Below, in pieces: positions 1 to 64,000 of a stretch of DNA of 64,000 nucleotides (position 1 is its first letter; each line of letters opens with the position of its first letter). The DNA comes from Luteococcus japonicus (GTDB lineage Bacteria; Actinomycetota; Actinomycetes; Propionibacteriales; Propionibacteriaceae). Location of the stretch: the NCBI RefSeq assembly GCF_003752415.1, contig NZ_RKHG01000001.1, positions 1,612,001-1,676,000 of the forward strand, in the 5' to 3' direction. The notes beneath the pieces are model-generated. The model was not told the origin of the DNA and made no database searches. It saw only the letters and a program-made list of their open reading frames with translations. A program made the translations under genes and the position numbers.

Positions 1-1
1 C

Positions 2-649
2 GACGCCTTGGAACCCCTGCTCGACGCGTGGGGAAGTCTGTTGGACCGCCCCGGCGTCTTCGTCTTCGGGTCCAATGACTACCGGATGCCCAAGTTCAAG
101 AATCCGGCCGGGTACCTCGCCGGGCCGTCGAACGTGAAGAAGCACACCACCGACGAGCTGCCCTTCGAGGACCTGCGTGCTGCCATGACCTCACGCGGTT
201 GGACGGACCTCAACCATGCGCGTGCGGAGCTGACCGTCGCCGGCCGCCGGATCGCCTTCCGTGGCACCGACGATGCGCACCTGAACAAGGATGACTACTC
301 GCTGGTCGCCGGCCCCGCCGTCGAGGATGTGGACCTGAACGTCGCCGTCACCCACGCGCCCTACCTGCGGCTGCTGGATGCGATGACGGCCGACGGGATG
401 GACATGATCTTCGCCGGCCACACCCACGGTGGTCAGGTCTGCCTCCCCTTCAAGGGGGCCCTGGTCACCAACTGTGACCTGGACACGGGGCGGGTCAAGG
501 GCGTCAGCACCCACACCGTCGCCGACCAGCACGGCGTCGAGCACACCAGCTGGATGCATGTGTCCGCGGGGCTGGGATCCTCTCCCTTCGCTCCCTATCG
601 GATTGCGTGCCGCCCGGAGGCGACGCTGCTCACCCTGGTTTCCCGCTGA
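2..649 (+). CDS. Metallophosphoesterase, C-terminal part (cut by window edge)
   Basis: C-terminal ~215 residues of a calcineurin-like metallophosphoesterase of the membrane-anchored YkuE/Rv3683 type. These enzymes hydrolyse phosphoester bonds with a two-metal centre, and the physiological substrate is unknown. The frame is open to the left edge, so the start, the expected membrane anchor and the first DxH metal motif lie outside. Visible are an FGSNDY segment near residue 22, which stands where other family members have GNHD, a THAP segment near 115, and the metal-binding GHTHGGQ at about 138-144. It ends about 100 bases before tRNA-Pro. The family is clear from the motifs; the exact role is not. 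Confidence 0.88.
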   Translation, partial: DALEPLLDAWGSLLDRPGVFVFGSNDYRMPKFKNPAGYLAGPSNVKKHTTDELPFEDLRAAMTSRGWTDLNHARAELTVAGRRIAFRGTDDAHLNKDDYSLVAGPAVEDVDLNVAVTHAPYLRLLDAMTADGMDMIFAGHTHGGQVCLPFKGALVTNCDLDTGRVKGVSTHTVADQHGVEHTSWMHVSAGLGSSPFAPYRIACRPEATLLTLVSR

Positions 650-652
650 GCT

Positions 653-672
653 CCCCTCGACAGGCTCGGGAA
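653..672 (+). repeat. Dispersed CCTCGACARGCTCGGG repeat, copy 1
   Basis: Matches the small interspersed repeat CCCCTCGACARGCTCGGGG seen in both orientations across the window (also near 1188, 6493, 10355, 20641, 20704, 22288, 22337, 28443, 51208 and 60273, with a diverged copy at 5071). It lies directly behind the phosphoesterase stop codon. All copies but one are between genes. Confidence 0.7.
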
Positions 673-750
673 CGATACAGAGGACTCGATTGGTCCTACG
701 GGCGCTGGTGGGATACAGTTGTCCACGGCCTTCGGGCCAGAATGCAGGAC

Positions 751-828
<78 letters not shown>

Positions 829-834
829 CAGGCG

Positions 835-867
835 AAATCCGTGGTTGCCATTGGCAGCCACGGATTT
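835..867 (+). terminator. Rho-independent-type terminator of tRNA-Pro
   Basis: Perfect 10 bp stem AAATCCGTGG (835-844) / CCACGGATTT (858-867), starting 8 bases after the tRNA. The loop is 13 bases and the T-rich end of the right arm serves as a short tail. Confidence 0.75.
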
Positions 868-957
868 CTCGTTGCCCCCGGGAATCCGACCCCAGAGCCA
901 ATTGAACAAAACTTAAAACTGAACAACTGAACGGGAGCTGTAGAAGGCCCCCACACA

Positions 958-986
958 TTGCGTCTGTCTGACGCCCCGCATAGAGT
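958..986 (+). promoter_or_regulatory. Promoter of the 6C RNA
   Basis: -35 TTGCGT (958-963), a 17-base spacer, then -10 TAGAGT (981-986). This predicts a transcript start at about 992-994, immediately before the first 6C hairpin (995). Spacing is ideal for a housekeeping sigma factor. Confidence 0.65.
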
Positions 987-991
987 AGTTC

Positions 992-1125
992 CCAGATGGC
1001 GAACCCCCGATCGCCATCCACAACGGAACAGCAACCCCCCGAGTGTTGTTCCTGCATCGTGAGCCGCGACCCCCCGAGCGCGGCTCGCACCAAGAGGAAG
1101 GCCCCGGACCTGTCCGGGGCCTTTC
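992..1125 (+). ncRNA. 6C RNA (three C-loop hairpins plus terminator)
   Basis: A structured RNA matching the actinobacterial 6C motif, known for hairpins with cytosine runs in the loops (B11 of Mycobacterium is this type). Three hairpins are visible: 995-1002/1011-1018 with loop ACCCCCGA (5 C), 1025-1033/1044-1052 with loop ACCCCCCGAG (6 C, one G-U pair), and 1061-1068/1079-1086 with loop ACCCCCCGAG (6 C). A perfect terminator follows at 1098-1123. The classical description has two C-loops, so the third is an addition. 6C RNAs act by pairing of C-rich loops with G-rich sites. No ORF of note overlaps it. It converges on murJ. Confidence 0.85.
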
Positions 1126-1127
1126 TT
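1098..1127 (+). terminator. Terminator of 6C RNA, possibly bidirectional
   Basis: Perfect 11 bp stem AAGGCCCCGGA (1098-1108) / TCCGGGGCCTT (1113-1123) with loop CCTG and the tail TTTCTT. The A-rich 5' side means it could also stop transcription coming from murJ on the minus strand. Confidence 0.85.
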
Positions 1128-1187
1128 GCGTCCTGAAGGGGTTTCCTTCGTCCTCGCAGCCCGAGAGACTCCGCGATCGAGGCACAG

Positions 1188-1211
1188 GCCCCTCGACAGG
1201 CTCGGGGAACG
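1188..1211 (+). repeat. Dispersed CCTCGACARGCTCGGG repeat, copy 2
   Basis: A full copy, CCCCTCGACAGGCTCGGGG plus AACG, in the convergent gap between the 6C RNA and the end of murJ. Nothing else is recognised between 1128 and 1303. Confidence 0.7.
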
Positions 1212-1303
1212 CCGCAACCTCAGCCTCCGTCGATCAACACTGAGGCCCTTGCGTGCACATCGAGATGGTCATACGCACCTCAATGTGCACCCAAGCACCT
1301 CAA

Positions 1304-3172
1304 TCAGCGCGGGAGTCGGCGGGCCAGATGCAGGCGACGCAGGACGGGAGCCAACAGCTCGTCGACCTCGCGGATGTGCAGGATGCGCGAGGCGGCCAGG
1401 AAGACGAGCCCGAAGCAGAGCCCCGCCACCGCGCAGGTGAGCGCCGACAGCAGCCAGGAGCGCCCGAAGCCGGTCATGCCGTAGACGGCCAGCCAGGCCA
1501 CTCCCCCGGCCAGCACGGACGCGATCACCAACCTCACCCACAGACGCACCACGGAGTCCAACCCCAGGCCGCCCAGCTGACGGCGCGCGACGGCCATCCA
1601 CAGCAGCGACTGGCCCCAGTTGGCCACCACCACGCCCAGCGCCACCAGGGGCAGCGCCAGATACGGTTCCACCAGCCAGAGCGCGGCCAGGGCAAAGGCA
1701 ACCTGCACCACCGTCAACAGCCCCTGGTAGAGGAAGTTGTGGCGCCCCTCCTCGCGGGCGAAGCAGTAGCGCTGCTGCAGCACGGAGATGCCGTAGCCCA
1801 GGATGCCGAAGCTCAGGATGCGCAGCGCCGTGACGACGGGTTGCGCGTCGTGCACGGACAGCCGCAGCATCACGTGGACCAGCGGCTCGGCCAGCACGAA
1901 GAGCCCGGCACTGCTGGGGATGATCGCGACGGCCGGAGTACTCAGGGCCCGGGTGCACAGGCGTCGCATCTCCCTGACGTCGCCCGCCTGCCAGACCCGG
2001 GCCATCTGCGGGAAGAGCGCCGTCAGGATGCTCACCGTGATCAGGCCATGCGGGAGGGCAAAGATCAGCATGGCGTAGTTGTAGGAGGTCAGGCCGCCCA
2101 CGGCCTCCCCACCCGCGCCCTGGTGCTTCACCACATTGGTCAGCACCCACTGCACCACCAGGCCACCGCCCAGCGAGAAGAGCAGGGCGCTGACCGTCCA
2201 TCCGGCCATCTTCGAGGCGGAGCCCAGTCCGGAGCCGCGCAGCCCGAAGCGGGGCCGATAACGGAAACCGCTGGCCACCAGAGGCGGCACCAGCACGAAG
2301 GCCTGCATCACGATGCCCAGCGTCGTGGTTCCGGCCAGGGTCCAGACCATCGCCGGAGTCCACACCGACGGATTGGTCTGCTGCCCCCACTGGTGCAGGA
2401 AGGCGATCAGCCCGACGATCTGCACCACATTGGCCAGCGCCGGCGCCCACATGAAGGCGGCGAACCGGTTGCGGGCATTGAGCACATTGCCCAGCACCGA
2501 ATACAGGCCGTAGAAGAAGATCTGTGGCAGGCAGATGTAGCCGAACAGGATGGACAGGTGCAGCGCGGCACCGGACAGGGAGCTGGTCCAGTCCACCAGC
2601 CACGGCGTCGCGACGGTGCCGATCACGGCCAGGCCCAGGATGGCCCCGAAGGCCGCCGTCAGCAGCTTGTCGACGAAGACCTGCCCGCCGTCGTCGTGCT
2701 TCATGGCGGCCGTGATCTGCGGGATCAGCAGGGCGTTCAGCACGCCCGCATTGAGCACCATCAACAGGTAGTTCGGCATGGTGTTGGCGACATTGAAGGC
2801 GTCGCCCACGATGGAGGCCGCCACCACCTGGGCGAACAGGTACTGCCGGCCGAAGCCCAGGATGCGACTGACCAGCGAACCCATCGCCATGATGACACTG
2901 GCGCGTCCGACGGAATCCTTGCGCACCGGCTCGGCGGCTCCCTCAGGCTCCTGCTCGGCAGCAGGCGCCGGCACGGCAGGTTCCACCCGCGGGGCTCCGG
3001 AGACCACCTCCTGCGGCAACAGCACGACCGTCTCGGTCATGTCGGCCACCTCGGTGCCCGCGACGGAGACGTCCCACTCGGCGCGTTGGGGAAGCCCCAC
3101 CGCGCCGAAGGTGACCGTCTTGTCCGCGTCGTACCCAGCTGGCTCCCCCGGGCCGCCGGTGGGTTGGGTCAC
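1304..3172 (-). CDS. murJ: Lipid II flippase MurJ (MviN family)
   Basis: Multi-pass inner-membrane protein (622 residues) of the MurJ/MviN family, which moves lipid-linked peptidoglycan precursor across the membrane. Residues 1 to about 88 form a soluble, acidic, Pro/Ala-rich N-terminal extension. The membrane part starts near [20 protein letters not shown] and holds about 14 hydrophobic segments to the C-terminus. It lacks the C-terminal pseudokinase region found in mycobacterial MurJ. The GTG start overlaps the lysC stop as GTGA (3172-3169), implying translational coupling, whereas murJ in many actinobacteria lies near the origin with trxB/sigM. Family certain; whether it is the only MurJ is unknown. 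Confidence 0.9.
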
Positions 3173-3687
3173 CGCCCGGTGCCGGCGTAGACGACAGCCT
3201 CGCCCTCGGCATCAAGCCCGAAGGCGGTGTGTGCAGCCCGGACGGCGGTGTCGACATGGTCCGCGTCGACGACGACCGAGATGCGGATCTCCGAGGTGCT
3301 GATCATGTCGATGTTCACGTCGGCGTCGGACAGGGCCCGGAAGAACTTCGCGGTGACACCGGGGTGGGACCGCATGCCGACGCCGATCACCGAGACCTTG
3401 CCAATCTGGTCGTCGTAGAGCAGCTCGTCGAACTTGATCTCCTCCTTGGCGGCGTTCAGCGCGTCGATCGCCTTGCGGCCGTCGTCCATCGGCAGCGTGA
3501 AGGAGATGTCCGTGCGCCCGCTGGCCACCTGGGAGACGTTCTGCACGATCATGTCGACGTTGATCTCATTGCGCGCGATGGTGTCGAAGATCTCGGCGGC
3601 CTCACCCGGGCGGTCCGGGACACCGACGACGGTGATCTTGGCCTCCTTGGTGTCCTGCGCGATACCGGTGATCAGGGCTTGTTCCAT
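3169..3687 (-). other. lysC: Internal start for the aspartate kinase beta subunit
   Basis: Within lysC, ATG at 3687-3685 (MEQALITG) is preceded by AAAGGAAAT (3699-3691), a good ribosome-binding site 5 bases before the start. Translation from here gives a 172-residue protein made of the two ACT domains. Corynebacterium glutamicum LysC is an alpha2-beta2 enzyme whose beta chain, also about 172 residues, is made from such an internal in-frame start. The same arrangement is inferred here. Confidence 0.7.
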
Positions 3688-4434
3688 CGGATTTCCTTTG
3701 CTGAGGTCCTTGACCCAGGTGCCGGGCTTGTCGGAGAAGGACGAACGAACATGGACGGGGACGCTCTCGCGGCGTGCGTACTCGACGCAGCGCAAGTGCA
3801 GGATCTTGGCGCCATTGGCGGCCATCTCCAGCATCTCCTCGTAGCTGATCTCGGGGATGTGACGCGCCCCGGAGACGATCCGCGGGTCGGCGGTGAAGAC
3901 GCCGTCCACGTCGGAGTAGATCTCGCAGTACTCGGCACCCAGCGCGGCCGCGAGCGCGACGGCGGTGGTGTCGGAGGCGCCACGGCCCAGGGTCGTGACG
4001 TCCTTCGTGGTCTGGGAGACGCCCTGGAAACCGGCGACGATGACCACATTGCCCTCGTTGAGCGCCTGCTCGACGCGGCCGGGCGTGATGTCGATGATCC
4101 GGGCGTCGCCGTGCTTGCCCGTGGTGATCACACCAGCCTGCGATCCGGTGTAGCTGCGGGCCTCGGCGCCCAGGTCACTCAGCGCCATGGCCAGCAGGGC
4201 GGCGCTCTGCCGCTCGCCCGTGGTCAGCAGCATGTCGAGCTCGCGCGCCTTGGGCTGGGGGCTCACCTGCAGCGCAAGGTCCATCAGCTCGTCGGTGGTG
4301 TCACCCATCGCGGAGATCACCACGACCACGTCATTGCCCGCCAGTTTGGCGTTGAGGATCCGGCGCGCGACGCGCTTGATCGACGCCGCATCCGCCACCG
4401 ACGATCCACCGAACTTCTGGACGATCCGTCCCAT
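3169..4434 (-). CDS. lysC: Aspartate kinase (LysC, alpha subunit)
   Basis: Phosphorylates L-aspartate, the first step to lysine, threonine, methionine and diaminopimelate. The 421-residue product has the usual actinobacterial length. KFGGSSV lies at residues 6-12, the catalytic kinase fold covers about 1-245, and two ACT regulatory domains follow (beginning about [13 protein letters not shown] and [14 protein letters not shown]), the site of feedback control in this family. The ATG at 4434 is chosen because GGAGG lies just upstream and [10 protein letters not shown] is the usual N-terminus. The next gene downstream is murJ (GTGA overlap), not asd as in most relatives. Confidence 0.95.
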
Positions 4435-4582
4435 CACACCTCCAGGTTGGCGAGCGCCCGGCATGGGCGTCGCGCGGACCACTGTACCCAGCCGAGAGCT
4501 GCGGACCCGGGCGATCCGCGCACTGGAAGGGCGACGCCCATGACGGTGCGCCGGTTGAGCCCCGTCGCACTAGCCTGAAGGG

Positions 4583-5056
4583 GTGGATGAGTCAGCGGCC
4601 AAGGCCTACCGGATCGGCGACCGGGAGCGCGACGAGGCGGTGCGGCAGCTGCGCGAGCACCATGCAGACGGCCGGCTCGACATCGCGGAGTTCGACGAGC
4701 GGATGACCGCGGCCTTGGCGGCTCGCACCAGCAACCAGCTGGCGGACCTGTTCACGGACCTGCCACCGCTGGACAGCGATCCACAGGCCTGGCTGCCGGC
4801 TCCCCTCGCTGGAAGGCCAGCCGAGCAACTGCGACGCAGCAGCAATGCGTGGAACTGGCGCCAGGGCGTCAGCGGGGCCGCCTTCCCGCTGGCCCTGATC
4901 GTCTGCTTCGCCACAGGCTGGCGCTACTGGTGGATCATGCTGGTCCCGATGATGGTCAGCGCCGCCCTGCTCGGTGACGACGACGAGGACGAGGACGTGG
5001 ACAAGGACGGCGAAACCCCCGCCAAGACTCGCAAGGAGCTCGACGGGGGTTCCTGA
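4583..5056 (+). CDS. DUF1707 membrane protein
   Basis: 157 residues. The N-terminal DUF1707 domain (about residues 8-62: RIGDRERDEAVRQLREHHADG, then FDERM, then a short Leu-rich stretch to DLP) is an actinobacterial domain of unknown function usually fused to membrane segments. Two hydrophobic stretches follow (about 92-107 and 110-127), then a very acidic tail (DDDEDEDVDKD). The GTG start lies 6 bases after TAGCCT, so the message is probably leaderless. It is divergent from lysC with about 150 bases between. Confidence 0.82.
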   Translation: MDESAAKAYRIGDRERDEAVRQLREHHADGRLDIAEFDERMTAALAARTSNQLADLFTDLPPLDSDPQAWLPAPLAGRPAEQLRRSSNAWNWRQGVSGAAFPLALIVCFATGWRYWWIMLVPMMVSAALLGDDDEDEDVDKDGETPAKTRKELDGGS

Positions 5057-5070
5057 CGCCTCGGCCGGGG

Positions 5071-5093
5071 CCTCGACCGGCTCAGCCGACGTG
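5071..5093 (+). repeat. Dispersed repeat, diverged copy
   Basis: CCTCGACCGGCTCAGCCGACGT, a diverged member of the CCTCGACARGCTCGG family. The CAGCCGACGTG ending is the same variant seen inside thiE at 51208. Confidence 0.5.
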
Positions 5094-5122
5094 AAGCTGG
5101 GGCTCGTCCGGCGTGAAGCGGG

Positions 5123-5401
5123 TCAGGCCAGCAGGTCCTGGTACTCGGCGTTCTCGTCGATGAACTTCTTGACGAAGGGGCAGGAAGGCTTCACCTTCTT
5201 GCCGATGCTGCGGATCAGGTCAAGGGTCTGCTTCACCAGTTCGGTGCCGACGCCCTTGCCCTCGTAGGCCGAATCGATCTCGGTGTGCTGCAGGTCGAGC
5301 ACGTCACCCTGCGGCTCGTAGGTGATGAAGCCGGCGGGCTGGCCGTCAACGGCGGCCTCGTAGCGCTTCTTCTCGTTCTTGAGTGCAACTGTGATGGTCA
5401 T
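5123..5401 (-). CDS. Small GNAT-family N-acetyltransferase-like protein (YidJ/YjdJ type)
   Basis: Compact single-domain Gcn5-related acetyltransferase-like protein of 92 residues. It keeps the core: VDGQPAGFITYEPQGDVLDLQHTEI, then the acetyl-CoA pyrophosphate loop region (YEGKGVGTELVKQTLD) and the characteristic KVKPSCPFVKKFIDENAEYQDLL ending of the short family. Substrate unknown. ATG 5401 is preferred because CAGGATC lies upstream. An earlier ATG at 5419 overlaps the stop of the upstream oxidoreductase as ATGA and would add six residues. The two genes are co-transcribed. Confidence 0.82.
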   Translation of the reverse strand: MTITVALKNEKKRYEAAVDGQPAGFITYEPQGDVLDLQHTEIDSAYEGKGVGTELVKQTLDLIRSIGKKVKPSCPFVKKFIDENAEYQDLLA

Positions 5402-5415
5402 GTCTTGATCCTGCC

Positions 5416-6426
5416 TCATCCCAATGGCTGATCGGTGTGCTTTACGCCAACGGCGTTCAACGCCTGCTCCAACTGGGCCATCACGGCCAAGGTGTGATCC
5501 AGTGGGACGATCTCGCTCTCGGTGCGGCCCTGCTGGATGCAGCGGGTCACTTCCTCGATCTCGTGGCTGTACCCGATTCCCAACGGGGAAAGGGCAAGCG
5601 TCCGAGGCGTCACCCCCTTGCGGTGCAGCACCACGCGGTCGGGGTGGTGGAAGCGAGGCTTGACCTCAGCCCACCCCTGGTCCCCCATCACGACGATCCG
5701 GCCCGGGCCCGCCGCCTGCAGAGAGACGGCCAAAGTGGCCAGTGCACCCGTTTCATACCGCAGCACCATGCCGGCCTGCGCGTCGACACCATTGGGGTAG
5801 AGGGTGCCGTCAACGGTCATCGACGCCGGTGTTCCCAGGAAGTCCTGGGCGAAGTGCAGGACGTAGACACCCAGGTCCAGCAGCGCGCCGCCACCCAGCT
5901 CCTTGGCGAACAGACGATCGTCGGGATTGAAGTCACGCTGGGCGTAGAGGTCACCCTGCACACCCAGGATCGTGCCGAGCCGGCCCTCGTCGACCACCTG
6001 GTGCAGGGCCTGGACGACGGGCTGGAAGCGGGTCCACATGGCCTCCATCGCGAAGACCTTGGCCTCACGGGCTGCGTCGACGACCTCCTGGGCCCCCGCC
6101 AGCGTGGTGGCGAAGGCCTTCTCCACCAGGACGCCCTTGCCATTGCGGATGGCTTCCAGGGCAATCGCCTTGTGCTGCGGGTGCGGGGTGGAGATGTAGA
6201 CGACATCGATGTCCGGGCTTGCACACAGCTCCTGGTAGCTGCCGAAGGCCTGTGGGAGGCCGAACGTGCTGGCGAAGGCCTGGGCCCGCTCCAGGTTGCG
6301 GGAACCGACGGCATACGCCTCCGCGCCGTCGACGTGGACGAAGTCCTTGACGAAGTTCTGGGCCATCCGGCCTGGTCCGGCGATGCCCCAACGAATGGTG
6401 CGTTCTCCTGCTGCGCGCTGCTCCAT
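5416..6426 (-). CDS. Gfo/Idh/MocA family oxidoreductase
   Basis: NAD(P)-dependent dehydrogenase of 336 residues, cytoplasmic, probably acting on a sugar, cyclitol or related alcohol; the true substrate cannot be read from sequence. The N-terminal Rossmann fold shows GIAGPGRMAQ (15-24) in place of the strict GxGxxG, then VYISTPHPQHKAIALEAI, and VEKAF where the family usually has EKP. The C-terminal alpha/beta domain (about 130-336) contains GGGALLDLGVY. It is followed with a 4-base overlap or short gap by the GNAT gene. Confidence 0.88.
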   Translation of the reverse strand: MEQRAAGERTIRWGIAGPGRMAQNFVKDFVHVDGAEAYAVGSRNLERAQAFASTFGLPQAFGSYQELCASPDIDVVYISTPHPQHKAIALEAIRNGKGVLVEKAFATTLAGAQEVVDAAREAKVFAMEAMWTRFQPVVQALHQVVDEGRLGTILGVQGDLYAQRDFNPDDRLFAKELGGGALLDLGVYVLHFAQDFLGTPASMTVDGTLYPNGVDAQAGMVLRYETGALATLAVSLQAAGPGRIVVMGDQGWAEVKPRFHHPDRVVLHRKGVTPRTLALSPLGIGYSHEIEEVTRCIQQGRTESEIVPLDHTLAVMAQLEQALNAVGVKHTDQPLG

Positions 6427-6492
6427 GACTCCACCTTGGCACGCCCGGACGACGAAGGGGAGCCCGGATCAATCCACGGGCTCCCCTTCGGA

Positions 6493-6515
6493 CCTCGACA
6501 AGCTCGGCCATCGTG
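6493..6515 (+). repeat. Dispersed CCTCGACAAGCTCGG repeat
   Basis: ACCTCGACAAGCTCGGCCAT and CGTG, lying between the ileS stop and the start of the divergently read oxidoreductase region. Confidence 0.6.
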
Positions 6516-6541
6516 CCCCGGCGCGGCCATCGTGCCACGGC

Positions 6542-9500
6542 TCAGGCCAGCTTGGTCACCTTCACCGCCAGGCCGAGGTCGGGCTCGACGGCCCAGTCGT
6601 CACCCTGCACACCGGCCTCCATGCCGGTGGCCAGCACCTCGTCGGCAATCAGCTGCCGATGGGTGCCGATGGCCTGCGCCAGGTCACCGGCCGCGGCCCA
6701 CTGCAGCTGGATCCGGTCGCTGACCTCCAGGCCGGTGGCCTTGCGGGTCTCCTGCACGAAGCGGATGGCGTCGCGGGCCAGGCCGGCCTGCACCAGCTCC
6801 GGGGTGAGGGTGAGGTCCAGGGCGACGGTCTCGCCCTGCTCGTTGACGACGCTCCACCCCTCCCGGGGCCGCTCGGAGATGATCACCTCGTCGGCGCTCA
6901 CCTCGGTGCCGCCCTCGAAGTCCACCGTCGCGGTGCCATTGGCGGTCAGGTCGGCCGCCAGCTTGGCGGCATCCGCGGCGGCGATGGCCTTGGCCACCAG
7001 CGGCGTCTGCTTGCCGAACCGCTTGCCCAGGGCGCGGAAGTTGCCCTTGGCCGAGTAGTCGACGACGTCGCCCGCGGAGCTGAAGGACTCGATGCTGTTG
7101 ATGTTCAGCTCGGCTGCGATCTCCGCCACCAGGCTGTCGTCCAGCTGCGCGTGGGCGTAGCTGGGCACCAGCATCCGGGCCAGCGGCTGACGGGTCTTGA
7201 CCTTGGCCTCGGCGCGGGCACTGCGGCCCAACTCCACCAGGCGCTTGGTCATGTCCATCGCCTTGTCCAGCTGCTCATCGATGACCGAGGTGTCGGCCGC
7301 CGGCCAGCTGGCCAGGTGCACGGACTTCGGCGCCTCCGGGTTGGTGGCCACGAACAGGTCCTGCCAGACGCGCTCGGTGATGAAGGGCACCAACGGCGCC
7401 ATCAGGCGGGTCAGCACCTCGAGCGTCTCGTGCAGGGTGGTCAGCGCCGACTGGTCGCCGTCCCAGAAGCGACGACGGCTGCGACGCACGTACCAGTTGC
7501 TCAGCTCGTCGACGAAGGTGGCAATCCGGCTGCCCGCATGCTGCGTGTCGAATTTCTCCAGGGCCTCGGTCACGTCGACGACCAACTGGTTGGTGGCGGA
7601 GACCAGCCAGCGGTCCAGCACATGACGGTCCTTGACTGCGGGTGCACCTTGCGGAGCGCAGTAGGCCTGCTGCGACGAAGGAGCAGCGTCGGATGCCGCG
7701 CGGAGCGCGGGGGGGCTCGGGGGGGTCGTCCCCCCCGGGACGTAATGGTTGGCATTGGCGTACAGCGCGTGGAAGGCGACGGTGTTCCAGTAGGTCAGCA
7801 GCACCTTGCGGACCGTCTCGGTGATGGTGCCATCACCCACGCGACGGGCGGCCCACGGCGAACCCGAGGCCGCCATGAACCAGCGCACCGCGTCGGCACC
7901 GTGCTTGTCCATCAGCGGGATGGGCAGCAGGATGTTGCCCAGGTGCTTGCTCATCTTGCGGCCGTCCTCGGCCAGGATGTGGCCCAGGCACAGCACGTTC
8001 TTGTAGGAGCTCTGGTCGAAGACCAGGGTGTTCACGGCCATCAACGTGTAGAACCAACCGCGGGTCTGGTCGGTGGCCTCGCAGATGAAGTCGGCCGGGT
8101 AGTTGGCCTCGAACTTCTCCTGGGAGCCCTCCACCCACGGGAATCCCCATTGCGCGAAGGGCATCGAACCCGAGTCGAACCAGGCGTCGATGACCTCGGG
8201 CACGCGGCGGTAGGTTCCGGCCCTGCCCTCCACCGTGAACGTGACGTCGTCGACGAAGGGACGGTGCGGATCCATCGTCGCCAACTCGGGATTGCCCGCG
8301 AGCTCGGCCAGTTCCGCACGGGAACCGACACAGACCACGTCCGTCGGGTCCTCGTCATTGCGCCAGACCGGCAGCGGGGTGCCCCAGTAGCGGCTGCGGC
8401 TCAGCGCCCAGTCGATGTTGTTCTCCAGCCAGTCGCCGAAGCGGCCGTGCTTGATGGATTCGGGGTACCAGTTGGTCTTCTCGTTCTCCGCGAGCAGCTG
8501 TTCCTTGCGCTGCGTGGTACGGATGTACCAGCTGGGCATGGCGTAGTACATCAGCGGCGTGTGGCAGCGCCAGCAGTGCGGGTAGGGGTGCTCGTGGTCC
8601 AGGGTGGCAAGCAGCAGGCCCTTCTCGCGCAGCTGCTCGATGATGACCGGGTCCGCCTTCTTGAAGAACAGGCCGCTGACGAAGCCCTGGCCCTCCTTGA
8701 AGCAGCCGTCGACGCCGATCGGGTTCACGAACTCGACGCCGTTGCGCTTGTTGGACTCGTAGTCGTCCTGGCCGAAGGCCATCGCCTGGTGCACCAGACC
8801 GGTGCCCTCACCGATGGCGACGTAGTCCTCCAGCACCACGAACCAGGCCTTGCCGGGCTGCTCCATGCAGGTGAAGGGACGCTGGTAGGTCCAGCCCTCC
8901 ATCTGGCTGCCGGTGAAGGTCTCACCGGTGGTCCAGCCCTCGCCCAGAGCTGTGGGGACATTCTCCGTCGCGATCACGACGGGCGTCTCCCCCTCCTTGC
9001 TGGCGACGGTGTACTCCAGCTCGGCACCGGCGGCGACGGTCACATTGGCGATCAGGGTCCACGGGGTGGTGGTCCAGATGGCCAGATCGGCCTTGCCGGC
9101 CAGCGGGCCGCTGGTCAGCGGGAAGCGGGCGAAGACGGTGGTGTCGACGGTGTCCTCGTAGCCCTGCGCCAGCTCGTGGTCGCTCAGCGCGGTCTGGTCG
9201 TGCGGGCAGTACGGGGCGACGCGGAAGTCCTCCACCAGCAGACCCTTGTCGAAGATGGACTTCAACGCCCACCACTCGGAGTCGACGTATTCGGGGGCCA
9301 TGGTCCAGTAGGCCTCATCCATGTTCACCCAGTAGCCCATCCGATTGGTGAGCTCGGCGAACTGGCCGACGTGACGGCTGACCGATTCGCGGCACTTGGC
9401 GTTGAAGGCCTCGACGCCGTAGTCCTCGATCTGGTCCTTGGAGTCGATGCCGATCTCCTTCTCCACCGCCAGCTCCACGGGCAGGCCGTGGCAGTCCCAG

Positions 9501-9874
9501 CCGGCCTTGCGGTCCACCCGTCGGCCCTGCATGGTCTTGAAGCGCGGGAAGACGTCCTTGAAGACGCGCGCCTCGATGTGGTGGGTTCCGGGCTGGCCGT
9601 TGGCGGTGGGCGGGCCCTCGTAGAAGGTCCACGGCTCGCCGTCGGCGGTCTTGGCCAAGGTGGCCTTGAAGGTCTGGTTGGCCTGCCAGAAGTCCAGGAT
9701 CTGGTGCTCCATGGCCGGCAGGTCGATCTGTGCCGGGACGCTTCGATAGGCAAGTGGGGACGACCCCCCTTGGACCCCCCGCGCTCCGTGCTCAGTCGCT
9801 GGCTGCTCCTTCGTCGCAGCGCGCCCACTGAGCTCCGCGGGATCGGGCCTGGCCTCTGGCTTTTCGGTGCTCAT
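6542..9874 (-). CDS. ileS: Isoleucyl-tRNA synthetase
   Basis: Class I synthetase charging tRNA-Ile (1,110 residues). It is the large actinobacterial/eukaryote-like form: GPPTANGQPGTHH carries the HIGH-type motif, WTTTPWTL begins the editing domain, WDCHGLPVE and the zinc-type CWRCHTPL are present, and DGRKMSKHLGN is the KMSKS loop. ATG 9874 is chosen because AAGAGGAA lies 6-8 bases upstream and inside the T-box-controlled leader. Two stretches (about residues 12-42 and 711-741) have no counterpart in the enzyme core; they are translations of a dispersed ~87 bp repeat inserted in frame. Expression is controlled by the T-box at 9880-10070. Confidence 0.96.
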   Translation of the reverse strand: MSTEKPEARPDPAELSGRAATKEQPATEHGARGVQGGSSPLAYRSVPAQIDLPAMEHQILDFWQANQTFKATLAKTADGEPWTFYEGPPTANGQPGTHHIEARVFKDVFPRFKTMQGRRVDRKAGWDCHGLPVELAVEKEIGIDSKDQIEDYGVEAFNAKCRESVSRHVGQFAELTNRMGYWVNMDEAYWTMAPEYVDSEWWALKSIFDKGLLVEDFRVAPYCPHDQTALSDHELAQGYEDTVDTTVFARFPLTSGPLAGKADLAIWTTTPWTLIANVTVAAGAELEYTVASKEGETPVVIATENVPTALGEGWTTGETFTGSQMEGWTYQRPFTCMEQPGKAWFVVLEDYVAIGEGTGLVHQAMAFGQDDYESNKRNGVEFVNPIGVDGCFKEGQGFVSGLFFKKADPVIIEQLREKGLLLATLDHEHPYPHCWRCHTPLMYYAMPSWYIRTTQRKEQLLAENEKTNWYPESIKHGRFGDWLENNIDWALSRSRYWGTPLPVWRNDEDPTDVVCVGSRAELAELAGNPELATMDPHRPFVDDVTFTVEGRAGTYRRVPEVIDAWFDSGSMPFAQWGFPWVEGSQEKFEANYPADFICEATDQTRGWFYTLMAVNTLVFDQSSYKNVLCLGHILAEDGRKMSKHLGNILLPIPLMDKHGADAVRWFMAASGSPWAARRVGDGTITETVRKVLLTYWNTVAFHALYANANHYVPGGTTPPSPPALRAASDAAPSSQQAYCAPQGAPAVKDRHVLDRWLVSATNQLVVDVTEALEKFDTQHAGSRIATFVDELSNWYVRRSRRRFWDGDQSALTTLHETLEVLTRLMAPLVPFITERVWQDLFVATNPEAPKSVHLASWPAADTSVIDEQLDKAMDMTKRLVELGRSARAEAKVKTRQPLARMLVPSYAHAQLDDSLVAEIAAELNINSIESFSSAGDVVDYSAKGNFRALGKRFGKQTPLVAKAIAAADAAKLAADLTANGTATVDFEGGTEVSADEVIISERPREGWSVVNEQGETVALDLTLTPELVQAGLARDAIRFVQETRKATGLEVSDRIQLQWAAAGDLAQAIGTHRQLIADEVLATGMEAGVQGDDWAVEPDLGLAVKVTKLA
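7651..7737 (+). repeat. Copy A of an ~87 bp repeat, in frame inside ileS
   Basis: Aligns with copy B (9755-9840, reversed) over its full length: GCGGAGC, CTGCGACGAAGGAGCAGC, GGAGCGCGGGGGG and GGGGGGTCGTCCCC occur in the same order. It lies antisense to ileS and encodes the odd stretch between HYVP and VKDRHVLDRW, a surface connection before the anticodon-binding region. Confidence 0.75.
9755..9840 (-). repeat. Copy B of the ~87 bp repeat, in frame near the ileS N-terminus
   Basis: Same element as copy A but in the sense direction of ileS: CTGCGACGAAGGAGCAGC, then GGAGCGCGGGGGGTCC and AAGGGGGGTCGTCCCC. It encodes about residues 12-42, between MSTEKPEARP and the first conserved helix. A third, diverged copy ends the thiolase pseudogene at 63701-63770. 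Confidence 0.75.
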
Positions 9875-9879
9875 CGCAT

Positions 9880-10070
9880 TCCTCTTCGTCGGATCTCCTG
9901 ACGAAGGGACGAGGCAGCCGGAGATTCTCCGGGCGACCCGCGGTACCACCCTCCTTGGGGAGTGTTGCTCCCCCACTCTTGCTTGCCGCGGCCGGGTCTA
10001 GTGAGCGTCGGATCCTTGCGGGCGACGCCGTTCTTCCGGCAGCTCCGGGGTGATGGCCCCATCAGTGCCT
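9880..10070 (-). promoter_or_regulatory. T-box riboswitch (ileS type, short stem I)
   Basis: Reads uncharged tRNA-Ile and controls ileS. The T-box sequence TGGTACCGCG is at 9948-9939 inside GGAGGGTGGTACCGCGGGTC. Upstream, GGGG-CCATCA-CCCC (10060-10047) is a short hairpin whose loop carries the isoleucine codon ATC (10054-10052) as specifier. This small stem I, with the codon in the terminal loop, is the ultrashort arrangement described for actinobacterial ileS leaders, which regulate translation initiation. The last part, CCCTTCGTCAGGAGATCCGA before the ribosome-binding site, can sequester it. No strong terminator hairpin with a U run is seen, in line with translational control. Confidence 0.9.
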
Positions 10071-10083
10071 TGCGACGGGCTTC

Positions 10084-10113
10084 ATTCTAGGGGGGACGTT
10101 CTGGTGGCCCCAA
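10084..10113 (-). promoter_or_regulatory. Probable ileS promoter
   Basis: -10 TAGAAT (10089-10084) with an 18-base spacer to a weak -35 TTGGGG (10113-10108). A start about 7 bases downstream would place the T-box stem I close to the 5' end of the message. Confidence 0.55.
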
Positions 10114-10151
10114 ACCAGTTTCGCGTCGGGAGTGCCAGCAGCCCACTGCAC

Positions 10152-10320
10152 AGACGCTCGGGTTCCCGACAACCGCTCGGGTCCCCAACAACCGCTCGGG
10201 TCCCCAACAACAACCGGTCGGGTCCCCAACAACCGCTCGGGTTCCCAACAACCGCTCGGGTCCTGATAGACGCTCGGGTTTCCAACAGACGCTCGGGTTG
10301 CAACACACGCGGATCGCGCG
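10152..10320 (+). repeat. Tandem array of ~19 bp ACCGCTCGGGTYCCCAACA units
   Basis: About eight head-to-tail units of consensus RACCGCTCGGGTTCCCAACA, some with small changes (GACGCTCGGGTTTCCAACA; one with an extra AAC). It ends in CGCTCGGGTTGCAACACACG followed by CGGATCGCGCGAACCCACGCGG (10302-10331 region). A related two-unit copy with the same end module is at 13834-13899. Units abut without unique spacers. It fills the 337-base gap between the ileS promoter and the MFS stop; no gene is seen there. Confidence 0.8.
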
Positions 10321-10354
10321 AACCCACGCGGATTCCCCCCCACGATCCCCCTTG

Positions 10355-10380
10355 CCCCTCGACAAGCTCGGGGACCGTGG
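10355..10380 (+). repeat. Dispersed CCTCGACAAGCTCGGGG repeat
   Basis: CCCCTCGACAAGCTCGGGGA followed by CCGTGG, directly after the tandem array and just before the end of the MFS gene. Confidence 0.7.
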
Positions 10381-10426
10381 TGGGGTGTGGTGCTCGGCCA
10401 CCGTGATGGGGGCCCGACGGCTCCGG

Positions 10427-11617
10427 TCAACGGGCGGCGGCAGACAGCCGACGTCGCAGCGCCAGCATCGCCAGCAGGCCCGCGACGGAGAAGCACAAGC
10501 CCACCCAGAAGGCGCCGCGGTAGCCCAGGGGTTCCACCAGGGCACCCAGGACGAAGGGGCCGATGCCGATTCCCGCGTCGACGAAGAGGAAGTAGCTGCC
10601 CACGCCGATCCCGGCCCGAGAGGACGACCCCACCAGGTTCAGGGCGACGGTCTGGCCCGCCGGGACGAGGGTGCCGTAGCCCAGCCCCAGCAGCGCACCG
10701 CCCGCAACGAGCGTCCAGTACGTGGTGGCGGTGGCGGTCAGCGCCAGTCCGGCGATCATCGCCACCATGATCGGGACCATGATCGACGTGTCACCGTGGC
10801 GGTCCCGCAGGATCCCCGCAATCGGCCGAGAGACGGCGATCACGGCGGCATAGGCGAGGAAGTAGGCGCCGGCAGCACTCGGCAGGCCGATCTGTTGGGC
10901 ATAGGGCGCCATCAGGGTGAGGACAGCGCCGAAGGGCAGGGCGCACAGCGAGACCACCAGGGCGATTGGCAGGACGGTGGGGTCCAGGTAGTCGGCCAGG
11001 CGGTGGCGTCCACCGATCGGCTTCGCCGGGCGCGGCTCCAGGCGTCGGACGACGACGAGCGCGAGACCGAGGGCCATCGCGGCGAAGCACACCGACGAGA
11101 CGAGGATCCGCTGCTGCCCGTCGGTTCCCTGCTGCAGCACGCTGCCCAGCATCGGGCCCAGTCCGGAGGCGATGGCCAGACCGAAGGTGAACCAGCCGGA
11201 TCCCTCACCCCGTCGCTGGACCGGGACGCGGGCCAGCACGGCCCCCGCGACGCCCGTCGCGGCCACACCGAAGGCCACGCCGTGGGCGAAGCGCAGGAGC
11301 AGCAGGAGCGGAACCGAGTTGCACCAGAAGTAGAGCAGGCTCCCGACGACCATGCCGACGAGGCTGCCGAGCACGACGGCGCGCTCTCCCAACCGCAACA
11401 GCGCCTGGCCGGCGAACAGTCGCGCCACCATGGCGCCGAGGAATCATGCGGTGCCCACCAATCCCGCCTGGGCCTGGCTGGCGCCCAGGTCCTTCAGCGC
11501 CCAGGCGCTCATGGTGGCGGTCAGCAGGTAGAAGACCATCGCGACGCCGAAGTTCCCCACCGTCAGCGACGTGAACACGGCGGTCCACAGGCGGGGGCGG
11601 GCATCGGCGGTGGGCAT
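10427..11617 (-). pseudogene. MFS transporter with an in-frame TGA
   Basis: A 12-helix major facilitator (about 396 codons) interrupted by one in-frame TGA at 11446-11444, between VGTA and FLGAMVARLFAG. Both sides are in the same reading frame and form one continuous MFS sequence: helix 1 TAVFTSLTVGNFGVAMVFYL, then RLFAGQALLRLGERAVVLG. Such proteins export drugs or small metabolites; no substrate can be assigned. The ATG at 11617 lies 7 bases after TAGGCT, so the message looks leaderless. The second part (334 codons from GTG/ATG 11431) could still be translated but would lack helices 1-2. A point mutation or sequencing error are the alternatives. Confidence 0.75.
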
Positions 11618-11715
11618 GCGCTCGAGCCTAGGCGGGGCCGTCGCGAACATGGGATCTGCCACACTCCGAGATTCCGGGAGGCGGAACGCCCGACCCGACG
11701 CGGGACGCTCCGTGC

Positions 11716-13701
11716 TCAGGCCACCAGGATTCCCAACGCGGCTGCCAAGGGCACCGGCGCTCCGAAGCGCCCCGGGCTCGTGGGCGCCGACGGGTAGAGC
11801 CTGGTCTCGCCGGCGGCATTGCGCGCCACGAGGTCCGTGCGGCCGTCGGCATTCATGTCACCAACCCCGACGATCGACCTGAATCCGCCCCACCCGGTGC
11901 CGATCCGCTCGGGCGTCTTCAAGGTGCCCGTGCTCGTGGCGCGAGCCATCATCAGGTTGCCGTTCACATCCCGCATGATCACGTCATCGATGCCGTCGCC
12001 GGAGAAGTCCCGCACGGCGAAGACCAGGTTGTACTGGTTGCCCGCCCAGCCGGCTGCGCTGACCACGCTCGGGGACCCGGCGAGCACTCCGCCCGTGACG
12101 GGCCAGCGCAGCAGCGCACCGTCGGAGGTGCGCTGCGCCACCACTGCAGGCTTCCCAGCGGCCAGACCGGGCGCCAGTGACGGCGTCCGGACGCCTGTCA
12201 GACCACGCCCGACGACGGTGGCCGTGCCCCAGCCGGCGCCCCGGGAAGGGTAGAGCTTGAGCTGTCCGGTGGTGTCCAGGGCCAGGAGGTCGGCGATCCG
12301 GTCCGAGGTGAAAGGCCCCGCGAAGACCGCGGTGAAACCGCCCCACCCGGAACCGATCCGACGCGGAGCCGCGAAGGCCGTCCCGCTGCTGGCATCGGAG
12401 GCCATCAGGTGACCATTGGGGTCCCGGTGGAGCAGCTCGCTGCGTCCGTCACCGGAGACGTCTCGGCTCAGCGCGTCGGGTCCGTCGGCGATGGTGAAGT
12501 AGTTCCCCTTCCCACCACTGACCAGGGGTGAGAGCTGGGACGGGGTGATGGATGCCGTGCCCAGGCTGCCCTCCAGCTGCATTGCGGTGACCCGGCCGCC
12601 CCACTGGCCGCGGCCGTCGCGTCCGGTCACGACGAGGCGGCGCACCGTGCCCACCTGCGGCCAGCGGGCCTGCAGCTTCGCGGCGCTGACGCTGCCCTGC
12701 CAGGTGGTGACGCTGGTGGGCAGGCGCATCTCGTAGGGATCGGCCGCGACGCTGGTGTACGGCACCCCGCCCGCGGCGATCTGCCCGCCATTGGAGGCGG
12801 AGAACTCGCTGCGCACCACCGCACCGTTGTGGGTGAGCACTCGCCCCGCGCTGGCGGCCACCCCGTCGCGGGTCTGGCTGGTCTCCTTGGAGATGCCGCC
12901 GAAGACCTGGCAGCTGGTGGTGTCGCAGATGTCGTAGAGGCTGGTGCGGGGGTGGGCGATGTACCAGGCGCCGTAGCTGCGGGCTGCGACGGACTGCGCG
13001 GCCTGCGCCTGCACCGGCCAGTTCGTGTAGTTCTCCCACGGCACCACCTGGCGCGTGTAGTCCTCCAGCGTGGTGGCGAGCACCGGGGTGATCCCACTGC
13101 CGGAGCGGTGCCCGGTGAAGCGCCCCAGGTATGTGGCGACGTTCTTCCCGGACGCGTTCTGGGCGGTCAACGAACCGTCGGTGTCCGTGAAGGTCCACTT
13201 GCCGGAAACCGTGCTCCACAAGGCCTTGCGGGCCGTGGCGGTGCGAAACCACAGCGTGGCGGTGGTGGCAGTACCGGTCTGCGACGGGAGGGAGACCTCC
13301 CAGCTGGTGATCGGCACCCCCGCGTCGGCCAGCGGCAGGGCGATGGTCTGCCCCGCGCCGTCGGTGACAGTCAGGCCGGCCTCTGCGGCGACGCGAGCCG
13401 TGGCGCCGGTCAGTCCGTAGGTGCCGACGCGGATGGTGCTCGCCGCACGGGTCTGGAGGTTGGCGCCCGGATAGTAGAAGGCGACGATCTGCTGCCAGCC
13501 GCGCCCCTCCGTGGCCTGTTGATAGGAGCCCCACTGGCTCATGCCCCGGCCGTGGCCATAGCCACGGCCGACCAGGGTGAAGCCGCCATTGACGACGGGG
13601 TGTGGCTCGTCGGCGGCCTGGGCGGACGGTGCGGGAAGGACGGTGGACAACAGGGCGCCGGCGGCGACCAGCGTCGTCAGGCGCGCGGGGATGATGGGCA
13701 T
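11716..13701 (-). CDS. Secreted SpoIID/LytB-domain protein with FG-GAP (VCBS) repeats
   Basis: 661 residues. A Sec signal peptide is at 1-29 (cleavage near AQA/A). Residues about 185-400 match the SpoIID/LytB domain (TTLEDYTRQVVPWENY, WPVQAQAAQSVAARSYGAW), whose family includes lytic transglycosylases that act on stem-peptide-free peptidoglycan. The C-terminal ~230 residues hold three or more FG-GAP/VCBS-like repeats with calcium-type loops (DVSGDGRSE, DFSGDGIDD, DMNADGRTD), each followed by GTGWGGF. Outside the cell it may bind wall polymers and remodel the wall. The start near 13701 has GGGG upstream. Monocistronic. Confidence 0.88.
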   Translation of the reverse strand: MPIIPARLTTLVAAGALLSTVLPAPSAQAADEPHPVVNGGFTLVGRGYGHGRGMSQWGSYQQATEGRGWQQIVAFYYPGANLQTRAASTIRVGTYGLTGATARVAAEAGLTVTDGAGQTIALPLADAGVPITSWEVSLPSQTGTATTATLWFRTATARKALWSTVSGKWTFTDTDGSLTAQNASGKNVATYLGRFTGHRSGSGITPVLATTLEDYTRQVVPWENYTNWPVQAQAAQSVAARSYGAWYIAHPRTSLYDICDTTSCQVFGGISKETSQTRDGVAASAGRVLTHNGAVVRSEFSASNGGQIAAGGVPYTSVAADPYEMRLPTSVTTWQGSVSAAKLQARWPQVGTVRRLVVTGRDGRGQWGGRVTAMQLEGSLGTASITPSQLSPLVSGGKGNYFTIADGPDALSRDVSGDGRSELLHRDPNGHLMASDASSGTAFAAPRRIGSGWGGFTAVFAGPFTSDRIADLLALDTTGQLKLYPSRGAGWGTATVVGRGLTGVRTPSLAPGLAAGKPAVVAQRTSDGALLRWPVTGGVLAGSPSVVSAAGWAGNQYNLVFAVRDFSGDGIDDVIMRDVNGNLMMARATSTGTLKTPERIGTGWGGFRSIVGVGDMNADGRTDLVARNAAGETRLYPSAPTSPGRFGAPVPLAAALGILVA

Positions 13702-13833
13702 CGGGGGCTGCTCCTCGGGGGTGATTCGTGCAGGGACAACCCATCAGAGCGCGCCCCCGTCCGCCAAGCCCGTGGACGCGGTTCCTCGACCCCGGGACGA
13801 GAGTCTGGGAACTCTTCAGTCACCGGGTCCGGA

Positions 13834-13899
13834 GCAGACGCTCGGGTTCCCGCGATCCGCTCGGGTTGCAACACACGCGGAACGCAGGAACCCACGCGG
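13834..13899 (+). repeat. Second copy of the CGCTCGGGTT repeat with end module
   Basis: Two CGCTCGGGTT units, then TTGCAACACACGCGGAACGC and AGGAACCCACGCGG. It shares the same end module as the array at 10152-10331. It lies between the SpoIID gene start and the ABC permease stop; no gene is seen in this gap. Confidence 0.7.
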
Positions 13900-13901
13900 C
13901 C

Positions 13902-16508
13902 TCAGTCGACGCGCACGGCCCGGGCCACGGGCGGACGGACCGCCAGGAAGGCGATGCCGGACGCCACCAGCGGGATGACCACCAACAGGCTCAGCAACCA
14001 ACCCCACGGGATCCCCAGGCTCACCCCGCCCATGCTGGACAGCACCATCAGCACCATCGGCACCGCCCCGACCAGTAGCCCCAACAGGCTGCCCAGCCCG
14101 ACAGCCACCATGGTCTGGACCGCCGCCATGCCCCGCAGCGTCGCCGTGGAGGCGCCGATTGCCGCCAGCGATGTGTGGGCGTCACGAGCATCGCGCAGGG
14201 CCAGCGCCCCGGCCAGGGCCGCCACCACCAGCATCAGCACGGCACTGGCCAGCGCAAACCACTTCTGCGTGGTCAGGTAGGAGCTGTTCGGGCCCTGCTC
14301 CACGGAGACCGACGCCAGATTGCCCAGACCGGCCTTCGACAGTTCGTGCGAGAGCTGGTCCACCTGCGCCTGGGTCGGGTCGATGCCAGTGTCGAAGAAG
14401 GTGAAGGTGTCCTTGATGGCGGCCTTGGTGGCGAGCTCTGTGAGGGTGGCCTCATCCATCAGCGCCACCTGCCCCACCTGGCCGATGCCCTTGGCGGGCA
14501 CGGTGACGGACTCCTTGGCCCCCGCCTTCGCCGGATCCCAGGCGACCACCTGCACGGCGTCGCCGTGCGGCAGGCCGTCGGAGACCAGCACCCCGCCGCG
14601 CGCGAGCAGCGACTTCTCCTCGGCCGTCGCGTCCCGGCCCGTGAGCACCCGGAAGTAGCCCGGTTCGTAGACGGAGACACCGTTGGAACTGCTGCTGCAG
14701 CCACCGCGGTCATTGCAGACCTCGTCGCCCTGCACCATCAGGGCATTGGTGCACGCCGGCCCCATCGGAACGGAGGAGTCACAGACCTGCGGCTCGCGGA
14801 CCACGGCGCTGGCCGCCACGGGCATGACCTGCTGGATGACCTGGCTGGTGCGCTGCCACAGCTGGGGTGTCATGGTGTTCGACGTCGCGGACGACGCGCT
14901 CCCGACGCCCACCCGCGACGTGTACTGGTAGTGGTCCAGGTCCGTCTGGCCCATGGACTGGTTGGCCACCAACAGGGCCCCGGCAAGACTGGCGATCGCC
15001 ATCGGTGCGGCCACGGTCGCCGTCGCGCGCGACCGGTTGCGGGCACCGTCGCGCAGAGCCATCCGCCAGGCCAGCGGACCGCGGGCTCGGCGCCCCAGCC
15101 GGTCCAGCAGCCACGGGATCATGAACAGCGATGCCAGGAAGAGCAGGAAGACGCAGATTGCGGCGGGGCCGACGATGGTCTCCACCGGAACGGTTCCTGG
15201 GTGACGCCCACCACCCGACGGCCAGAGCCTCGGCCCCACCAGCCCGGCCAGCAGTCCGAGGGTTGCCAGCACCAGGCCCGCCTTCGGCAGGCGTGCCTCG
15301 GTCTGGGAAGCCTCGGCGCTGCGCACCGAGGTCATCACATCCTGTGACGCGATCCTGCGGGCGGGGAGCCACGCAGCCACGACGGCCGAGGCCGTGCCGA
15401 CGAGGATAGCCAACGGCAGCAGCAGCCACGGAATCCTGAGCGGTTGCGGCAGGCCGCTGTCCGCGGCGTTGAGCCAACGCACACCGGCCCAGCCCCACGC
15501 AACTCCCGCGACGGCGCCGAGCAAGGACCCGACCAGGCCCAGCCACAACCCCTGGCGCACCACGACGCCCTGCAGGGTCCGGCCGGGAGCGCCGGTGGCG
15601 CCAAGCAGCGCCAGGTTGCGTCGCTGCTGCCGGATGCCGATGGCGAAGGCCGCCCCGACGATGGTGGACGTAAGCAGGGTGGCCAGCACGAGGACCACCA
15701 GCAGGAGTGCCTGGAGCGACACCGCCTGGGTATCGCTGCCCTGCATGTGGTCGAAGGCCTCCCGTGTGGAGATCCCCAGACCAGCCTTGTTCAGCTGCTG
15801 CACCTGCCCCAGCGTCGGCTCGTCGCCGTAGAGGAAGACGGTGCGGACGGCCCTCGATGATGCGGCCGCGGTCCTGGCCAGCGGATGCTCCGGGGCGACG
15901 ACAATTCCCACTCCGTACTCGTCGGTGCGGACCAGCCCGGCCACGGTGTACGTGGAGTCCCCGACGGTCACCTGGGATCCGGTGCGCAGGTTCAGGCGCG
16001 TGGCCAGTTCCTTGGTGGTCAGGACCTCGTGGGCGCCGGGCACGACGGACGGCTCGACGGCCCAGCGTTCTGCGGCGTGCGGGCTGGTCAGGTCCACCAC
16101 CGCCAGGGTGGTGTCCATCGTGACGCCCTCCACGGTGACGGTCTGCCCCGCTTGGACCTCGGGGACCTGCTGCTGCGGCAGGGAACCCACGGCGCTCCAG
16201 TCCGGGGCGGGCGACTTCTCGCCGTCCTGGATCGTGCTGTCCGTGCAGGAGGCAGAGGTGAGGTCCGACTGCTGGCACTTCCCGTCCCAGTACTGCAGCT
16301 TCTCCACCTTGGCGGTGGCCGCCCCGTACTGCCGGGCGGCGAAGTCCTGCTTCTCCTGGGCAGCCAACATCCCCAGCGCGCACACCACCATCACCGGCAG
16401 CATCACGAGCGCGATGATCAGCGCCGATCGCCCCTTGTGGCGGACGAGTTCACGACGAGCCAGACGATCGGCGACGACATTGCCCCTCCACGGGGCCTGC
16501 AGCATCAC
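13902..16508 (-). CDS. ABC transporter permease, FtsX/MacB type
   Basis: 868-residue membrane protein with two FtsX-like permease cores, each with three or four helices, plus an N-terminal helix (ALIIALVMLPVMVVCALGML) and two large extracytoplasmic domains (about 45-250 and 520-720). This double-FtsX layout is typical of actinobacterial exporters paired with a MacB/LolD-like ATPase, used against peptides, antibiotics or for lipoprotein work; the substrate is unknown. The start overlaps the ATPase stop by 4 bases (ATGA, 16508-16505), so the two are made together under the PadR regulator upstream. Confidence 0.9.
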   Translation of the reverse strand: MMLQAPWRGNVVADRLARRELVRHKGRSALIIALVMLPVMVVCALGMLAAQEKQDFAARQYGAATAKVEKLQYWDGKCQQSDLTSASCTDSTIQDGEKSPAPDWSAVGSLPQQQVPEVQAGQTVTVEGVTMDTTLAVVDLTSPHAAERWAVEPSVVPGAHEVLTTKELATRLNLRTGSQVTVGDSTYTVAGLVRTDEYGVGIVVAPEHPLARTAAASSRAVRTVFLYGDEPTLGQVQQLNKAGLGISTREAFDHMQGSDTQAVSLQALLLVVLVLATLLTSTIVGAAFAIGIRQQRRNLALLGATGAPGRTLQGVVVRQGLWLGLVGSLLGAVAGVAWGWAGVRWLNAADSGLPQPLRIPWLLLPLAILVGTASAVVAAWLPARRIASQDVMTSVRSAEASQTEARLPKAGLVLATLGLLAGLVGPRLWPSGGGRHPGTVPVETIVGPAAICVFLLFLASLFMIPWLLDRLGRRARGPLAWRMALRDGARNRSRATATVAAPMAIASLAGALLVANQSMGQTDLDHYQYTSRVGVGSASSATSNTMTPQLWQRTSQVIQQVMPVAASAVVREPQVCDSSVPMGPACTNALMVQGDEVCNDRGGCSSSSNGVSVYEPGYFRVLTGRDATAEEKSLLARGGVLVSDGLPHGDAVQVVAWDPAKAGAKESVTVPAKGIGQVGQVALMDEATLTELATKAAIKDTFTFFDTGIDPTQAQVDQLSHELSKAGLGNLASVSVEQGPNSSYLTTQKWFALASAVLMLVVAALAGALALRDARDAHTSLAAIGASTATLRGMAAVQTMVAVGLGSLLGLLVGAVPMVLMVLSSMGGVSLGIPWGWLLSLLVVIPLVASGIAFLAVRPPVARAVRVD

Positions 16509-17239
16509 GATGCCCGCTTCGGGCCGAGAGGCAGGGTGGCCGCGGCATCACCGGCACCGGACTGCGCCTGGTCCGTCTGACGGCCGTCGCGAAGGAAGAC
16601 GACGCGGTCCGCCCAGCCCGCGTGGCGCGCCTCGTGGGTGACCAGGATCACGGCCACTCCCTCGTCGGCCAGGTCACGAAGCAGCGCCATGACCTCGTCG
16701 CCGGTGTTGGAGTCCAGGGCGCCGGTGGGTTCGTCGGCCAGGATCAGGCGACGGTCCCCGCAGATGGCGCGGGCGATGGCGATCCGTTGGCGTTGGCCGC
16801 CGGACATCTGGTCCATGGTGCGCTCCGCCAACTCGGTCAGGCCGACGCGCCGCAAGGCGACCTCGGCGGCGGCTCGGGCGTCCTTGCTGGAGCAGCCGTC
16901 GAGCTCCAGCGGCAGCATCACGTTCTCGATGGCCGTCAGGGTGGGCACCAGGTTGAAGTCCTGGAAGACGAAACCGACGCTGCGGCGACGAAGGCGGGCC
17001 AGGTCATCGCGGCTCTTGCCGGACAGCGGCGTGCCCGCCAGGGTGATCTGCCCATCGGTGGGGGCGTCGAGTCCGCCGGCCAGGCCCAGCAGGGTGGACT
17101 TGCCGGAGCCGGAGGGCCCCATCACGGCGATGAACTCGCCGGGGTCCAGGGTCAGGTCCAGCCCGTCCAGGGCCAGCACCTGGGCATCGCCGGAGCCATA
17201 GCTGCGAGTCACCCCGCGCATCTCGAGCACGTGTGTCAT
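16505..17239 (-). CDS. ABC transporter ATP-binding protein (MacB/LolD type)
   Basis: 244 residues. Walker A GPSGSGKST at 41-49, Q-loop near VFQDFNLVPTLTAIENV, signature MSGGQRQRIAIARA near 146, Walker B LILADEPTGALD. The sequence is closest to the LolD/MacB/YknY class that partners FtsX-type permeases. It powers the permease encoded next. The start overlaps the PadR stop (ATGA, 17239-17236), making a three-gene operon padR-ATPase-permease. Confidence 0.93.
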   Translation of the reverse strand: MTHVLEMRGVTRSYGSGDAQVLALDGLDLTLDPGEFIAVMGPSGSGKSTLLGLAGGLDAPTDGQITLAGTPLSGKSRDDLARLRRRSVGFVFQDFNLVPTLTAIENVMLPLELDGCSSKDARAAAEVALRRVGLTELAERTMDQMSGGQRQRIAIARAICGDRRLILADEPTGALDSNTGDEVMALLRDLADEGVAVILVTHEARHAGWADRVVFLRDGRQTDQAQSGAGDAAATLPLGPKRAS

Positions 17240-17793
17240 TGCGGATCTCCTTGTGCGGTTGGGGAAGTGGAGCGGTGGCGACGAGCTGCCCGCAGCGCGG
17301 CGGACTCACAGTGGTCCAGCCAGCGGACCTCGGCGTCCGCGGCGTGGATGAGGGATTCGATGACCAGCTGCCAGGCCAGGTCATCCGGGTCGGCCTCCCG
17401 GCGAGCCCTGGTGTACTTCTGCAGGTTCTCGATGGAGGCGCGACGCTGGGTCTGGATCAGGCGCGTGACGTCGACATCGGGAAGTGTCACGGCCAGGGCA
17501 ATCTTGATCGCGAGTTCGTTGCGGGGCGGGTTGTCCAGGGCCACGGGGCTGGCGAACCATTCGTCCACCTGTTCGCGGCCAGCCGGGGTGAGGCTGTAGA
17601 CCACCCTTCCCTCGGCGTCCTCATCACCGCGCAGCACCAGACCGTCGCGCTCCAGACGCTCCAGCGTGGTGTAGACCTGCCCGATGTTCAGCGGCCAGGA
17701 ATTGCCGGTGCGACGCCTGAACTCGTTCCTGAGTTCATAGCCATGCCTCGGCTTCTCGCCCAGGAGGGCCAGCAGTGACTGCTTGACGGACAT
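17236..17793 (-). CDS. PadR-family transcriptional regulator
   Basis: 185-residue repressor. The N-terminal winged helix (SLLALLGEKPRHGYELRNEF, then IGQVYTTLERLERDGLV) is the PadR signature, followed by the C-terminal dimerising helical domain (Vir_C/PadR_C). The ATG at 17793 has GGGAGG 5 bases upstream. It is the first gene of the exporter operon, and two copies of a palindrome sit 32-71 bases upstream of its start, so autoregulation is likely, probably relieved by a compound the exporter removes. Confidence 0.92.
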   Translation of the reverse strand: MSVKQSLLALLGEKPRHGYELRNEFRRRTGNSWPLNIGQVYTTLERLERDGLVLRGDEDAEGRVVYSLTPAGREQVDEWFASPVALDNPPRNELAIKIALAVTLPDVDVTRLIQTQRRASIENLQKYTRARREADPDDLAWQLVIESLIHAADAEVRWLDHCESAALRAARRHRSTSPTAQGDPQ

Positions 17794-17824
17794 CGACCCT
17801 CCCCTGTGTGCTAGCGACATGTTT

Positions 17825-17864
17825 GCATACCGAGTATGCACACATCATTGCATACCGAGTATTC
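17825..17864. promoter_or_regulatory. Twin PadR operator candidates
   Basis: GCATACCGAGTATGC (17825-17839), a perfect 6-3-6 palindrome, and GCATACCGAGTATTC (17850-17864), one arm imperfect. The two are 25 bp apart start to start. They lie between padR and the divergent AztD-like gene, nearer padR. Confidence 0.7.
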
Positions 17865-17890
17865 CCATGTCAGCCGCATGCCAACCCGAG

Positions 17891-17919
17891 TTGACTCCCG
17901 ATCATTATTTGATAATGAT
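17891..17919 (+). promoter_or_regulatory. AztD promoter with Fur-family operator
   Basis: -35 TTGACT (17891-17896) and -10 region TAATGATT (17913-17920), which would start transcription at or near the ATG at 17927 (leaderless). A perfect palindrome ATCATTAT-TTG-ATAATGAT (17901-17919) covers the spacer and -10. The form fits Fur-family boxes (Zur/Fur). Because the gene is a zinc chaperone, Zur is the most likely binder (inference). Confidence 0.7.
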
Positions 17920-17926
17920 TCCCACT

Positions 17927-19156
17927 ATGAACAGAAGCCCAGCACTCCTCGCCCTCGCCGCCTGCTCGCTCGCCACCCTGGCCGCATGCGGGAACACGAC
18001 CCAACCGGCCTCCAGCCCCTCACCCAGCAGCACCCCGACCGCTCGCGAGACCGTCGATGCCGCGGGGCGCACGCCTCGCCTCGCCATCACCTACAACGGG
18101 GGCGTGCAGGTGCTCGACGCCGCGACCGGCAAACCGGAAGGTGACTTCCCGCTGGACGGCTTCACCCGGCTCAACCAGGCGGGCAATGGCCGACACCTGT
18201 TGGTCACCGAGGGCGACCACTTCAAGGCGCTCGACATGGGCGTCTGGAGCCAGGCCCACGGAGACCACTTCCACTCCCGCAAGACCTCGCCACTGCTCAC
18301 TGACATGACCTTCGACGGATCACATCCGGGGCACGCCGTGCACCACGGAGGCCGCACCGCTCTGTTCTACGACGGCGAGGGTCGCATCGAATGGTTCGAA
18401 CCCACCAGCCTCTCGGTGGAGAAGCCCCAGACCCACCAGGTGAAGCTGCCCAGGGCCCACCACGGCGTCGCCGTCTTCCGCGAGGACGACAGCCTCGTGC
18501 ACACCGTCGGCGACGAGAAGACGCGCACCGGCATCGCGATCCAGGACGGAGACGGTCACCAGGTTGCCGAGAACAAGGACTGCCCGGGGGTGCACGGCGA
18601 AGCCGCCGCGAAGGGGGCCCTCAGCGTCGGCTGCGAGGACGGCATCCTGGTAGTCAAGGGCAACAAGATCACCAAGGTGAAGTCCCCCGATGCCTACGGG
18701 CGGATCGGCAACCAGGCCGGCAGCGAGAAGTCCTCGGTCGCGCTCTGGGACTACAAGGTGGACAAGAAGGCGGAACTGGAACGCCCCACCCGCATCACCC
18801 TCACCGACACCGCCAAGAGCACCCTCAAGCTCGTCGACCTGAAGGCCTCCTACTCCTTCCGTTCCCTGGGCCGCGGAGCCGGCGGCGAGGCGTTGGTGCT
18901 GGGGACCGACGGGAAGCTGCGCGTGATCGACCCCGACGCAGCCAGGGTCACCGCCGAGATTCCCGTCACCGCCGCGTGGACCGAGCCCACCGAATGGCAG
19001 AAGCCCCGCCCCACCCTGTACGTGCAGGGCAAGGACGTGTGGGTCAGCGAGCCAGCCACGAAGCAGCTGCACCTGGTGGACATGACCACCAAGAAGGTCG
19101 GCCGCTCCATCACGCTGGACCGGGTACCCAATGAGGTGAACGGCGTCACGGGCTGA
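17927..19156 (+). CDS. aztD: Zinc metallochaperone AztD-like lipoprotein
   Basis: 409 residues, exported. Lipoprotein signal with lipobox LAAC near residue 20-23, a Ser/Pro/Thr linker, then a beta-propeller-like domain. The His-rich loop AHGDHFHSRKTSPLLTD, HPGHAVHHGG, AHHGVAV, CPGVHGEA and the SPDAYGRIGNQAGSE stretch match actinobacterial proteins related to AztD, which hands zinc to the solute-binding protein of the AztABC importer. No aztABC genes are in the window. ATG 17927 is chosen over an in-frame ATG at 17915 because it gives a clean signal peptide and lies just after the promoter. Confidence 0.85.
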   Translation: MNRSPALLALAACSLATLAACGNTTQPASSPSPSSTPTARETVDAAGRTPRLAITYNGGVQVLDAATGKPEGDFPLDGFTRLNQAGNGRHLLVTEGDHFKALDMGVWSQAHGDHFHSRKTSPLLTDMTFDGSHPGHAVHHGGRTALFYDGEGRIEWFEPTSLSVEKPQTHQVKLPRAHHGVAVFREDDSLVHTVGDEKTRTGIAIQDGDGHQVAENKDCPGVHGEAAAKGALSVGCEDGILVVKGNKITKVKSPDAYGRIGNQAGSEKSSVALWDYKVDKKAELERPTRITLTDTAKSTLKLVDLKASYSFRSLGRGAGGEALVLGTDGKLRVIDPDAARVTAEIPVTAAWTEPTEWQKPRPTLYVQGKDVWVSEPATKQLHLVDMTTKKVGRSITLDRVPNEVNGVTG

Positions 19157-19174
19157 GCACCAGCGGCGAGGCGG

Positions 19175-19993
19175 TCAGATGATCCCCTCGCGCAGGAAGC
19201 GCATCAGGGTTCGGCCCACTCCGTCGTCGTCATTGCTGCCGGCATTGCCGGTGGCGACGGCGACGGCCTTTGGATGGGCCTGGTCCATCACATAGGAGCA
19301 GCCGGCCCAGCGCAGCATCTCGACGTCATTCGGGGCATCACCGAAGGCAACCACGTCACCCCGGTCCAGCCCTAGCATTCCGCACAGGTCATCCAGTGCC
19401 GAGGCCTTGGTGACCCCCGCGGCGGACATCTCCACGAAGTCCGCACCCGACGTCGTGGGATGAACCCCCGCCACCTCCAGGTCCTTGATGATCTGGGACA
19501 GCTCCAGGGCGGGGACCTCTGCGTGCCGGGCCAACAGCTTCAGCGCCGGCTTCTCGACGATCTCCTCGAGGGTCATCGTGCGGGCATGGACCATGGCGGG
19601 TTGGTGGTCCTCGGGTCCCGTGATGGCCCGGTAGTCCGCATCCAGGCCGAAGGCCTCGCCCCGGTTGCGAACCGTCGCGAAGGTGATGCCGGGCACCGCC
19701 TGGCGCGCCTTCTCTGTCAGGGAGGCCAGGACCTCTGCCCGGATCAGGTGCTCGAAGGCCACCTCGCCGGTGCCGAGGTGCTGCACGAGGGCGCCGTTGA
19801 CGCAGACGGCCCATCCGGTCAGGCCGCACTGCTCCGCAATGGGGGCCAGGCCCTTGGGTTGCCGTGCGGTCACCGGAACGACGGGCACGCCGCGCTCCTG
19901 CACGGCCTCCAGCACGCTGCGCGTCCAGGCCGTCACGGTCTTGTCCGTGCGCAGCAGGGTGCCGTCAAGATCAGTGGCGACGAGACGAATCAT
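19175..19993 (-). CDS. HAD-superfamily hydrolase, Cof type
   Basis: 272-residue cytoplasmic phosphatase of the Cof/class IIB HAD group. It has the catalytic DLDGTLL at 8-14, VTARQP for motif II, a Lys in KPALKLLA for motif III region, and GDAPNDVEMLRWAG for motif IV. The C2 cap domain lies between about residues 85 and 185. Family members dephosphorylate sugar phosphates or phosphorylated cofactors. The gene follows recR with about 10 bases between, suggesting one transcript. Confidence 0.9.
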   Translation of the reverse strand: MIRLVATDLDGTLLRTDKTVTAWTRSVLEAVQERGVPVVPVTARQPKGLAPIAEQCGLTGWAVCVNGALVQHLGTGEVAFEHLIRAEVLASLTEKARQAVPGITFATVRNRGEAFGLDADYRAITGPEDHQPAMVHARTMTLEEIVEKPALKLLARHAEVPALELSQIIKDLEVAGVHPTTSGADFVEMSAAGVTKASALDDLCGMLGLDRGDVVAFGDAPNDVEMLRWAGCSYVMDQAHPKAVAVATGNAGSNDDDGVGRTLMRFLREGII

Positions 19994-20002
19994 GGACGCT
20001 CC

Positions 20003-20626
20003 TCAGACCCGGGGCGCGGGACGCGCCGTACCCTCGACATAGCGACGCCCCTCGAAGGCGCGGCCCAGGGTCACCTCGTCGGCATATTCCAGGTCACCGC
20101 CCACCGGCAGGCCCGACGCGAGGCGGCTGATCTGCAGGCCCATGTCCTTCAGCAACCGGCTCAAGTAGGTGGCCGTCGCCTCGCCCTCGGTGTTGGGGTC
20201 AGTGGCCAGGATGATCTCGGTGACGGTTCCATCCGCCAGCCGGGTCAACAGCTCCCGGATGTGCAGGTCCGACGGGCCCTTGCCGTCGATCGGGCTGATC
20301 GCGCCGCCGAGCACGTGGTACAGCCCGCGGAACTCGCGGGTGCGCTCGATGGCGACGACATCCTTGCTCTCCTCGACCACGCAGATCACCGTCTGGTCGC
20401 GGCGTGCATCGCGGCAGATCCGGCAGGTCTCCTCCTGCGAGACGTTGAAGCAGACGGCGCAGAAGCGGGCCCTGGCCTTCACCTCGCTGACCACCTGCGC
20501 GAAGCGCTGGACATCCTCAGCCGGTTGGTCCAGCATCCAGAAGGCGATCCGCTGGGCGCTCTTCGGGCCGACGCCGGGTAGGCGCCCCAGCTCGTCGATC
20601 AAGTCCTGTACTGGACCTTCGTACAT
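20003..20626 (-). CDS. recR: Recombination protein RecR
   Basis: 207 residues. Acts with RecO and RecF to load RecA at gaps. N-terminal helix-hairpin-helix ([18 protein letters not shown]), a zinc finger with CAVC and CRIC, then the Toprim domain ([30 protein letters not shown]) and a C-terminal Walker-B-like end. It belongs to the conserved dnaX-ybaB-recR cluster, here with a glycerate kinase gene inserted between dnaX and ybaB. Confidence 0.97.
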
Positions 20627-20640
20627 GTCAACCTTTCAGG

Positions 20641-20730
20641 CCCCTCGACAGGCTCGGGGAACGTGTGAGCGACAGGCTCGGTCCATTGGGAGTGGCATAC
20701 CCACCACGACGGCCGAGCCTGTCGAGGCCC
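20641..20730. repeat. Two facing copies of the CCTCGACAGGCTCGGGG repeat
   Basis: CCCCTCGACAGGCTCGGGGA (20641-20660) and the inverted CCGAGCCTGTCGAGGCCC (20713-20730) face each other across about 50 bases between ybaB and recR, so the transcript can fold into a long imperfect hairpin. Confidence 0.7.
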
Positions 20731-20746
20731 TTGTGGGACCGGGAGA

Positions 20747-21064
20747 TCAGAAACCGAGGCTGCCCATGTCCGGCATGCCGGGCATCACGGCGGCGGCCTT
20801 GGCCTGCACCTGGGCGCTGGCGTCGCGCACGGCGGCGAGCACCAGGTCAGCCAGCCCCTCGGCGTCCTCGGGGTCGATCGCCTCGGGCTTGATCACCAGA
20901 CCCGTCAGCTCACCGGCGCCGGTCATGGTGGCCTCCACCAGGTCGCCGCCGGCGGTGCCGGTGAAGCTGGAGCTGGCCAGCTCGTCCTGCGCCTGCTGCA
21001 GCTGGGCCTGCATCGCCTGGGCCTGCTGGAGCAGACCGTTCATGTCCATGCCTTCGGGGAACAT
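20747..21064 (-). CDS. ybaB: YbaB/EbfC nucleoid-associated protein
   Basis: 105 residues. Small DNA-binding protein of the YbaB/EbfC family, dimeric in relatives. It shows MNGLLQQAQAMQAQLQQAQDEL, the VEATMTGAGELTGLVIKPEAID core strand-turn and a helical end. ATG 21064 is chosen because AGAGGAAA lies 8 bases upstream. Placed directly before recR as in most bacteria. Confidence 0.93.
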   Translation of the reverse strand: MFPEGMDMNGLLQQAQAMQAQLQQAQDELASSSFTGTAGGDLVEATMTGAGELTGLVIKPEAIDPEDAEGLADLVLAAVRDASAQVQAKAAAVMPGMPDMGSLGF

Positions 21065-21117
21065 CTGGCTTTCCTCTCGTCGTGGGGAGCTTGCGATGAC
21101 GCAAGTCCGGGGCAAGC

Positions 21118-22275
21118 CTACGCGCTCGGCCGGACCGCACCGAGTGAGAGCACGGCGCCGATGTTGCGCGCGGTGCGGCTGATGTTGGTGGCGCCGTCGG
21201 CCAGCACCTCGTCAAGCGGCGCCAACCGGCAGAGCACCGGGAAGATGGCCGCGAAGCCCTCGTCATAGAGGACCTCGGCACCATCGCCCAGCGCACCGGT
21301 CACCGCAACAACGGGTACCCCCGCGGCGGCCGCGACGTCGGCGACACCCTTCGGCGTCTTGCCGAAGCGGGTCTGGGAGTCCATCCGTCCCTCGCCGGTG
21401 ACCACCAGCGCGGCACCGGACACCTTCTCCGGCAGGCGGGAGTGGTCCACGACGATGTCGATCCCCGGCCGCAGCGTGCAGTGCGGCAGGAAGGCCAGCA
21501 GCCCCGCGCCAAGTCCCCCTGCAGCCCCCGCCCCCGGGGTCTGCCCCACGTCACGGCCAAGGTCCCGCGCCACCACCTGCGCGAAGTGCGCGAGCGCAGC
21601 GTCCAGCTCCGCGACGCACGCGTCGTCGGCACCCTTCTGCGGCCCGTAGACGGCGCTGGCGCCCTGCGGCCCGCACAGCGGATTGGTCACGTCGCAGGCC
21701 ACCTCGACGGTGACCTCGGCCAGCCTCGGGTCAAGGCCACTGACGTCGATGCCGGCCAGCTGCGCGAGGGGCGCACCACCGGGCCCCAGGCACTGGCCCT
21801 CCCCGTCCACCAAGCGGGCACCGAGCGCCTGGGCGAGGCCCGCGCCGCCGTCATTGGTGGCGCTTCCCCCGATCCCCAGCACGATGTGCGTGATCCCGGC
21901 ATCCAGCGCGGCAGTCACCAACTGACCCGTGCCACGGGTGCTGGCACGACGTGGGTCACGGCGATCTCGGGGCACTCGCCCGATGCCGCTGGCCTCCGCC
22001 ATCTCGATCACCGCGGTCGAACCATCGCCCAGCACTCCCCAGGTGGCCTGCACCGGGTCCCCCAACGGGCCATCCACCGTCGTGGTGCGCAGCTCGCCTC
22101 CCGTCGCATCCACCAGGGACTGGACGGTCCCCTCGCCTCCATCGGCCATCGGGACGTGCACGAAGGTGGCATCGGGAAGGCTCTGGCGAAGCCCTGCCTC
22201 CAGGGCCTCACAGACCTCCTTGGCGGTCAGCGACTCCTTGAAGGAGTCGGGCGCCAGGACGATGGTGCGGGTCAT
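21118..22275 (-). CDS. glxK: Glycerate kinase
   Basis: 385 residues, GarK/GlxK family: phosphorylates D-glycerate (to 2-phosphoglycerate in this family) in glyoxylate or sugar-acid use. It has the N-terminal LAPDSFKESLTA motif, PMADGGEGTVQSLV, GIGGSATNDGGAG, and the late GEGRMDSQTRFGKTPKGVA motif. The start at 22275 (second ATG) has GGAGG 6 bases before it; ATG 22278 is the alternative. Its position between dnaX and ybaB-recR breaks an otherwise universal order. Confidence 0.93.
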   Translation of the reverse strand: MTRTIVLAPDSFKESLTAKEVCEALEAGLRQSLPDATFVHVPMADGGEGTVQSLVDATGGELRTTTVDGPLGDPVQATWGVLGDGSTAVIEMAEASGIGRVPRDRRDPRRASTRGTGQLVTAALDAGITHIVLGIGGSATNDGGAGLAQALGARLVDGEGQCLGPGGAPLAQLAGIDVSGLDPRLAEVTVEVACDVTNPLCGPQGASAVYGPQKGADDACVAELDAALAHFAQVVARDLGRDVGQTPGAGAAGGLGAGLLAFLPHCTLRPGIDIVVDHSRLPEKVSGAALVVTGEGRMDSQTRFGKTPKGVADVAAAAGVPVVAVTGALGDGAEVLYDEGFAAIFPVLCRLAPLDEVLADGATNISRTARNIGAVLSLGAVRPSA

Positions 22276-22287
22276 CATTGACCTCCT

Positions 22288-22362
22288 CCCCTCGACAAGC
22301 TCGGGGATCGTGGGTGGGTCGGGAATCGTGGGTTGGCCCCCTCGACAAGCTCGGGAACGTGG
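22288..22362 (+). repeat. Two direct copies of the CCTCGACAAGCTCGGG repeat
   Basis: CCCCTCGACAAGCTCGGGGA with TCGTGGGT (22288-22315) and CCCTCGACAAGCTCGGGAAC with GTGG (22337-22362). Both lie between the dnaX stop and the glycerate kinase start. Confidence 0.7.
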
Positions 22363-22391
22363 TCGGGATCGGGGGTGGGCCGGGCGCCGGG

Positions 22392-25013
22392 TCAGACGGC
22401 TGGCTGCTCCTCGGCGATCACGACGCCGCCGAGGGTCCGCGTGATCAGCTCGTGGGCGGACTCGCCGGACTCGTCGAGTGACTCGTCGTCATCGCTGACC
22501 AGCTGGGACTCGTCCACCACCACCTCGGGCGCACTGGGCCCCGAGGAGGTCGGCCGGATGTTCTGACGGGCCTGCTCCGTCCACCGCGAGGTGTCGGCCG
22601 GGGGCTCCGGGGGTTCGGGCGCGCTGGGCGGCGTGCGGGGCCCTGGATCGTCCGATTGCTGGTTGCCCGGCACGGGCGCCGGAGTCTCCTCGCGGGCCGG
22701 TACCGCTGGCGCCGACGCCTGCCAATCACCCTGGCCACCACCCTGCGGAGCGGCCGGTGCCTGACCCGACGAAGCGGGAGCCGAGGGCTGCTGCGGCTGG
22801 GGCGGCTGCGGTCCACGGCCGGCCGAACCACCGTGGTTGCCATCGATGATGGCCTCCACGCGAAGATCGGCCCCCATCACCTGCACCATGCAGTCCCGCA
22901 GCACGTCCTGGCTGCCACCCGACGCAAAGCGGTCGCGAGCGCCGGAATTGCTGAAGCCCAGGGTCAGGACGCCGTCGCGGACATCCATCACCTGCGCGTT
23001 CTGACTGAGCAGGATCCAGGCGAAGCGACGTCGGCTCTTGACCTCCTCCAGGACCTGCGGCCACAGCCGACGCACATCGGCGGCCGAGATGCTGCCGCTG
23101 GCGACGCGGGGCGGCGCAGCCTGACCGTCGGACGGCTCCGGTGCGGCGGCCTGGGCGGTCGGCCCCTCGGCGGGACGCTGGCCCAGTGGGCCTCCCGCCG
23201 GGCGTTGCCCCTGCCCCGGTGCGGGGCGCTGGCCTTGGCCCGGTGCGGGGGCGGGGCCGGGGCGTTGACCGACCGGCGCCTGCTGCTCGGGTGCCTGCTG
23301 TTGTGGCGTCGGGCGCTGTTCGGCGGGGGCCGGGGCGCCCTGGCCCTGAGGTTCGACGAGTTGCGGGCCTGCCTCGTGCGCGACAGCGGGCTCCTGCCGC
23401 GCGGGAGCTGCGGCGGGCCGCTGTGCCGGGGCCTGCTGCATGGCCGGGGCCTGCTGGGGCGGCATCGCCTGGACCGGAGCCGGCGCCGGCATGTGGGGCG
23501 CGGCACCGCCCAGGTCTGCGGTGCTCCAGCTCCCGGCGCTGGGGTCGGCCGGGGCCAGAGCGCCCGGGATGCCGATCCGTCGCTCCAAGCGGTCCAGCCG
23601 GGCATGGATGCCACGCCCGTCGACGTCGGCACCGGGCAGCAGCACCCGGGAGCACATCAGTTCGAGGTGCAGACGGGGAGCCGTGGTTCCACGCATGTCG
23701 GTCAGGCCGGTGGCGATCACCTCTGCGGCGCGGGTCAGCTCGCCGGCTCCCATGCCGTTGGCCTGGGTCTCCAGCCGTTCGGCCTGGTCACCGGACACGT
23801 CGATCAGGCCCGATGAGACGGCATCCGGCACCGCCGCGACGATCACCAGGTCACGCAGGCGACGCAGCAGGTCCTCGGCGAAACGACGGGGGTCCTGCCC
23901 CACCTCGATCACCTTGTCGATCGTCGCGAAGACACCCGCGGAATCCCCCGCGGCGAAGGCGTCCATGATCTCGTCGAGCAGCGCATCGGGGGTGTAGCCG
24001 AGCAGGGCGGAGGCCTGCTGGTAGCTCACCCCGTCCTCCGCGGCGCCGCCGAGCAATTGGTCCAGCACGCTCAACGAGTCACGCACGGACCCGGCACCGG
24101 CGCGTACCACCAGCGGCAGCACGGTCTGGTCGACGGACACCCCCTCGGCCTCGCACAGCGTCGCCAGGTAGTTCTGCAGCACCTTCGGCGGCACCAGCCG
24201 GAAGGGGTAGTGGTGGGTGCGGGAGCGGATGGTGCCGATGACCTTCTCCGGCTCCGTCGTCGCGAAGATGAACTTCACGTGTGGCGGGGGCTCCTCCACC
24301 AGCTTCAGCATCGCGTTGAAGCCCTGGGCGGTCACCATGTGGGCCTCGTCGATGATGTAGATCTTGTAACGCGAGTGCACCGGCGCGAAGAAGGCACGTT
24401 CCCGCAGGTCGCGGGCATCATCGACGCCACCGTGGCTGGCCGCGTCGATCTCGATCACGTCGATGGAGCCACTGCCGCCACGAGCCAGGTCACGACAGCT
24501 CTGGCACTGGCCGCAGGGGTTGGGCGTGGGCCCCTGCTCGCAGTTCAGGCAGCGCGCCAGGATGCGGGCGCTGGTGGTCTTGCCGCAGCCGCGTGGGCCG
24601 CTGAACAGGTAGGCGTGGTTGACCTTGTTGTTGGTCAGGGCACGCTGCAGTGGATCCGTGACGTGCTCCTGGCCGATCACCTCCGAGAAGGTCTCCGGGC
24701 GGTAGCGACGGTAGAGCGCCAGCGGCGCTGCCGGTGCATTGTCCGTGGGCCGCGGCTGGTGCCGGGACGCCGGAGCGGCGAGTTCGGGGGCCAGCGCGTC
24801 CAAGCTCCCCGAGTCTGCCGCGGGATCCTCCGCGCCACCCAGGATGAACTCGTCCTCGTCCTCGTCGGAGAGCCCGTCCTCGGGCTCCCGCGTCACGACA
24901 GGCGCGACGTCCGGAGGTGCATCCGCCGGGGCCACCTCGTCGAACAACCCGGGACCATCCATCTCGAAGAGGTCGTCGCCCGCATCGGTCGGCTCGTCGT
25001 AGTCGTCGTCCAC
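22392..25013 (-). CDS. dnaX: DNA polymerase III subunit gamma/tau
   Basis: 873-residue clamp-loader ATPase. After a ~95-residue acidic N-terminal extension, the conserved core starts LALYRRYRPETFSEVIGQ, with Walker A GPRGCGKTTSA, a four-cysteine zinc module (CLNCEQGPTPNPCGQCQSC), DEAHMVT and the SRC-like TIRSRTHHYPF. A long Pro/Gln/Ala-rich linker and a C-terminal tau-type domain (VRRLWPQVLEEVKSRRRFAW) follow. GTG 25013 is chosen because it begins VDDDYDE and lies 7 bases after TAGGGT (leaderless); longer ORF versions run into the adjacent IS. No obvious slippery A run for making gamma was noticed. Confidence 0.94.
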   Translation of the reverse strand: MDDDYDEPTDAGDDLFEMDGPGLFDEVAPADAPPDVAPVVTREPEDGLSDEDEDEFILGGAEDPAADSGSLDALAPELAAPASRHQPRPTDNAPAAPLALYRRYRPETFSEVIGQEHVTDPLQRALTNNKVNHAYLFSGPRGCGKTTSARILARCLNCEQGPTPNPCGQCQSCRDLARGGSGSIDVIEIDAASHGGVDDARDLRERAFFAPVHSRYKIYIIDEAHMVTAQGFNAMLKLVEEPPPHVKFIFATTEPEKVIGTIRSRTHHYPFRLVPPKVLQNYLATLCEAEGVSVDQTVLPLVVRAGAGSVRDSLSVLDQLLGGAAEDGVSYQQASALLGYTPDALLDEIMDAFAAGDSAGVFATIDKVIEVGQDPRRFAEDLLRRLRDLVIVAAVPDAVSSGLIDVSGDQAERLETQANGMGAGELTRAAEVIATGLTDMRGTTAPRLHLELMCSRVLLPGADVDGRGIHARLDRLERRIGIPGALAPADPSAGSWSTADLGGAAPHMPAPAPVQAMPPQQAPAMQQAPAQRPAAAPARQEPAVAHEAGPQLVEPQGQGAPAPAEQRPTPQQQAPEQQAPVGQRPGPAPAPGQGQRPAPGQGQRPAGGPLGQRPAEGPTAQAAAPEPSDGQAAPPRVASGSISAADVRRLWPQVLEEVKSRRRFAWILLSQNAQVMDVRDGVLTLGFSNSGARDRFASGGSQDVLRDCMVQVMGADLRVEAIIDGNHGGSAGRGPQPPQPQQPSAPASSGQAPAAPQGGGQGDWQASAPAVPAREETPAPVPGNQQSDDPGPRTPPSAPEPPEPPADTSRWTEQARQNIRPTSSGPSAPEVVVDESQLVSDDDESLDESGESAHELITRTLGGVVIAEEQPAV

Positions 25014-25049
25014 GCCCTGAACCCTAGTTGACGCCTCCGACAAACATGA

Positions 25050-25255
25050 TGGTAGGAGTCTCGTGGAGTCGTGACCCTGCCTCTGACTGGTGCCCTGCTG
25101 GGCTACCGACAAACTGATCAGTCCGGCTCCACGAGGCCCAGGGGCGACGACCGCCCGGCCATGACCTAATACGAGCCTGATCGCGAGTCCGGTGTATGTC
25201 CTGTCTGGTCGAAGCGGCCGCCGCCTGACCCACTCACCGAGTCCAGGAGCAGGCC
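25050..25255 (+). ncRNA. Putative bridge RNA in the left end of the IS110 element
   Basis: IS110 elements encode a guide (bridge) RNA in their non-coding end. Here the 5' end folds: CTCGTGGAG (25060-25068) pairs with CTCCACGAG (25127-25135), inside it GACTG (25085-25089) with CAGTC (25119-25123), and inside that GCCC-TGCT-GGGC (25092-25103). Internal loops fall between the stems, where target- and donor-binding segments would sit. The RNA limits are not defined by sequence; the assignment rests on position and fold. Confidence 0.5.
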
Positions 25256-26464
25256 ATGACCATCATCCCAGAGCCCCACCACCACGTCGCAGGAATCGAC
25301 TCCCACACCGAGACCATCCACATCGCGGTCATCACCGCCACCGGGCTCGAGGTCGACGACCACGAGTTCACCACCACCACTACCGGCTACCGCAAGGCAG
25401 TGGCCTGGCTGGTCGAGCACGGACCTATTGCAGCTGTCGGCATCGAGGGCACCTCCAGCTACGGCATCGGCATCACAGCAGCACTACGAGCCGCGGGCAT
25501 CACCGTCATCGAGGTCAACCGCACCCGCCCCGCCGAACGCCGCAAGCACGGCAAGACCGACCGCCTCGACGCCTACCGCGCCGCCCGCTGCGTGATCTCT
25601 GGAGAAGCGGCCACCCATCCCAAACACGACTCCATCGAGCCCCTTCGAGCCCTGCTGGTCACTCGACGCAGCGCCAACAAGGCCCTCCAAGCCTGCTGGC
25701 GCCAAATCCGCAGCCTCTTGGTCAACGCACCCGCCACGCTACGAGACAAATACCGCCAAACCAGCCGCGACAAGCTCATCCGTCATCTCGCTGCCAGCCG
25801 CCCCGACCAGATCCATGACGCCGCCCAGGCCCTCACCATGCGAGCCCTGCGATCCCTGGCCCGACGCCACCAGTTCCTGCACGACGAACTGGTCGACCTG
25901 GAAGCCCAGCTCGACGAACTCACCACAACCAAGAACCCCGGGCTGCGCGCCATGCACGGAGTCGGGCCGGTCACTGCCGCTGTCCTGCTGGTCACGGCCG
26001 GCGACAATCCCGCCCGCCTCGCCACCCCTGCCGGGTTCGCGGCGCTCTGCGGTACCAGCCCGATCCCCGTGTCCTCGGGCAAGACCCAACGCCACCGCCT
26101 CTCACGCGGCGGCGACAGGCAGGCCAACTGGGCGCTCCACCAAATCGTGAAGGTCCGCATGGTCCACGACCAACGCACCCGCGACTATCGCGACAAGCAC
26201 CTCGACGCGGGCTGGACCCTCGCAGCGGTCTACCGGGCACTGAAACGCGCCGTCGCCAGAGAAGTGTTCCGCGCACTCACCGGCAACTGCGAGATCCCGA
26301 ACTACACAGACCTGCGACCAGCCCGCCAGGCCAAGAAACTCACCCTCACCCACGCCGCCCAGCACTTCAACGTCTGGCCCGCCCACATCTCCGAGATCGA
26401 ACTCGGCAAACGCCGAGACGACACCCTGGCCCAGAACTACCGAGAATGGCTCCAAGCCGCTTGA
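25256..26464 (+). CDS. IS110-family transposase (DEDD) with C-terminal HTH
   Basis: 402 residues. N-terminal RuvC-like DEDD domain: VAGIDSHTETIHIAV (first Asp), GIEGTSSYG (Glu), KTDRLDAYRAA (two Asp). The middle carries coiled segments and the transposase_20 domain (LRAMHGVGPVTAAVLLVTAGD, FAALCGTSPIPVSSG, SRGGDRQANWALHQ). The last ~45 residues (KLTLTHAAQHFNVWPAHISE then IELGKRRDD) resemble an XRE-type helix-turn-helix, an addition found in several actinobacterial IS110 enzymes. It catalyses RNA-guided insertion and excision. AGGAGCAGGCC precedes the ATG. Confidence 0.93.
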   Translation: MTIIPEPHHHVAGIDSHTETIHIAVITATGLEVDDHEFTTTTTGYRKAVAWLVEHGPIAAVGIEGTSSYGIGITAALRAAGITVIEVNRTRPAERRKHGKTDRLDAYRAARCVISGEAATHPKHDSIEPLRALLVTRRSANKALQACWRQIRSLLVNAPATLRDKYRQTSRDKLIRHLAASRPDQIHDAAQALTMRALRSLARRHQFLHDELVDLEAQLDELTTTKNPGLRAMHGVGPVTAAVLLVTAGDNPARLATPAGFAALCGTSPIPVSSGKTQRHRLSRGGDRQANWALHQIVKVRMVHDQRTRDYRDKHLDAGWTLAAVYRALKRAVAREVFRALTGNCEIPNYTDLRPARQAKKLTLTHAAQHFNVWPAHISEIELGKRRDDTLAQNYREWLQAA

Positions 26465-26545
26465 CGGGAGATAGGAGCATCAGTTTTCGACGATCACCGA
26501 CGCCTCACCCATCCTAGGATTTCCGCAAGAATACTGTGACCTTAT

Positions 26546-26564
26546 TTAGCTTAGGGTCACCTAA
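26546..26564. promoter_or_regulatory. DtxR/IdeR iron box at the CopD-like gene
   Basis: TTAGCTTAGGGTCACCTAA matches the 19-bp DtxR/IdeR consensus TTAGGTTAGCCTAACCTAA at 15 of 19 positions. It ends at the base before the ATG (26565), so a bound repressor would block both the promoter and the start of transcription. Confidence 0.75.
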
Positions 26565-27752
26565 ATGTTCTCGATTGTCTTCACACCACTGGAAGTGACC
26601 TCCTACGCAGTGCCGCCGGTCTGGCGCCTGCTCACCAAGCTCCTCTACTTCGTCGCCCTGGCCGGCGCCATCGGAGCCACCCTCACCCATGCCCTGGCCC
26701 TGCGTCCGTCGCTGCGCCTGGCGCCCAGGGCAGAAGGCCCCGTGCGCCATCGCGTCACCACGGCACTGGGCCTGAGCGGGCTCGCCCTGTTGGCCTGTGG
26801 CTACCTGCAGCTGGCCGGGCGAGTGGCCCGCGCCAAGAACGGCCCCTCCTACGGCCAGGCCCTCGCCCCGGGCACCATCGTCGACTACCTGCGCAAGCCT
26901 GCCGAAGAGGGCGAGTGGGTCTCCACCGGCATCATGATCGGCCTGCAGAACCTGCTCTTCCTGGCCTGTGCGGTCCTGTTGCTGCTCGCCTGGCGACGCC
27001 GCGACGACCGGCTGGCCCTGCCCGCCGGACTGGTCGCCGCCGTGGGCAGCCTGACCGGATCCATCCCCCGCAAGGCCGTCGACGCCGACCATCTGGCCAG
27101 CGCCGTCGCCGTCCAGGCGCACATCATCGGCGGCAGCGTGTGGCTCGGCGGGCTCGGACTGCTGGCCGCAATCTCCCTTGCCCGGCGCCACGGCGATGCC
27201 GAGGAGAATGCCGCCTGGGCCCAGGCGTGGAGCCATTTCGGCACCGTCGCGCTGTGGTCCGTCGGCGCAGTGGTGGCCTCTGGGCTGTGGCTGACCCGAC
27301 GCGAGGTGGGCAGCATCGACCAGCTGTGGACCACCATCTTCGGGCGGGTGCTGCTGGCCAAGTTGGTGCTGGTGGCCGCCCTGTTCGCAGCCGGCGCCTG
27401 GAACCAGCTGGTCCTGATGCCCGCGATCGCCCGGGAACAGCGCCGCAACCACCAGCAACGAGTGGGCGAGCTGGTGCTGACGCACTTCCCGCGCGTGGTG
27501 GCGACGGAGACGGTGATCGGCCTGGGCGTGCTGGCCTGCGTCAGTTTCCTGGTGGGCTCGGCCCGTGGCGAGGCGGGCCAGCCCGAGGCGGGACCGATCG
27601 CCCTGCCGCTGCTGGGGATCGGCCTGGTCATGATCGGCATGATGGCCGCCTCCTTCTGGGCGACGACCCGCGCCTCGGCCGCCCTGGCCCGGCTGGAGGC
27701 CCCCGTCGAGGCACCCCACCGCACCGCGGACGCAGTCGGCGCCCCCAGCTGA
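26565..27752 (+). CDS. CopD-family membrane protein
   Basis: 395-residue integral membrane protein with eight or nine hydrophobic segments. The region from about 205 to 300 (VWLGGLGLLAAISL, ALWSVGAVVASGLWLTR, LAKLVLVAALFAAGAWNQLVL) matches the CopD copper-resistance/transport domain, with the usual HIIGGSVWLGG histidine motif. CopD proteins are linked to copper movement, and in actinobacteria some sit near haem or iron genes. The iron box over its start (26546-26564) suggests induction by iron starvation. ATG 26565 is the only reasonable start and gives a leaderless or near-leaderless message. Confidence 0.85.
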   Translation: MFSIVFTPLEVTSYAVPPVWRLLTKLLYFVALAGAIGATLTHALALRPSLRLAPRAEGPVRHRVTTALGLSGLALLACGYLQLAGRVARAKNGPSYGQALAPGTIVDYLRKPAEEGEWVSTGIMIGLQNLLFLACAVLLLLAWRRRDDRLALPAGLVAAVGSLTGSIPRKAVDADHLASAVAVQAHIIGGSVWLGGLGLLAAISLARRHGDAEENAAWAQAWSHFGTVALWSVGAVVASGLWLTRREVGSIDQLWTTIFGRVLLAKLVLVAALFAAGAWNQLVLMPAIAREQRRNHQQRVGELVLTHFPRVVATETVIGLGVLACVSFLVGSARGEAGQPEAGPIALPLLGIGLVMIGMMAASFWATTRASAALARLEAPVEAPHRTADAVGAPS

Positions 27753-27845
27753 ACCCCCACGCCATTTGCAGTCCCCGCTCCCCGACGCCCAGCTGCTGGG
27801 CGCCGGGGAGCTCCCCCGTGTCAGTGCTTCGGACACAATGAGGCC

Positions 27846-28421
27846 GTGGCATCCCCCGAAGACATGGCCGCCGCGGTGGCCGACTCCATGCGGCAGCGCA
27901 CCGGCCACAGCCTCGACGAGTGGGTCGGAATCGTCGAGCAGGGCTCCGGGCTGGATCCGCTGGACCAGCTGGCCGTGCGCCGCTGGTTGCGCGACGAGCA
28001 CGGCATCGCCCAGAACTCGCAGTGGGCCATCGCCTTCGAGGTGGCTGGCCGGGCCGGCTGGACGATGCCCACGCCGCAGCAGTTCGCGGACCAGATGTAC
28101 GTCGGGAAGAAGGAGCCGCTGCGCCCCGTCCACGACACCCTGGTGGCCGCCGCGGAGGCCTGTGGTCCCGAGGCACACGTCGAGGGCCGCGCCACCTACA
28201 CGCCCATCGTGCGCGCCCGGCAGTTCGCTGCCGTGGGGCCTGGCCCGCGGCTCACGGTTCGGCTGGGCCTCCGCTTCCGCGAGGCGCCCGGCGGGATGGA
28301 ACCCGCCAAGGCTTTTGCCCAGGCGACCCACTGGATGCACTTCGGCACCGACGTCGACCCACAGGCCGCCGTGCAGCAGGCCCGCGAGTTGCTGGCGCTG
28401 GCCTACGAGCAGAACGGCTAG
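27846..28421 (+). CDS. DUF4287/DUF5655-like protein
   Basis: 191 residues, no signal or membrane segment. The N-terminal half (MAAAVADSMRQRTGHSLDEW, then LRDEHGIAQNSQWAIAFEVA) resembles DUF4287-like helical domains; the C-terminal half (VHDTLVAAAEACGPEAHVE, ATYTPIVRARQFAAVGP, RLTVRLGLRF) resembles DUF5655, a domain related to those that bind nucleic acid or modified bases. Function unknown. GTG start, 6 bases after an AT-rich ACACAATG; a leaderless message is possible. Monocistronic. Confidence 0.7.
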   Translation: MASPEDMAAAVADSMRQRTGHSLDEWVGIVEQGSGLDPLDQLAVRRWLRDEHGIAQNSQWAIAFEVAGRAGWTMPTPQQFADQMYVGKKEPLRPVHDTLVAAAEACGPEAHVEGRATYTPIVRARQFAAVGPGPRLTVRLGLRFREAPGGMEPAKAFAQATHWMHFGTDVDPQAAVQQARELLALAYEQNG

Positions 28422-28442
28422 CCGCAAGAGCCTCGCCCCACA

Positions 28443-28468
28443 CCACGATCCCCGAGCTTGCCAAGGGG
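28443..28468 (-). repeat. Dispersed CCTCGACAAGCTCGGGG repeat, inverted
   Basis: CCACGATCCCCGAGCTTGCC then AAGGGG: a reversed copy with one change (GCC for GTCG), immediately after the DUF5655-like gene. Confidence 0.6.
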
Positions 28469-28662
28469 CGGCGAGGCCCGCCAGAACGCAAAGGGGCCCC
28501 CGCGCACCTGGAAGAGCTCACTTACCCTTGCTGTCTTTCGACCCTGGGGGAGTTGGGCGAGGTACCACCGCGCGGGGACCTTGGGAATACTCTAGCGCCC
28601 GCTGCGGCCCGTCGACCAATCCACTCGGCCTCCTGATGATCGGCCCGATCGGTGGGATTGAA

Positions 28663-28679
28663 CACGACAGCCTGTCGTG
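28663..28679. promoter_or_regulatory. 17-bp palindrome upstream of cycA
   Basis: CACGACAG-C-CTGTCGTG, a perfect 8-1-8 inverted repeat 61 bases before the cycA start. It could be an operator or a leader hairpin. The rest of the 318-base gap (28422-28739) holds one dispersed repeat; no gene is seen there. Confidence 0.45.
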
Positions 28680-28739
28680 GGAGCTAGCGTTTCCCCGCCG
28701 GGCCGTCGGGCCCTGCCTTGTTCCGTGAAGGAAACCACG

Positions 28740-30173
28740 ATGAGTACTGACCCCCAGGCCGAAGGCCAGCTACAACGGAGTCTGTCCAACCGCCACGTCC
28801 AGTTGATCGCCATCGGTGGCGCAATTGGCACCGGCCTGTTCATGGGATCCGGAAAGACCGTCCACGCCGCCGGCCCTTCGCTGGTACTGGTGTACCTGAT
28901 CATCGGCGTGATGCTCTTCTTCGTGATGCGCGCCATGGGCGAACTGCTCCTGTTCAACCTGAAGTACAAGTCCTTCCAGGACTTCAGCGCCGACATGCTG
29001 GGCCCTTGGGCCGGCTTCTTCTCCGGGTGGACCTACTGGCTGTGCTGGGTGGTCACCGGCATGGCGGACCTGGTGGCCATCAGCGGCTACTGGGACTACT
29101 GGGTGCACAACAAGCCCCTGTCCGTGGGGCTGGCCTGCGCCGTGATGATCGCCCTGCTGGGGCTCAACCTTCTGACCGTGAAGCTCTTCGGTGAGCTGGA
29201 GTTCTGGTTCGCGCTGATCAAGGTGATCGCCATCCTGGTGCTGATCGTCGCAGCCCTCTACATGGTGGTCACGCACTTCAAGGCACCCAACGGACAGGTC
29301 GCTGCCATCAGCAACCTGTGGAGCCACGGCGGCTTCTTCCCGACTGGATTCAAGGGCTTCTTTGCGGCCTTCCAGATTGCCGTCTTCGCCTTCGTCGGCA
29401 TCGAGCTGGTGGGTACCACGTCGGCCGAGACCAAGGATCCGGAGAAGACGCTGCCCAAGGCCATCAACTCCATCCCCGTGCGCGTCATCTTCTTCTACGT
29501 CTTCGCGCTGCTGGCCATCATGATGGTCACGCCGTGGGACGAGGTGAACCCCGCCGTCAGCCCCTTCGTGAACCTCTTCGGCCTGATCGGCCTGAGCGCA
29601 GCGGCGTCCGTGATGAACTTCGTGGTGCTGACCTCCGCGTCGAGCTCCTGCAATTCCGGCATCTACTCCACGTCGCGGATGCTCTACGGCCTCGCGCACC
29701 GCGGGATGAGCCCAAAGCGCTTCGGCAAGCTGTCCGGCAATGGCGTGCCCGTCGCGGGCCTGGTGATGAGCGTCTCCCTGATCCTCACCGCCGTGCTGCT
29801 GATGCTCAGCGACTCCATCATGGGTGCATTCACCGTGGTCACCACCATCTCCGCGGTGCTCTTCATCTTCGTGTGGGGCCTGATCCTGCTGAGCTACATG
29901 AAGTACCTCAAGCGCTTCCCCGAGGCGCACGCCAAGAGCATCTTCCCGATGCCCGGCGCCCGGTTCATGCCGCAGGTGGTGCTGGTCTTCTTCGCCTTCG
30001 TACTGGTGCTGCTGACCCAGGAGAAGGACACCCTGCAGGCCCTCATGGTGACGCCGCTGTGGTTCATCATCCTGGGCGCCGGCTGGTACTTCGGCCGGCA
30101 CCACGCCGTGCCCGACGCCGATGACGTCACCCCCGGTGAGCTGTACGACGAGATCCTCAACCGCAAGCACTGA
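28740..30173 (+). CDS. cycA: D-serine/D-alanine/glycine-type amino acid permease
   Basis: 477 residues, 12 transmembrane helices, APC superfamily, AAT family. The first helix carries LIAIGGAIGTGLFMGSGK, and the sequence shows FVGIELVGTTSAETKDPEKTLPKAIN and SSSCNSGIYSTSRMLYGLA, close to CycA of proteobacteria, which imports D-alanine, D-serine and glycine. ATG 28740 is chosen because GAAGGAAA lies 5 bases upstream and earlier in-frame codons lack a ribosome site. It stands alone and ends 10 bases before the left arm of the IS-island inverted repeat. Confidence 0.92.
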   Translation: MSTDPQAEGQLQRSLSNRHVQLIAIGGAIGTGLFMGSGKTVHAAGPSLVLVYLIIGVMLFFVMRAMGELLLFNLKYKSFQDFSADMLGPWAGFFSGWTYWLCWVVTGMADLVAISGYWDYWVHNKPLSVGLACAVMIALLGLNLLTVKLFGELEFWFALIKVIAILVLIVAALYMVVTHFKAPNGQVAAISNLWSHGGFFPTGFKGFFAAFQIAVFAFVGIELVGTTSAETKDPEKTLPKAINSIPVRVIFFYVFALLAIMMVTPWDEVNPAVSPFVNLFGLIGLSAAASVMNFVVLTSASSSCNSGIYSTSRMLYGLAHRGMSPKRFGKLSGNGVPVAGLVMSVSLILTAVLLMLSDSIMGAFTVVTTISAVLFIFVWGLILLSYMKYLKRFPEAHAKSIFPMPGARFMPQVVLVFFAFVLVLLTQEKDTLQALMVTPLWFIILGAGWYFGRHHAVPDADDVTPGELYDEILNRKH

Positions 30174-30215
30174 GGCCCAGTCCGCACGTCGCGATACTTG
30201 TTCGACGTCGATGAC

Positions 30216-31202
30216 CTAGCTGTACTGGCCGGGGACGTTGGTCAATCGTGAGAAGGGCGGCTGGTTGCCGCAGGCCGTGTGGGGCCGGTGCTGGTTGTAG
30301 TAGTGCAGCCAGCCATCGAGCTCGCCGCGGCGTTCGGCCTCTGAGGTGTAGCAACGGGCATAGGCCCAGCCATCGGCCAGGGTCCGATGGAAGCGTTCGA
30401 TCTTCCCGTTGGTCTGCGGCCGATACGGCCGAGTGCGCTTGTGCTTGATGCCCAGCTCTTGGCAGGTGTCGCGCCATAGATGCGACTTGTAGGCGCCGCC
30501 ATTGTCGGACAGGACCCGCTCGACGGTGGCCCCGTGGGCGTTGAACCACTCAACAGCCCGCACCAGTACGGCGGTCGCGGTGAGGGCGGTTTCGTCGTCG
30601 TGGATCTCGGCGTAGGCGACGCGGGAATGGTCGTCGATGACGGTGTGGACGTAGGCCTTGCCCATCAACGGGTCGTAGTGCTTGTTCCTGGGCTTGCCTG
30701 GTGTGGCGGCTCGGTTCTTCCCTCCTTGTCGGCGGCCGACGTAGCGCCAGCCTCCGCCGTCGGGGATGTTGCCGAGCTTCTTCACGTCGACGTGGAGCAT
30801 GGCGCCGGGGTGGTCGTGTTCGTAGCGGCGGATGGGTTCACCGGTGGCACGGTCGACGTGGGTGAGCCGGTTGAGGTGGCAGGACGAGAGGATGCGGTGG
30901 ACGGTGGAGGGGGCGATCCCGAGTCGTGGTGCGAGCTGCACTGGCCCTTCGCGGAGTCGCATGCGCAGGCTGATGCAGCGCTTGACGACCTTCGGGTGGG
31001 TCTTGTTCGGGCTGTGGTGTGGTCGTGAGGACCGGTCGTGCATGGACTCGCCGGCGCGGTAGCGGTCGGCCCAGCGCTTCGCGGTGGGCCAGGAGACCTG
31101 GAAGCGAGCGGCGACCTCGCTGATCGGCCATCCTTCCTCGACGACGAGTTGGGCTACCTTCAGGCGGTGGCGAGGGGTCAGTGCAGCATTGGGGTGGGAC
31201 AT
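30216..31202 (-). CDS. IS481-family transposase (element 0)
   Basis: 328 residues. An N-terminal helix-turn-helix pair (RHRLKVAQLVVEEGWPISEV, FQVSWPTAKRWADRY) binds the ends. The DDE integrase core has HVDVKKLG (first Asp), VIDDHSR and SDNGGAYKSH (second Asp), and NGKIERFHRTL (Glu). ATG 31202 has GGAGG 8 bases upstream. The stop codon TAG is not in the element: it comes from the CTAG target beside the left terminal repeat (30216-30219). The upstream hairpin 31218-31255 separates it from the passenger gene. Confidence 0.93.
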   Translation of the reverse strand: MSHPNAALTPRHRLKVAQLVVEEGWPISEVAARFQVSWPTAKRWADRYRAGESMHDRSSRPHHSPNKTHPKVVKRCISLRMRLREGPVQLAPRLGIAPSTVHRILSSCHLNRLTHVDRATGEPIRRYEHDHPGAMLHVDVKKLGNIPDGGGWRYVGRRQGGKNRAATPGKPRNKHYDPLMGKAYVHTVIDDHSRVAYAEIHDDETALTATAVLVRAVEWFNAHGATVERVLSDNGGAYKSHLWRDTCQELGIKHKRTRPYRPQTNGKIERFHRTLADGWAYARCYTSEAERRGELDGWLHYYNQHRPHTACGNQPPFSRLTNVPGQYS

Positions 31203-31217
31203 GGACGTCCTCCAAGG

Positions 31218-31255
31218 TGTGATGGGCGGCCACCTCACGGTGGCCGCCCATCACA
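31218..31255. terminator. 17-bp hairpin between transposase and VOC gene
   Basis: Perfect stem TGTGATGGGCGGCCACC (31218-31234) / GGTGGCCGCCCATCACA (31239-31255), loop TCAC. It lies downstream of the VOC stop and upstream of the transposase start, so it can end VOC transcription and shield the transposase. There is no U run. Confidence 0.6.
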
Positions 31256-31288
31256 GGCTCCTCGCCGCGGAGCGACCGACGGGAAGGG

Positions 31289-31804
31289 TCAGTTGTTCTG
31301 GTTGCTCACTTCTGCGGCCCAGGCACCGACCCGGCGAGCTGATTCCTCATCGCTGAGGTCCTCGACCCGCGTCATCACCGACCACCGGATCCCGAACGGA
31401 TCGCGGATGCTCCCGTAGCGGTCGCCAGAGACGAAACCCGTCACAGCCTCGCGCAGCACAGCACCGCGAGCGACTGCGGTCTCAACGACCCTGTCGACGT
31501 CCGCGACGTAGATGCCGAGGGAGAACTGCGCGTCTTCGGCCTCTGGATCCAGCGCCAGCAGGTGATAGTCCTTCATCGCCGGCCCCAGCTGGAGGCGACC
31601 ACACCCGAAGTCGAGCTCGGCGTGGATGATCGCCCCCTCCATCTCGGTGGAGTTGACCACGCGTGCGCCGAACACGTCGGTGTAGAACGCCAACGCTGCC
31701 TTCGGATCCTCGAGTGCAACGAACGGAGTCAGGCTGGAGAAACCCTTCGGGCGACCGTTGTCGGTGTACTCGCCATGGGCAGGGGTAACTGGTGCAGTCG
31801 TCAT
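31289..31804 (-). CDS. VOC-family (glyoxalase/PhnB-like) protein
   Basis: 171 residues. A vicinal-oxygen-chelate fold of the PhnB/YdeB-like type: SLTPFVALEDPKAALAFYTD, then ARVVNSTEMEGAIIHAELDF, SLGIYVADVDRVVETAVARG and GDRYGSIRDPFGIRWSVMTR. Relatives are putative dioxygenases, glyoxalases or resistance proteins that bind a small ligand; no function can be assigned. The start at 31804 (MTTAPVTP) has GGAGG just upstream. Divergent from the AraC gene with 50 bases between, inside the IS481-type element. Confidence 0.85.
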   Translation of the reverse strand: MTTAPVTPAHGEYTDNGRPKGFSSLTPFVALEDPKAALAFYTDVFGARVVNSTEMEGAIIHAELDFGCGRLQLGPAMKDYHLLALDPEAEDAQFSLGIYVADVDRVVETAVARGAVLREAVTGFVSGDRYGSIRDPFGIRWSVMTRVEDLSDEESARRVGAWAAEVSNQNN

Positions 31805-31854
31805 GACCTCCACGCTAGGGACTGCTGGTGCGGGTGGTCTTGTAGATTCCGGCC

Positions 31855-32640
31855 ATGACCACACCGTCTGACGTCAGTGGACGGGGCCCATTGTTCCCAG
31901 CGGAACTTCCCTTCGATTTCACCCGGATCCCACCCGGCCCCGCAGCCAAGGACTTGGTGGCCTGGTGGTGGACCACCACGTGGGACCTCCCCTCGGGGCA
32001 CCACTCGTCGCAAGAACTCCTAGCCTTCCCCGCGAGCAACCTCGCCTTCGAAATGGATCAGGTGCGCTTCTGGGGACCCACCACGCGGCGCTCCACACGA
32101 GTCCTGGTCGGGCAGGGCTGGGTACTTGGCGCCCTGCTACGTCCGGCAGCAGTGCCCGCCTTCACTCAACAACCGGCAGCCTGCCGCGACGATTCTGTCC
32201 CTGTATCCGCCCTCGAACTCCACGAAACAGTTCAGGCATCAAGCGGCAACCTTGCCGCTGTCATCGGTGAAGTCGAGGTGTGGCTTGCACACCACGTGGG
32301 CACGCTGGCCGACGAGGCTCACCAAGCCAACCGTTTGGCCGACCTGGCCATCACTGACTCCACCATCGCCACGGTGCAAAACCTCGCGGGCGCCTTGGGG
32401 ATCTCGACCCGAACGGTCAACCGCCTCACCACGAAGTACGTGGGTCTATCGCCCTACACGATGATCCGCCGCCGACGCCTCCAAGAAGCGACCGAATGGA
32501 TCCGGGACAACCCAGATGAAACGCTGGCCGATGTCGCAGTCCGCTACGGCTTCGTTGACCAGGCGCACCTGAGCCGTGAAGCGCGCACTCTTCTTGGGCT
32601 GACCCTCACGGACTACCGCATGCGCACGATCAGGCCGTGA
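31855..32640 (+). CDS. AraC-family transcriptional regulator
   Basis: 261 residues. The N-terminal ~150 residues form a ligand-sensing-like domain (DLVAWWWTTTWDLPSG, then VGQGWVLGALLRPAAV) resembling the DUF6597 type found in actinobacterial AraC proteins. The C-terminal AraC helix-turn-helix pair (about 170-258) shows VQNLAGALGISTRTVNRLTT, then ETLADVAVRYGFVDQAHLSR. ATG 31855 lies 6 bases after TAGATT, so probably leaderless. It likely controls the divergent VOC gene and itself; both are passengers of the IS481-type element. Confidence 0.88.
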   Translation: MTTPSDVSGRGPLFPAELPFDFTRIPPGPAAKDLVAWWWTTTWDLPSGHHSSQELLAFPASNLAFEMDQVRFWGPTTRRSTRVLVGQGWVLGALLRPAAVPAFTQQPAACRDDSVPVSALELHETVQASSGNLAAVIGEVEVWLAHHVGTLADEAHQANRLADLAITDSTIATVQNLAGALGISTRTVNRLTTKYVGLSPYTMIRRRRLQEATEWIRDNPDETLADVAVRYGFVDQAHLSREARTLLGLTLTDYRMRTIRP

Positions 32641-32681
32641 CGATACCCGCCTAGCCTCAATCAACGTGTCCGGTCAGTACA

Positions 32682-32997
32682 CCTGATATGGGTGTGGGTT
32701 TTGTCAAGAGGGCAGGACGAGGCGCCGCCGGGCTGGATGCCTGGCGGCGCCTCTCCTGTGTTGACCTGAAGTGGATGTGGTCAGGGGTTTCGCGTGTCTA
32801 TACGACGGCGATGTCAGTCTGATATTCGCGGGTTGGTTACCGCAGGACGGTGCTTTCGGCTCGGAACGTCACGCGTGTCTAGGATCGAGCGTCGCCGCCG
32901 GTCAGGGCGGCTGCTCATAGGTGTTTCGCGGGTCGTTCCGGTCGCTGCGTCACCCCATGACCGGCCGGTCTTCAGGTCAAGTTTGTGGGCCTCGACG
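32682..32997 (-). ncRNA. Putative guide (seek/bridge) RNA region of IS110-like copy 1
   Basis: 316 bases 3' of the transposase with no ORF of merit, conserved with the element in all four copies (also 35330-35645, 37978-38293, 39755-40070). Near the outer end a strong hairpin AGGCGCCGCC (32720-32729) / GGCGGCGCCT (32743-32752) is followed by CTCCTGTGTT. IS1111-group elements encode their guide RNA in this position. The exact RNA has not been delimited. Confidence 0.45.
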
Positions 32998-34134
32998 TCA
33001 GTCGTCGAGGACGGCGAGGGACCAGCACCACCCGGCGAGTTCGCGGGCGATCGCGGCGTTGGCGATGTTGTTGGCCTTCTTGCGGGCTTTGAACTGGTTC
33101 CAGCGATGGTTCAACCGCCGGTTGCCCAGGTCACCGCGGGCCCGGGCAGCCGGGGACGCAAGATCCCAACGGTCACGGATCGTCTTGCCGGGAACGTAGC
33201 GGTGCTGGTGGTGCCAAGCGGCCTCGACCAGCAGCCGCCGGGCATGACCGTTGCCGGTCTTCGTGATCGGACCGAGTGAGCGTGACTGGCCGGATGAGTT
33301 CTCGGACGGGACGAGGCCGACGAAAGATCCGATGGAGTTCCCGGTGAACCGGGTCCAGTCGCCGATCTCGACCGCCAGACCGAACCCTGTCAGCGTCGAG
33401 ATCCCCCGCAGACAGCCGAGCCGGTGGATGGTGTTGGTCCAAGGACTGTCGGCAGCCATGGCGGTGATGCGCTCGTCGAGACGATCACGGCGCGCCGTGA
33501 TCGTGACAACACTGTCGTAGGCCTCATCGAAGGCGGCCTGGACCAAGGGCGAGTCGAAGTGCTGGCGTTTGAGCCAGGCGTCATGCGCGTTGCTCCAGGT
33601 CTGCCCGCCCGAATAGACGATCCCGTGACGCAGCAGCAGCTTCGACAACCGATGCCTGGCACGCATCAAGTCACTACGGCAGTCCTCGCGGGTCCTCACC
33701 AGGTCACGAGCAGCCTCGGTCAGCTCATCAGGAACCGCGACCGCAGTGAACGCGTCCAGCCGGAGCAGCATCGAGAGGTGTTCAGCGTCGATCGCATCAG
33801 TCTTCACCCTCGATCCGGCTGGCCTCTGGAGCTTGGACGGCGCGGCGACCACCGTTCGGATGTCATTGCCCAGCAGGGTCCGGGCCAGACCGTAACCGGT
33901 CGGGCCAGCCTCATAGATCGCCGCGGCCGGGCCGGGCAGGGCCTTGATCCAGGCCGTCACTTCCACAGGGTCGGGGCAGAGTCGGGCTTTGAAGATCTCG
34001 CCGGTCTGGACGTCCATCGCATGCGCCACCACGGAGCGGGCATGCACATCCAGACCAACACTCGTACGCTCGGTAAACAACCGGGGCCTCCCACGTATGT
34101 CGGAAAGGCCAGACAGGCCCACCCTGTCCGGCAA
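32998..34134 (-). CDS. IS110-family transposase, copy 1
   Basis: 378 residues. DEDD domain: TSVGLDVHARSVVAHAMD (Asp), AIYEAGPTGYGLAR (Glu), VKTDAIDAEHLSMLLR (two Asp). The transposase_20 domain has LGCLRGISTLTGFGLAVEIG, FVGLVPSENSSGQS, ITKTGNGHARRLLVEAAWHH and the serine (SEN/SSG) proposed for catalysis. TTG 34134 is a plausible start, with GTG codons further in as alternatives. Protein identical to copy 2. Confidence 0.92.
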   Translation of the reverse strand: MPDRVGLSGLSDIRGRPRLFTERTSVGLDVHARSVVAHAMDVQTGEIFKARLCPDPVEVTAWIKALPGPAAAIYEAGPTGYGLARTLLGNDIRTVVAAPSKLQRPAGSRVKTDAIDAEHLSMLLRLDAFTAVAVPDELTEAARDLVRTREDCRSDLMRARHRLSKLLLRHGIVYSGGQTWSNAHDAWLKRQHFDSPLVQAAFDEAYDSVVTITARRDRLDERITAMAADSPWTNTIHRLGCLRGISTLTGFGLAVEIGDWTRFTGNSIGSFVGLVPSENSSGQSRSLGPITKTGNGHARRLLVEAAWHHQHRYVPGKTIRDRWDLASPAARARGDLGNRRLNHRWNQFKARKKANNIANAAIARELAGWCWSLAVLDD

Positions 34135-34207
34135 CCCACGAATCGTTGCGCGGCGAGGCCCCGGCCTGCCAGAGCTCTCACCCCTGAATCGGGGTCACCC
34201 ATACCGT

Positions 34208-35239
34208 CTAGATGTTTGAGGTCATCACGTTCATGACGCGGGCTGGGGTGCGGGTGGCTGGTGGCTGGTTCCCGCAGGCGGTGTGGGTCCGATGGTAGTT
34301 GTAGTGGACGTTCCAGACCTTGATGGCTGCGCTGCGTTGGGCGTCTGAGGTGAACGGTCGGGCGTAGAGGAATTCCTCGGCCAGGATCCGGTTGTAGCGT
34401 TCGACCTTGCCGTTGTGTCGGGGGGTGTAGGCCCGGATGTACTGGTGCTTCGCGACGTGGCCGGTGATGGAGCGTTCGAAGGCGTGGGCCTTGTAGCAGG
34501 GCCCGTTGTCGGTGACCAGCCGGGTGATCCGGCCGATTCCGTGGAGCGAGAACCAGGCGCGGGCGCGGGCCCAGAACCCGATCACGGTGGTGGCTTTCTC
34601 GTCGGGCAGGGCTTCGGTGTAGGCCAGCCTGCTGAACCCGTCGATGGCCGAGTGGAAGTAGGTGTAACCCACCTTCTGGCCCTTCTTCGCGCGGTTCGCT
34701 TGGCGTGCTTGGTCGGAGTCGCGGCCGTGGATGCGCCAGCCGCCGCCGTCGGGGATCTTGCCCGCCTTCTTCACATCCATGTGGATCATGTGGCCGGGGT
34801 AGCGGGCCGTGATCTTCTGGGGTTCCCGCACGGGTTCGCCGTCGAGGTCGAGGAAGCGACGCCGGTGCAGGTTGTGGAGCCGTAGGTGGCGTTGGATCGT
34901 GGAGGTCGAGACCCGCAAGCCGTGTTTCTCGGCGAGTTCGGTGCTGATCTTGGCCGCGGACCACTTCTTGGCCCGGCGCAGCTTCAGCGCTTCCTCGATC
35001 ACGTTGTCGGGGGTTCGGGTGGGGCTGGTGTGTGGGGCGCTGGAGCCGTCCAGCAGCCCTGGGTCGCCGAGGTCGCGGTGCCGGTTGACCCATTTGGAGG
35101 CGCAGGCGCGGGAGATGCCCATCTCCTTCGCGACGTGGGCGATCGGGCGGTGCTGGCAGCGTTCCACGAGCCGGCGGCGGCCCTCCAGGGACAGGGGTGC
35201 GTTAGCGTGGGTGTTCAAGGGCAGGTCTTTCTGACTCAA
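34208..35239 (-). CDS. IS481-family transposase, copy 1
   Basis: 343 residues, unlike the element-0 transposase. N-terminal HTH (RRRLVERCQHRPIAHVAKEM, then CASKWVNRHR), DDE core HMDVKKAGKIPDGGG, TDNGPCYKAHAF and NGKVERYNRIL. TTG 35239 start (SQKDLPLNTH) is likely but not certain. As with element 0, the stop TAG is supplied by the CTAG next to the terminal repeat (34208-34211), not by the element. Confidence 0.9.
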   Translation of the reverse strand: MSQKDLPLNTHANAPLSLEGRRRLVERCQHRPIAHVAKEMGISRACASKWVNRHRDLGDPGLLDGSSAPHTSPTRTPDNVIEEALKLRRAKKWSAAKISTELAEKHGLRVSTSTIQRHLRLHNLHRRRFLDLDGEPVREPQKITARYPGHMIHMDVKKAGKIPDGGGWRIHGRDSDQARQANRAKKGQKVGYTYFHSAIDGFSRLAYTEALPDEKATTVIGFWARARAWFSLHGIGRITRLVTDNGPCYKAHAFERSITGHVAKHQYIRAYTPRHNGKVERYNRILAEEFLYARPFTSDAQRSAAIKVWNVHYNYHRTHTACGNQPPATRTPARVMNVMTSNI

Positions 35240-35329
35240 CGTGATGACGGCTTAGACACCACTCATCCTGTCGAGAGACCTGCCCCCTTCGCATCCCCAG
35301 CCGTGTCTACAACGTCATGACCCGCAACA
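34213..35329 (-). mobile_element. IS481-family element, copy 1
   Basis: 1,117 bp. The left end starts TGTTTGAGGTCATCACGTTC; the right end, reversed, starts TGTTGCGGGTCATGACGTTG. They share TGTT, GGTCAT, ACGTT and GAC in register. The left flank is TCTAGA, the NCTAGN-type target of IS481. The right end abuts IS110-like copy 2. Identical to copy 2 at 36861-37977. Confidence 0.88.
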
Positions 35330-36855
35330 CCTGATATGGGTGTGGGTTTTGTCAAGAGGGCAGGACGAGGCGCCGCCGGGCTGGATGCCTGGCGGCGCCT
35401 CTCCTGTGTTGACCTGAAGTGGATGTGGTCAGGGGTTTCGCGTGTCTATACGACGGCGATGTCAGTCTGATATTCGCGGGTTGGTTACCGCAGGACGGTG
35501 CTTTCGGCTCGGAACGTCACGCGTGTCTAGGATCGAGCGTCGCCGCCGGTCAGGGCGGCTGCTCATAGGTGTTTCGCGGGTCGTTCCGGTCGCTGCGTCA
35601 CCCCATGACCGGCCGGTCTTCAGGTCAAGTTTGTGGGCCTCGACGTCAGTCGTCGAGGACGGCGAGGGACCAGCACCACCCGGCGAGTTCGCGGGCGATC
35701 GCGGCGTTGGCGATGTTGTTGGCCTTCTTGCGGGCTTTGAACTGGTTCCAGCGATGGTTCAACCGCCGGTTGCCCAGGTCACCGCGGGCCCGGGCAGCCG
35801 GGGACGCAAGATCCCAACGGTCACGGATCGTCTTGCCGGGAACGTAGCGGTGCTGGTGGTGCCAAGCGGCCTCGACCAGCAGCCGCCGGGCATGACCGTT
35901 GCCGGTCTTCGTGATCGGACCGAGTGAGCGTGACTGGCCGGATGAGTTCTCGGACGGGACGAGGCCGACGAAAGATCCGATGGAGTTCCCGGTGAACCGG
36001 GTCCAGTCGCCGATCTCGACCGCCAGACCGAACCCTGTCAGCGTCGAGATCCCCCGCAGACAGCCGAGCCGGTGGATGGTGTTGGTCCAAGGACTGTCGG
36101 CAGCCATGGCGGTGATGCGCTCGTCGAGACGATCACGGCGCGCCGTGATCGTGACAACACTGTCGTAGGCCTCATCGAAGGCGGCCTGGACCAAGGGCGA
36201 GTCGAAGTGCTGGCGTTTGAGCCAGGCGTCATGCGCGTTGCTCCAGGTCTGCCCGCCCGAATAGACGATCCCGTGACGCAGCAGCAGCTTCGACAACCGA
36301 TGCCTGGCACGCATCAAGTCACTACGGCAGTCCTCGCGGGTCCTCACCAGGTCACGAGCAGCCTCGGTCAGCTCATCAGGAACCGCGACCGCAGTGAACG
36401 CGTCCAGCCGGAGCAGCATCGAGAGGTGTTCAGCGTCGATCGCATCAGTCTTCACCCTCGATCCGGCTGGCCTCTGGAGCTTGGACGGCGCGGCGACCAC
36501 CGTTCGGATGTCATTGCCCAGCAGGGTCCGGGCCAGACCGTAACCGGTCGGGCCAGCCTCATAGATCGCCGCGGCCGGGCCGGGCAGGGCCTTGATCCAG
36601 GCCGTCACTTCCACAGGGTCGGGGCAGAGTCGGGCTTTGAAGATCTCGCCGGTCTGGACGTCCATCGCATGCGCCACCACGGAGCGGGCATGCACATCCA
36701 GACCAACACTCGTACGCTCGGTAAACAACCGGGGCCTCCCACGTATGTCGGAAAGGCCAGACAGGCCCACCCTGTCCGGCAACCCACGAATCGTTGCGCG
36801 GCGAGGCCCCGGCCTGCCAGAGCTCTCACCCCTGAATCGGGGTCACCCATACCGT
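35330..36855 (-). mobile_element. IS110/IS1111-like element, copy 2
   Basis: Copy of 32682-34207, displaced by exactly 2,648 bp. The left flank is the IS481 end ...GCAACA, the right flank CTAGA of IS481 copy 2. The encoded transposase (35646-36782) is identical to copy 1. Confidence 0.88.
35646..36782 (-). CDS. IS110-family transposase, copy 2
   Basis: 378 residues, identical in protein sequence to copy 1 (32998-34134), with all DEDD residues and the C-terminal catalytic serine region. Full identity implies very recent duplication or gene conversion. Confidence 0.92.
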   Translation of the reverse strand: MPDRVGLSGLSDIRGRPRLFTERTSVGLDVHARSVVAHAMDVQTGEIFKARLCPDPVEVTAWIKALPGPAAAIYEAGPTGYGLARTLLGNDIRTVVAAPSKLQRPAGSRVKTDAIDAEHLSMLLRLDAFTAVAVPDELTEAARDLVRTREDCRSDLMRARHRLSKLLLRHGIVYSGGQTWSNAHDAWLKRQHFDSPLVQAAFDEAYDSVVTITARRDRLDERITAMAADSPWTNTIHRLGCLRGISTLTGFGLAVEIGDWTRFTGNSIGSFVGLVPSENSSGQSRSLGPITKTGNGHARRLLVEAAWHHQHRYVPGKTIRDRWDLASPAARARGDLGNRRLNHRWNQFKARKKANNIANAAIARELAGWCWSLAVLDD

Positions 36856-37887
36856 CTAGATGTTTGAGGTCATCACGTTCATGACGCGGGCTGGGGTGCG
36901 GGTGGCTGGTGGCTGGTTCCCGCAGGCGGTGTGGGTCCGATGGTAGTTGTAGTGGACGTTCCAGACCTTGATGGCTGCGCTGCGTTGGGCGTCTGAGGTG
37001 AACGGTCGGGCGTAGAGGAATTCCTCGGCCAGGATCCGGTTGTAGCGTTCGACCTTGCCGTTGTGTCGGGGGGTGTAGGCCCGGATGTACTGGTGCTTCG
37101 CGACGTGGCCGGTGATGGAGCGTTCGAAGGCGTGGGCCTTGTAGCAGGGCCCGTTGTCGGTGACCAGCCGGGTGATCCGGCCGATTCCGTGGAGCGAGAA
37201 CCAGGCGCGGGCGCGGGCCCAGAACCCGATCACGGTGGTGGCTTTCTCGTCGGGCAGGGCTTCGGTGTAGGCCAGCCTGCTGAACCCGTCGATGGCCGAG
37301 TGGAAGTAGGTGTAACCCACCTTCTGGCCCTTCTTCGCGCGGTTCGCTTGGCGTGCTTGGTCGGAGTCGCGGCCGTGGATGCGCCAGCCGCCGCCGTCGG
37401 GGATCTTGCCCGCCTTCTTCACATCCATGTGGATCATGTGGCCGGGGTAGCGGGCCGTGATCTTCTGGGGTTCCCGCACGGGTTCGCCGTCGAGGTCGAG
37501 GAAGCGACGCCGGTGCAGGTTGTGGAGCCGTAGGTGGCGTTGGATCGTGGAGGTCGAGACCCGCAAGCCGTGTTTCTCGGCGAGTTCGGTGCTGATCTTG
37601 GCCGCGGACCACTTCTTGGCCCGGCGCAGCTTCAGCGCTTCCTCGATCACGTTGTCGGGGGTTCGGGTGGGGCTGGTGTGTGGGGCGCTGGAGCCGTCCA
37701 GCAGCCCTGGGTCGCCGAGGTCGCGGTGCCGGTTGACCCATTTGGAGGCGCAGGCGCGGGAGATGCCCATCTCCTTCGCGACGTGGGCGATCGGGCGGTG
37801 CTGGCAGCGTTCCACGAGCCGGCGGCGGCCCTCCAGGGACAGGGGTGCGTTAGCGTGGGTGTTCAAGGGCAGGTCTTTCTGACTCAA
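36856..37887 (-). CDS. IS481-family transposase, copy 2
   Basis: 343 residues, identical to copy 1 (34208-35239), again reading out through the terminal repeat into the CTAG that supplies its stop. DDE residues intact. Confidence 0.9.
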   Translation of the reverse strand: MSQKDLPLNTHANAPLSLEGRRRLVERCQHRPIAHVAKEMGISRACASKWVNRHRDLGDPGLLDGSSAPHTSPTRTPDNVIEEALKLRRAKKWSAAKISTELAEKHGLRVSTSTIQRHLRLHNLHRRRFLDLDGEPVREPQKITARYPGHMIHMDVKKAGKIPDGGGWRIHGRDSDQARQANRAKKGQKVGYTYFHSAIDGFSRLAYTEALPDEKATTVIGFWARARAWFSLHGIGRITRLVTDNGPCYKAHAFERSITGHVAKHQYIRAYTPRHNGKVERYNRILAEEFLYARPFTSDAQRSAAIKVWNVHYNYHRTHTACGNQPPATRTPARVMNVMTSNI

Positions 37888-37977
37888 CGTGATGACGGCT
37901 TAGACACCACTCATCCTGTCGAGAGACCTGCCCCCTTCGCATCCCCAGCCGTGTCTACAACGTCATGACCCGCAACA
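36861..37977 (-). mobile_element. IS481-family element, copy 2
   Basis: Copy of 34213-35329, displaced by 2,648 bp. It sits between IS110-like copies 2 and 3; the flanks are TCTAGA on the left and CCTGATATGG (start of IS110-like copy 3) on the right. Confidence 0.88.
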
Positions 37978-39503
37978 CCTGATATGGGTGTGGGTTTTGT
38001 CAAGAGGGCAGGACGAGGCGCCGCCGGGCTGGATGCCTGGCGGCGCCTCTCCTGTGTTGACCTGAAGTGGATGTGGTCAGGGGTTTCGCGTGTCTATACG
38101 ACGGCGATGTCAGTCTGATATTCGCGGGTTGGTTACCGCAGGACGGTGCTTTCGGCTCGGAACGTCACGCGTGTCTAGGATCGAGCGTCGCCGCCGGTCA
38201 GGGCGGCTGCTCATAGGTGTTTCGCGGGTCGTTCCGGTCGCTGCGTCACCCCATGACCGGCCGGTCTTCAGGTCAAGTTTGTGGGCCTCGACGTCAGTCG
38301 TCGAGGACGGCGAGGGACCAGCACCACCCGGCGAGTTCGCGGGCGATCGCGGCGTTGGCGATGTTGTTGGCCTTCTTGCGGGCTTTGAACTGGTTCCAGC
38401 GATGGTTCAACCGCCGGTTGCCCAGGTCACCGCGGGCCCGGGCAGCCGGGGACGCAAGATCCCAACGGTCACGGATCGTCTTGCCGGGAACGTAGCGGTG
38501 CTGGTGGTGCCAAGCGGCCTCGACCAGCAGCCGCCGGGCATGACCGTTGCCGGTCTTCGTGATCGGACCGAGTGAGCGTGACTGGCCGGATGAGTTCTCG
38601 GACGGGACGAGGCCGACGAAAGATCCGATGGAGTTCCCGGTGAACCGGGTCCAGTCGCCGATCTCGACCGCCAGACCGAACCCTGTCAGCGTCGAGATCC
38701 CCCGCAGACAGCCGAGCCGGTGGATGGTGTTGGTCCAAGGACTGTCGGCAGCCATGGCGGTGATGCGCTCGTCGAGACGATCACGGCGCGCCGTGATCGT
38801 GACAACACTGTCGTAGGCCTCATCGAAGGTGGCCTGGACCAAGGGCGAGTCGAAGTGCTGGCGTTTGAGCCAGGCGTCATGCGCGTTGCTCCAGGTCTGC
38901 CCGCCCGAATAGACGATCCCGTGACGCAGCAGCAGCTTCGACAACCGATGCCTGGCACGCATCAAGTCACTACGGCAGTCCTCGCGGGTCCTCACCAGGT
39001 CACGAGCAGCCTCGGTCAGCTCATCAGGAACCGCGACCGCAGTGAACGCGTCCAGCCGGAGCAGCATCGAGAGGTGTTCAGCGTCGATCGCATCAGTCTT
39101 CACCCTCGATCCGGCTGGCCTCTGGAGCTTGGACGGCGCGGCGACCACCGTTCGGATGTCATTGCCCAGCAGGGTCCGGGCCAGACCGTAACCGGTCGGG
39201 CCAGCCTCATAGATCGCCGCGGCCGGGCCGGGCAGGGCCTTGATCCAGGCCGTCACTTCCACAGGGTCGGGGCAGAGTCGGGCTTTGAAGATCTCGCCGG
39301 TCTGGACGTCCATCGCATGCGCCACCACGGAGCGGGCATGCACATCCAGACCAACACTCGTACGCTCGGTAAACAACCGGGGCCTCCCACGTATGTCGGA
39401 AAGGCCAGACAGGCCCACCCTGTCCGGCAACCCACGAATCGTTGCGCGGCGAGGCCCCGGCCTGCCAGAGCTCTCACCCCTGAATCGGGGTCACCCATAC
39501 CGT
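37978..39503 (-). mobile_element. IS110/IS1111-like element, copy 3
   Basis: 1,526 bp, left flank the IS481 end ...GCAACA, right flank CTAGATACCTGG, which is not IS481. It differs from copies 1-2 by a substitution that changes one Ala to Thr in QAAFDEAY. Confidence 0.88.
38294..39430 (-). CDS. IS110-family transposase, copy 3
   Basis: 378 residues, one visible difference from copies 1-2 (QATFDEAY). The catalytic DEDD and serine motifs are unchanged, so it should be active. Confidence 0.92.
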   Translation of the reverse strand: MPDRVGLSGLSDIRGRPRLFTERTSVGLDVHARSVVAHAMDVQTGEIFKARLCPDPVEVTAWIKALPGPAAAIYEAGPTGYGLARTLLGNDIRTVVAAPSKLQRPAGSRVKTDAIDAEHLSMLLRLDAFTAVAVPDELTEAARDLVRTREDCRSDLMRARHRLSKLLLRHGIVYSGGQTWSNAHDAWLKRQHFDSPLVQATFDEAYDSVVTITARRDRLDERITAMAADSPWTNTIHRLGCLRGISTLTGFGLAVEIGDWTRFTGNSIGSFVGLVPSENSSGQSRSLGPITKTGNGHARRLLVEAAWHHQHRYVPGKTIRDRWDLASPAARARGDLGNRRLNHRWNQFKARKKANNIANAAIARELAGWCWSLAVLDD

Positions 39504-39754
39504 CTAGATACCTGGCTGCAGCAGCAGGATGGCGCCCCCTCGATCGGGCTGGTGCGCTCCCGGGTGGGGCCGTGGCCTGTCCTGGTACGGAGTTGTGCCG
39601 GGGCAGCATGGGATGAGAAGTGGGAGTCGGCACGACGCCCGGGTCTACTTCCTGGCCTTCTCTGTCCACCCTGGGTGGACTAGACCGATGCAATCGCTTT
39701 ACCGCCAGATTGGCCGACTCAGTTCACTTTAGACGAAGGTGATGGTGTAGTACA
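39504..39754. other. Unassigned 251-base segment between IS110-like copies 3 and 4
   Basis: Begins CTAGATACCTGG and ends GATGGTGTAGTACA. The last bases reversed (TGTACTACACC) start like an IS481 end, so this may be what remains of another IS481-type element or of the outer element. No convincing gene; the short ORFs have no recognisable family. Confidence 0.4.
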
Positions 39755-41280
39755 CCTGATATGGGTGTGGGTTTTGTCAAGAGGGCAGGACGAGGCGCCG
39801 CCGGGCTGGATGCCTGGCGGCGCCTCTCCTGTGTTGACCTGAAGTGGATGTGGTCAGGGGTTTCGCGTGTCTATACGACGGCGATGTCAGTCTGATATTC
39901 GCGGGTTGGTTACCGCAGGACGGTGCTTTCGGCTCGGAACGTCACGCGTGTCTAGGATCGAGCGTCGCCGCCGGTCAGGGCGGCTGCTCATAGGTGTTTC
40001 GCGGGTCGTTCCGGTCGCTGCGTCACCCCATGACCGGCCGGTCTTCAGGTCAAGTTTGTGGGCCTCGACGTCAGTCGTCGAGGACGGCGAGGGACCAGCA
40101 CCACCCGGCGAGTTCGCGGGCGATCGCGGCGTTGGCGACGTTGTTGGTCTTCTTGCGGGCTTTGAACTGGTTCCAGCGCTTGTTCAACCGCCGGTTGCCC
40201 AGGTCCCCGCGGGCCCGGGCAGCCGGGGACGCAAGATCCCAACGGTCACGGATCGTCTTGCCGGGAACGTAGCGGTGCTGGTGGTGCCAAGCGGCCTCGA
40301 CCAGCAGCCGCCGGGCATGACCGTTGCCGGTCTTCGTGATCGGACCGAGTGAGCGTGACTGGCCGGATGAGTTCTCGGACGGGACGAGGCCGACGAAAGA
40401 TCCGATGGAGTTCCCGGTGAACCGGGTCCAGTCGCCGATCTCGACCGCCAGACCGAACCCTATCAGCGTCGAGATCCCCCGCAGACAGCCGAGCCGGTGG
40501 ATGGTGTTGGTCCAAGGACTGTCGGCAGCCATGGCGGTGATGCGCTCGTCGAGACGATCACGGCGCGCCGTGATCGTGACAACACTGTCGTAGGCCTCAT
40601 CGAAGGCGGCCTGGACCAAGGGCGAGTCGAAGTGCTGGCGTTTGAGCCAGGCGTCATGCGCGTTGCTCCAGGTCTGCCCGCCCGAATAGACGATCCCGTG
40701 ACGCAGCAGCAGCTTCGACAACCGATGCCTGGCACGCATCAAGTCACTACGGCAGTCCTCGCGGGTCCTCACCAGGTCACGAGCAGCCTCGGTCAGCTCA
40801 TCAGGAACCGCGACCGCAGTGAACGCGTCCAGCCGGAGCAGCATCGAGAGGTGTTCAGCGTCGATCGCATCAGTCTTCACCCTCGATCCGGCTGGCCTCT
40901 GGAGCTTGGACGGCGCGGCGACCACCGTTCGGATGTCATTGCCCAGCAGGGTCCGGGCCAGACCGTAACCGGTCGGGCCAGCCTCATAGATCGCCGCGGC
41001 CGGGCCGGGCAGGGCCTTGATCCAGGCCGTCACTTCCACAGGGTCGGGGCAGAGTCGGGCTTTGAAGATCTCGCCGGTCTGGACATCCATCGCATGCGCC
41101 ACCACGGAGCGGGCATGCACATCCAGACCAACACTCGTACGCTCGGTAAACAACCGGGGCCTCCCACGTATGTCGGAAAGGCCAGACAGGCCCACCCTGT
41201 CCGGCAACCCACGAATCGTTGCGCGGCGAGGCCCCGGCCTGCCAGAGCTCTCACCCCTGAATCGGGGTCACCCATACCGT
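39755..41280 (-). mobile_element. IS110/IS1111-like element, copy 4
   Basis: 1,526 bp. Left flank ...GTAGTACA, right flank CTAGCTAGGG, which is the right arm of the island inverted repeat. It carries several substitutions relative to copies 1-3, mostly near the transposase C-terminus, so it is the most diverged copy. Confidence 0.88.
40071..41207 (-). CDS. IS110-family transposase, copy 4
   Basis: 378 residues. Differences from copies 1-2 include Thr to Ile in STLIGFG and NKRWNQFKARKKTNNVANAA near the C-terminus. DEDD residues intact. Confidence 0.92.
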   Translation of the reverse strand: MPDRVGLSGLSDIRGRPRLFTERTSVGLDVHARSVVAHAMDVQTGEIFKARLCPDPVEVTAWIKALPGPAAAIYEAGPTGYGLARTLLGNDIRTVVAAPSKLQRPAGSRVKTDAIDAEHLSMLLRLDAFTAVAVPDELTEAARDLVRTREDCRSDLMRARHRLSKLLLRHGIVYSGGQTWSNAHDAWLKRQHFDSPLVQAAFDEAYDSVVTITARRDRLDERITAMAADSPWTNTIHRLGCLRGISTLIGFGLAVEIGDWTRFTGNSIGSFVGLVPSENSSGQSRSLGPITKTGNGHARRLLVEAAWHHQHRYVPGKTIRDRWDLASPAARARGDLGNRRLNKRWNQFKARKKTNNVANAAIARELAGWCWSLAVLDD

Positions 41281-41377
41281 CTAGCTAGGGCAGCGACGTC
41301 GAACAGCTGTAGCGACGTGCAGCGCCGGCGGCACAAGAGCCCACACCTCTCGCAGGAACCGACGCGTGACCTCGCAC

Positions 41378-41413
41378 CACACGCCGCCTGCCCCGGTGGG
41401 CAGGCGGCGTGTG
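41378..41413. terminator. 16-bp hairpin after the PHP-domain gene
   Basis: Perfect stem CACACGCCGCCTGCCC (41378-41393) / GGGCAGGCGGCGTGTG (41398-41413), loop CGGT, just 3' of the stop codon at 41423. No U tract, so efficiency is uncertain. Confidence 0.65.
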
Positions 41414-41422
41414 TGATGAGGG

Positions 41423-43123
41423 TCAGCGGGTGGCGTCGACGAAGATCGGGTTGGCGTCGCCGATCTCGTTGCCGTGGCGGATCGGTCCGTGCGGGTCCAC
41501 CGAGCGGCCGAAGTAGCCCGCGCCGTGACGGTTGCCGTCGGAGCCGCGGAAGCGGATGTAGAAGGACTCCTCCACATCACGGAAGACGTGGCTCAGCGTG
41601 AACGTGCCGCGTCGCCCGGTGGTGTCGAAGCTCTTCATCACGGTGGTCTGCGGTGCACGGAAGCCGTCGCGATCCAAGACACGCCCCGTCACGGGGCCGC
41701 CGATGATGTCGACGTGGGCCAGCTCCGGCACGATGCCGGCGAAGTTGGCGTAGTCGGTGGTGGTGACTGCCATCGTCACCTGCACGTCCTGGCCGCGTCG
41801 CACCCGGACCCGATCCCCCAACCCGGCAATGTTGCCCCACGCGTCACCCTTGCCACGGCCTCGACGGGCGGAGACCTGCACGTCGAAGCCCTGCAACAGG
41901 TGGCCGTGGTCCACCCAGCTTCGGCCTGCCCGCAGGGCCTCCATCACGGCGGAGTAGCTGCGGCTGGTGGCGCCCACGTGGTTGCGGGAGAACTGGCCGG
42001 GCCAGAAGTCGGAACCGCCCTGCGGCTCGTCGGTGGCCACCGGATCGGGCCGACGTCCAATCACGTTGAACTTGTCGAACTCGCTCTTCGCACTCAGCCA
42101 CGGCTCCACCTGCGGGTACTTCGACGCGTCGAACTTCCAGGTGTCCTTCACGGTCAGGTGGTTGTCGGAGTTCGTCGTGATGAAGAAGGGCTTGCCCTCG
42201 GCCAGCATCGAGTCCCACATGCCGCCGACGGTGGCGGTCATCCAGTCGAAGCCACCCCACGGGCGCATCATGTCCTCGGTGTAGCCCAGCCAGGAGTAGT
42301 CGCTTGGCTTGTTGCCGTGCTCACCGCGCTGGTCGCCCGGGTCGACGTTCTTGCCCACGCCGTAGCCCTGCGCACCGGGGGCGCCTTCCATGCCGATCAT
42401 GATGTGCGGGTCAGCGTCGCGCCAGTTGCGCATCTCGTGCGGCGAGTCGATGCCCAGACGCATCGGGTGGTTCGCGAAGACCAGTGCGTCACCGATCAGG
42501 CCGCGCTTCTTCTGCTCCCCCAGCCATGTGATGGCCTCGACGGCCTCCTGCTCCCAGGCGGCCTCGTCGGAGGAGCCGCGGGGTGCCTTCTCCCAGGCGT
42601 TGAGCTTGCCGTCGTAGACCAGCTCGAAGGCGCACAGCGTCTCGAGGGCGCGACGGCTGGGGGTGGTGAACACGGTGCAGTGCTCGGCGCTGGGGATGTA
42701 CCACTCGATGCCCTGGAAGATGAGCATGTTGCGACGGCTGCGTTCGCGCTGCAGCTCCTCGTACTGGTCATAGATGCCCTGCTTGCGGTGGCCGGTGTTG
42801 GAGTGCTCGGTGAAGACCAGCCAGTCGACCCCGTGGCGCTGGGCGGCGTCGAGCTGCTGGTTCACCTTGTACTTCGCGTCGTGCGAGTACTGGGTGTGCA
42901 CGTGGTGGTCGCCCACCAGCCAGGTGAGCTTGCCGGGGCGACGGGCGGGAGCTGCGGCGGCCGGTTGCGCCAGTCCGGCAGCGCCGAGGCCGCCCGCGGC
43001 GACGAGGGCAGCGCCGGAGCGCAGGATGTCGCGACGGTTGAAGCCCAGCCGGACCAGCTCCTCGTCGGCGCGAGCGGTGGCCTCGGCCAGCTCGTCGGGA
43101 TTGATCGGATGGTTGTCACACAT
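41423..43123 (-). CDS. Tat-exported PHP-domain phosphoesterase-like protein
   Basis: 566 residues. N-terminal Tat signal: FNRRDILRSGAALVAAGGLG, cleavage after about residue 60. The PHP core starts with GDHHVHTQYSHD (metal-binding HxH), then VFTEHSN, FQGIEWYIPS, FANHPMRL and TNSDNHL, all placed as in PHP metal sites. The C-terminal ~150 residues look beta-rich. The PHP fold hydrolyses phosphoester bonds; the extracellular substrate is unknown. ATG 43123 has AAGGA 6 bases upstream; the longer ORF start is not supported. Confidence 0.85.
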   Translation of the reverse strand: MCDNHPINPDELAEATARADEELVRLGFNRRDILRSGAALVAAGGLGAAGLAQPAAAAPARRPGKLTWLVGDHHVHTQYSHDAKYKVNQQLDAAQRHGVDWLVFTEHSNTGHRKQGIYDQYEELQRERSRRNMLIFQGIEWYIPSAEHCTVFTTPSRRALETLCAFELVYDGKLNAWEKAPRGSSDEAAWEQEAVEAITWLGEQKKRGLIGDALVFANHPMRLGIDSPHEMRNWRDADPHIMIGMEGAPGAQGYGVGKNVDPGDQRGEHGNKPSDYSWLGYTEDMMRPWGGFDWMTATVGGMWDSMLAEGKPFFITTNSDNHLTVKDTWKFDASKYPQVEPWLSAKSEFDKFNVIGRRPDPVATDEPQGGSDFWPGQFSRNHVGATSRSYSAVMEALRAGRSWVDHGHLLQGFDVQVSARRGRGKGDAWGNIAGLGDRVRVRRGQDVQVTMAVTTTDYANFAGIVPELAHVDIIGGPVTGRVLDRDGFRAPQTTVMKSFDTTGRRGTFTLSHVFRDVEESFYIRFRGSDGNRHGAGYFGRSVDPHGPIRHGNEIGDANPIFVDATR

Positions 43124-43393
43124 GGTGGGTCCTTCGATTCTCGAGTGGGGGCCTGCGCCGTCCGAAGGCGGACCACCAGTCATCCCACCTCCAGTGGACG
43201 GGAGCACCACCCGTGGATGAATGACCGATGAACACCGCGAACGGCCCGACGACAGCCGCCACGCAAGGCGCGGTCATCCCTGGGCGTCTGGCCCCTGTCC
43301 GAGGCGACCGACGGAGCCCGCCACGGACTGCAGGAACCCACCCCAAGACGCTCGATTGGCGACGAGGTGAACCGAACGTGTACGCTCTCCCAC

Positions 43394-43481
43394 GGAGGAT
43401 TCGCCTAGAGGCCTATGGCGCTCGCTTGGAAAGCGGGTTGGGTTCACGCCCTCACGGGTTCAAATCCCGTATCCTCCGCCA
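43394..43481 (+). tRNA. tRNA-Ser (anticodon GGA), CCA encoded
   Basis: 88 bases with the long variable arm of class II tRNAs. Acceptor GGAGGAT (43394-43400) pairs with ATCCTCC (43471-43477); then G and CCA. The anticodon stem CTCGC/GCGGG region encloses TTGGAAA, anticodon GGA, which reads UCC and UCU. The T arm has GGGTTCAAATCCC. TACGCT (43381-43386) is a likely -10 box. Confidence 0.96.
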
Positions 43482-43496
43482 CTCCCGCAAGGGACG

Positions 43497-43532
43497 ACGC
43501 CTCCGGCTCTCATCCGAGAGCCGGAGGCGTTT
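43497..43532 (+). terminator. Terminator of tRNA-Ser, overlapping the next gene
   Basis: Perfect 15-bp stem ACGCCTCCGGCTCTC / GAGAGCCGGAGGCGT with loop ATCC and TTT, 16 bases after the tRNA. It overlaps the stop codon of the convergent membrane-protein gene (43510) and probably serves both. Confidence 0.85.
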
Positions 43533-44067
43533 CGCGTCGAGGCGCGGGACGTCCTGGCGATACGTCGGGCTGCGCTCGTCGCGGAGACACGGGCAGGTTT
43601 GGATCTCGAGGCGGGAACATCTCGCGCATCCGTCTTTCCTCGCGAATGATCTGCACCACGAAGTAGGCACCCAGACCAGCCATGCCCAGAACCACCAAGC
43701 CGGAGACAACCCCGAGAACCATGTCACCGGTCATGCTGTAGCCGAGCGGATAGACATTTCCGGTCTCTGGGAAGTACTGCACCGTCAAGGTGCTTCCCAC
43801 CGCAGCGTCTCCCTCCACTCCCGCATGCACAGGTGGAAGGCCGGGCGCGGTGAAGGTGCCAACATTGGTGCAGCCTGACTTGCTGCAATCGCGCGACTCC
43901 ACATGAAGGCTTCCCTGGATTCCTTCACCGCGACTCGCTGCGGACAACTCTGGAAAGTCCGCCCAAGTCGCCACAGCGATCACCACGCAGCCGACGAACG
44001 CCACCAACGCGCCCAGAACATCACGCACCCCGGGTTCCCAAGCCTTCAGCTCGCGCAGCCACTTCAC
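43510..44067 (-). CDS. Membrane protein of unknown function
   Basis: 185 residues. Two transmembrane segments (about 17-35, LGALVAFVGCVVIAVATWA, and 115-138, MVLGVVSGLVVLGMAGLGAY) with an extracytoplasmic part between them that contains CSKSGCTN and a small beta-domain reminiscent of DUF3592 proteins. The C-terminal ~40 residues are Arg/Pro-rich and cytoplasmic. GTG start at 44067. It follows the next gene upstream by 16 bases, so likely one operon. No known homologue recognised. Confidence 0.7.
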   Translation of the reverse strand: MKWLRELKAWEPGVRDVLGALVAFVGCVVIAVATWADFPELSAASRGEGIQGSLHVESRDCSKSGCTNVGTFTAPGLPPVHAGVEGDAAVGSTLTVQYFPETGNVYPLGYSMTGDMVLGVVSGLVVLGMAGLGAYFVVQIIREERRMREMFPPRDPNLPVSPRRAQPDVSPGRPAPRRETPPALG

Positions 44068-44083
44068 TCACCCAGTATGCGCG

Positions 44084-44479
44084 TCACATCGGCGCCCAGA
44101 AGGCCACATCCCCCTTCGCCACGCAGAGGAAGACCACCGTCGCCCGCTTGTCCCACAAGTGGCCCGCGGCGTACAAAGCTCCGGACATGCGCTGGCAGCG
44201 GGCCAGGTTTCCGTCGGTTCCGGGGTCCTTGGCCATTCGCTCATAAACCGAGAGGATCCGACCATCCGAACCCCGGCAGATGTCAAAGGTTTGTATGCCG
44301 CTGTAATCCTCCAGCACCTCGAATCGACCGCCGGACGTCGCGCAATCATGTTCACGCCGTGGGTGTTGCACATGGTCGTGGTAGATCGACGGAGCGAATG
44401 CCGCAACCAGTGCCACCAGTAGGAGTGGCATCGCGAGCCAGGCCGGCAGCTCAGGTCGCCTCTCACGCGGGGGCCTCAA
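44084..44479 (-). CDS. Small exported or membrane-anchored protein, unknown
   Basis: 131 residues. A single hydrophobic segment near the N-terminus (LAMPLLLVALVAAFAPSIYH) after a basic stretch suggests a signal anchor. Outside lie four cysteines (HDCATS, DICRGS, ARCQRM, FLCVAK), probably forming disulfides. No family recognised. It is read in the same direction as the genes on both sides with very short gaps (44067/44084 and 44479/44487). Confidence 0.6.
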   Translation of the reverse strand: MRPPRERRPELPAWLAMPLLLVALVAAFAPSIYHDHVQHPRREHDCATSGGRFEVLEDYSGIQTFDICRGSDGRILSVYERMAKDPGTDGNLARCQRMSGALYAAGHLWDKRATVVFLCVAKGDVAFWAPM

Positions 44480-44486
44480 TGCTGTC

Positions 44487-45017
44487 TCACTCCCCCGCGA
44501 TCGACGCCTGGATGCGGCGGACCACGTCGCCGAGGAAGCCGCGGCTCAGCAATCCAGGCCCAAGCGGTCCCGGCTCATCGCAACCAACCGCGGGTAGCTG
44601 CTTCAAGGCCCGACGCTGGTCGGAACTCAGGTGGGAGATCTGCCAGACAATCTCGTCATCAACGGAATCAGCACCGCCGCTCAGCGACACGGCTTTCGCG
44701 GCGTAGGCGGCGGCTCCCAGGGCATGGGCGCCCATGTGCGCCACCGCGGCGGCCTGGGCGACGGACCGAGCGGCCGCTGCACCGGCCGGGGAATCGGCCT
44801 TGCCCGCTGCCTTCACGGCCCGCATCCGCAGCTTGATCTCGGCCGCGGCGGTGCTCTCACCATTTCCGAAGGCTCGGGCGCGCTCCACGGCGTCAGTGAT
44901 GGTCTCGACGCACTCCGCGTCACCGTCGACGAGCAACACGACGCGCGACGCACAATCGGCCGCCCACAAGGCCAGCAGCCGTCGATCGGCTTCACTCAAG
45001 GTCTGGCTGTTGACCAC
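44487..45017 (-). CDS. Immunity-like protein (Imm5-like helical fold)
   Basis: 176 residues, all-helical. LSEADRRLLALWAADCASRV, VERARAFGNGE, ARSVAQAAAVAHMGAHALGA then AAYAAKAV match a family annotated as putative immunity proteins, with the AxAHMGAHALGAAAYA motif. It may protect against a polymorphic toxin, but no toxin gene is adjacent. GTG start with AAGGAG 5 bases upstream. It lies at the head of a short operon with two small membrane proteins. Confidence 0.72.
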   Translation of the reverse strand: MVNSQTLSEADRRLLALWAADCASRVVLLVDGDAECVETITDAVERARAFGNGESTAAAEIKLRMRAVKAAGKADSPAGAAAARSVAQAAAVAHMGAHALGAAAYAAKAVSLSGGADSVDDEIVWQISHLSSDQRRALKQLPAVGCDEPGPLGPGLLSRGFLGDVVRRIQASIAGE

Positions 45018-45089
45018 TTCCGCTCCTTCGTCGGGGCCGGTTGGGGACTTCCCCCTGATGCGGCGTCGCCGCCTGAGTCTGCCCTTTCC

Positions 45090-45527
45090 CTACCGAGACT
45101 GGGCCAGCCACTGGGCGACCATCCGCACATACTCGCCGTACTGCTCCCGGGCCACCGGAACCGAGGCGGCCACGATGCCAAAATCGACGCCGACATACTC
45201 GTGGACCAACACATTGCGCAGCCCCACGCTCGGCTTGAGGGCGTCGGCCAGATCCCTGGTGATCAGCCCGGACTTCACCGCCAGGTCGAAGGACTCCCGG
45301 TAGCTCGTCGCGACCGTCCCACCTGTTGTGGAGGCCACGTGCTGGTTGACGTCAGCGGCAAACTCGACCAGTTGCGTCAAGATTCGCTCGATTGCCAGGC
45401 GCTTGATCGCGTCGTCCGCCAATACCTGGGCATCGACGGTGCCGACCTGGTCCAGGGCATCCAGCAGCTGCCGCATCAGCTGCAAGCGCACGACCACGGT
45501 TTCCGCGGAAAGATCAGAGGGACTCAT
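45090..45527 (-). CDS. hepT: HepT-like ribonuclease toxin (DUF86)
   Basis: 145 residues, all-helical HEPN fold. The toxin signature R-x4-H-x-Y is visible as RNVLVHEY near residue 104-111. HepT toxins cleave RNA and are inactivated by AMPylation of that tyrosine by the MntA partner. The start ATG 45527 overlaps the mntA stop as ATGA (45527-45524), which ensures production together with the antitoxin. Confidence 0.88.
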   Translation of the reverse strand: MSPSDLSAETVVVRLQLMRQLLDALDQVGTVDAQVLADDAIKRLAIERILTQLVEFAADVNQHVASTTGGTVATSYRESFDLAVKSGLITRDLADALKPSVGLRNVLVHEYVGVDFGIVAASVPVAREQYGEYVRMVAQWLAQSR

Positions 45528-45928
45528 CGGGCCATTACCTCCACCATCAGGTCACGGAAGCGTTGCGTGTCGCAATAGTCACGAAAGGCCCTCATCTGGG
45601 TGCGGGCGAAGACTCCCTCGCCAAGCTCCACCAGCACGTCGGCGGGTCCCAGAGCGGCGTAACGGGCCACCTCCCCCGCACGGTCCAGCGGCATGATGTC
45701 CAGCAGATCTCCATAGCGCTCGCCCAAAGCGTTCACCACGGCCAGATCGTCACGCGGCGCACCCGGACGGAACTGGTAGGCGACATCCACGTCATGGGCA
45801 GTTTCCGGATCGAGCCGTGCACTGCCAAAGAGCGTGAGGAGTTCGACGCCATGTTCGTCGCACAGCTCGGCCAGCGCGCCCGACTCCTTGTCAGCGCGCA
45901 ACTGCTGCACCACCTCCGCAACGCCCAT
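45524..45928 (-). CDS. mntA: MntA-like nucleotidyltransferase antitoxin
   Basis: 134 residues. Minimal nucleotidyltransferase: LFGSARLDPETAHDVDVAY carries the GSxRx(n)DxD active site. It adds AMP to the HepT tyrosine, turning the toxin off. ATG 45928 (MGVAEVVQQL) lies 6 bases after TACAGT, so a leaderless message is likely; this removes 31 unsupported residues of the longer ORF. Divergent from the MerR gene at 45999. Confidence 0.88.
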   Translation of the reverse strand: MGVAEVVQQLRADKESGALAELCDEHGVELLTLFGSARLDPETAHDVDVAYQFRPGAPRDDLAVVNALGERYGDLLDIMPLDRAGEVARYAALGPADVLVELGEGVFARTQMRAFRDYCDTQRFRDLMVEVMAR

Positions 45929-45998
45929 GCGCCCACTGTAGGCGAAGCCCTGAGCCAGCCCTTGACCCTGCCACCGTGTCAGGCGCCACAGTGGAGCC

Positions 45999-46826
45999 AT
46001 GGCCGAGACCACGAAGCTCATGACGATCGGCGAGTTCAGTTCGCTGACCCGCCTGTCCGTACGGATGCTGCGCCACTACGACACCCACGGGGTCCTGGTG
46101 CCCGCGGACGTCGACGCGTGGACGGGTTACCGCCGCTACTCCCCGGAGCAGCTGCGCGATGCCGCGGACATCCGCAACCTGCGCGACGTCGGCTTCGGCG
46201 TCTCCGCCATTTCAGCCCTCCTCGCCGCCCGCGGGACGCCGGCCTGGGCCAGTGCGTTGGAACTCCAGCGCCAGACCCTCGTCGCCGAACAGCGCGCCGC
46301 CCAGACCCGGCTGGACCTCATCACCACACTTCTCAGCCAAGAAGAGCCCAGCACGTCCATCACCGTCGAACGCACCACCGTCCCCGCCCAGACCCTCGTC
46401 GCCCTGCACGGCGTCGTACCCACCTACTCCGACGAGGGCCAGCTGTGGCAGCAGTTCTTCCCGCTGCTGCAGGCCCAGGGCATCATCCCGATCGGGCCGT
46501 GCGGGGTCATCGAGCACTGCGAGGAGTACACCGAACACGACGTCGAGCTGTCGGTCTTCTTCCCCGTCGCGCCGGGCACCACGGCCACCGCCCCCTTGCA
46601 GGTCCTCGAGCTGCCGGAACGAGACTGCCTGGTCGCGCACGTCGCCGGCCCCTATGACCAGATCACCACCGCCCACGACATGATCAACAGTCGGCTGGCC
46701 GCCGAGGGCCTCACGCTGCGCAGCGACGGAACGCTGGCGGCCAAGCCGTTCAACCACTACCTGGTGACACCGGACCAGGCGGCCCCGGAAGACCTCGTCA
46801 CCGACGTCTTCCAGCCGATCAGCTGA
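45999..46826 (+). CDS. MerR-family regulator with GyrI-like effector domain
   Basis: 275 residues. MerR winged helix: MTIGEFSSLTRLSVRMLRHY, then VDAWTGYRRYSPEQL, followed by a coiled-coil dimer helix (about 80-125). The C-terminal half (ERTTVPAQTLVALHGVVP to the end) is a GyrI-like/effector-binding domain, as in BmrR/BltR, which bind multiple drugs. The start lies about 6 bases after CACAGT, so probably leaderless. No transporter is adjacent; the target is not evident. Confidence 0.88.
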   Translation: MAETTKLMTIGEFSSLTRLSVRMLRHYDTHGVLVPADVDAWTGYRRYSPEQLRDAADIRNLRDVGFGVSAISALLAARGTPAWASALELQRQTLVAEQRAAQTRLDLITTLLSQEEPSTSITVERTTVPAQTLVALHGVVPTYSDEGQLWQQFFPLLQAQGIIPIGPCGVIEHCEEYTEHDVELSVFFPVAPGTTATAPLQVLELPERDCLVAHVAGPYDQITTAHDMINSRLAAEGLTLRSDGTLAAKPFNHYLVTPDQAAPEDLVTDVFQPIS

Positions 46827-46935
46827 AGATGGGGCGTCCCGATCGAGCGCTGACGGGCCCTTGACACGTTCAGGGTGCACTCGGGTGCGCAATTCGCTCG
46901 ATCGGGACGACCCCCCCCCGATTAGGGTGGTTGTC

Positions 46936-47493
46936 ATGGCCACCCCCGCCGAACTGACGAACGCCCTCGAACAGGGCCAGAGCGTCGACCTGCCTGGCCA
47001 CACCTCGTCGCTGCTGTGGAGGACCCTGGCCCCGGCTGTCCTCGCAGTGACCTCCGCCGCCGCGGCACTGGGAAGCTCCACCGCCCTGGTCCGGATCCTG
47101 GCCGCGGCATTCGGCCTCGCCATGGTCGTCGCGACGCTGGCCGGGCTGGCAAGCCTGGGCCGCGCCCGCCACACCTACCGGATCCTCCCCGAGGGACTGT
47201 GCGTCGACGGATCCCCCGTCATCGCCTGGCCGCTGATCGGCGGCGCCTTCCGCCACACGGACCCGCACACGGACCGCGGCGCCCAGGAATTCCCCGTCCT
47301 GTCCCTCACCGAGGACGGCCGGGCCTGGTTGCGCCAGCACGGCACGGCCCGGATGAAGCTCGCGCACCGCAAGGAACTGCGCGGCATGCAGATCCCCCTG
47401 GCGAAGGGTTGCAATCCGGAACAGACCGCCCAGTTGCTGTCCGCCGCCATCCGCGCCCATCGGTCGCGCCGCGGCCTGCCACCCGTCGCCTGA
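46936..47493 (+). CDS. Two-helix membrane protein, unknown (PH-like C-terminus)
   Basis: 185 residues. Two hydrophobic stretches (about 27-45 LLWRTLAPAVLAVTSAAAAL, 50-74 VRILAAAFGLAMVVATLAGL), then a soluble part (RHTYRILPEGLCVDGSPVIA, SLTEDGRAWLRQHG) that looks like a bacterial PH-type domain. ATG 46936 lies 7 bases after TTAGGGT; leaderless. It has a paralogue immediately downstream that is broken, matching most clearly at the end (GCNPEQTAQLLSAAIR versus GCNRRETADVLTVAIR). Confidence 0.7.
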   Translation: MATPAELTNALEQGQSVDLPGHTSSLLWRTLAPAVLAVTSAAAALGSSTALVRILAAAFGLAMVVATLAGLASLGRARHTYRILPEGLCVDGSPVIAWPLIGGAFRHTDPHTDRGAQEFPVLSLTEDGRAWLRQHGTARMKLAHRKELRGMQIPLAKGCNPEQTAQLLSAAIRAHRSRRGLPPVA

Positions 47494-47505
47494 ACGAGGA
47501 GCCCC

Positions 47506-48050
47506 ATGAGCCGCATGCAGAAGCACCTCGACGCCATCCAGCGCAGCAATCACGTGGACCTGTCGGGTGGTGCGGTACGGGAGGGCAAGTACTTGTTCTT
47601 CATGCTCGGGTTGCTGGCCTTCGTGACCATCAGCCTGTTCACCGAGGAGTCCCGCTTCAAGCAGGGCGGACTCGTCCTGTTGGGCCTGCTGGACCTCTGC
47701 TCGTCTACGCCGCCGCCTGGAACCTAGCCACCGTGCGTCACGCCATCCGGATCAGGCCCGACGGGATCGCGGAACGCGACCAACCAGTCATCCCGTGGCG
47801 CATGCTGGCGCAGGCGCAGGCCGGCCGGGACACCGACGGCGCCTACGACATGCGGGTCCTGCTGATCCTGACCAGCGAGGGCCACGACTGAGCCCGCGCC
47901 CACGATGTCCTGCTCAAGGATGTCCACAAGCCGCTGCGCGCTCGGGGCATCGAGATGCCGGTGCTGCGCGGCTGCAACCGCCGGGAGACGGCCGACGTGC
48001 TCACCGTCGCCATCCGGTTGAACAGGCAGCGGCAGGGGCTCCCAATCTGA
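47506..48050 (+). pseudogene. Broken paralogue of the upstream membrane protein
   Basis: Begins MSRMQKHLDAIQRSNHVDLS with helix YLFFMLGLLAFVTISLF, then shifts frame near 47690-47700 (one base missing in GACCTCTGCTC) and continues as LVYAAAWNLATVRHAIRIRP. An in-frame TGA stands at 47889-47891. The last part reads LKDVHKPLRARGIEMPVLRG and ends RQRQGLPI. Two lesions make it non-functional. It arose by tandem duplication of 46936-47493. Confidence 0.75.
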
Positions 48051-48064
48051 GGCCTTCACGTCCC

Positions 48065-48134
48065 ACCTAGCTTGATATTGCAGTACCCAGCTTGGGTTGT
48101 AGCCCAAGCTGGGTACTGCGATATCAAGCTAGGT
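48065..48134. repeat. 32-bp perfect hairpin (long inverted repeat)
   Basis: Left arm 48065-48096 and right arm 48103-48134 are fully complementary with one T-G pair (79/120) and a 6-base loop TTGTAG. Arms begin ACCTAGCTTGATATTGCAGT. It sits between convergent genes and could end transcription from both sides. The length and the CTAG at each end also fit a small transposon-derived element. Confidence 0.8.
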
Positions 48135-48176
48135 CGGATTGGGGGCGAGCCGCACGACGGGAAAGGACCCGGTGAA

Positions 48177-49013
48177 TCAGACCCGTTCGCGCAGCTTCTC
48201 GACGGCCAGCTGGCCCAGCGCATTGGCGGCCAACGGGCTGTCGCCGGTCAGCAGCAGGCGGTCGGCATGGACGGCGCCCGTCATGCCGTCGTTGACCAGT
48301 TCGACGCCCCGCTGCTTGAGCCGCTCACCCAGGGCCCAGGTGAGCTTGCCGGGCAGGTAGCCGATCTTCACGTTGGCGCCCTCGTCGAGGCTGTCGGGGA
48401 AGACGGCGATCTTGTAGCCAGCAAAGGCATCCCCGGCGGCCAGCAGCGCGGCCGGACCGTGGCACAGGGTGATGATGTGCCGGTCATTGTCCAGCGCCCA
48501 GCGCAGGACCGTCCCCACCTGCTCGTCGGACGGCAGTCCGATCATGGCGCCGTGCCCGCCGGGGATGAAGACGGCAGCGTAGTCAGAACCGGCACCCAGC
48601 TCGTGGGCGATCACGTCGGCCAGCTTCTTCGGCGCCTTCAGCTTGGGCAGCAGCGCCTCGTAGGCGTCCTTGACGGCCTGGTCCTTGGCCGGGAAGGCCC
48701 ACAGCTCCAGCTTCGCCATCAGACCCGACGGCGTCGCCACCTCCACCTCGTAACCGGCCTGCACCAAGTGCATCACCGGCAGCAGGGTCTCGACCGGATG
48801 GTTGCCGGTGGAGAAGAGCTGGCCGCCCTCGACGGGCAAGTAGCGCTCGTCGGTGGCGATCATCAAGATCTTGCGCGGCCCGCTGGCCACGGTGCCCGGC
48901 TCGGCCGCCTCGTAGTCCGTCATCGGCGGCACGTACTGCGCCAGCGAGAACTCCGACGGGAACCAGGCGTCGTGCTCGGCGGTGTCCGGCTGGGGCTTCT
49001 TGGAGTCGAACAT
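48177..49013 (-). CDS. hchA: Glyoxalase III / protein deglycase HchA (Hsp31)
   Basis: 278 residues of the DJ-1/PfpI superfamily. IIITLCHGPAALLAAGDA-type nucleophile elbow (seen as ITLCHGPAALLAAG), AVFIPGGHGAMIGLPSD, and the upstream STGNHPVETLLPVMHLVQAG typical of HchA, which supplies its cap and a metal-binding site. HchA converts methylglyoxal to lactate and acts as a holding chaperone. ATG 49013 has AAGGAGA 6 bases upstream. It stands alone between the long hairpin and tenA. Confidence 0.9.
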   Translation of the reverse strand: MFDSKKPQPDTAEHDAWFPSEFSLAQYVPPMTDYEAAEPGTVASGPRKILMIATDERYLPVEGGQLFSTGNHPVETLLPVMHLVQAGYEVEVATPSGLMAKLELWAFPAKDQAVKDAYEALLPKLKAPKKLADVIAHELGAGSDYAAVFIPGGHGAMIGLPSDEQVGTVLRWALDNDRHIITLCHGPAALLAAGDAFAGYKIAVFPDSLDEGANVKIGYLPGKLTWALGERLKQRGVELVNDGMTGAVHADRLLLTGDSPLAANALGQLAVEKLRERV

Positions 49014-49124
49014 CTGGGTCTCCTTCACGTCATGGAATGAGCCCAGTCTTGCGCGCCGCGGCCCCCGACACCGCATGGGTTCGCGGAAAGAGGAAGCCTT
49101 GACAGGAGCTGGCCCGGCAAGGCC

Positions 49125-49769
49125 TCAGACCGGCCAGGTCTCCTGGCGCCAGGCGGCATCCCAGAACATCCACTCGTAGCGCGACGCCTGCAGGAAGACC
49201 TCCCGCATCCGGACGCGAACCTCGTCGGAGCCGGCCTCGGCCAAGCGGTCAGTGATCTCGCGCGCCCGAAGCGTCGACTCCGCGAAGGCGGGATCGGCAT
49301 ACATGCCGATCCAGTCGCCGTAGGGATGCTGGGCCAGGTCACCGGCGGTGGCCAACAACCGGTCCCCCACCCACTGGTAGATCCAGAAGCAGGGCAGGAT
49401 CGCGGCCACACCCACCTCGTAGGGGGCAGCGGCGGCCGTCGCCAGCAGGTAGCTGGTGTAGGCACGGCTACTCGGCGACATCTGCCCGGCGCCCACCTCC
49501 ACATGGGCGGCGTGCAGCTCGCGCTCCGCAACGATGGCCCCCTGCACCCCGACACCCCAGAAGGTGATGTCATCGGCATCGGTGGCTCGAAAGGCCAGCA
49601 TGCCCATCGCCCGCGCATAGTCGGCCAGATAGAGGGCATCCTGCGTCATGTAGCCGGCGAAGACCTCGCGCGGCAGGCTCCCGTCGCCCAGCCCCGTGAC
49701 GAAGGGGTGCTGCTCGATGGCGTCCAGGATGGGGCGGGCCTCGGCCCAGATCTCGTCGGTGAATCTCAT
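49125..49769 (-). CDS. tenA: TenA-family thiaminase II-like protein
   Basis: 214 residues, all-helical haem-oxygenase-like fold. YMTQDALYLADYARAMGMLA, TSYLLATAAAAPYEVGVAAI then LPCFWIYQWVG with the catalytic-type Cys, and YADPAFAESTLRAREITDRL. TenA hydrolyses amino-HMP in thiamine salvage. Stop and start spacing places it last in thiM-thiE-thiD-tenA, 1 base after thiD. Confidence 0.9.
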   Translation of the reverse strand: MRFTDEIWAEARPILDAIEQHPFVTGLGDGSLPREVFAGYMTQDALYLADYARAMGMLAFRATDADDITFWGVGVQGAIVAERELHAAHVEVGAGQMSPSSRAYTSYLLATAAAAPYEVGVAAILPCFWIYQWVGDRLLATAGDLAQHPYGDWIGMYADPAFAESTLRAREITDRLAEAGSDEVRVRMREVFLQASRYEWMFWDAAWRQETWPV

Positions 49770-49770
49770 G

Positions 49771-50580
49771 TCAGTCCTCCCAGAGGTTCCAGAAATGGTG
49801 CACCGGCCCGTGCCCGTGGCCGACGTGCAATTCGTCGGCGTGCTCCAGTGCGTGGGTCAACCAGGTCTTGGCGTCGCTGACGGCCTCCAACCAGCCGTCG
49901 CGCTGCGGCCGCAGGGTCGCGATGGCCGAGGACAGGGTGCAGCCCGTGCCGTGGGTGTTGACGGTCTCGACGCGGGGTGCCGCCAATTCCGCGACGCCCT
50001 GCGCGTCCGCGTAGATGTCCACCATCTCGCCGCCCGCCAGGTGCCCGGCCTTGAGCAGCACCCGCTGAGCCCCCAGCTCCAGCAGCGCCTTGGCCTGGCC
50101 CGCCATCGCGGAGGCCTCGGTCACCTCGTCGACCCCCAGCAGCACCGCCGCCTCGGGCAGGTTCGGGGTGATCAGGGAGGCCTTCGGGACCAGTGCCCGC
50201 ACGGCAGCCTCCGCCTCGCGGTCCAGCAGGCGGTCGCCGCTGGTGGCCACCATCACGGGATCCAGCACGACGTGTTCCCCGCCGCGGACGTGGTAGTCGT
50301 CGATGATCCGTCCGACGACCTCGGCCACCGGGGAGCTGCCCAGCATCCCGATCTTGATCGCGTCGGGAAGGATGTCATCGGCCAGCGTCTGCCACTGCTG
50401 CCAGACGAAGCCCGGCTCGACGCCGGAGACACCCGTCACACCCGTGGTGGACTGCGCCGTCAACGCGCACACGACGCCCATCCCGTAGCCACCCAGCGCG
50501 CTGAAGGCCTTGAGGTCCGCGAAGATTCCCGCGCCGCCACTGGGGTCGACGCCGGCGATGGTCAGCACCTTGGGGATCAT
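49771..50580 (-). CDS. thiD: HMP kinase / HMP-P kinase ThiD
   Basis: 269 residues, ribokinase superfamily. TIAGVDPSGGAGIFADLKAF, MLGSSPVAEVV, VLDPVMVATSGDRLL and the anion-hole VNTHGTGCTLSSAIA are diagnostic. It phosphorylates 4-amino-5-hydroxymethyl-2-methylpyrimidine twice for thiamine synthesis. ATG 50580 has GGAGG 7 bases upstream and overlaps the thiE stop by four bases. Confidence 0.95.
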   Translation of the reverse strand: MIPKVLTIAGVDPSGGAGIFADLKAFSALGGYGMGVVCALTAQSTTGVTGVSGVEPGFVWQQWQTLADDILPDAIKIGMLGSSPVAEVVGRIIDDYHVRGGEHVVLDPVMVATSGDRLLDREAEAAVRALVPKASLITPNLPEAAVLLGVDEVTEASAMAGQAKALLELGAQRVLLKAGHLAGGEMVDIYADAQGVAELAAPRVETVNTHGTGCTLSSAIATLRPQRDGWLEAVSDAKTWLTHALEHADELHVGHGHGPVHHFWNLWED

Positions 50581-51260
50581 GCCGTCGCCTCCTGCCACTC
50601 CCGCACGATCATTGCGGTGGCCTCACCGGGGTCCTCGGCGGCGCAGATGGCGCTGACGATCGCCATTCCAGCCCCCGTCGGCTTGATGGGGGCGATCCGC
50701 CCGGGGCCCCCCATGCCACCGATGGCCACCGATGGCACCGTGCTCAGCGCCGCCAGCTCGGCCAGCCCGTCTGGGCCGATCGGCGGTTGGGCATCCGGTT
50801 TGGTCTGCTGCGCCCACACCGGCCCGATCCCCACATAGTCGAGCGTCCCGGCCGGCAGCGCGTTGGCCGCCTCCACCAGCTCGCGGCGCTCCACGGACAG
50901 GCCCAGGATGGCGTCGGGCCCCAGGAGTTCCCGCGCCTGCTCGGGCGGCATGTCGCCCTGCCCGATGTGCGCCCCGTCCGCTCCCGAAGCGCCCACCAGG
51001 TGCACGCGGTCGTTCAGCACGACGGGCACCCGGCCCGCCACCACCTCGACGACGCCCTTCGCCAGCGCCAGGAAGTCCTCGTCCGGCATGTCCGGGTCCC
51101 GGACCTGGACGAAGGTGGCGCCGTGGTCGACGGCCGCGGCGACGGTGCGGACCACTCCATCGGGGCCACCGCACATGCCGGTGTCGGTGACCAGGTAGAC
51201 GCTCATGGCTTCGACAAGCTCAGCCGACGTGAGGGGGCGCTCAGCCCACGTGGGCTTCAT
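50577..51260 (-). CDS. thiE: Thiamine-phosphate synthase ThiE
   Basis: 227 residues. A TIM barrel that joins HMP-PP and thiazole phosphate. It shows VYLVTDTGMC, GATFVQVRDPDMPDEDFLAL, VVLNDRVHLVGASGADGAHI then GQGDMP, DYVGIGPVWAQQTKPD and VAIGGMGG. ATG 51260 overlaps the thiM stop (ATGA). The first ~18 residues (MKPTWAERPLTSAELVEA) derive partly from a dispersed repeat, and translation could instead begin at ATG 51206 (MSVYLVTD), which lacks a ribosome site. Confidence 0.93.
   Translation of the reverse strand: MKPTWAERPLTSAELVEAMSVYLVTDTGMCGGPDGVVRTVAAAVDHGATFVQVRDPDMPDEDFLALAKGVVEVVAGRVPVVLNDRVHLVGASGADGAHIGQGDMPPEQARELLGPDAILGLSVERRELVEAANALPAGTLDYVGIGPVWAQQTKPDAQPPIGPDGLAELAALSTVPSVAIGGMGGPGRIAPIKPTGAGMAIVSAICAAEDPGEATAMIVREWQEATA
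51208..51232 (+). repeat. Dispersed CTTCGACAAGCTCAGCC repeat inside thiE
   Basis: GCTTCGACAAGCTCAGCCGA with CGTGA, the only copy of this repeat family within a coding region of the window. It encodes residues about 11-18 of ThiE, ahead of the enzyme core. Confidence 0.65.
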
Positions 51261-52057
51261 GACAACCTCACCTTCTCTTCCAGTTCCTCCGGGGTGACCA
51301 GGGCCAGCTGGTCGAGCAGTGCTGCGGCGAAGCTCCCGGGCCCCTGGCTCGTGGCGACGGCATTGTCCGCGGCGACGCAGATCAGGGCGGTGGCGGCGCT
51401 GGCGGCCAGCAGCGGTTCGCTGACACCCGCGAAGCCCGCCATCAGGCCGCCCAGACTGCACCCCACGCCCGTCACCCGGGTCATCACCTCGTGGCCGTTG
51501 TGGATCCGGACCAGCCGTTCCCCGTCGGTGATGTGGTCGACTGCGCCGGAGACGGCCACCACGGCGCCGGTGCTCCGCGCCAGCTCGTGGGCGAGGTCCA
51601 GCACCTCCTGGGGGGCTGCGGTGGAGTCCGCGCCGCGGCCGCCGGCCCCACCCGACAGGCCGGAGATCTCGGAGGCATTGCCGCGGATGATCATCGGACG
51701 GTTGGCCAGTACCTCGACGGCGAAGGCGGTGCGCACCGGCAGGCCGCCGGCGGCCACCGGGTCCAACACCCACGGGGTCCCGGCGCTGTGGGCGGCCGCG
51801 GAGGCCACCCGCATCGCGTCGTAGGTCTCCTTGTAGGGGGTGCCGGTGTTGACCAGCACGCCGGAGGAGACGCCGGCGAAGACCCCGGCCTCCTCCGGGT
51901 TGTCCACCATGGCGGGCGCGGCACCGGCCGCCAGCAGGACATTCGCCGTCCACTGCGCCGCCACGATGTTGGTGAGGCACTGCACCAACGGGGTCTGGGC
52001 ACGCAGGGTGCGCAGGGAATCGGCAAGCTCTGCCGGGGAAATGACGGATGTGCTCAT
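51257..52057 (-). CDS. thiM: Hydroxyethylthiazole kinase ThiM
   Basis: 266 residues, ribokinase-like. It phosphorylates 4-methyl-5-(2-hydroxyethyl)thiazole salvaged for thiamine. VQCLTNIVAAQWTANVLLAA, GAAPAMVDNPEEAGVFAGV, VLDPVAAGG, IIRGNASEISGL and TRVTGVGCSLGGLMAGF are typical. First gene of the thi operon, 10-80 bases after the TPP riboswitch. Confidence 0.94.
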   Translation of the reverse strand: MSTSVISPAELADSLRTLRAQTPLVQCLTNIVAAQWTANVLLAAGAAPAMVDNPEEAGVFAGVSSGVLVNTGTPYKETYDAMRVASAAAHSAGTPWVLDPVAAGGLPVRTAFAVEVLANRPMIIRGNASEISGLSGGAGGRGADSTAAPQEVLDLAHELARSTGAVVAVSGAVDHITDGERLVRIHNGHEVMTRVTGVGCSLGGLMAGFAGVSEPLLAASAATALICVAADNAVATSQGPGSFAAALLDQLALVTPEELEEKVRLS

Positions 52058-52063
52058 TGAAGA

Positions 52064-52142
52064 GACGTCCCTTCGCTAGTCCGAACTAGATCAGGTTCGA
52101 CGGGTCTGTTCTCAGCCACCTGCGTGGCACCCCGCGTCCTTC
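52064..52142 (-). promoter_or_regulatory. TPP riboswitch (THI element)
   Basis: In the direction of thiM: CGCGGGGTGCCACGC, AGGTGGCTGAGAACAGACCC, GTCGAACCTGATCTAGTTCG and CTAGCGAAGGGA. GGGGTGCC, GGCTGAGA, ACCCGTCGAACCTGATC and GCGAAGGGA are the conserved THI-box segments. It senses thiamine pyrophosphate and most likely blocks translation of thiM, since no terminator follows. Confidence 0.95.
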
Positions 52143-52205
52143 TCGGAAGGCTATCGCACGTCGGGCCGCCAGTGGCTGCCGGGGGGCACAGCCACGGAGC
52201 CGTGG

Positions 52206-52252
52206 GCGTGGGGTGAGGGTGTGTGGGTGCGGGTGTGTGGGTGCGGGGTGGC
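52206..52252 (+). repeat. GT-rich short tandem repeat
   Basis: GGGTGTGTGGGTGC occurs twice in a row, followed by GGGGTGG. It fills part of the 200-base gap between the TPP riboswitch and phzF; no gene is seen in that gap. Confidence 0.6.
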
Positions 52253-52349
52253 GCAACTCACGTAGCTTGATCTGTGAGGGAGAGGACCCGACGCACAGGC
52301 ACCGCGGCCCGGACCCGATGGACTGGTCAGGCGCGCAAGGATGGTGGGC

Positions 52350-53171
52350 ATGCGCCATCCCTTCTTCGAGATCGACGTCTTCGCCACCACCGCCTTCAGC
52401 GGCAATCCCCTCGCGGTGGTTGCCGAGGCCGACGGCCTGACCACGGAGCAGATGCGCGCCATCGCGTCGTGGACCAATTTCTCCGAGACCACCTTCCTGC
52501 TCCGGCCCACCACCCCGGAGGCCGACTACCGGGTACGGATCATGACGCCCTTCGAGGAGTTCCCCTTCGCCGGGCACCCGACGCTGGGCACGGCCCGCGC
52601 CTGGCTGGAGCTCGACGGGCAGCCCCGCACCCCCGGTGTGGTCGTCCAGGAGTGCGGCGCCGGCCTGGTGCCGGTGCGCGTCGCCGACGACGAGCTGTCC
52701 TTCGCCACCCCGCCCTGCCTGCGTGCCGGCCCGCTGCCCGACGACGAACTCGCCGAGCTGCTGCGTGTCCTGGACCTGTCACCCCAGGACGTCGTCGCCC
52801 ATGCGTGGGGTGACAACGGCCCCGGCTGGCGGATGGTGCAGCTGAGCAGTGCCGAGGCGGTGCGTGCCGTGCGTCCCCGCGCGGACCGTGCTGACGCAAA
52901 GGTCGGCCTCGTGGGCCTGGAAGAGCCGGGACGGGATGCCGCCTACGAGGTTCGTGCCATCACCGATGACCGGGAGGACCCGGTGACCGGCTCACTGAAC
53001 GGCGCGGTGGCGCAATGGCTGCGGGAGCGCGGCCTGGTGGGCAGTACCTACGTAGCGGCCCAGGGAGGTCAGGTGGGACGCGCCGGCCGGGTGCGGATCC
53101 ACGACGACGGGAGCGACATCTGGGTGGGCGGCAGGGTGGTCACCCGGGTCCGCGGCGCCATCGAAAGCTGA
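52350..53171 (+). CDS. PhzF-family isomerase/epimerase-like protein
   Basis: 273 residues of the PhzF/DapF superfamily. FEIDVFATTAFSGNPLAVVA, the catalytic-type Glu in NFSETTFLL, FAGHPTLGTARAW and DPVTGSLNGAVAQWL. PhzF isomerises dihydro-hydroxyanthranilate in phenazine makers; most homologues, like this one without phz neighbours, have unknown substrates. ATG 52350 (MRHPFFEIDVF) is preferred; ATG 52341 gives three more residues and fits AAGG less well. Confidence 0.88.
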   Translation: MRHPFFEIDVFATTAFSGNPLAVVAEADGLTTEQMRAIASWTNFSETTFLLRPTTPEADYRVRIMTPFEEFPFAGHPTLGTARAWLELDGQPRTPGVVVQECGAGLVPVRVADDELSFATPPCLRAGPLPDDELAELLRVLDLSPQDVVAHAWGDNGPGWRMVQLSSAEAVRAVRPRADRADAKVGLVGLEEPGRDAAYEVRAITDDREDPVTGSLNGAVAQWLRERGLVGSTYVAAQGGQVGRAGRVRIHDDGSDIWVGGRVVTRVRGAIES

Positions 53172-53227
53172 GTCCCAGCGAAGAAAGAGCATTTCTCTAC
53201 ACTGTTTGGTGCGAATATATTGCGGGC

Positions 53228-54103
53228 ATGGACGAGACACTGCTGCAGGCCCGTGGCCTGGAGATGGCCGGGCGCACGTCGATGGTCTTCGGCCCGGTGG
53301 ACATGGACCTGCCCCGCGGCCAGCTCGGCGTCGTCACCGGCCAGCAGGGCTCCGGCCGTTCGGCCCTGCTGCTGGCCCTGGCAGGGCGCCTCAAGGGTGT
53401 CCAGGGTGAACTGACCGTCGGCGAGATCGACGGCATCGCCCACCCCCGCAAGCTGCGCCGGGAGGTCTCCGTGGCCCGGATCACCGGTCTGGCGGACCTG
53501 GAGCCCAATCTGACCATCGGTGAGTCACGCGACGAGCGAGCCATCGCGGAGGGCATCGGGGTGCGCCGCGGCCGGGAGCGCTTCGCCCACCTGGAGCGGG
53601 AGCTGGGCCACCGCTTCGACCCCGAGCAGTGGGTGGACCGCATGCCCGCCGTCGAGCGGACCCTGCTCACGCTGGTACTGGGTTGCCTCGCGCCGAGCCG
53701 CTATGTCGTGCTCGACGACATCGACGAGTCGCTGACCGACCGCCAGCTCGGATGGATCCACGATGGCCTGGACATCCTCCTGGAGGACGGGCAGCACGTG
53801 GTGATGAGCGCCCTGGACCAGAGCCCGCTGCCGGCGAAGGCCGTCGTCTGGCACCTGGACAAGCCCACACTGCCCCAGGACGCGGGCTTCGTGCTGCACC
53901 TGCCGCGGCACGCGCAGGACCAGGCCTCGCCCACCCGGCCCATCCCCACTCGCCCAGCCGACCCCACCCCTGACACCCCTGACACCCCTGACACCCCTGA
54001 CACCCCTGACACCCCTGACACCCCTGACACCCCTGACACCCCTGACACCCCTGACACTCCTGACGCCCCCACTGACCCCACTGACACCACCAAGGACGCC
54101 TGA
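53228..54103 (+). CDS. ABC-type ATPase with atypical Walker A and TPD repeat tail
   Basis: 291 residues. An ABC nucleotide-binding domain whose P-loop reads GQQGSGRSALLLALAGRL: Arg stands where the catalytic Lys is expected. YVVLDDIDESL is Walker B-like, the LSGGQ signature is not evident (WVDRMPAVERTLL stands there), and VMSALDQSPL resembles a switch. The last ~60 residues are eleven TPD units and a Thr/Asp tail. ATG 53228 is 6 bases after TATATT (leaderless). The stop overlaps the start of the YhgE gene (TGATG), so it probably serves that membrane protein as a partner, with weak or altered ATP hydrolysis. Confidence 0.78.
   Translation: MDETLLQARGLEMAGRTSMVFGPVDMDLPRGQLGVVTGQQGSGRSALLLALAGRLKGVQGELTVGEIDGIAHPRKLRREVSVARITGLADLEPNLTIGESRDERAIAEGIGVRRGRERFAHLERELGHRFDPEQWVDRMPAVERTLLTLVLGCLAPSRYVVLDDIDESLTDRQLGWIHDGLDILLEDGQHVVMSALDQSPLPAKAVVWHLDKPTLPQDAGFVLHLPRHAQDQASPTRPIPTRPADPTPDTPDTPDTPDTPDTPDTPDTPDTPDTPDTPDAPTDPTDTTKDA
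53966..54064 (+). repeat. 9-bp tandem repeat encoding (Thr-Pro-Asp)x11
   Basis: ACCCCTGAC repeated 11 times in register with the reading frame (last unit ACTCCTGAC). Because the unit is a multiple of three, copy-number changes keep the frame and only change tail length. Confidence 0.9.
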
Positions 54104-56226
54104 TGTTGCTGTCCCGCTTCGAGCTGCGACGTTTCCGGGGCCTGCTGCCCAAGCTCGCCCTCATCTTCGCCACCCTCGTGCCCGTCATCTACGGCTCCAT
54201 CTACCTGGCCGCCAACTGGGATCCCTATGGCCGCCTCGCGGACCTGCCGGTGGCCATCGTGAACGAGGACCAGAGCGTCACCTACAACAAGCAACAGGTG
54301 CACGCCGGGCGGGACTTCACCGAGAACCTGATGTCCAAGCAGGACTTCGGCTGGCGGCTCACCGACGCCGCCGACGCGGAGGACGGCCTGCGGGACGGCC
54401 GCTACTACCTGACGGTGCACGTCCCCAAGGACTTCTCGGCCAACCTGGTCAGTGGTTCAGGCGACCATCCGCGACGCGCGGAGATCTCGATGCACCGCAA
54501 TGACGCCAATGGCTTCGTGATCGGTTCGGTGACCGGGCAGGCGCAGAACAAGATCGAGATGGCAGTCAACGAGACGGCCGTCCAGGCCTACTTCGAGGCC
54601 GTCTTCGCCAACCTGGACAAGATTCGCCACGGGATGGTCGAGGCCCGTGACGGCTCCAACAAGCTGACCACCGGGCTCACCGACGCCAAGGACGGCTCCG
54701 CCCAGCTGGCCACCGGCGCGACGAAGGCCTCCGACGCCTCCGCCCAGCTGGCCACCGGCGCCAGCACCTTGGACAGCCAGTTCGGCAAGCTGGAGCAGGG
54801 CGGCACGGACCTGCAGGCCGGCCTGTCCGAGCTGGGCACGGGTTCACAGAAGCTGGCCACCGGCGCCGAACAGGTGGCGGCAGGTACGCAGACCCTGGCC
54901 GACGGCGTGGTGCCGGTACTGGACCGGGCGGCAGAGGTCCAGGGCCAGGTGAAGAAGGACTCGGCGGCCATCGACTCCGACATCCAGGCCGTCAGCTCCG
55001 ACGTGAACGGCGCGACCGATTCCGTCGACACCCGGCTGGACGCCGTGGAGCAGGCCCTGGCCACCCTGGGCAGTGTGCCCGGCGTCGCCGACTCCACCGC
55101 CTACACCGATGCGCAGAAGAAGCTCGCCGAGGCACAGGCCCGCAACGAGCGGGTGGCCGCGGCCGCCACCCGGGCGTCGACCCGCTCCTCGCTGCTGAAC
55201 CAGCGGGTGCAGGACTCGGCGGCCGCCACGGACCTCAAGGACGCCTCGGCCAAGCTGACGCAGCTCAACGCCGGCGCCCAGCAAGTGGCCGCTGGCGCGG
55301 GCACCCTGCACGCCGGCATCGACAGGGCCACCACGGGGGCCGGCACCCTCAATGCGGGTCTGGCCAAGGCGGGCGGCGGCATCAGCCAACTGTCCACCGG
55401 GATGGGACAGCTGGACGAGGGCCTGACCACCCTGGACACCAACATGACCAAACTGGACAAGGGCCTGGGCCAGCTGGTGTCCGGCTCACAGCAGCTCACC
55501 AAGGGCCTGACCGATGGCGTGAAGCAGATCCCGGCGTTGACCGACGAGCAGGCCGACGGCGCCGCCCAGGTGCTCAGCAAGCCGGCACACGTCAACACGC
55601 TGGTGGAGAACCCCGCGCACGTCTACGGCCGCGGCCTGGCACCGCTCTTCTTCTCCATCGCCATGTGGGTCTTCGGGATCTCGGGTTTCCTGGTGATGCG
55701 CCCCATCTCCGGCCGCCTGCTGTCGGGCCGGATGAACCCCCTGCGGTTGGCGCTGAGCGCCTGGGTCCCCTTCGGGACCGTGGCCGCGACGGGTGCCTTC
55801 GTCATGCTGGCGACGGTGTGGATGACGCTCAGCCTGGACCCGGTGCACGGACTGGCCACCGTCGGGCTGACTCTGCTGGTGGCGCTGGTCTTCAGCGTGA
55901 TCGCCCACTTCCTGCGCACCGCCCTGGGGTTGCCCGGTTCCGCCCTGCTCCTGGTCTGGCTGATCCTCCAGTTGGCCTCCACCGGAGGCACCTATCCGGC
56001 CGCGATCCTGCCGCCCTTCTTCCGCTGGATCAGCCCCTTCATGCCCATCACCTATTCCATCGACGCCTTCCGGGTGGTCATCTCCGGCGGTCTGTGGAGC
56101 CACTTCACCCGCGACGTGCTGGTGCTGGCCGTGATCGGGCTGACGACGCTGGCCCTGGACGTGTTGGCCGTCGGGGCCCGGCAACGCTTCCGGATGAGCG
56201 ACCTGCACCCACCGCTGCAGCACTGA
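54103..56226 (+). CDS. YhgE/Pip-family membrane protein
   Basis: 707 residues. An N-terminal helix (LALIFATLVPVIYGSIYLAA), a large extracytoplasmic region (about 40-500) with coiled-coil, then five or six C-terminal helices resembling ABC-2 permeases (PLFFSIAMWVFGISGFLVMR, SAWVPFGTVAATGAFVMLAT). The middle holds many short repeats of the KL..TG..DA..G..QLATGA type, typical of YhgE/Pip/phage-infection proteins. Family members are surface proteins, some phage receptors or lipid/protein exporters. Translationally coupled to the ATPase upstream. Confidence 0.85.
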   Translation: MLLSRFELRRFRGLLPKLALIFATLVPVIYGSIYLAANWDPYGRLADLPVAIVNEDQSVTYNKQQVHAGRDFTENLMSKQDFGWRLTDAADAEDGLRDGRYYLTVHVPKDFSANLVSGSGDHPRRAEISMHRNDANGFVIGSVTGQAQNKIEMAVNETAVQAYFEAVFANLDKIRHGMVEARDGSNKLTTGLTDAKDGSAQLATGATKASDASAQLATGASTLDSQFGKLEQGGTDLQAGLSELGTGSQKLATGAEQVAAGTQTLADGVVPVLDRAAEVQGQVKKDSAAIDSDIQAVSSDVNGATDSVDTRLDAVEQALATLGSVPGVADSTAYTDAQKKLAEAQARNERVAAAATRASTRSSLLNQRVQDSAAATDLKDASAKLTQLNAGAQQVAAGAGTLHAGIDRATTGAGTLNAGLAKAGGGISQLSTGMGQLDEGLTTLDTNMTKLDKGLGQLVSGSQQLTKGLTDGVKQIPALTDEQADGAAQVLSKPAHVNTLVENPAHVYGRGLAPLFFSIAMWVFGISGFLVMRPISGRLLSGRMNPLRLALSAWVPFGTVAATGAFVMLATVWMTLSLDPVHGLATVGLTLLVALVFSVIAHFLRTALGLPGSALLLVWLILQLASTGGTYPAAILPPFFRWISPFMPITYSIDAFRVVISGGLWSHFTRDVLVLAVIGLTTLALDVLAVGARQRFRMSDLHPPLQH

Positions 56227-56748
56227 GCCAGTACCCGCGCGGCTGGCAAAAGGCTTGCACACCTGACATGTTGTGGGGGTGTTCCATCGTCCACCTGCGC
56301 GCCGCCGTACGCAGCCACGCCGGGCGCAGGCCAGTTGGCCACGGCGGGCGGAGGAGGACCTGACACTGCCCGGCACCATCCGGGGAGCCATCCGGACCGG
56401 CCTGCGCGCCACGGGCGTGGGATCTGGGTGCCGATGGTGCTGGCCGGGCTCGTCCCGGTCCACCTGCGCGCATGGCACCAGGGCAATCAGCTGGGCCTGG
56501 CACTGGTGGCCGTCCTGATGCTGGCACCACACCGCAACCACATCGACCCGATCGACCTGTGGGCCTCGGCTACTGGTTTCTGCCCTGGCTGGCCTGGGCG
56601 ATCACCCTCAGTGCCACGGGCAGCGCCGCCACCGCGGTCATCCTCGACCCGAGCCCGGAGCAACTGTCCCGGTGGCAGGGGCGCCCCCTGCACCGTGGCA
56701 CTCGACGACGACCACCGCACCGGGCGCCGCGACCTCGTCAACGCCTGA
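56227..56748 (+). pseudogene. Remnant of a small membrane protein
   Basis: Membrane-type coding sequence in shifting frames: PMVLAGLVPVHLRAWHQGNQ, LGLALVAVLMLAPHRN, then after a shift GYWFLPWLAWAITLSATGSA, ATAVILDPSPEQLSRWQGRP, then after another shift VALDDDHRTGRRDLVNA and stop. Each part is hydrophobic or well formed, but no single frame is open. Family not recognised. It follows the YhgE gene. Confidence 0.5.
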
Positions 56749-56765
56749 GCAACCGGCCCATACGA

Positions 56766-56807
56766 CGACGAAGGCCCGCAACCCCTCCCGGTTGCGGGCC
56801 TTCGTCG
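56766..56807. terminator. 18-bp bidirectional terminator
   Basis: Perfect stem CGACGAAGGCCCGCAACC (56766-56783) / GGTTGCGGGCCTTCGTCG (56790-56807), loop CCTCCC, between the remnant (plus strand) and the DUF3883-like gene (minus strand, stop at 56821). Confidence 0.85.
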
Positions 56808-56820
56808 CGTCCTGGGCGGA

Positions 56821-58107
56821 TCAGCCCTTGGTCGGTTCCTTCGGCAGGGGCTCGTGGCGGTAGAGGACCGGCACGTAGGCCTCTTCCTCATGGGTCAGCG
56901 GGACGACGGTGAAGATGCCCTCGCTGCCCTCGACGATGCTGCCGCGCTCGAACTCGACGTCGCTGAGCACGCCCAGCACGCACGTCTCCGGGTTCTCCTT
57001 GACGAATTCCAGTTCGCCGGAGGTCAGGAAGACCGGGCGGCCGACGGTCTCGGCACCCTTCGCGAAGAGGTAGCGCTGCTCCCCGCCCCGGAAGGCCACG
57101 GCGCAATAGGGGCGGTCCTCATTGGTGTCGGCGACCTCCCAGCCGTCCTCCTCGAAGCCCTCACGGATCCGGTCCCGGGCGGCGGTGCTGAGCACGCGAC
57201 GGCGGGAGTCGTCGACGCTCCAGCCGACCTCCACGTCAACCAGGGCGGGGGCGTCCTCACCCACATGGCGGGCCCAGAGGGCGTCCATCTCCCCGGCCAT
57301 CGGCTGGTGCAGCTCCACGCCGCTCTTGCGCGGGGTCCAGGCGTAGCCCGGGACATCGCGCTGCAGGATGTCCAGCAGGATGGCCTTGTCGCTCTCCAGC
57401 ACCAGGTCCCAGTCGATGTCGATGTAGTTGGCGTTGCGGTTCGGGTCATCCCAGTGCTCGCCCTGGAAGATGCGGCTGGAGACGACGCCACTGCCGCGCA
57501 CGCCACGGGGAAGCCCCTCGCAGCGCTCCAGCAGGTAGACCCGGTCCCCCGGCTCGATGCCCTGCTTGCGTCCGCCGGCGGACCAGCATTCGCGCATTGT
57601 GGCCCCCGCGCCCGTGCGGGCCACCAGCTCGGCCTCGTCCTCCGGCGACCAGAACCACTTCTCGGTGTCATGGGTGATCAGGAAGGTCCGGTGGGCCCGG
57701 TCATTGGGGGCATAGCGCTCGGCGGCCGGCATCTCGTCCAGCTCGGCGGTGTCAATGATGCTGGGCCCCACCTCGGTGGCATCCACGCTCTGGCCCACCA
57801 GCGCGTCGCGCACGGGATCCCCGCGGTGCAGCAGGCGGCCCATCAGGGCCTGCATCGGGGTGCCGTCGACGTCGACATTCTCGATACCCTCCAGCTCTGC
57901 GACCAGCCGGATGGTCCCGTCATGGCTGAAGGTGGCGAACTGCTCATCCCTCGCCTGCTCGGGCAGTTCCCAGACGCCGCGGTTGGCATTCCACAGCTGT
58001 TCGTCGCTGACCTTGGGGTCGAAACCGATGAAGCTTCGTGCAATGGGTTGGGAGAAGGTCTCAACATCTTGCCGGGGACCCAGATTGATGTTGATGGCCA
58101 CGAACAT
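56821..58107 (-). CDS. EVE-like and DUF3883-like multidomain protein
   Basis: 428 residues, soluble. Residues about 1-140 are of unknown type (possibly a reader or dimer part: FSQPIARSFIGFDPKVSDEQ). About 141-290 resembles the EVE/ASCH fold (HRTFLITHDTEKWFWSPEDE, GIEPGDRVYLLERCEGLPRG then VRGSGVVSSR), which binds modified bases. About 325-415 resembles DUF3883 (FEEDGWEVADTNEDRPYCAV, LTSGELEFVKENPETCVLGV), common in modification-dependent restriction. No nuclease motif is obvious. It could be a defence component; the partner might be the gene at 58221. Function is inference. Confidence 0.55.
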   Translation of the reverse strand: MFVAININLGPRQDVETFSQPIARSFIGFDPKVSDEQLWNANRGVWELPEQARDEQFATFSHDGTIRLVAELEGIENVDVDGTPMQALMGRLLHRGDPVRDALVGQSVDATEVGPSIIDTAELDEMPAAERYAPNDRAHRTFLITHDTEKWFWSPEDEAELVARTGAGATMRECWSAGGRKQGIEPGDRVYLLERCEGLPRGVRGSGVVSSRIFQGEHWDDPNRNANYIDIDWDLVLESDKAILLDILQRDVPGYAWTPRKSGVELHQPMAGEMDALWARHVGEDAPALVDVEVGWSVDDSRRRVLSTAARDRIREGFEEDGWEVADTNEDRPYCAVAFRGGEQRYLFAKGAETVGRPVFLTSGELEFVKENPETCVLGVLSDVEFERGSIVEGSEGIFTVVPLTHEEEAYVPVLYRHEPLPKEPTKG

Positions 58108-58220
58108 TCCTCCTGATCAGCGAACGGTTGGTGGGTGAAGCAATGCGCCACCCTCGGGGAGGCTACCCGTTCGGGTGGGGCGCGCCAATGGCTGGGAGAC
58201 CAGGTACGCCGAGGGCGGAA

Positions 58221-59408
58221 TCATTCCTGGAGCCCGAGCACCCCGTTGTCGTCCAGCGCACCGCTCAGCACGGTGCAGAAATCCCAGCCCAGGGCGGTGC
58301 CCTCGATGCGGTGTCCCCGGCGCCACAGGTTCGCGTCGTCGAACAGGGCCATGCCGTGCACGAGGTCCCAGCCCGCCTCGTCGAGGGCGGAGGTCTCGGC
58401 GATTCCCAGGTCCAGCAGGTCCGCCCGCACGGAGTCCACCCAGGCCTGCACCAGCTCGCGCAGGGTCGCGGGACCGCCGCCGGCCGGCTCGCTGGTCATC
58501 ATCAGCACCAGGCAGAGGGCCTCCAGGCTGGTCTCGTAGGCGCACCACTCGGCGGTGCAGTAGAGCACCGCCATCGCCAGCTCCACCCACCCCTGGGCAT
58601 CCGACGGTTCGTCCAGGACGCCCCGGGCCGTTCCCTCCACCACGGTCAGCAGCCCGGCTCGCACCGCCACCCACCAGAGACGGTCCACGGCCGGGCAGTC
58701 CGCCTGCACCGCCCATCCCTCATCCCATGCGACGCGGCTGACGACCGGCACGCTGGCCAGCGCTGCCGGCACCTCGTCGGCGTCGAAGTCCGCGGCGCGG
58801 AAACGCCCCGTCCAGACGCCCAGGTCCAGCAGCTCCCACAGTTCGCGCACCTGCCCCATCTCCAGGTCCCCCACCGGCAGCACCTGGCGGGTCCCCTCCG
58901 GGCCGGCGGCCACCCAGTCCATCAGGGCACGTAGCTGCCGCCACAGTCCGCTGGCGCGGAAGTCCGCGGCGCTGGCGCGCACGTCGGAAGCAGGGATGAG
59001 CCGGTCCCGGGCCTGTTCCTGTTCCGCCAAGGCCCGGCGGGCAGTCACCATCGCGGCTTCCTGGCAGGCCTTCGCCATCCGCCCACGCGCCTTGCGACCC
59101 TCGGCCACCAGCTCCGCCGGGCTCGCCGAGCGGACATTCATCCGGCCGTCGCTGCGCAGGAAGCGCCAGAAGACCTCGAGGGTGGCCAGCAGCTCCTCCG
59201 CGGCCGGCGGCTCGACGGGACCGCTGGCCGGGTAACGCTCCACCATCAACTGCCGCACGCTGCCGGCCGGCCAGTGGTTGTCCCCCAGGTCGTCATGCAA
59301 CAGGCGCAGGTCCAGCGCCTGCACCAGCAGATCGACGTCGAGCTGGTGTCCACGCCTTCCTGCCCACACGAGGAGGTCGTCAATGACGGGCTGCAGCACG
59401 GGGTCCAT
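58221..59408 (-). CDS. Unrecognised 395-residue protein
   Basis: Soluble, acidic, helical. MDPVLQPVIDDLLVWAGRRG at the N-terminus, a segment EELLATLEVFWRFLRSDGRM, then GLWRQLRALMDWVAAG and a long helical C-terminal half (ELAMAVLYCTAEWCAYETSL, LRELVQAWVDSVRADLLDLG). No domain is recognised with confidence. ATG 59408 lies 7 bases after TACGAT (leaderless), and the much longer ORF reaching 60053 runs antisense to the paaK fragment and is not credible. It is followed 114 bases later by the DUF3883-like gene. Confidence 0.65.
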   Translation of the reverse strand: MDPVLQPVIDDLLVWAGRRGHQLDVDLLVQALDLRLLHDDLGDNHWPAGSVRQLMVERYPASGPVEPPAAEELLATLEVFWRFLRSDGRMNVRSASPAELVAEGRKARGRMAKACQEAAMVTARRALAEQEQARDRLIPASDVRASAADFRASGLWRQLRALMDWVAAGPEGTRQVLPVGDLEMGQVRELWELLDLGVWTGRFRAADFDADEVPAALASVPVVSRVAWDEGWAVQADCPAVDRLWWVAVRAGLLTVVEGTARGVLDEPSDAQGWVELAMAVLYCTAEWCAYETSLEALCLVLMMTSEPAGGGPATLRELVQAWVDSVRADLLDLGIAETSALDEAGWDLVHGMALFDDANLWRRGHRIEGTALGWDFCTVLSGALDDNGVLGLQE

Positions 59409-59554
59409 GTCCTTGATCGTAGGGGGCCAGCCTGCTGCGGCCTTCCTGAAGCCCGGGTGGGGCACGCTCGACACAGGGGGAGCCAACCGATTCCACACCC
59501 TGCGTCGCCAGGAAGAGGCGCAGCTGGAGCGGGAGGAGGCCTCGCCACCACCAT

Positions 59555-60065
59555 CGCCGCGGCCGTGCACGAGGCCCAGACCCAGGACGGCTCGCACATC
59601 TGGGAGGACCTCTTCCTGCCCGAGATCGTCGACGAGGACATGAAGCCGGTGGCCGACGAGACCCAGGGTGAGCTGGTCTTCACCTCGCTCGGAAAGCACG
59701 CCCTGCCGATCGTGCGCTACCGCACCAAGGACCTGACCCGGCTGCTGCCCGGCACGGCCCGCCCCGGCCACCGTCGGATGGAGCGGATCATCCTGGAGCA
59801 GCCGACGCTCAGCCCGCACTTCGTGCTGGAGATCACCCGGCCCGGCCGGATGGACGAGCTGATGGTGCGCGTCGAGCGTCGCCCGGACTCCACCACCGAC
59901 GACGGCTACCAGGCCGCCAGGATGCTGGCCCGCGGGGTCCAGGTGCGGATCGGCTCCTCCTGCGCCGTGCAGATTGCCGAGCCCGGGGAGCTCGCCCGCT
60001 CCGAGGCCAAGATGAAGCGGATCCACGACCTGCGCCCCGAGGCCCCGCTCCACGGTCAGCCCTGA
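59555..60065 (+). pseudogene. paaK: Phenylacetate-CoA ligase fragment
   Basis: C-terminal ~165 codons of PaaK: GSHIWEDLFLPEIVDED, GELVFTSLGKHALPIVRYRT, KDLTRLLPGTARPGHRRM. It then jumps to ERIILEQPTLSPHFVLEITR, skipping the roughly 27 residues (GRxDDMLIxRGVNVFPxQIE) that close the active site. The N-terminal two-thirds are missing. An ORF remains but cannot make an active ligase. It is the first of three broken paa genes in this locus. Confidence 0.85.
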
Positions 60066-60206
60066 TCCCGGGGCCCAAACTGAGAGGAAACTCGAGGACT
60101 GGCACGTTCCAGTTTCGTCCTACCCTCCCCTGGGTTCTCAGTTTTCCCACCAGCACCCCGTCGCTCCACCCGGAGGCGGGGTGCTGCGCGTGCATGGCAT
60201 GGGAGA

Positions 60207-60222
60207 TACTGAACGTTCAGTA
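60207..60222. promoter_or_regulatory. TetR operator candidate
   Basis: TACTGAACGTTCAGTA, a perfect 16-bp palindrome 92 bases upstream of the TetR start. It is the only strong palindrome in the gap and the obvious site for autoregulation or control of the locus. Confidence 0.65.
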
Positions 60223-60272
60223 GCACCCGCCGCCCCGTGAAACCGAGCACCCCCACGCTCCCCGAGCACCAC

Positions 60273-60301
60273 CCACCACGATCCCCGAGCCTGTCGAGGG
60301 G
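60273..60301 (-). repeat. Dispersed CCTCGACAGGCTCGGGG repeat, inverted
   Basis: CCACCACGATCCCCGAGCCT then GTCGAGGGG, immediately ahead of the TetR gene, in the position of its 5' leader. Confidence 0.65.
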
Positions 60302-60313
60302 AAGAGGACGACG

Positions 60314-60925
60314 ATGACACCGCAGAAGACCACCACCAGCCAGCGCCGGGGCCGTCCCGGCTACGACCGCGAAGCGCTGCTGGAGGTCTGCGTCGCCGAG
60401 TTCATCAAGCACGGCTACCACGCGACATCGATCGGGATCCTCGCCGAGGCACTGGGCGTCTCCAAGTCCGCCATCTACCACCACGTCGACTCCAAGGAAC
60501 AGCTGCTGGAGATGGCGGTGGAACGGGCCCTGGGGGCGCTGGAGGGCACCATCACCGAGGCGGAGGCGCAGGCCGGCACCAGCCTGGACCGGGTCGAATG
60601 GCTCCTGGAGCACAGCGTCCACCTCTTGGTGACCGAGCGTCCCTATGTCACTCTGCTGCTGCGGCTGCGCGGCAACACCGAGGTGGAGCTGGCAGCCATG
60701 GCCCGCAGGCGGGCCGCCACCAAGCGGATCGAGGCGCTGGTGCGCACCGCCCAGCAGGACGGGCTGATCCGCCCGGACCTGGGCGCCAAGGCGACCACCC
60801 GCCTGATGCTGGGCATGGTCAACTCCATCGTCGACTGGTACCAGCTTGACGGCACCGCCGACGTCGACGAGCTGGTGCACAATGTCCGCACCATCGCGAT
60901 GGACGGCTTCCGCGCCCGCCCCTGA
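60314..60925 (+). CDS. TetR-family regulator, possibly PaaR
   Basis: 203 residues. N-terminal HTH: YDREALLEVCVAEFIKHGYH, then ALGVSKSAIYHHVDSKEQLL. The C-terminal ligand domain shows TERPYVTLLLRLRGNTEVEL, typical of regulators of phenylacetate or related acyl-CoA genes. The gene is intact in an otherwise decaying phenylacetate cluster. It likely binds the palindrome at 60207-60222 and responds to an acyl-CoA (inference from context). Confidence 0.85.
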   Translation: MTPQKTTTSQRRGRPGYDREALLEVCVAEFIKHGYHATSIGILAEALGVSKSAIYHHVDSKEQLLEMAVERALGALEGTITEAEAQAGTSLDRVEWLLEHSVHLLVTERPYVTLLLRLRGNTEVELAAMARRRAATKRIEALVRTAQQDGLIRPDLGAKATTRLMLGMVNSIVDWYQLDGTADVDELVHNVRTIAMDGFRARP

Positions 60926-60988
60926 TTCCCGTCGCCCGACCCAAGGCGCAAGATGAAGACGCTCGGGAGCCCCCTTGGGACCGGATGG

Positions 60989-62771
60989 TCAGGCGGCGGG
61001 CCAGGACTTGGCCACGAGGGTCAGCACGTCATAGGGGGCGACGATCTCGTCCTCCTGGTTGTGCAACACGCAGTCCCGGGCCACCTCGCCGTACTCGTCG
61101 GTGACCCGCGGCGTGATCTGCTTGGCCGTCAGCGTGACGCGGATCTGGTCGTCATAGGTGACCGGCGTGATGAAGCGCAGGTTCTCCAGGCCGTAGTTGG
61201 CCAGCACCGGCCCCGGGGCCGGGTCGACGAACAGGCCGGCGGCCCAGGTCACCAGCAGGTAGCCGTGGGCGACGCGACGCGGGAAGAAGGGGTTGGCCAT
61301 GGCGGCCGCTTCGTCGGTGTGCGCGTAGAAGGTGTCGCCGGTCTCGTGGGCGAAGTCGGTGATCTCCTGCAGGGTGACGGTGCGCAGCTCGGAGCGGAAC
61401 TGGTCCCCGATGCCCAGCTCGGCCAGGCTCTTGCGGAGGGGTGCTTGCCCTTGCCAGAATCGACGTCCGAACGGCTGACGCTGTTCGTGGCGGCACCGGT
61501 GTGCCAGATGCCGGTGATGGCGGTGAGGTGGTCCGGGCCGCCCTGCACGGCCAGGCGCTGCATGCAGTGCTTGACGGCGCGCACACCACCCAACTCCTCG
61601 CCACCGCCGGCGCGGCCGGGGCCGCCGTGCACCAGGTGCGGAACCGGGGAGCCGTGGCCGAAGGCGATCCTGCCGCCGGTCTCCACGAGGGCGTTGACGG
61701 CCTTGGCCACCTCCTCGCGCTGGTCGAGGGAGGCCAGCGGGCCCATGGTGGAGCCCTCGGTGCGGGGGCCACCGACGACGATCTTCGACGAGATCTTGGC
61801 CTGCAGAACGTCGACCACCGGCTGCACCATGGCCTGCGGCACCACGACGCGACGGATGGCGGTGCACTTCTGGCCCGCCTTGACGGCCATCTCCACCATG
61901 ATCGCCTTGATGAAGGCGTCGAACTCCGGGCTGTCGACGGTGACGTCGCTGCCCAGGACGGCGGCATTGGGGGAGTCGGTCTCCGCGGTGAAGTGGCAGC
62001 CGCGCTCCGTGACGGCGGGGTGCAGCTTGAGCTTGCTCGCGGTGCCGGCCGAGCCGTTGAAGGCGACCATGTCGCGCATGTCCAGGTGGTCCAGCAGGTC
62101 TCGCGCGGAGCCACTGACCAGCTGCAGGGCGCCGGCGGGCACCTTGCCGGACTCCACCATCATTCGCACGCAGGCCTCGGTGACATGGCCGGGGGGGTGG
62201 CGGGCTTGACGATGGTCGGGACTCCGGCGATGAAGGCCGGGGCGAACTTCTCCAGCATTCCCCACATTGGGAAGTTGAAGGCGTTGATCTGCACCATCAA
62301 GCCGTCGAGGCGGGTGTGGACGTGGCGTCCGATGAAGCTGCCGTCGCGGCTGAGCACCTCGGGAGCGCCGTCGACGATCACATGGGCATTGGGCAGTTCG
62401 CGGCGGCCCTTGGAGGAGAAGGTGAACATCGTGCCGATGCCGCCGTCGATGTCGCTGGCGTGGTCCCGCTGGGTGGCCCCGGTGGCGAAGGACAGGTCGT
62501 AGAGCTCCTGCTTGCGGCCGTTGAGGTAGGTGGCGATCTCCTCCAGCAGCAGAGCGCGCTCATGGATGGTGAGCTCCCCCAAGGACTTCTGGCCGACGGT
62601 GCGTGCGTGCTCGACGGCGGTGGCGATGTCCAGGCCGTCGGTGCTGACCCGCGCGACGACCTCGCCGGTGCTGGCGTCGAGCACCTCGGTGGCACGGACC
62701 TTGTCGGCGGGGCTCCACCACTCGCCGCAGGTGTAGCTGGGGACGATGGGCAGGTTCTGGGGCGTCGTCAT
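60989..62771 (-). pseudogene. paaZ: Oxepin-CoA hydrolase / aldehyde dehydrogenase, broken
   Basis: PaaZ opens the oxepin-CoA ring in phenylacetate catabolism. Here the aldehyde dehydrogenase half (PSYTCGEWWSPADKVRATEV, QINAFNFPMWGMLEKFAPAF, KAGQKCTAIRRVVVPQAMV) is intact in parts, but the gene has a missing C in a run near 62190-62197 (ACC CCC CCG), a large in-frame deletion joining GGRIAFG to HGSPVPHLVHGGPG (about 110 residues lost), and a missing T near 61437. The hydratase half (MaoC type, TLQEITDFAHETGDTFYAHT) is still recognisable at the end. Non-functional. Confidence 0.9.
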
Positions 62772-62840
62772 GGGGCTGTGGCACCTCTCGCCCGCGAGAG
62801 GCCGTCCCGCCACATTCCATCCACCGAACGAAAGGGCATC

Positions 62841-63263
62841 ATGAGCACCACGAATCCAGCCATCGGCCCCCACGAACCGTGGCGGATCGCCCTGGGCGAG
62901 CTCGACGAGAAGATGGGCGTCGAGGTGGTGGAGCAGGGCGTGGAGAAGGTTGTCGTGCGAATGCCGGTCGAGGGCAACCGTCAGTCCCTGGGGCTGTTGC
63001 ACGGAGGCGCCATGTTGAGCCTCGGTGAAACCGCCGGCTCCTGGGCCGCCCTGATCCATGCCAGCACGCACGGCATGAAGTGCGTCGGGGTGGACGTGGC
63101 CGCCACCCACCTGCGCTCGGCGCACGACGGTTTCGCGACGGCCACTGCGACCCCGGTGAAGCTCGGACGCACCCTGGACTGCCATCAGGTGGACATCACC
63201 GACGAACAGGGCCGACTGCTGAGCACCTTTCGGATCACCAATATGCTCATCACCCACGAATGA
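62841..63263 (+). CDS. paaI: PaaI/hotdog-fold thioesterase
   Basis: 140 residues. Hotdog fold with HGGAMLSLGETAGSWAALIH, the Glu in the position of the catalytic residue, and VGVDVAATHLRSAHDGFATA. PaaI-type enzymes hydrolyse ring-hydroxylated phenylacetyl-CoA or other acyl-CoA thioesters and may relieve stalled CoA. ATG 62841 has AAAGGG 5-6 bases upstream. Divergent from paaZ and unbroken, so it may now serve another pathway. Confidence 0.9.
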   Translation: MSTTNPAIGPHEPWRIALGELDEKMGVEVVEQGVEKVVVRMPVEGNRQSLGLLHGGAMLSLGETAGSWAALIHASTHGMKCVGVDVAATHLRSAHDGFATATATPVKLGRTLDCHQVDITDEQGRLLSTFRITNMLITHE

Positions 63264-63414
63264 AGCCCCCATGTCCCCCAAACGGGTGACACGAAAGCCC
63301 TTGTCTGGATGACCATGACACGCGATCAGGGGACATTAGAGGCCCTCTTCCTGTCCAGCACCTGAGCCTAATGGGCAGTTTCAAATCTTAAGTTGTGTTC
63401 ACTACTTAAATGCA
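63264..63414. other. AT-rich gap before the G-loop RNA
   Basis: About 150 bases without a gene. The distal half (63370-63414) is notably AT-rich for this genome; TTTCAA (63379-63384) and TACTTA (63403-63408) with an 18-base spacer are a possible promoter for the RNA that follows. Confidence in this promoter is low. Confidence 0.4.
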
Positions 63415-63673
63415 CGATTGTTGACTCATCACCGAAGATCGGATCGGGGGATCCGCTCTACGGAGGGGCGAACCGTTCGGGGGGAACGGGAAGCCGACGC
63501 CAGCAGATTCGGGGGAAGACGCTGGCACCGCCCACCAACTCGGGGGACGAGATGGGCAACCCGGCCACATCGGGGGATGGGGCCGAACGCATGACCCGTG
63601 GACGGATTCGGGGGAAGACGTCCACGCAGGACCCCGGGCCCGCCAGCACCAGCTGGCGGGCCCGAGGTCTTTT
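63415..63673 (+). ncRNA. Structured RNA with six UCGGGGG loops (unknown class)
   Basis: Six hairpins in a row: CGGAT/ATCCG (63440-63455), CCGTTC/GAACGG (63473-63489), GCCAGC/GCTGGC (63499-63526), GCCCA/TGGGC (63530-63557), CGGCC/GGCCG (63562-63585), CGTGGACG/CGTCCACG (63597-63626). Every loop contains UCGGGGG. Hairpins 3 and 6 share a TT-CGGGGG-AA top above an internal GA/GA purine pair motif. A strong terminator follows. No ORF fits. All six UCGGGGG loops are exact complements of CCCCCGA in the loops of the 6C RNA at 1 kb. I do not recognise this as a described family; the 5' end is uncertain. Confidence 0.75.
63636..63673 (+). terminator. Terminator of the G-loop RNA
   Basis: Perfect 12-bp stem GGGCCCGCCAGC (63636-63647) / GCTGGCGGGCCC (63652-63663) with loop ACCA, extended by GACC/GGTC outside, then TTTT (63670-63673). 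Confidence 0.88.
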
Positions 63674-63685
63674 CCCCCACAGGGG

Positions 63686-64000
63686 TCACCCAGCCTCCCC
63701 GAGCGCAGCTCCGAGCCTGCGAGGAGCGGTGCGCGCGAGGGCGCGAGGGTCCAAGGGGGGTCGTCCCCCGGCGAAGGCCTCGTTCAACTCAACGGCCCCG
63801 ATGCTGCCCAGTTCCCAACCGGCCCGCTCCAGCGCCTTCTGGGTGGCGGGCACGGGTCCGATGCCCATGATCGGCGCGGGCACGCCGGCTGCCGTCACCT
63901 GCACCACGCGGACGCGGGCCAACAGGTCGTACTTCTCGATGGCGGCCTTGCTGGCGACGATCACCGCGGAGGCCCCGTCTTGAGACTGGAGGCATTGCCG
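63686..64000 (-). pseudogene. Thiolase (paaE/paaJ type) fragment, truncated and frameshifted
   Basis: Part of an acetyl-CoA acetyltransferase: ASAVIVASKAAIEKYDLLAR, VRVVQVTAAGVPAPIMGIGP and VPATQKALERAGWELGSIGA, ending VELNEAFAG. Immediately after NEAFA the sequence becomes a repeat (63701-63770) and stops, so the C-terminal catalytic part (HP and C-x-G motifs) is missing. At the window edge GGC AAT GCC TCC AGT CTC AAG ACG shows a lost base (AAC GAC expected) that shifts frame. It belongs with the broken paa genes to its left; the N-terminal part is outside the window. Confidence 0.85.
63701..63770 (+). repeat. Copy C of the ~87-bp repeat, ending the thiolase
   Basis: Diverged copy sharing GAGCGCAG, CTGCGA, GGAGCGG and the 3' end GGGTCCAAGGGGGGTCGTCC with copy B. 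It replaces the C-terminal coding sequence of the thiolase and encodes its aberrant tail. Confidence 0.65.

Follow-up and report, generated by a model that had tools for sequence, protein, structure and literature searches.

Probable small RNAs with repeated GGGG-tipped hairpins recur in actinobacteria and are complementary to the loops of 6C-like RNAs

The 6C RNA is among the most widespread actinobacterial small RNAs (sRNAs). It occurs in several copies in some species (PMC9569102) and is reported to be essential in Mycobacterium tuberculosis (cited in PMC9569102), and the C-loops of M. tuberculosis 6C and M. marinum B11 have been reported to act by base-pairing (PMC12395582, citing PMC6486639). 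Bacterial sRNA sponges are also on record, among them the tRNA 3'ETS sponge and a Vibrio sponge (cited in PMC12395582). How 6C is switched off is not described in the open-licence papers searched.

The window analysed here, a 64,000-nt stretch of the Luteococcus japonicus genome, contains six hairpins that carry TCGGGGG on the + strand (starting at positions 63444, 63477, 63509, 63540, 63570 and 63608; Table 1). Folding gave energies of -11.7 to -18.7 kcal/mol, each hairpin being more stable than the majority of the other TCGGGG sites in the window (median -6.5 kcal/mol; n = 75, both strands, excluding the G array and the C-loop locus), and a 301-nt stretch containing the array folds at -157.6 kcal/mol (z = -6.2), with 0/100 shuffled sequences equally stable. 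Because TCGGGGG occurs 402 times in 1.664 Mb of this genome (both strands summed), about 0.02 copies per strand are expected in a 171-nt stretch in which six are seen. In an unbiased scan of 1.664 Mb for GGGGG within the loops of strong hairpins, the array at 63432-63673 ranked first and a second native array ranked second; the lower-ranked matches look like GC-rich coding repeats, bar the antisense of the C-loop locus. The six stems are unrelated to one another, and the tip UCGGGGG(G)A is common to all. An earlier note on this DNA had described a tandem-GA motif shared by two of the hairpins and a strong terminator closing the array. Both descriptions were borne out, the first by a 16-mer found in hairpins 3 and 6, and the second by a + strand stem at 63635-63664 that precedes TTTT, is the sole terminator-like stem in a terminator scan of the region and belongs to a pairing that reaches 63630-63669.

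The array has as neighbours a 4HBT thioesterase gene on one side (62841-63263, +) and on the other a thiolase gene, the 3' end of which is at 63686 (-). GC content drops to 35% at 63380-63439, an AT-rich dip that spans the candidate promoter. A strict scan of the region returned no sigma-70 promoter upstream of the array, and the TTCAAA/TACTTA pair is a possible array promoter, as judged by its sequence. The segment 63432-63673 (+) is very probably a stand-alone small RNA gene, about 245-260 nt long.

Table 1. Positions of the G-loop array, its candidate promoter, the other native arrays and the proposed partner RNA. Arrays 2 and 3 are given by their position in the genome, all other features by their position in the window.
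Feature	Position	Strand	Description
Candidate promoter	63380-63408	+	TTCAAA 63380-63385, 17-nt spacer, TACTTA 63403-63408; read from sequence
G-hairpin 1	63432-63463	+	CCGAAGATCGGA-TCGGGGG-ATCCGCTCTACGG
G-hairpin 2	63466-63494	+	GGCGAACCGT-TCGGGGGG-AACGGGAAGCC
G-hairpin 3	63499-63526	+	AGA/GAC internal loop (tandem G.A); GATTCGGGGGAAGACG core
G-hairpin 4	63530-63557	+	-11.7 kcal/mol, least stable of the six
G-hairpin 5	63562-63585	+	Inside the match of model R1
G-hairpin 6	63597-63626	+	GATTCGGGGGAAGACG core as in hairpin 3; internal loop similar to that of hairpin 3
Intrinsic terminator	63630-63673	+	Long GC-rich hairpin, then TTTT; within the R1 match
Native array 2	2,420,365	-	Five hairpins, of which one has UUGGGGGGGAA
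Native array 3	3,353,424	+	Five hairpins; flanked by genes for a universal stress protein and a DEAH-box helicase
C-loop RNA, proposed partner	992-1126	+	Three hairpins with loops ACCCCCGA / ACCCCCCGAG / ACCCCCCGAG; separate terminator

The whole heptamer UCGGGGG had been taken to be exposed in each of the six hairpins. The hairpins are real, but GGGG alone is predicted to be exposed, because the UC is mostly base-paired to GA in all six (unpaired probability 0.00-0.23 in the predicted ensemble), and the tip is modelled as, for the most part, a GGGG tetraloop closed by two constant pairs, U-A and C-G. When counted by eye over the three native arrays, UC precedes the G-run in 15 of the 16 G-hairpins and A follows it in all 16, as compared with 3.5% of G5-6 runs in general that have both; tip conservation in other genomes is partly by construction, because those arrays were located by the TCGGGGG pattern. 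Native copies contain at least four G4-5 tracts, as would suit an intra- or intermolecular G-quadruplex of the G5 tracts. Such a structure is highly improbable, in that every tract is held in its own hairpin tip, the shortest members have just three clear tracts, and the UC before and the A after the tract would be needless.

A pattern search located three G-loop arrays in the L. japonicus genome, counting the one at 63432-63673. Others are found in genus g19, which we take to be the Microlunatus group and in which one member is named Friedmanniella sp.: there are four loci in genome G179, two in G167 and an array in G111, while that of G183 has at least six hairpins and is interrupted by the contig end, and G019 and G121 have arrays of similar form. 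Schumannella has an array of four hairpins, and both Schumannella and Friedmanniella are among the matches listed in a contig pattern scan, which provides examples and not a distribution. In two genomes of genus g58, probably Streptomyces, orthologous arrays (L112 in G614, L114 in G762), made up of three to four hairpins and a terminator, adjoin the 3' side of a small gene with SHATGE/QHATGG-type repeats. G-loop RNAs follow a single plan, with two to at least six hairpins on unrelated stems, the UCGGGGGA tip, and the terminator last. No G-loop array was recognised in the same-genus genome G001 (79% complete), and blastn against relatives, plasmids and phages recovered no arrays, just short, mainly terminator-like matches.

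The majority of class-wide pattern matches were tandem repeats and were rejected. Viral contigs gave 31 pattern matches, mainly repeats with weak hairpins, and the dense acgtcTCGGGGG repeats of one viral contig (L336; IMG/VR 3300027841_000055) were classed as a simple repeat and not as a member. A locus with three TCGGGGG hairpins of -22 to -30 kcal/mol (L109; G619:C43:29464-29524, -) was set aside because of its ambiguous strand and its position shortly before a likely gene start; it might act as a leader element or, read on the opposite strand, be a C-loop RNA. Locus L073 (G129) was left out as doubtful.

The six loci of G179 and G167 have a common plan of two G-hairpins and a terminator, and a covariance model, R1, was built from these six Microlunatus-group loci only. 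In the structural alignment (A4), both-side pair changes numbered 10, against a mean of 3.3 in 500 shuffles, covariation was 0.317 versus 0.161 in shuffles (0/500 as high), and 88.9% of cells were paired, with 0/500 shuffles reaching any of the five measures. The signal was lost when partners were slid; hairpin B, which is sequence-conserved and badly aligned, contributes little to it. This covariation is supportive and not a formal test, because A4 was fitted to structure and its statistics ignore kinship. A mixed alignment that included antisense matches (A3) was dropped for pair counts, and A4 was used instead. The six loci come from two species and show compensatory changes.

The strongest evidence for the class is independent of the A4 statistics, and consists in the recovery of the native arrays by R1. 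Searched against 1.39 Mb of the L. japonicus genome on both strands, R1 gave its top three scores to the native arrays, in each case on the G strand, with 33.2, 29.3 and 22.1 bits (E = 1.4e-5, 1.3e-4 and 0.008). The first two of these are clear and the third alone is not, because unrelated scores reach 26.7 bits, the best among the weak matches of R1 in other genomes. The run over other genomes did not return the match in the window, which had probably dropped out at the first filter. The 29.3-bit match extends over 63560-63674 and comprises hairpin 5, hairpin 6 and the terminator. The window array thereby combines at least two UCGGGGGA hairpins and a terminator with a match to a model from another genus. 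Neither this array nor ten related G-array loci had Rfam matches above the gathering score, and the open-licence papers searched contained no G-loop counterpart of 6C, in agreement with the initial impression that no family of this form had been described. We are highly confident that these multi-copy G-loop sRNAs form a real and undescribed class.

The Rfam 6C model does not match the + strand of the array, whose loops are GGGG and not the C-rich hairpin loops of 6C, and scores 25 bits on the minus strand, below the cut-off of 47. The latter score would be in line with a six-C-loop relative of 6C being the true RNA and having been misread on the wrong strand. This reading has very little probability: the terminator and T-run are found at the 3' end and the AT-rich region at the 5' end of the + strand, the thiolase gene end at 63686 (-) leaves scarcely any room for a minus-strand promoter, it is the G strand of the three native arrays that R1 matches, and open AACCCCCGAG loops are seen in the C-loop RNAs here, in contrast to UCCCCCGA in the antisense of G arrays.

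Other RNAs in the window include a TPP riboswitch (52051-52144, -; 70.8 bits), a bacterial small SRP RNA (28488-28584, -; 59.1 bits) and, downstream of tRNA-Pro(CGG), the C-loop RNA at 992-1126. CCCCCGA is present in its loops at 1004-1010, 1036-1042 and 1071-1077. The earlier note held that the G-loop heptamers match CCCCCGA in three loops of a 6C RNA; the computed complementarity is indeed perfect over 7 nt in 3/3 loops, but the locus scores only 21.8 bits with Rfam 6C (gathering cut-off 47), and its three C-hairpins and separate terminator differ from the two-hairpin form of 6C, in which the second hairpin is the terminator; it is called 6C-like here. Most C-loops here have A, not U, opposite the conserved A that follows the G-run, which limits the complementarity to 7. 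Over 1.664 Mb of the genome, the locus is the sole C-hairpin array that is neither antisense to the G array nor coding-like, and a locus of the same-genus genome G001, at a different genomic place, has three C-hairpins, each with CCCCCGA in its loop. GA follows 12% of C5-6 runs in the L. japonicus genome, versus 3/3 C-loops here and 3/3 in G001. Since GA after the C-run is also seen in 6C loop 1 of lineages with no known G-array, CCCCCGA need not have co-evolved with the G tips; some 6C loops have no GA.

Genome G019 contains two paralogous two-hairpin 6C-like RNAs with AACCCCCGAG loops (L464 and L480; G019:C1:893730 and 1939288, +), the second hairpin being a terminator-like stem. Both are missed by the Rfam 6C model, which suggests that this family is under-covered by it; as a partner finder the model was set aside as weak in the family, several of its matches being plain terminators. 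G121 and G111 have strings that fit the same two-loop CCCCCGA plan. G-arrays co-occur with C-loop RNAs, or with matching strings, in G019, G121 and G111, but not in G179 and G167, where inspection by eye, limited to a spacing of 15-45 nt, picked out no RNA with a pair of CCCCCGA motifs, and where the one Rfam 6C candidate inspected (L275, in G179) has a single C-loop without GA. The lack of a CCCCCGA double-loop RNA among the finds in G179 and G167 (the latter genome about 100% complete), which hold the clearest G-loop family, is the main gap in the case for a 6C partner.

We tentatively suggest, from the complementarity of the loops, that the G-loop RNA may antagonise C-loop (6C or 6C-like) RNA by multivalent loop-loop pairing. 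The GGGG tips would nucleate on the CCCCCGA loops, the two closing pairs of the G tip would then open to give a duplex of up to 7 bp, and one G-loop RNA with 3-6 sites could titrate C-loop RNA, relieving mRNAs that C-loops repress. Computed energies are -14.5 to -15.7 kcal/mol for the G-loop/C-loop duplex and a cost of about 4-6 kcal/mol for opening the G tip; the predicted pairing of the first two heptamer bases in the free RNA speaks against this reading. Binding, titration and target derepression are put forward with the same reserve, by analogy with the published C-loop pairing of 6C and B11. More speculatively, Actinomycetia might harbour two opposed multi-copy RNA classes, C-loop RNAs (6C and relatives) and G-loop RNAs, each neutralising the other through multivalent loop-loop pairing in a CCCCCGA/UCGGGGG code that they share. 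A multi-copy RNA class with loops complementary to 6C makes the question of how 6C is switched off directly testable.

The G tips might instead pair directly with C-rich sites in messages, as multi-copy sRNAs with repeated single-stranded motifs do act on mRNAs, the Listeria LhrC sRNA and its mRNA targets being an example. Such trans-acting regulation of mRNAs appears improbable, as CCCCCGA was seen 18 times close to the 1,271 gene starts called, versus a mean of 19 for permuted heptamers (rank 19 of 42), a weak test because the starts are approximate.

The main rival to C-loop antagonism is a protein decoy, in which the UCGGGGGA tips, some with a tandem G.A loop, would capture several copies of an RNA-binding protein. 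The octamer sequence is kept although the U-A and C-G closing pairs could covary, each of the three native arrays has hairpins with an NGA/GAC-like internal loop, and the number of sites varies from 3 to at least 6, as in known decoys. We nevertheless consider a decoy somewhat unlikely, given that a decoy gives no reason to expect the complementarity to C-loops, that the internal loop is missing from some hairpins and that there is no candidate protein; a CsrA decoy is excluded, with CsrA absent from 8/8 genomes tested and three positive controls detected. Even if the partner were a protein, the sRNA class would still be undescribed, and its repeated recognition motif clear.

Among known systems, CsrB, RsmY and RsmZ, of which CsrB and RsmZ capture CsrA, resemble the arrays in having many hairpins, one repeated loop motif and a variable number of sites, and differ from them in that the arrays present GGGG within UCGGGGGA and not A(N)GGA, in genomes where CsrA was not found (8 genomes). 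C-loop antagonism by the arrays would be akin to the action of bacterial sRNA sponges in titrating another sRNA by base-pairing, as proposed here from complementarity and duplex energies only; to our knowledge, none of those sponges is built as an array of identical kissing loops. ANTAR hexaloops have a conserved A1 and G4, unlike the array tips, in which C-G and U-A pairs close GGGG and for which Rfam has no match. The ANTAR-target RNAs are likewise tandem hairpins in actinobacteria, and recruit a protein (PMC8164766). The closest resemblance in form is to 6C RNA (RF01066; B11), also an sRNA of actinobacteria in which homopolymer-tipped hairpins are repeated and a terminator is present; however, 6C has C-tips on two hairpins, the last of which is the terminator, whereas the array has G-tips on up to six hairpins and a separate terminator. 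By its loop sequence, the array is the complement of 6C rather than one of its members.
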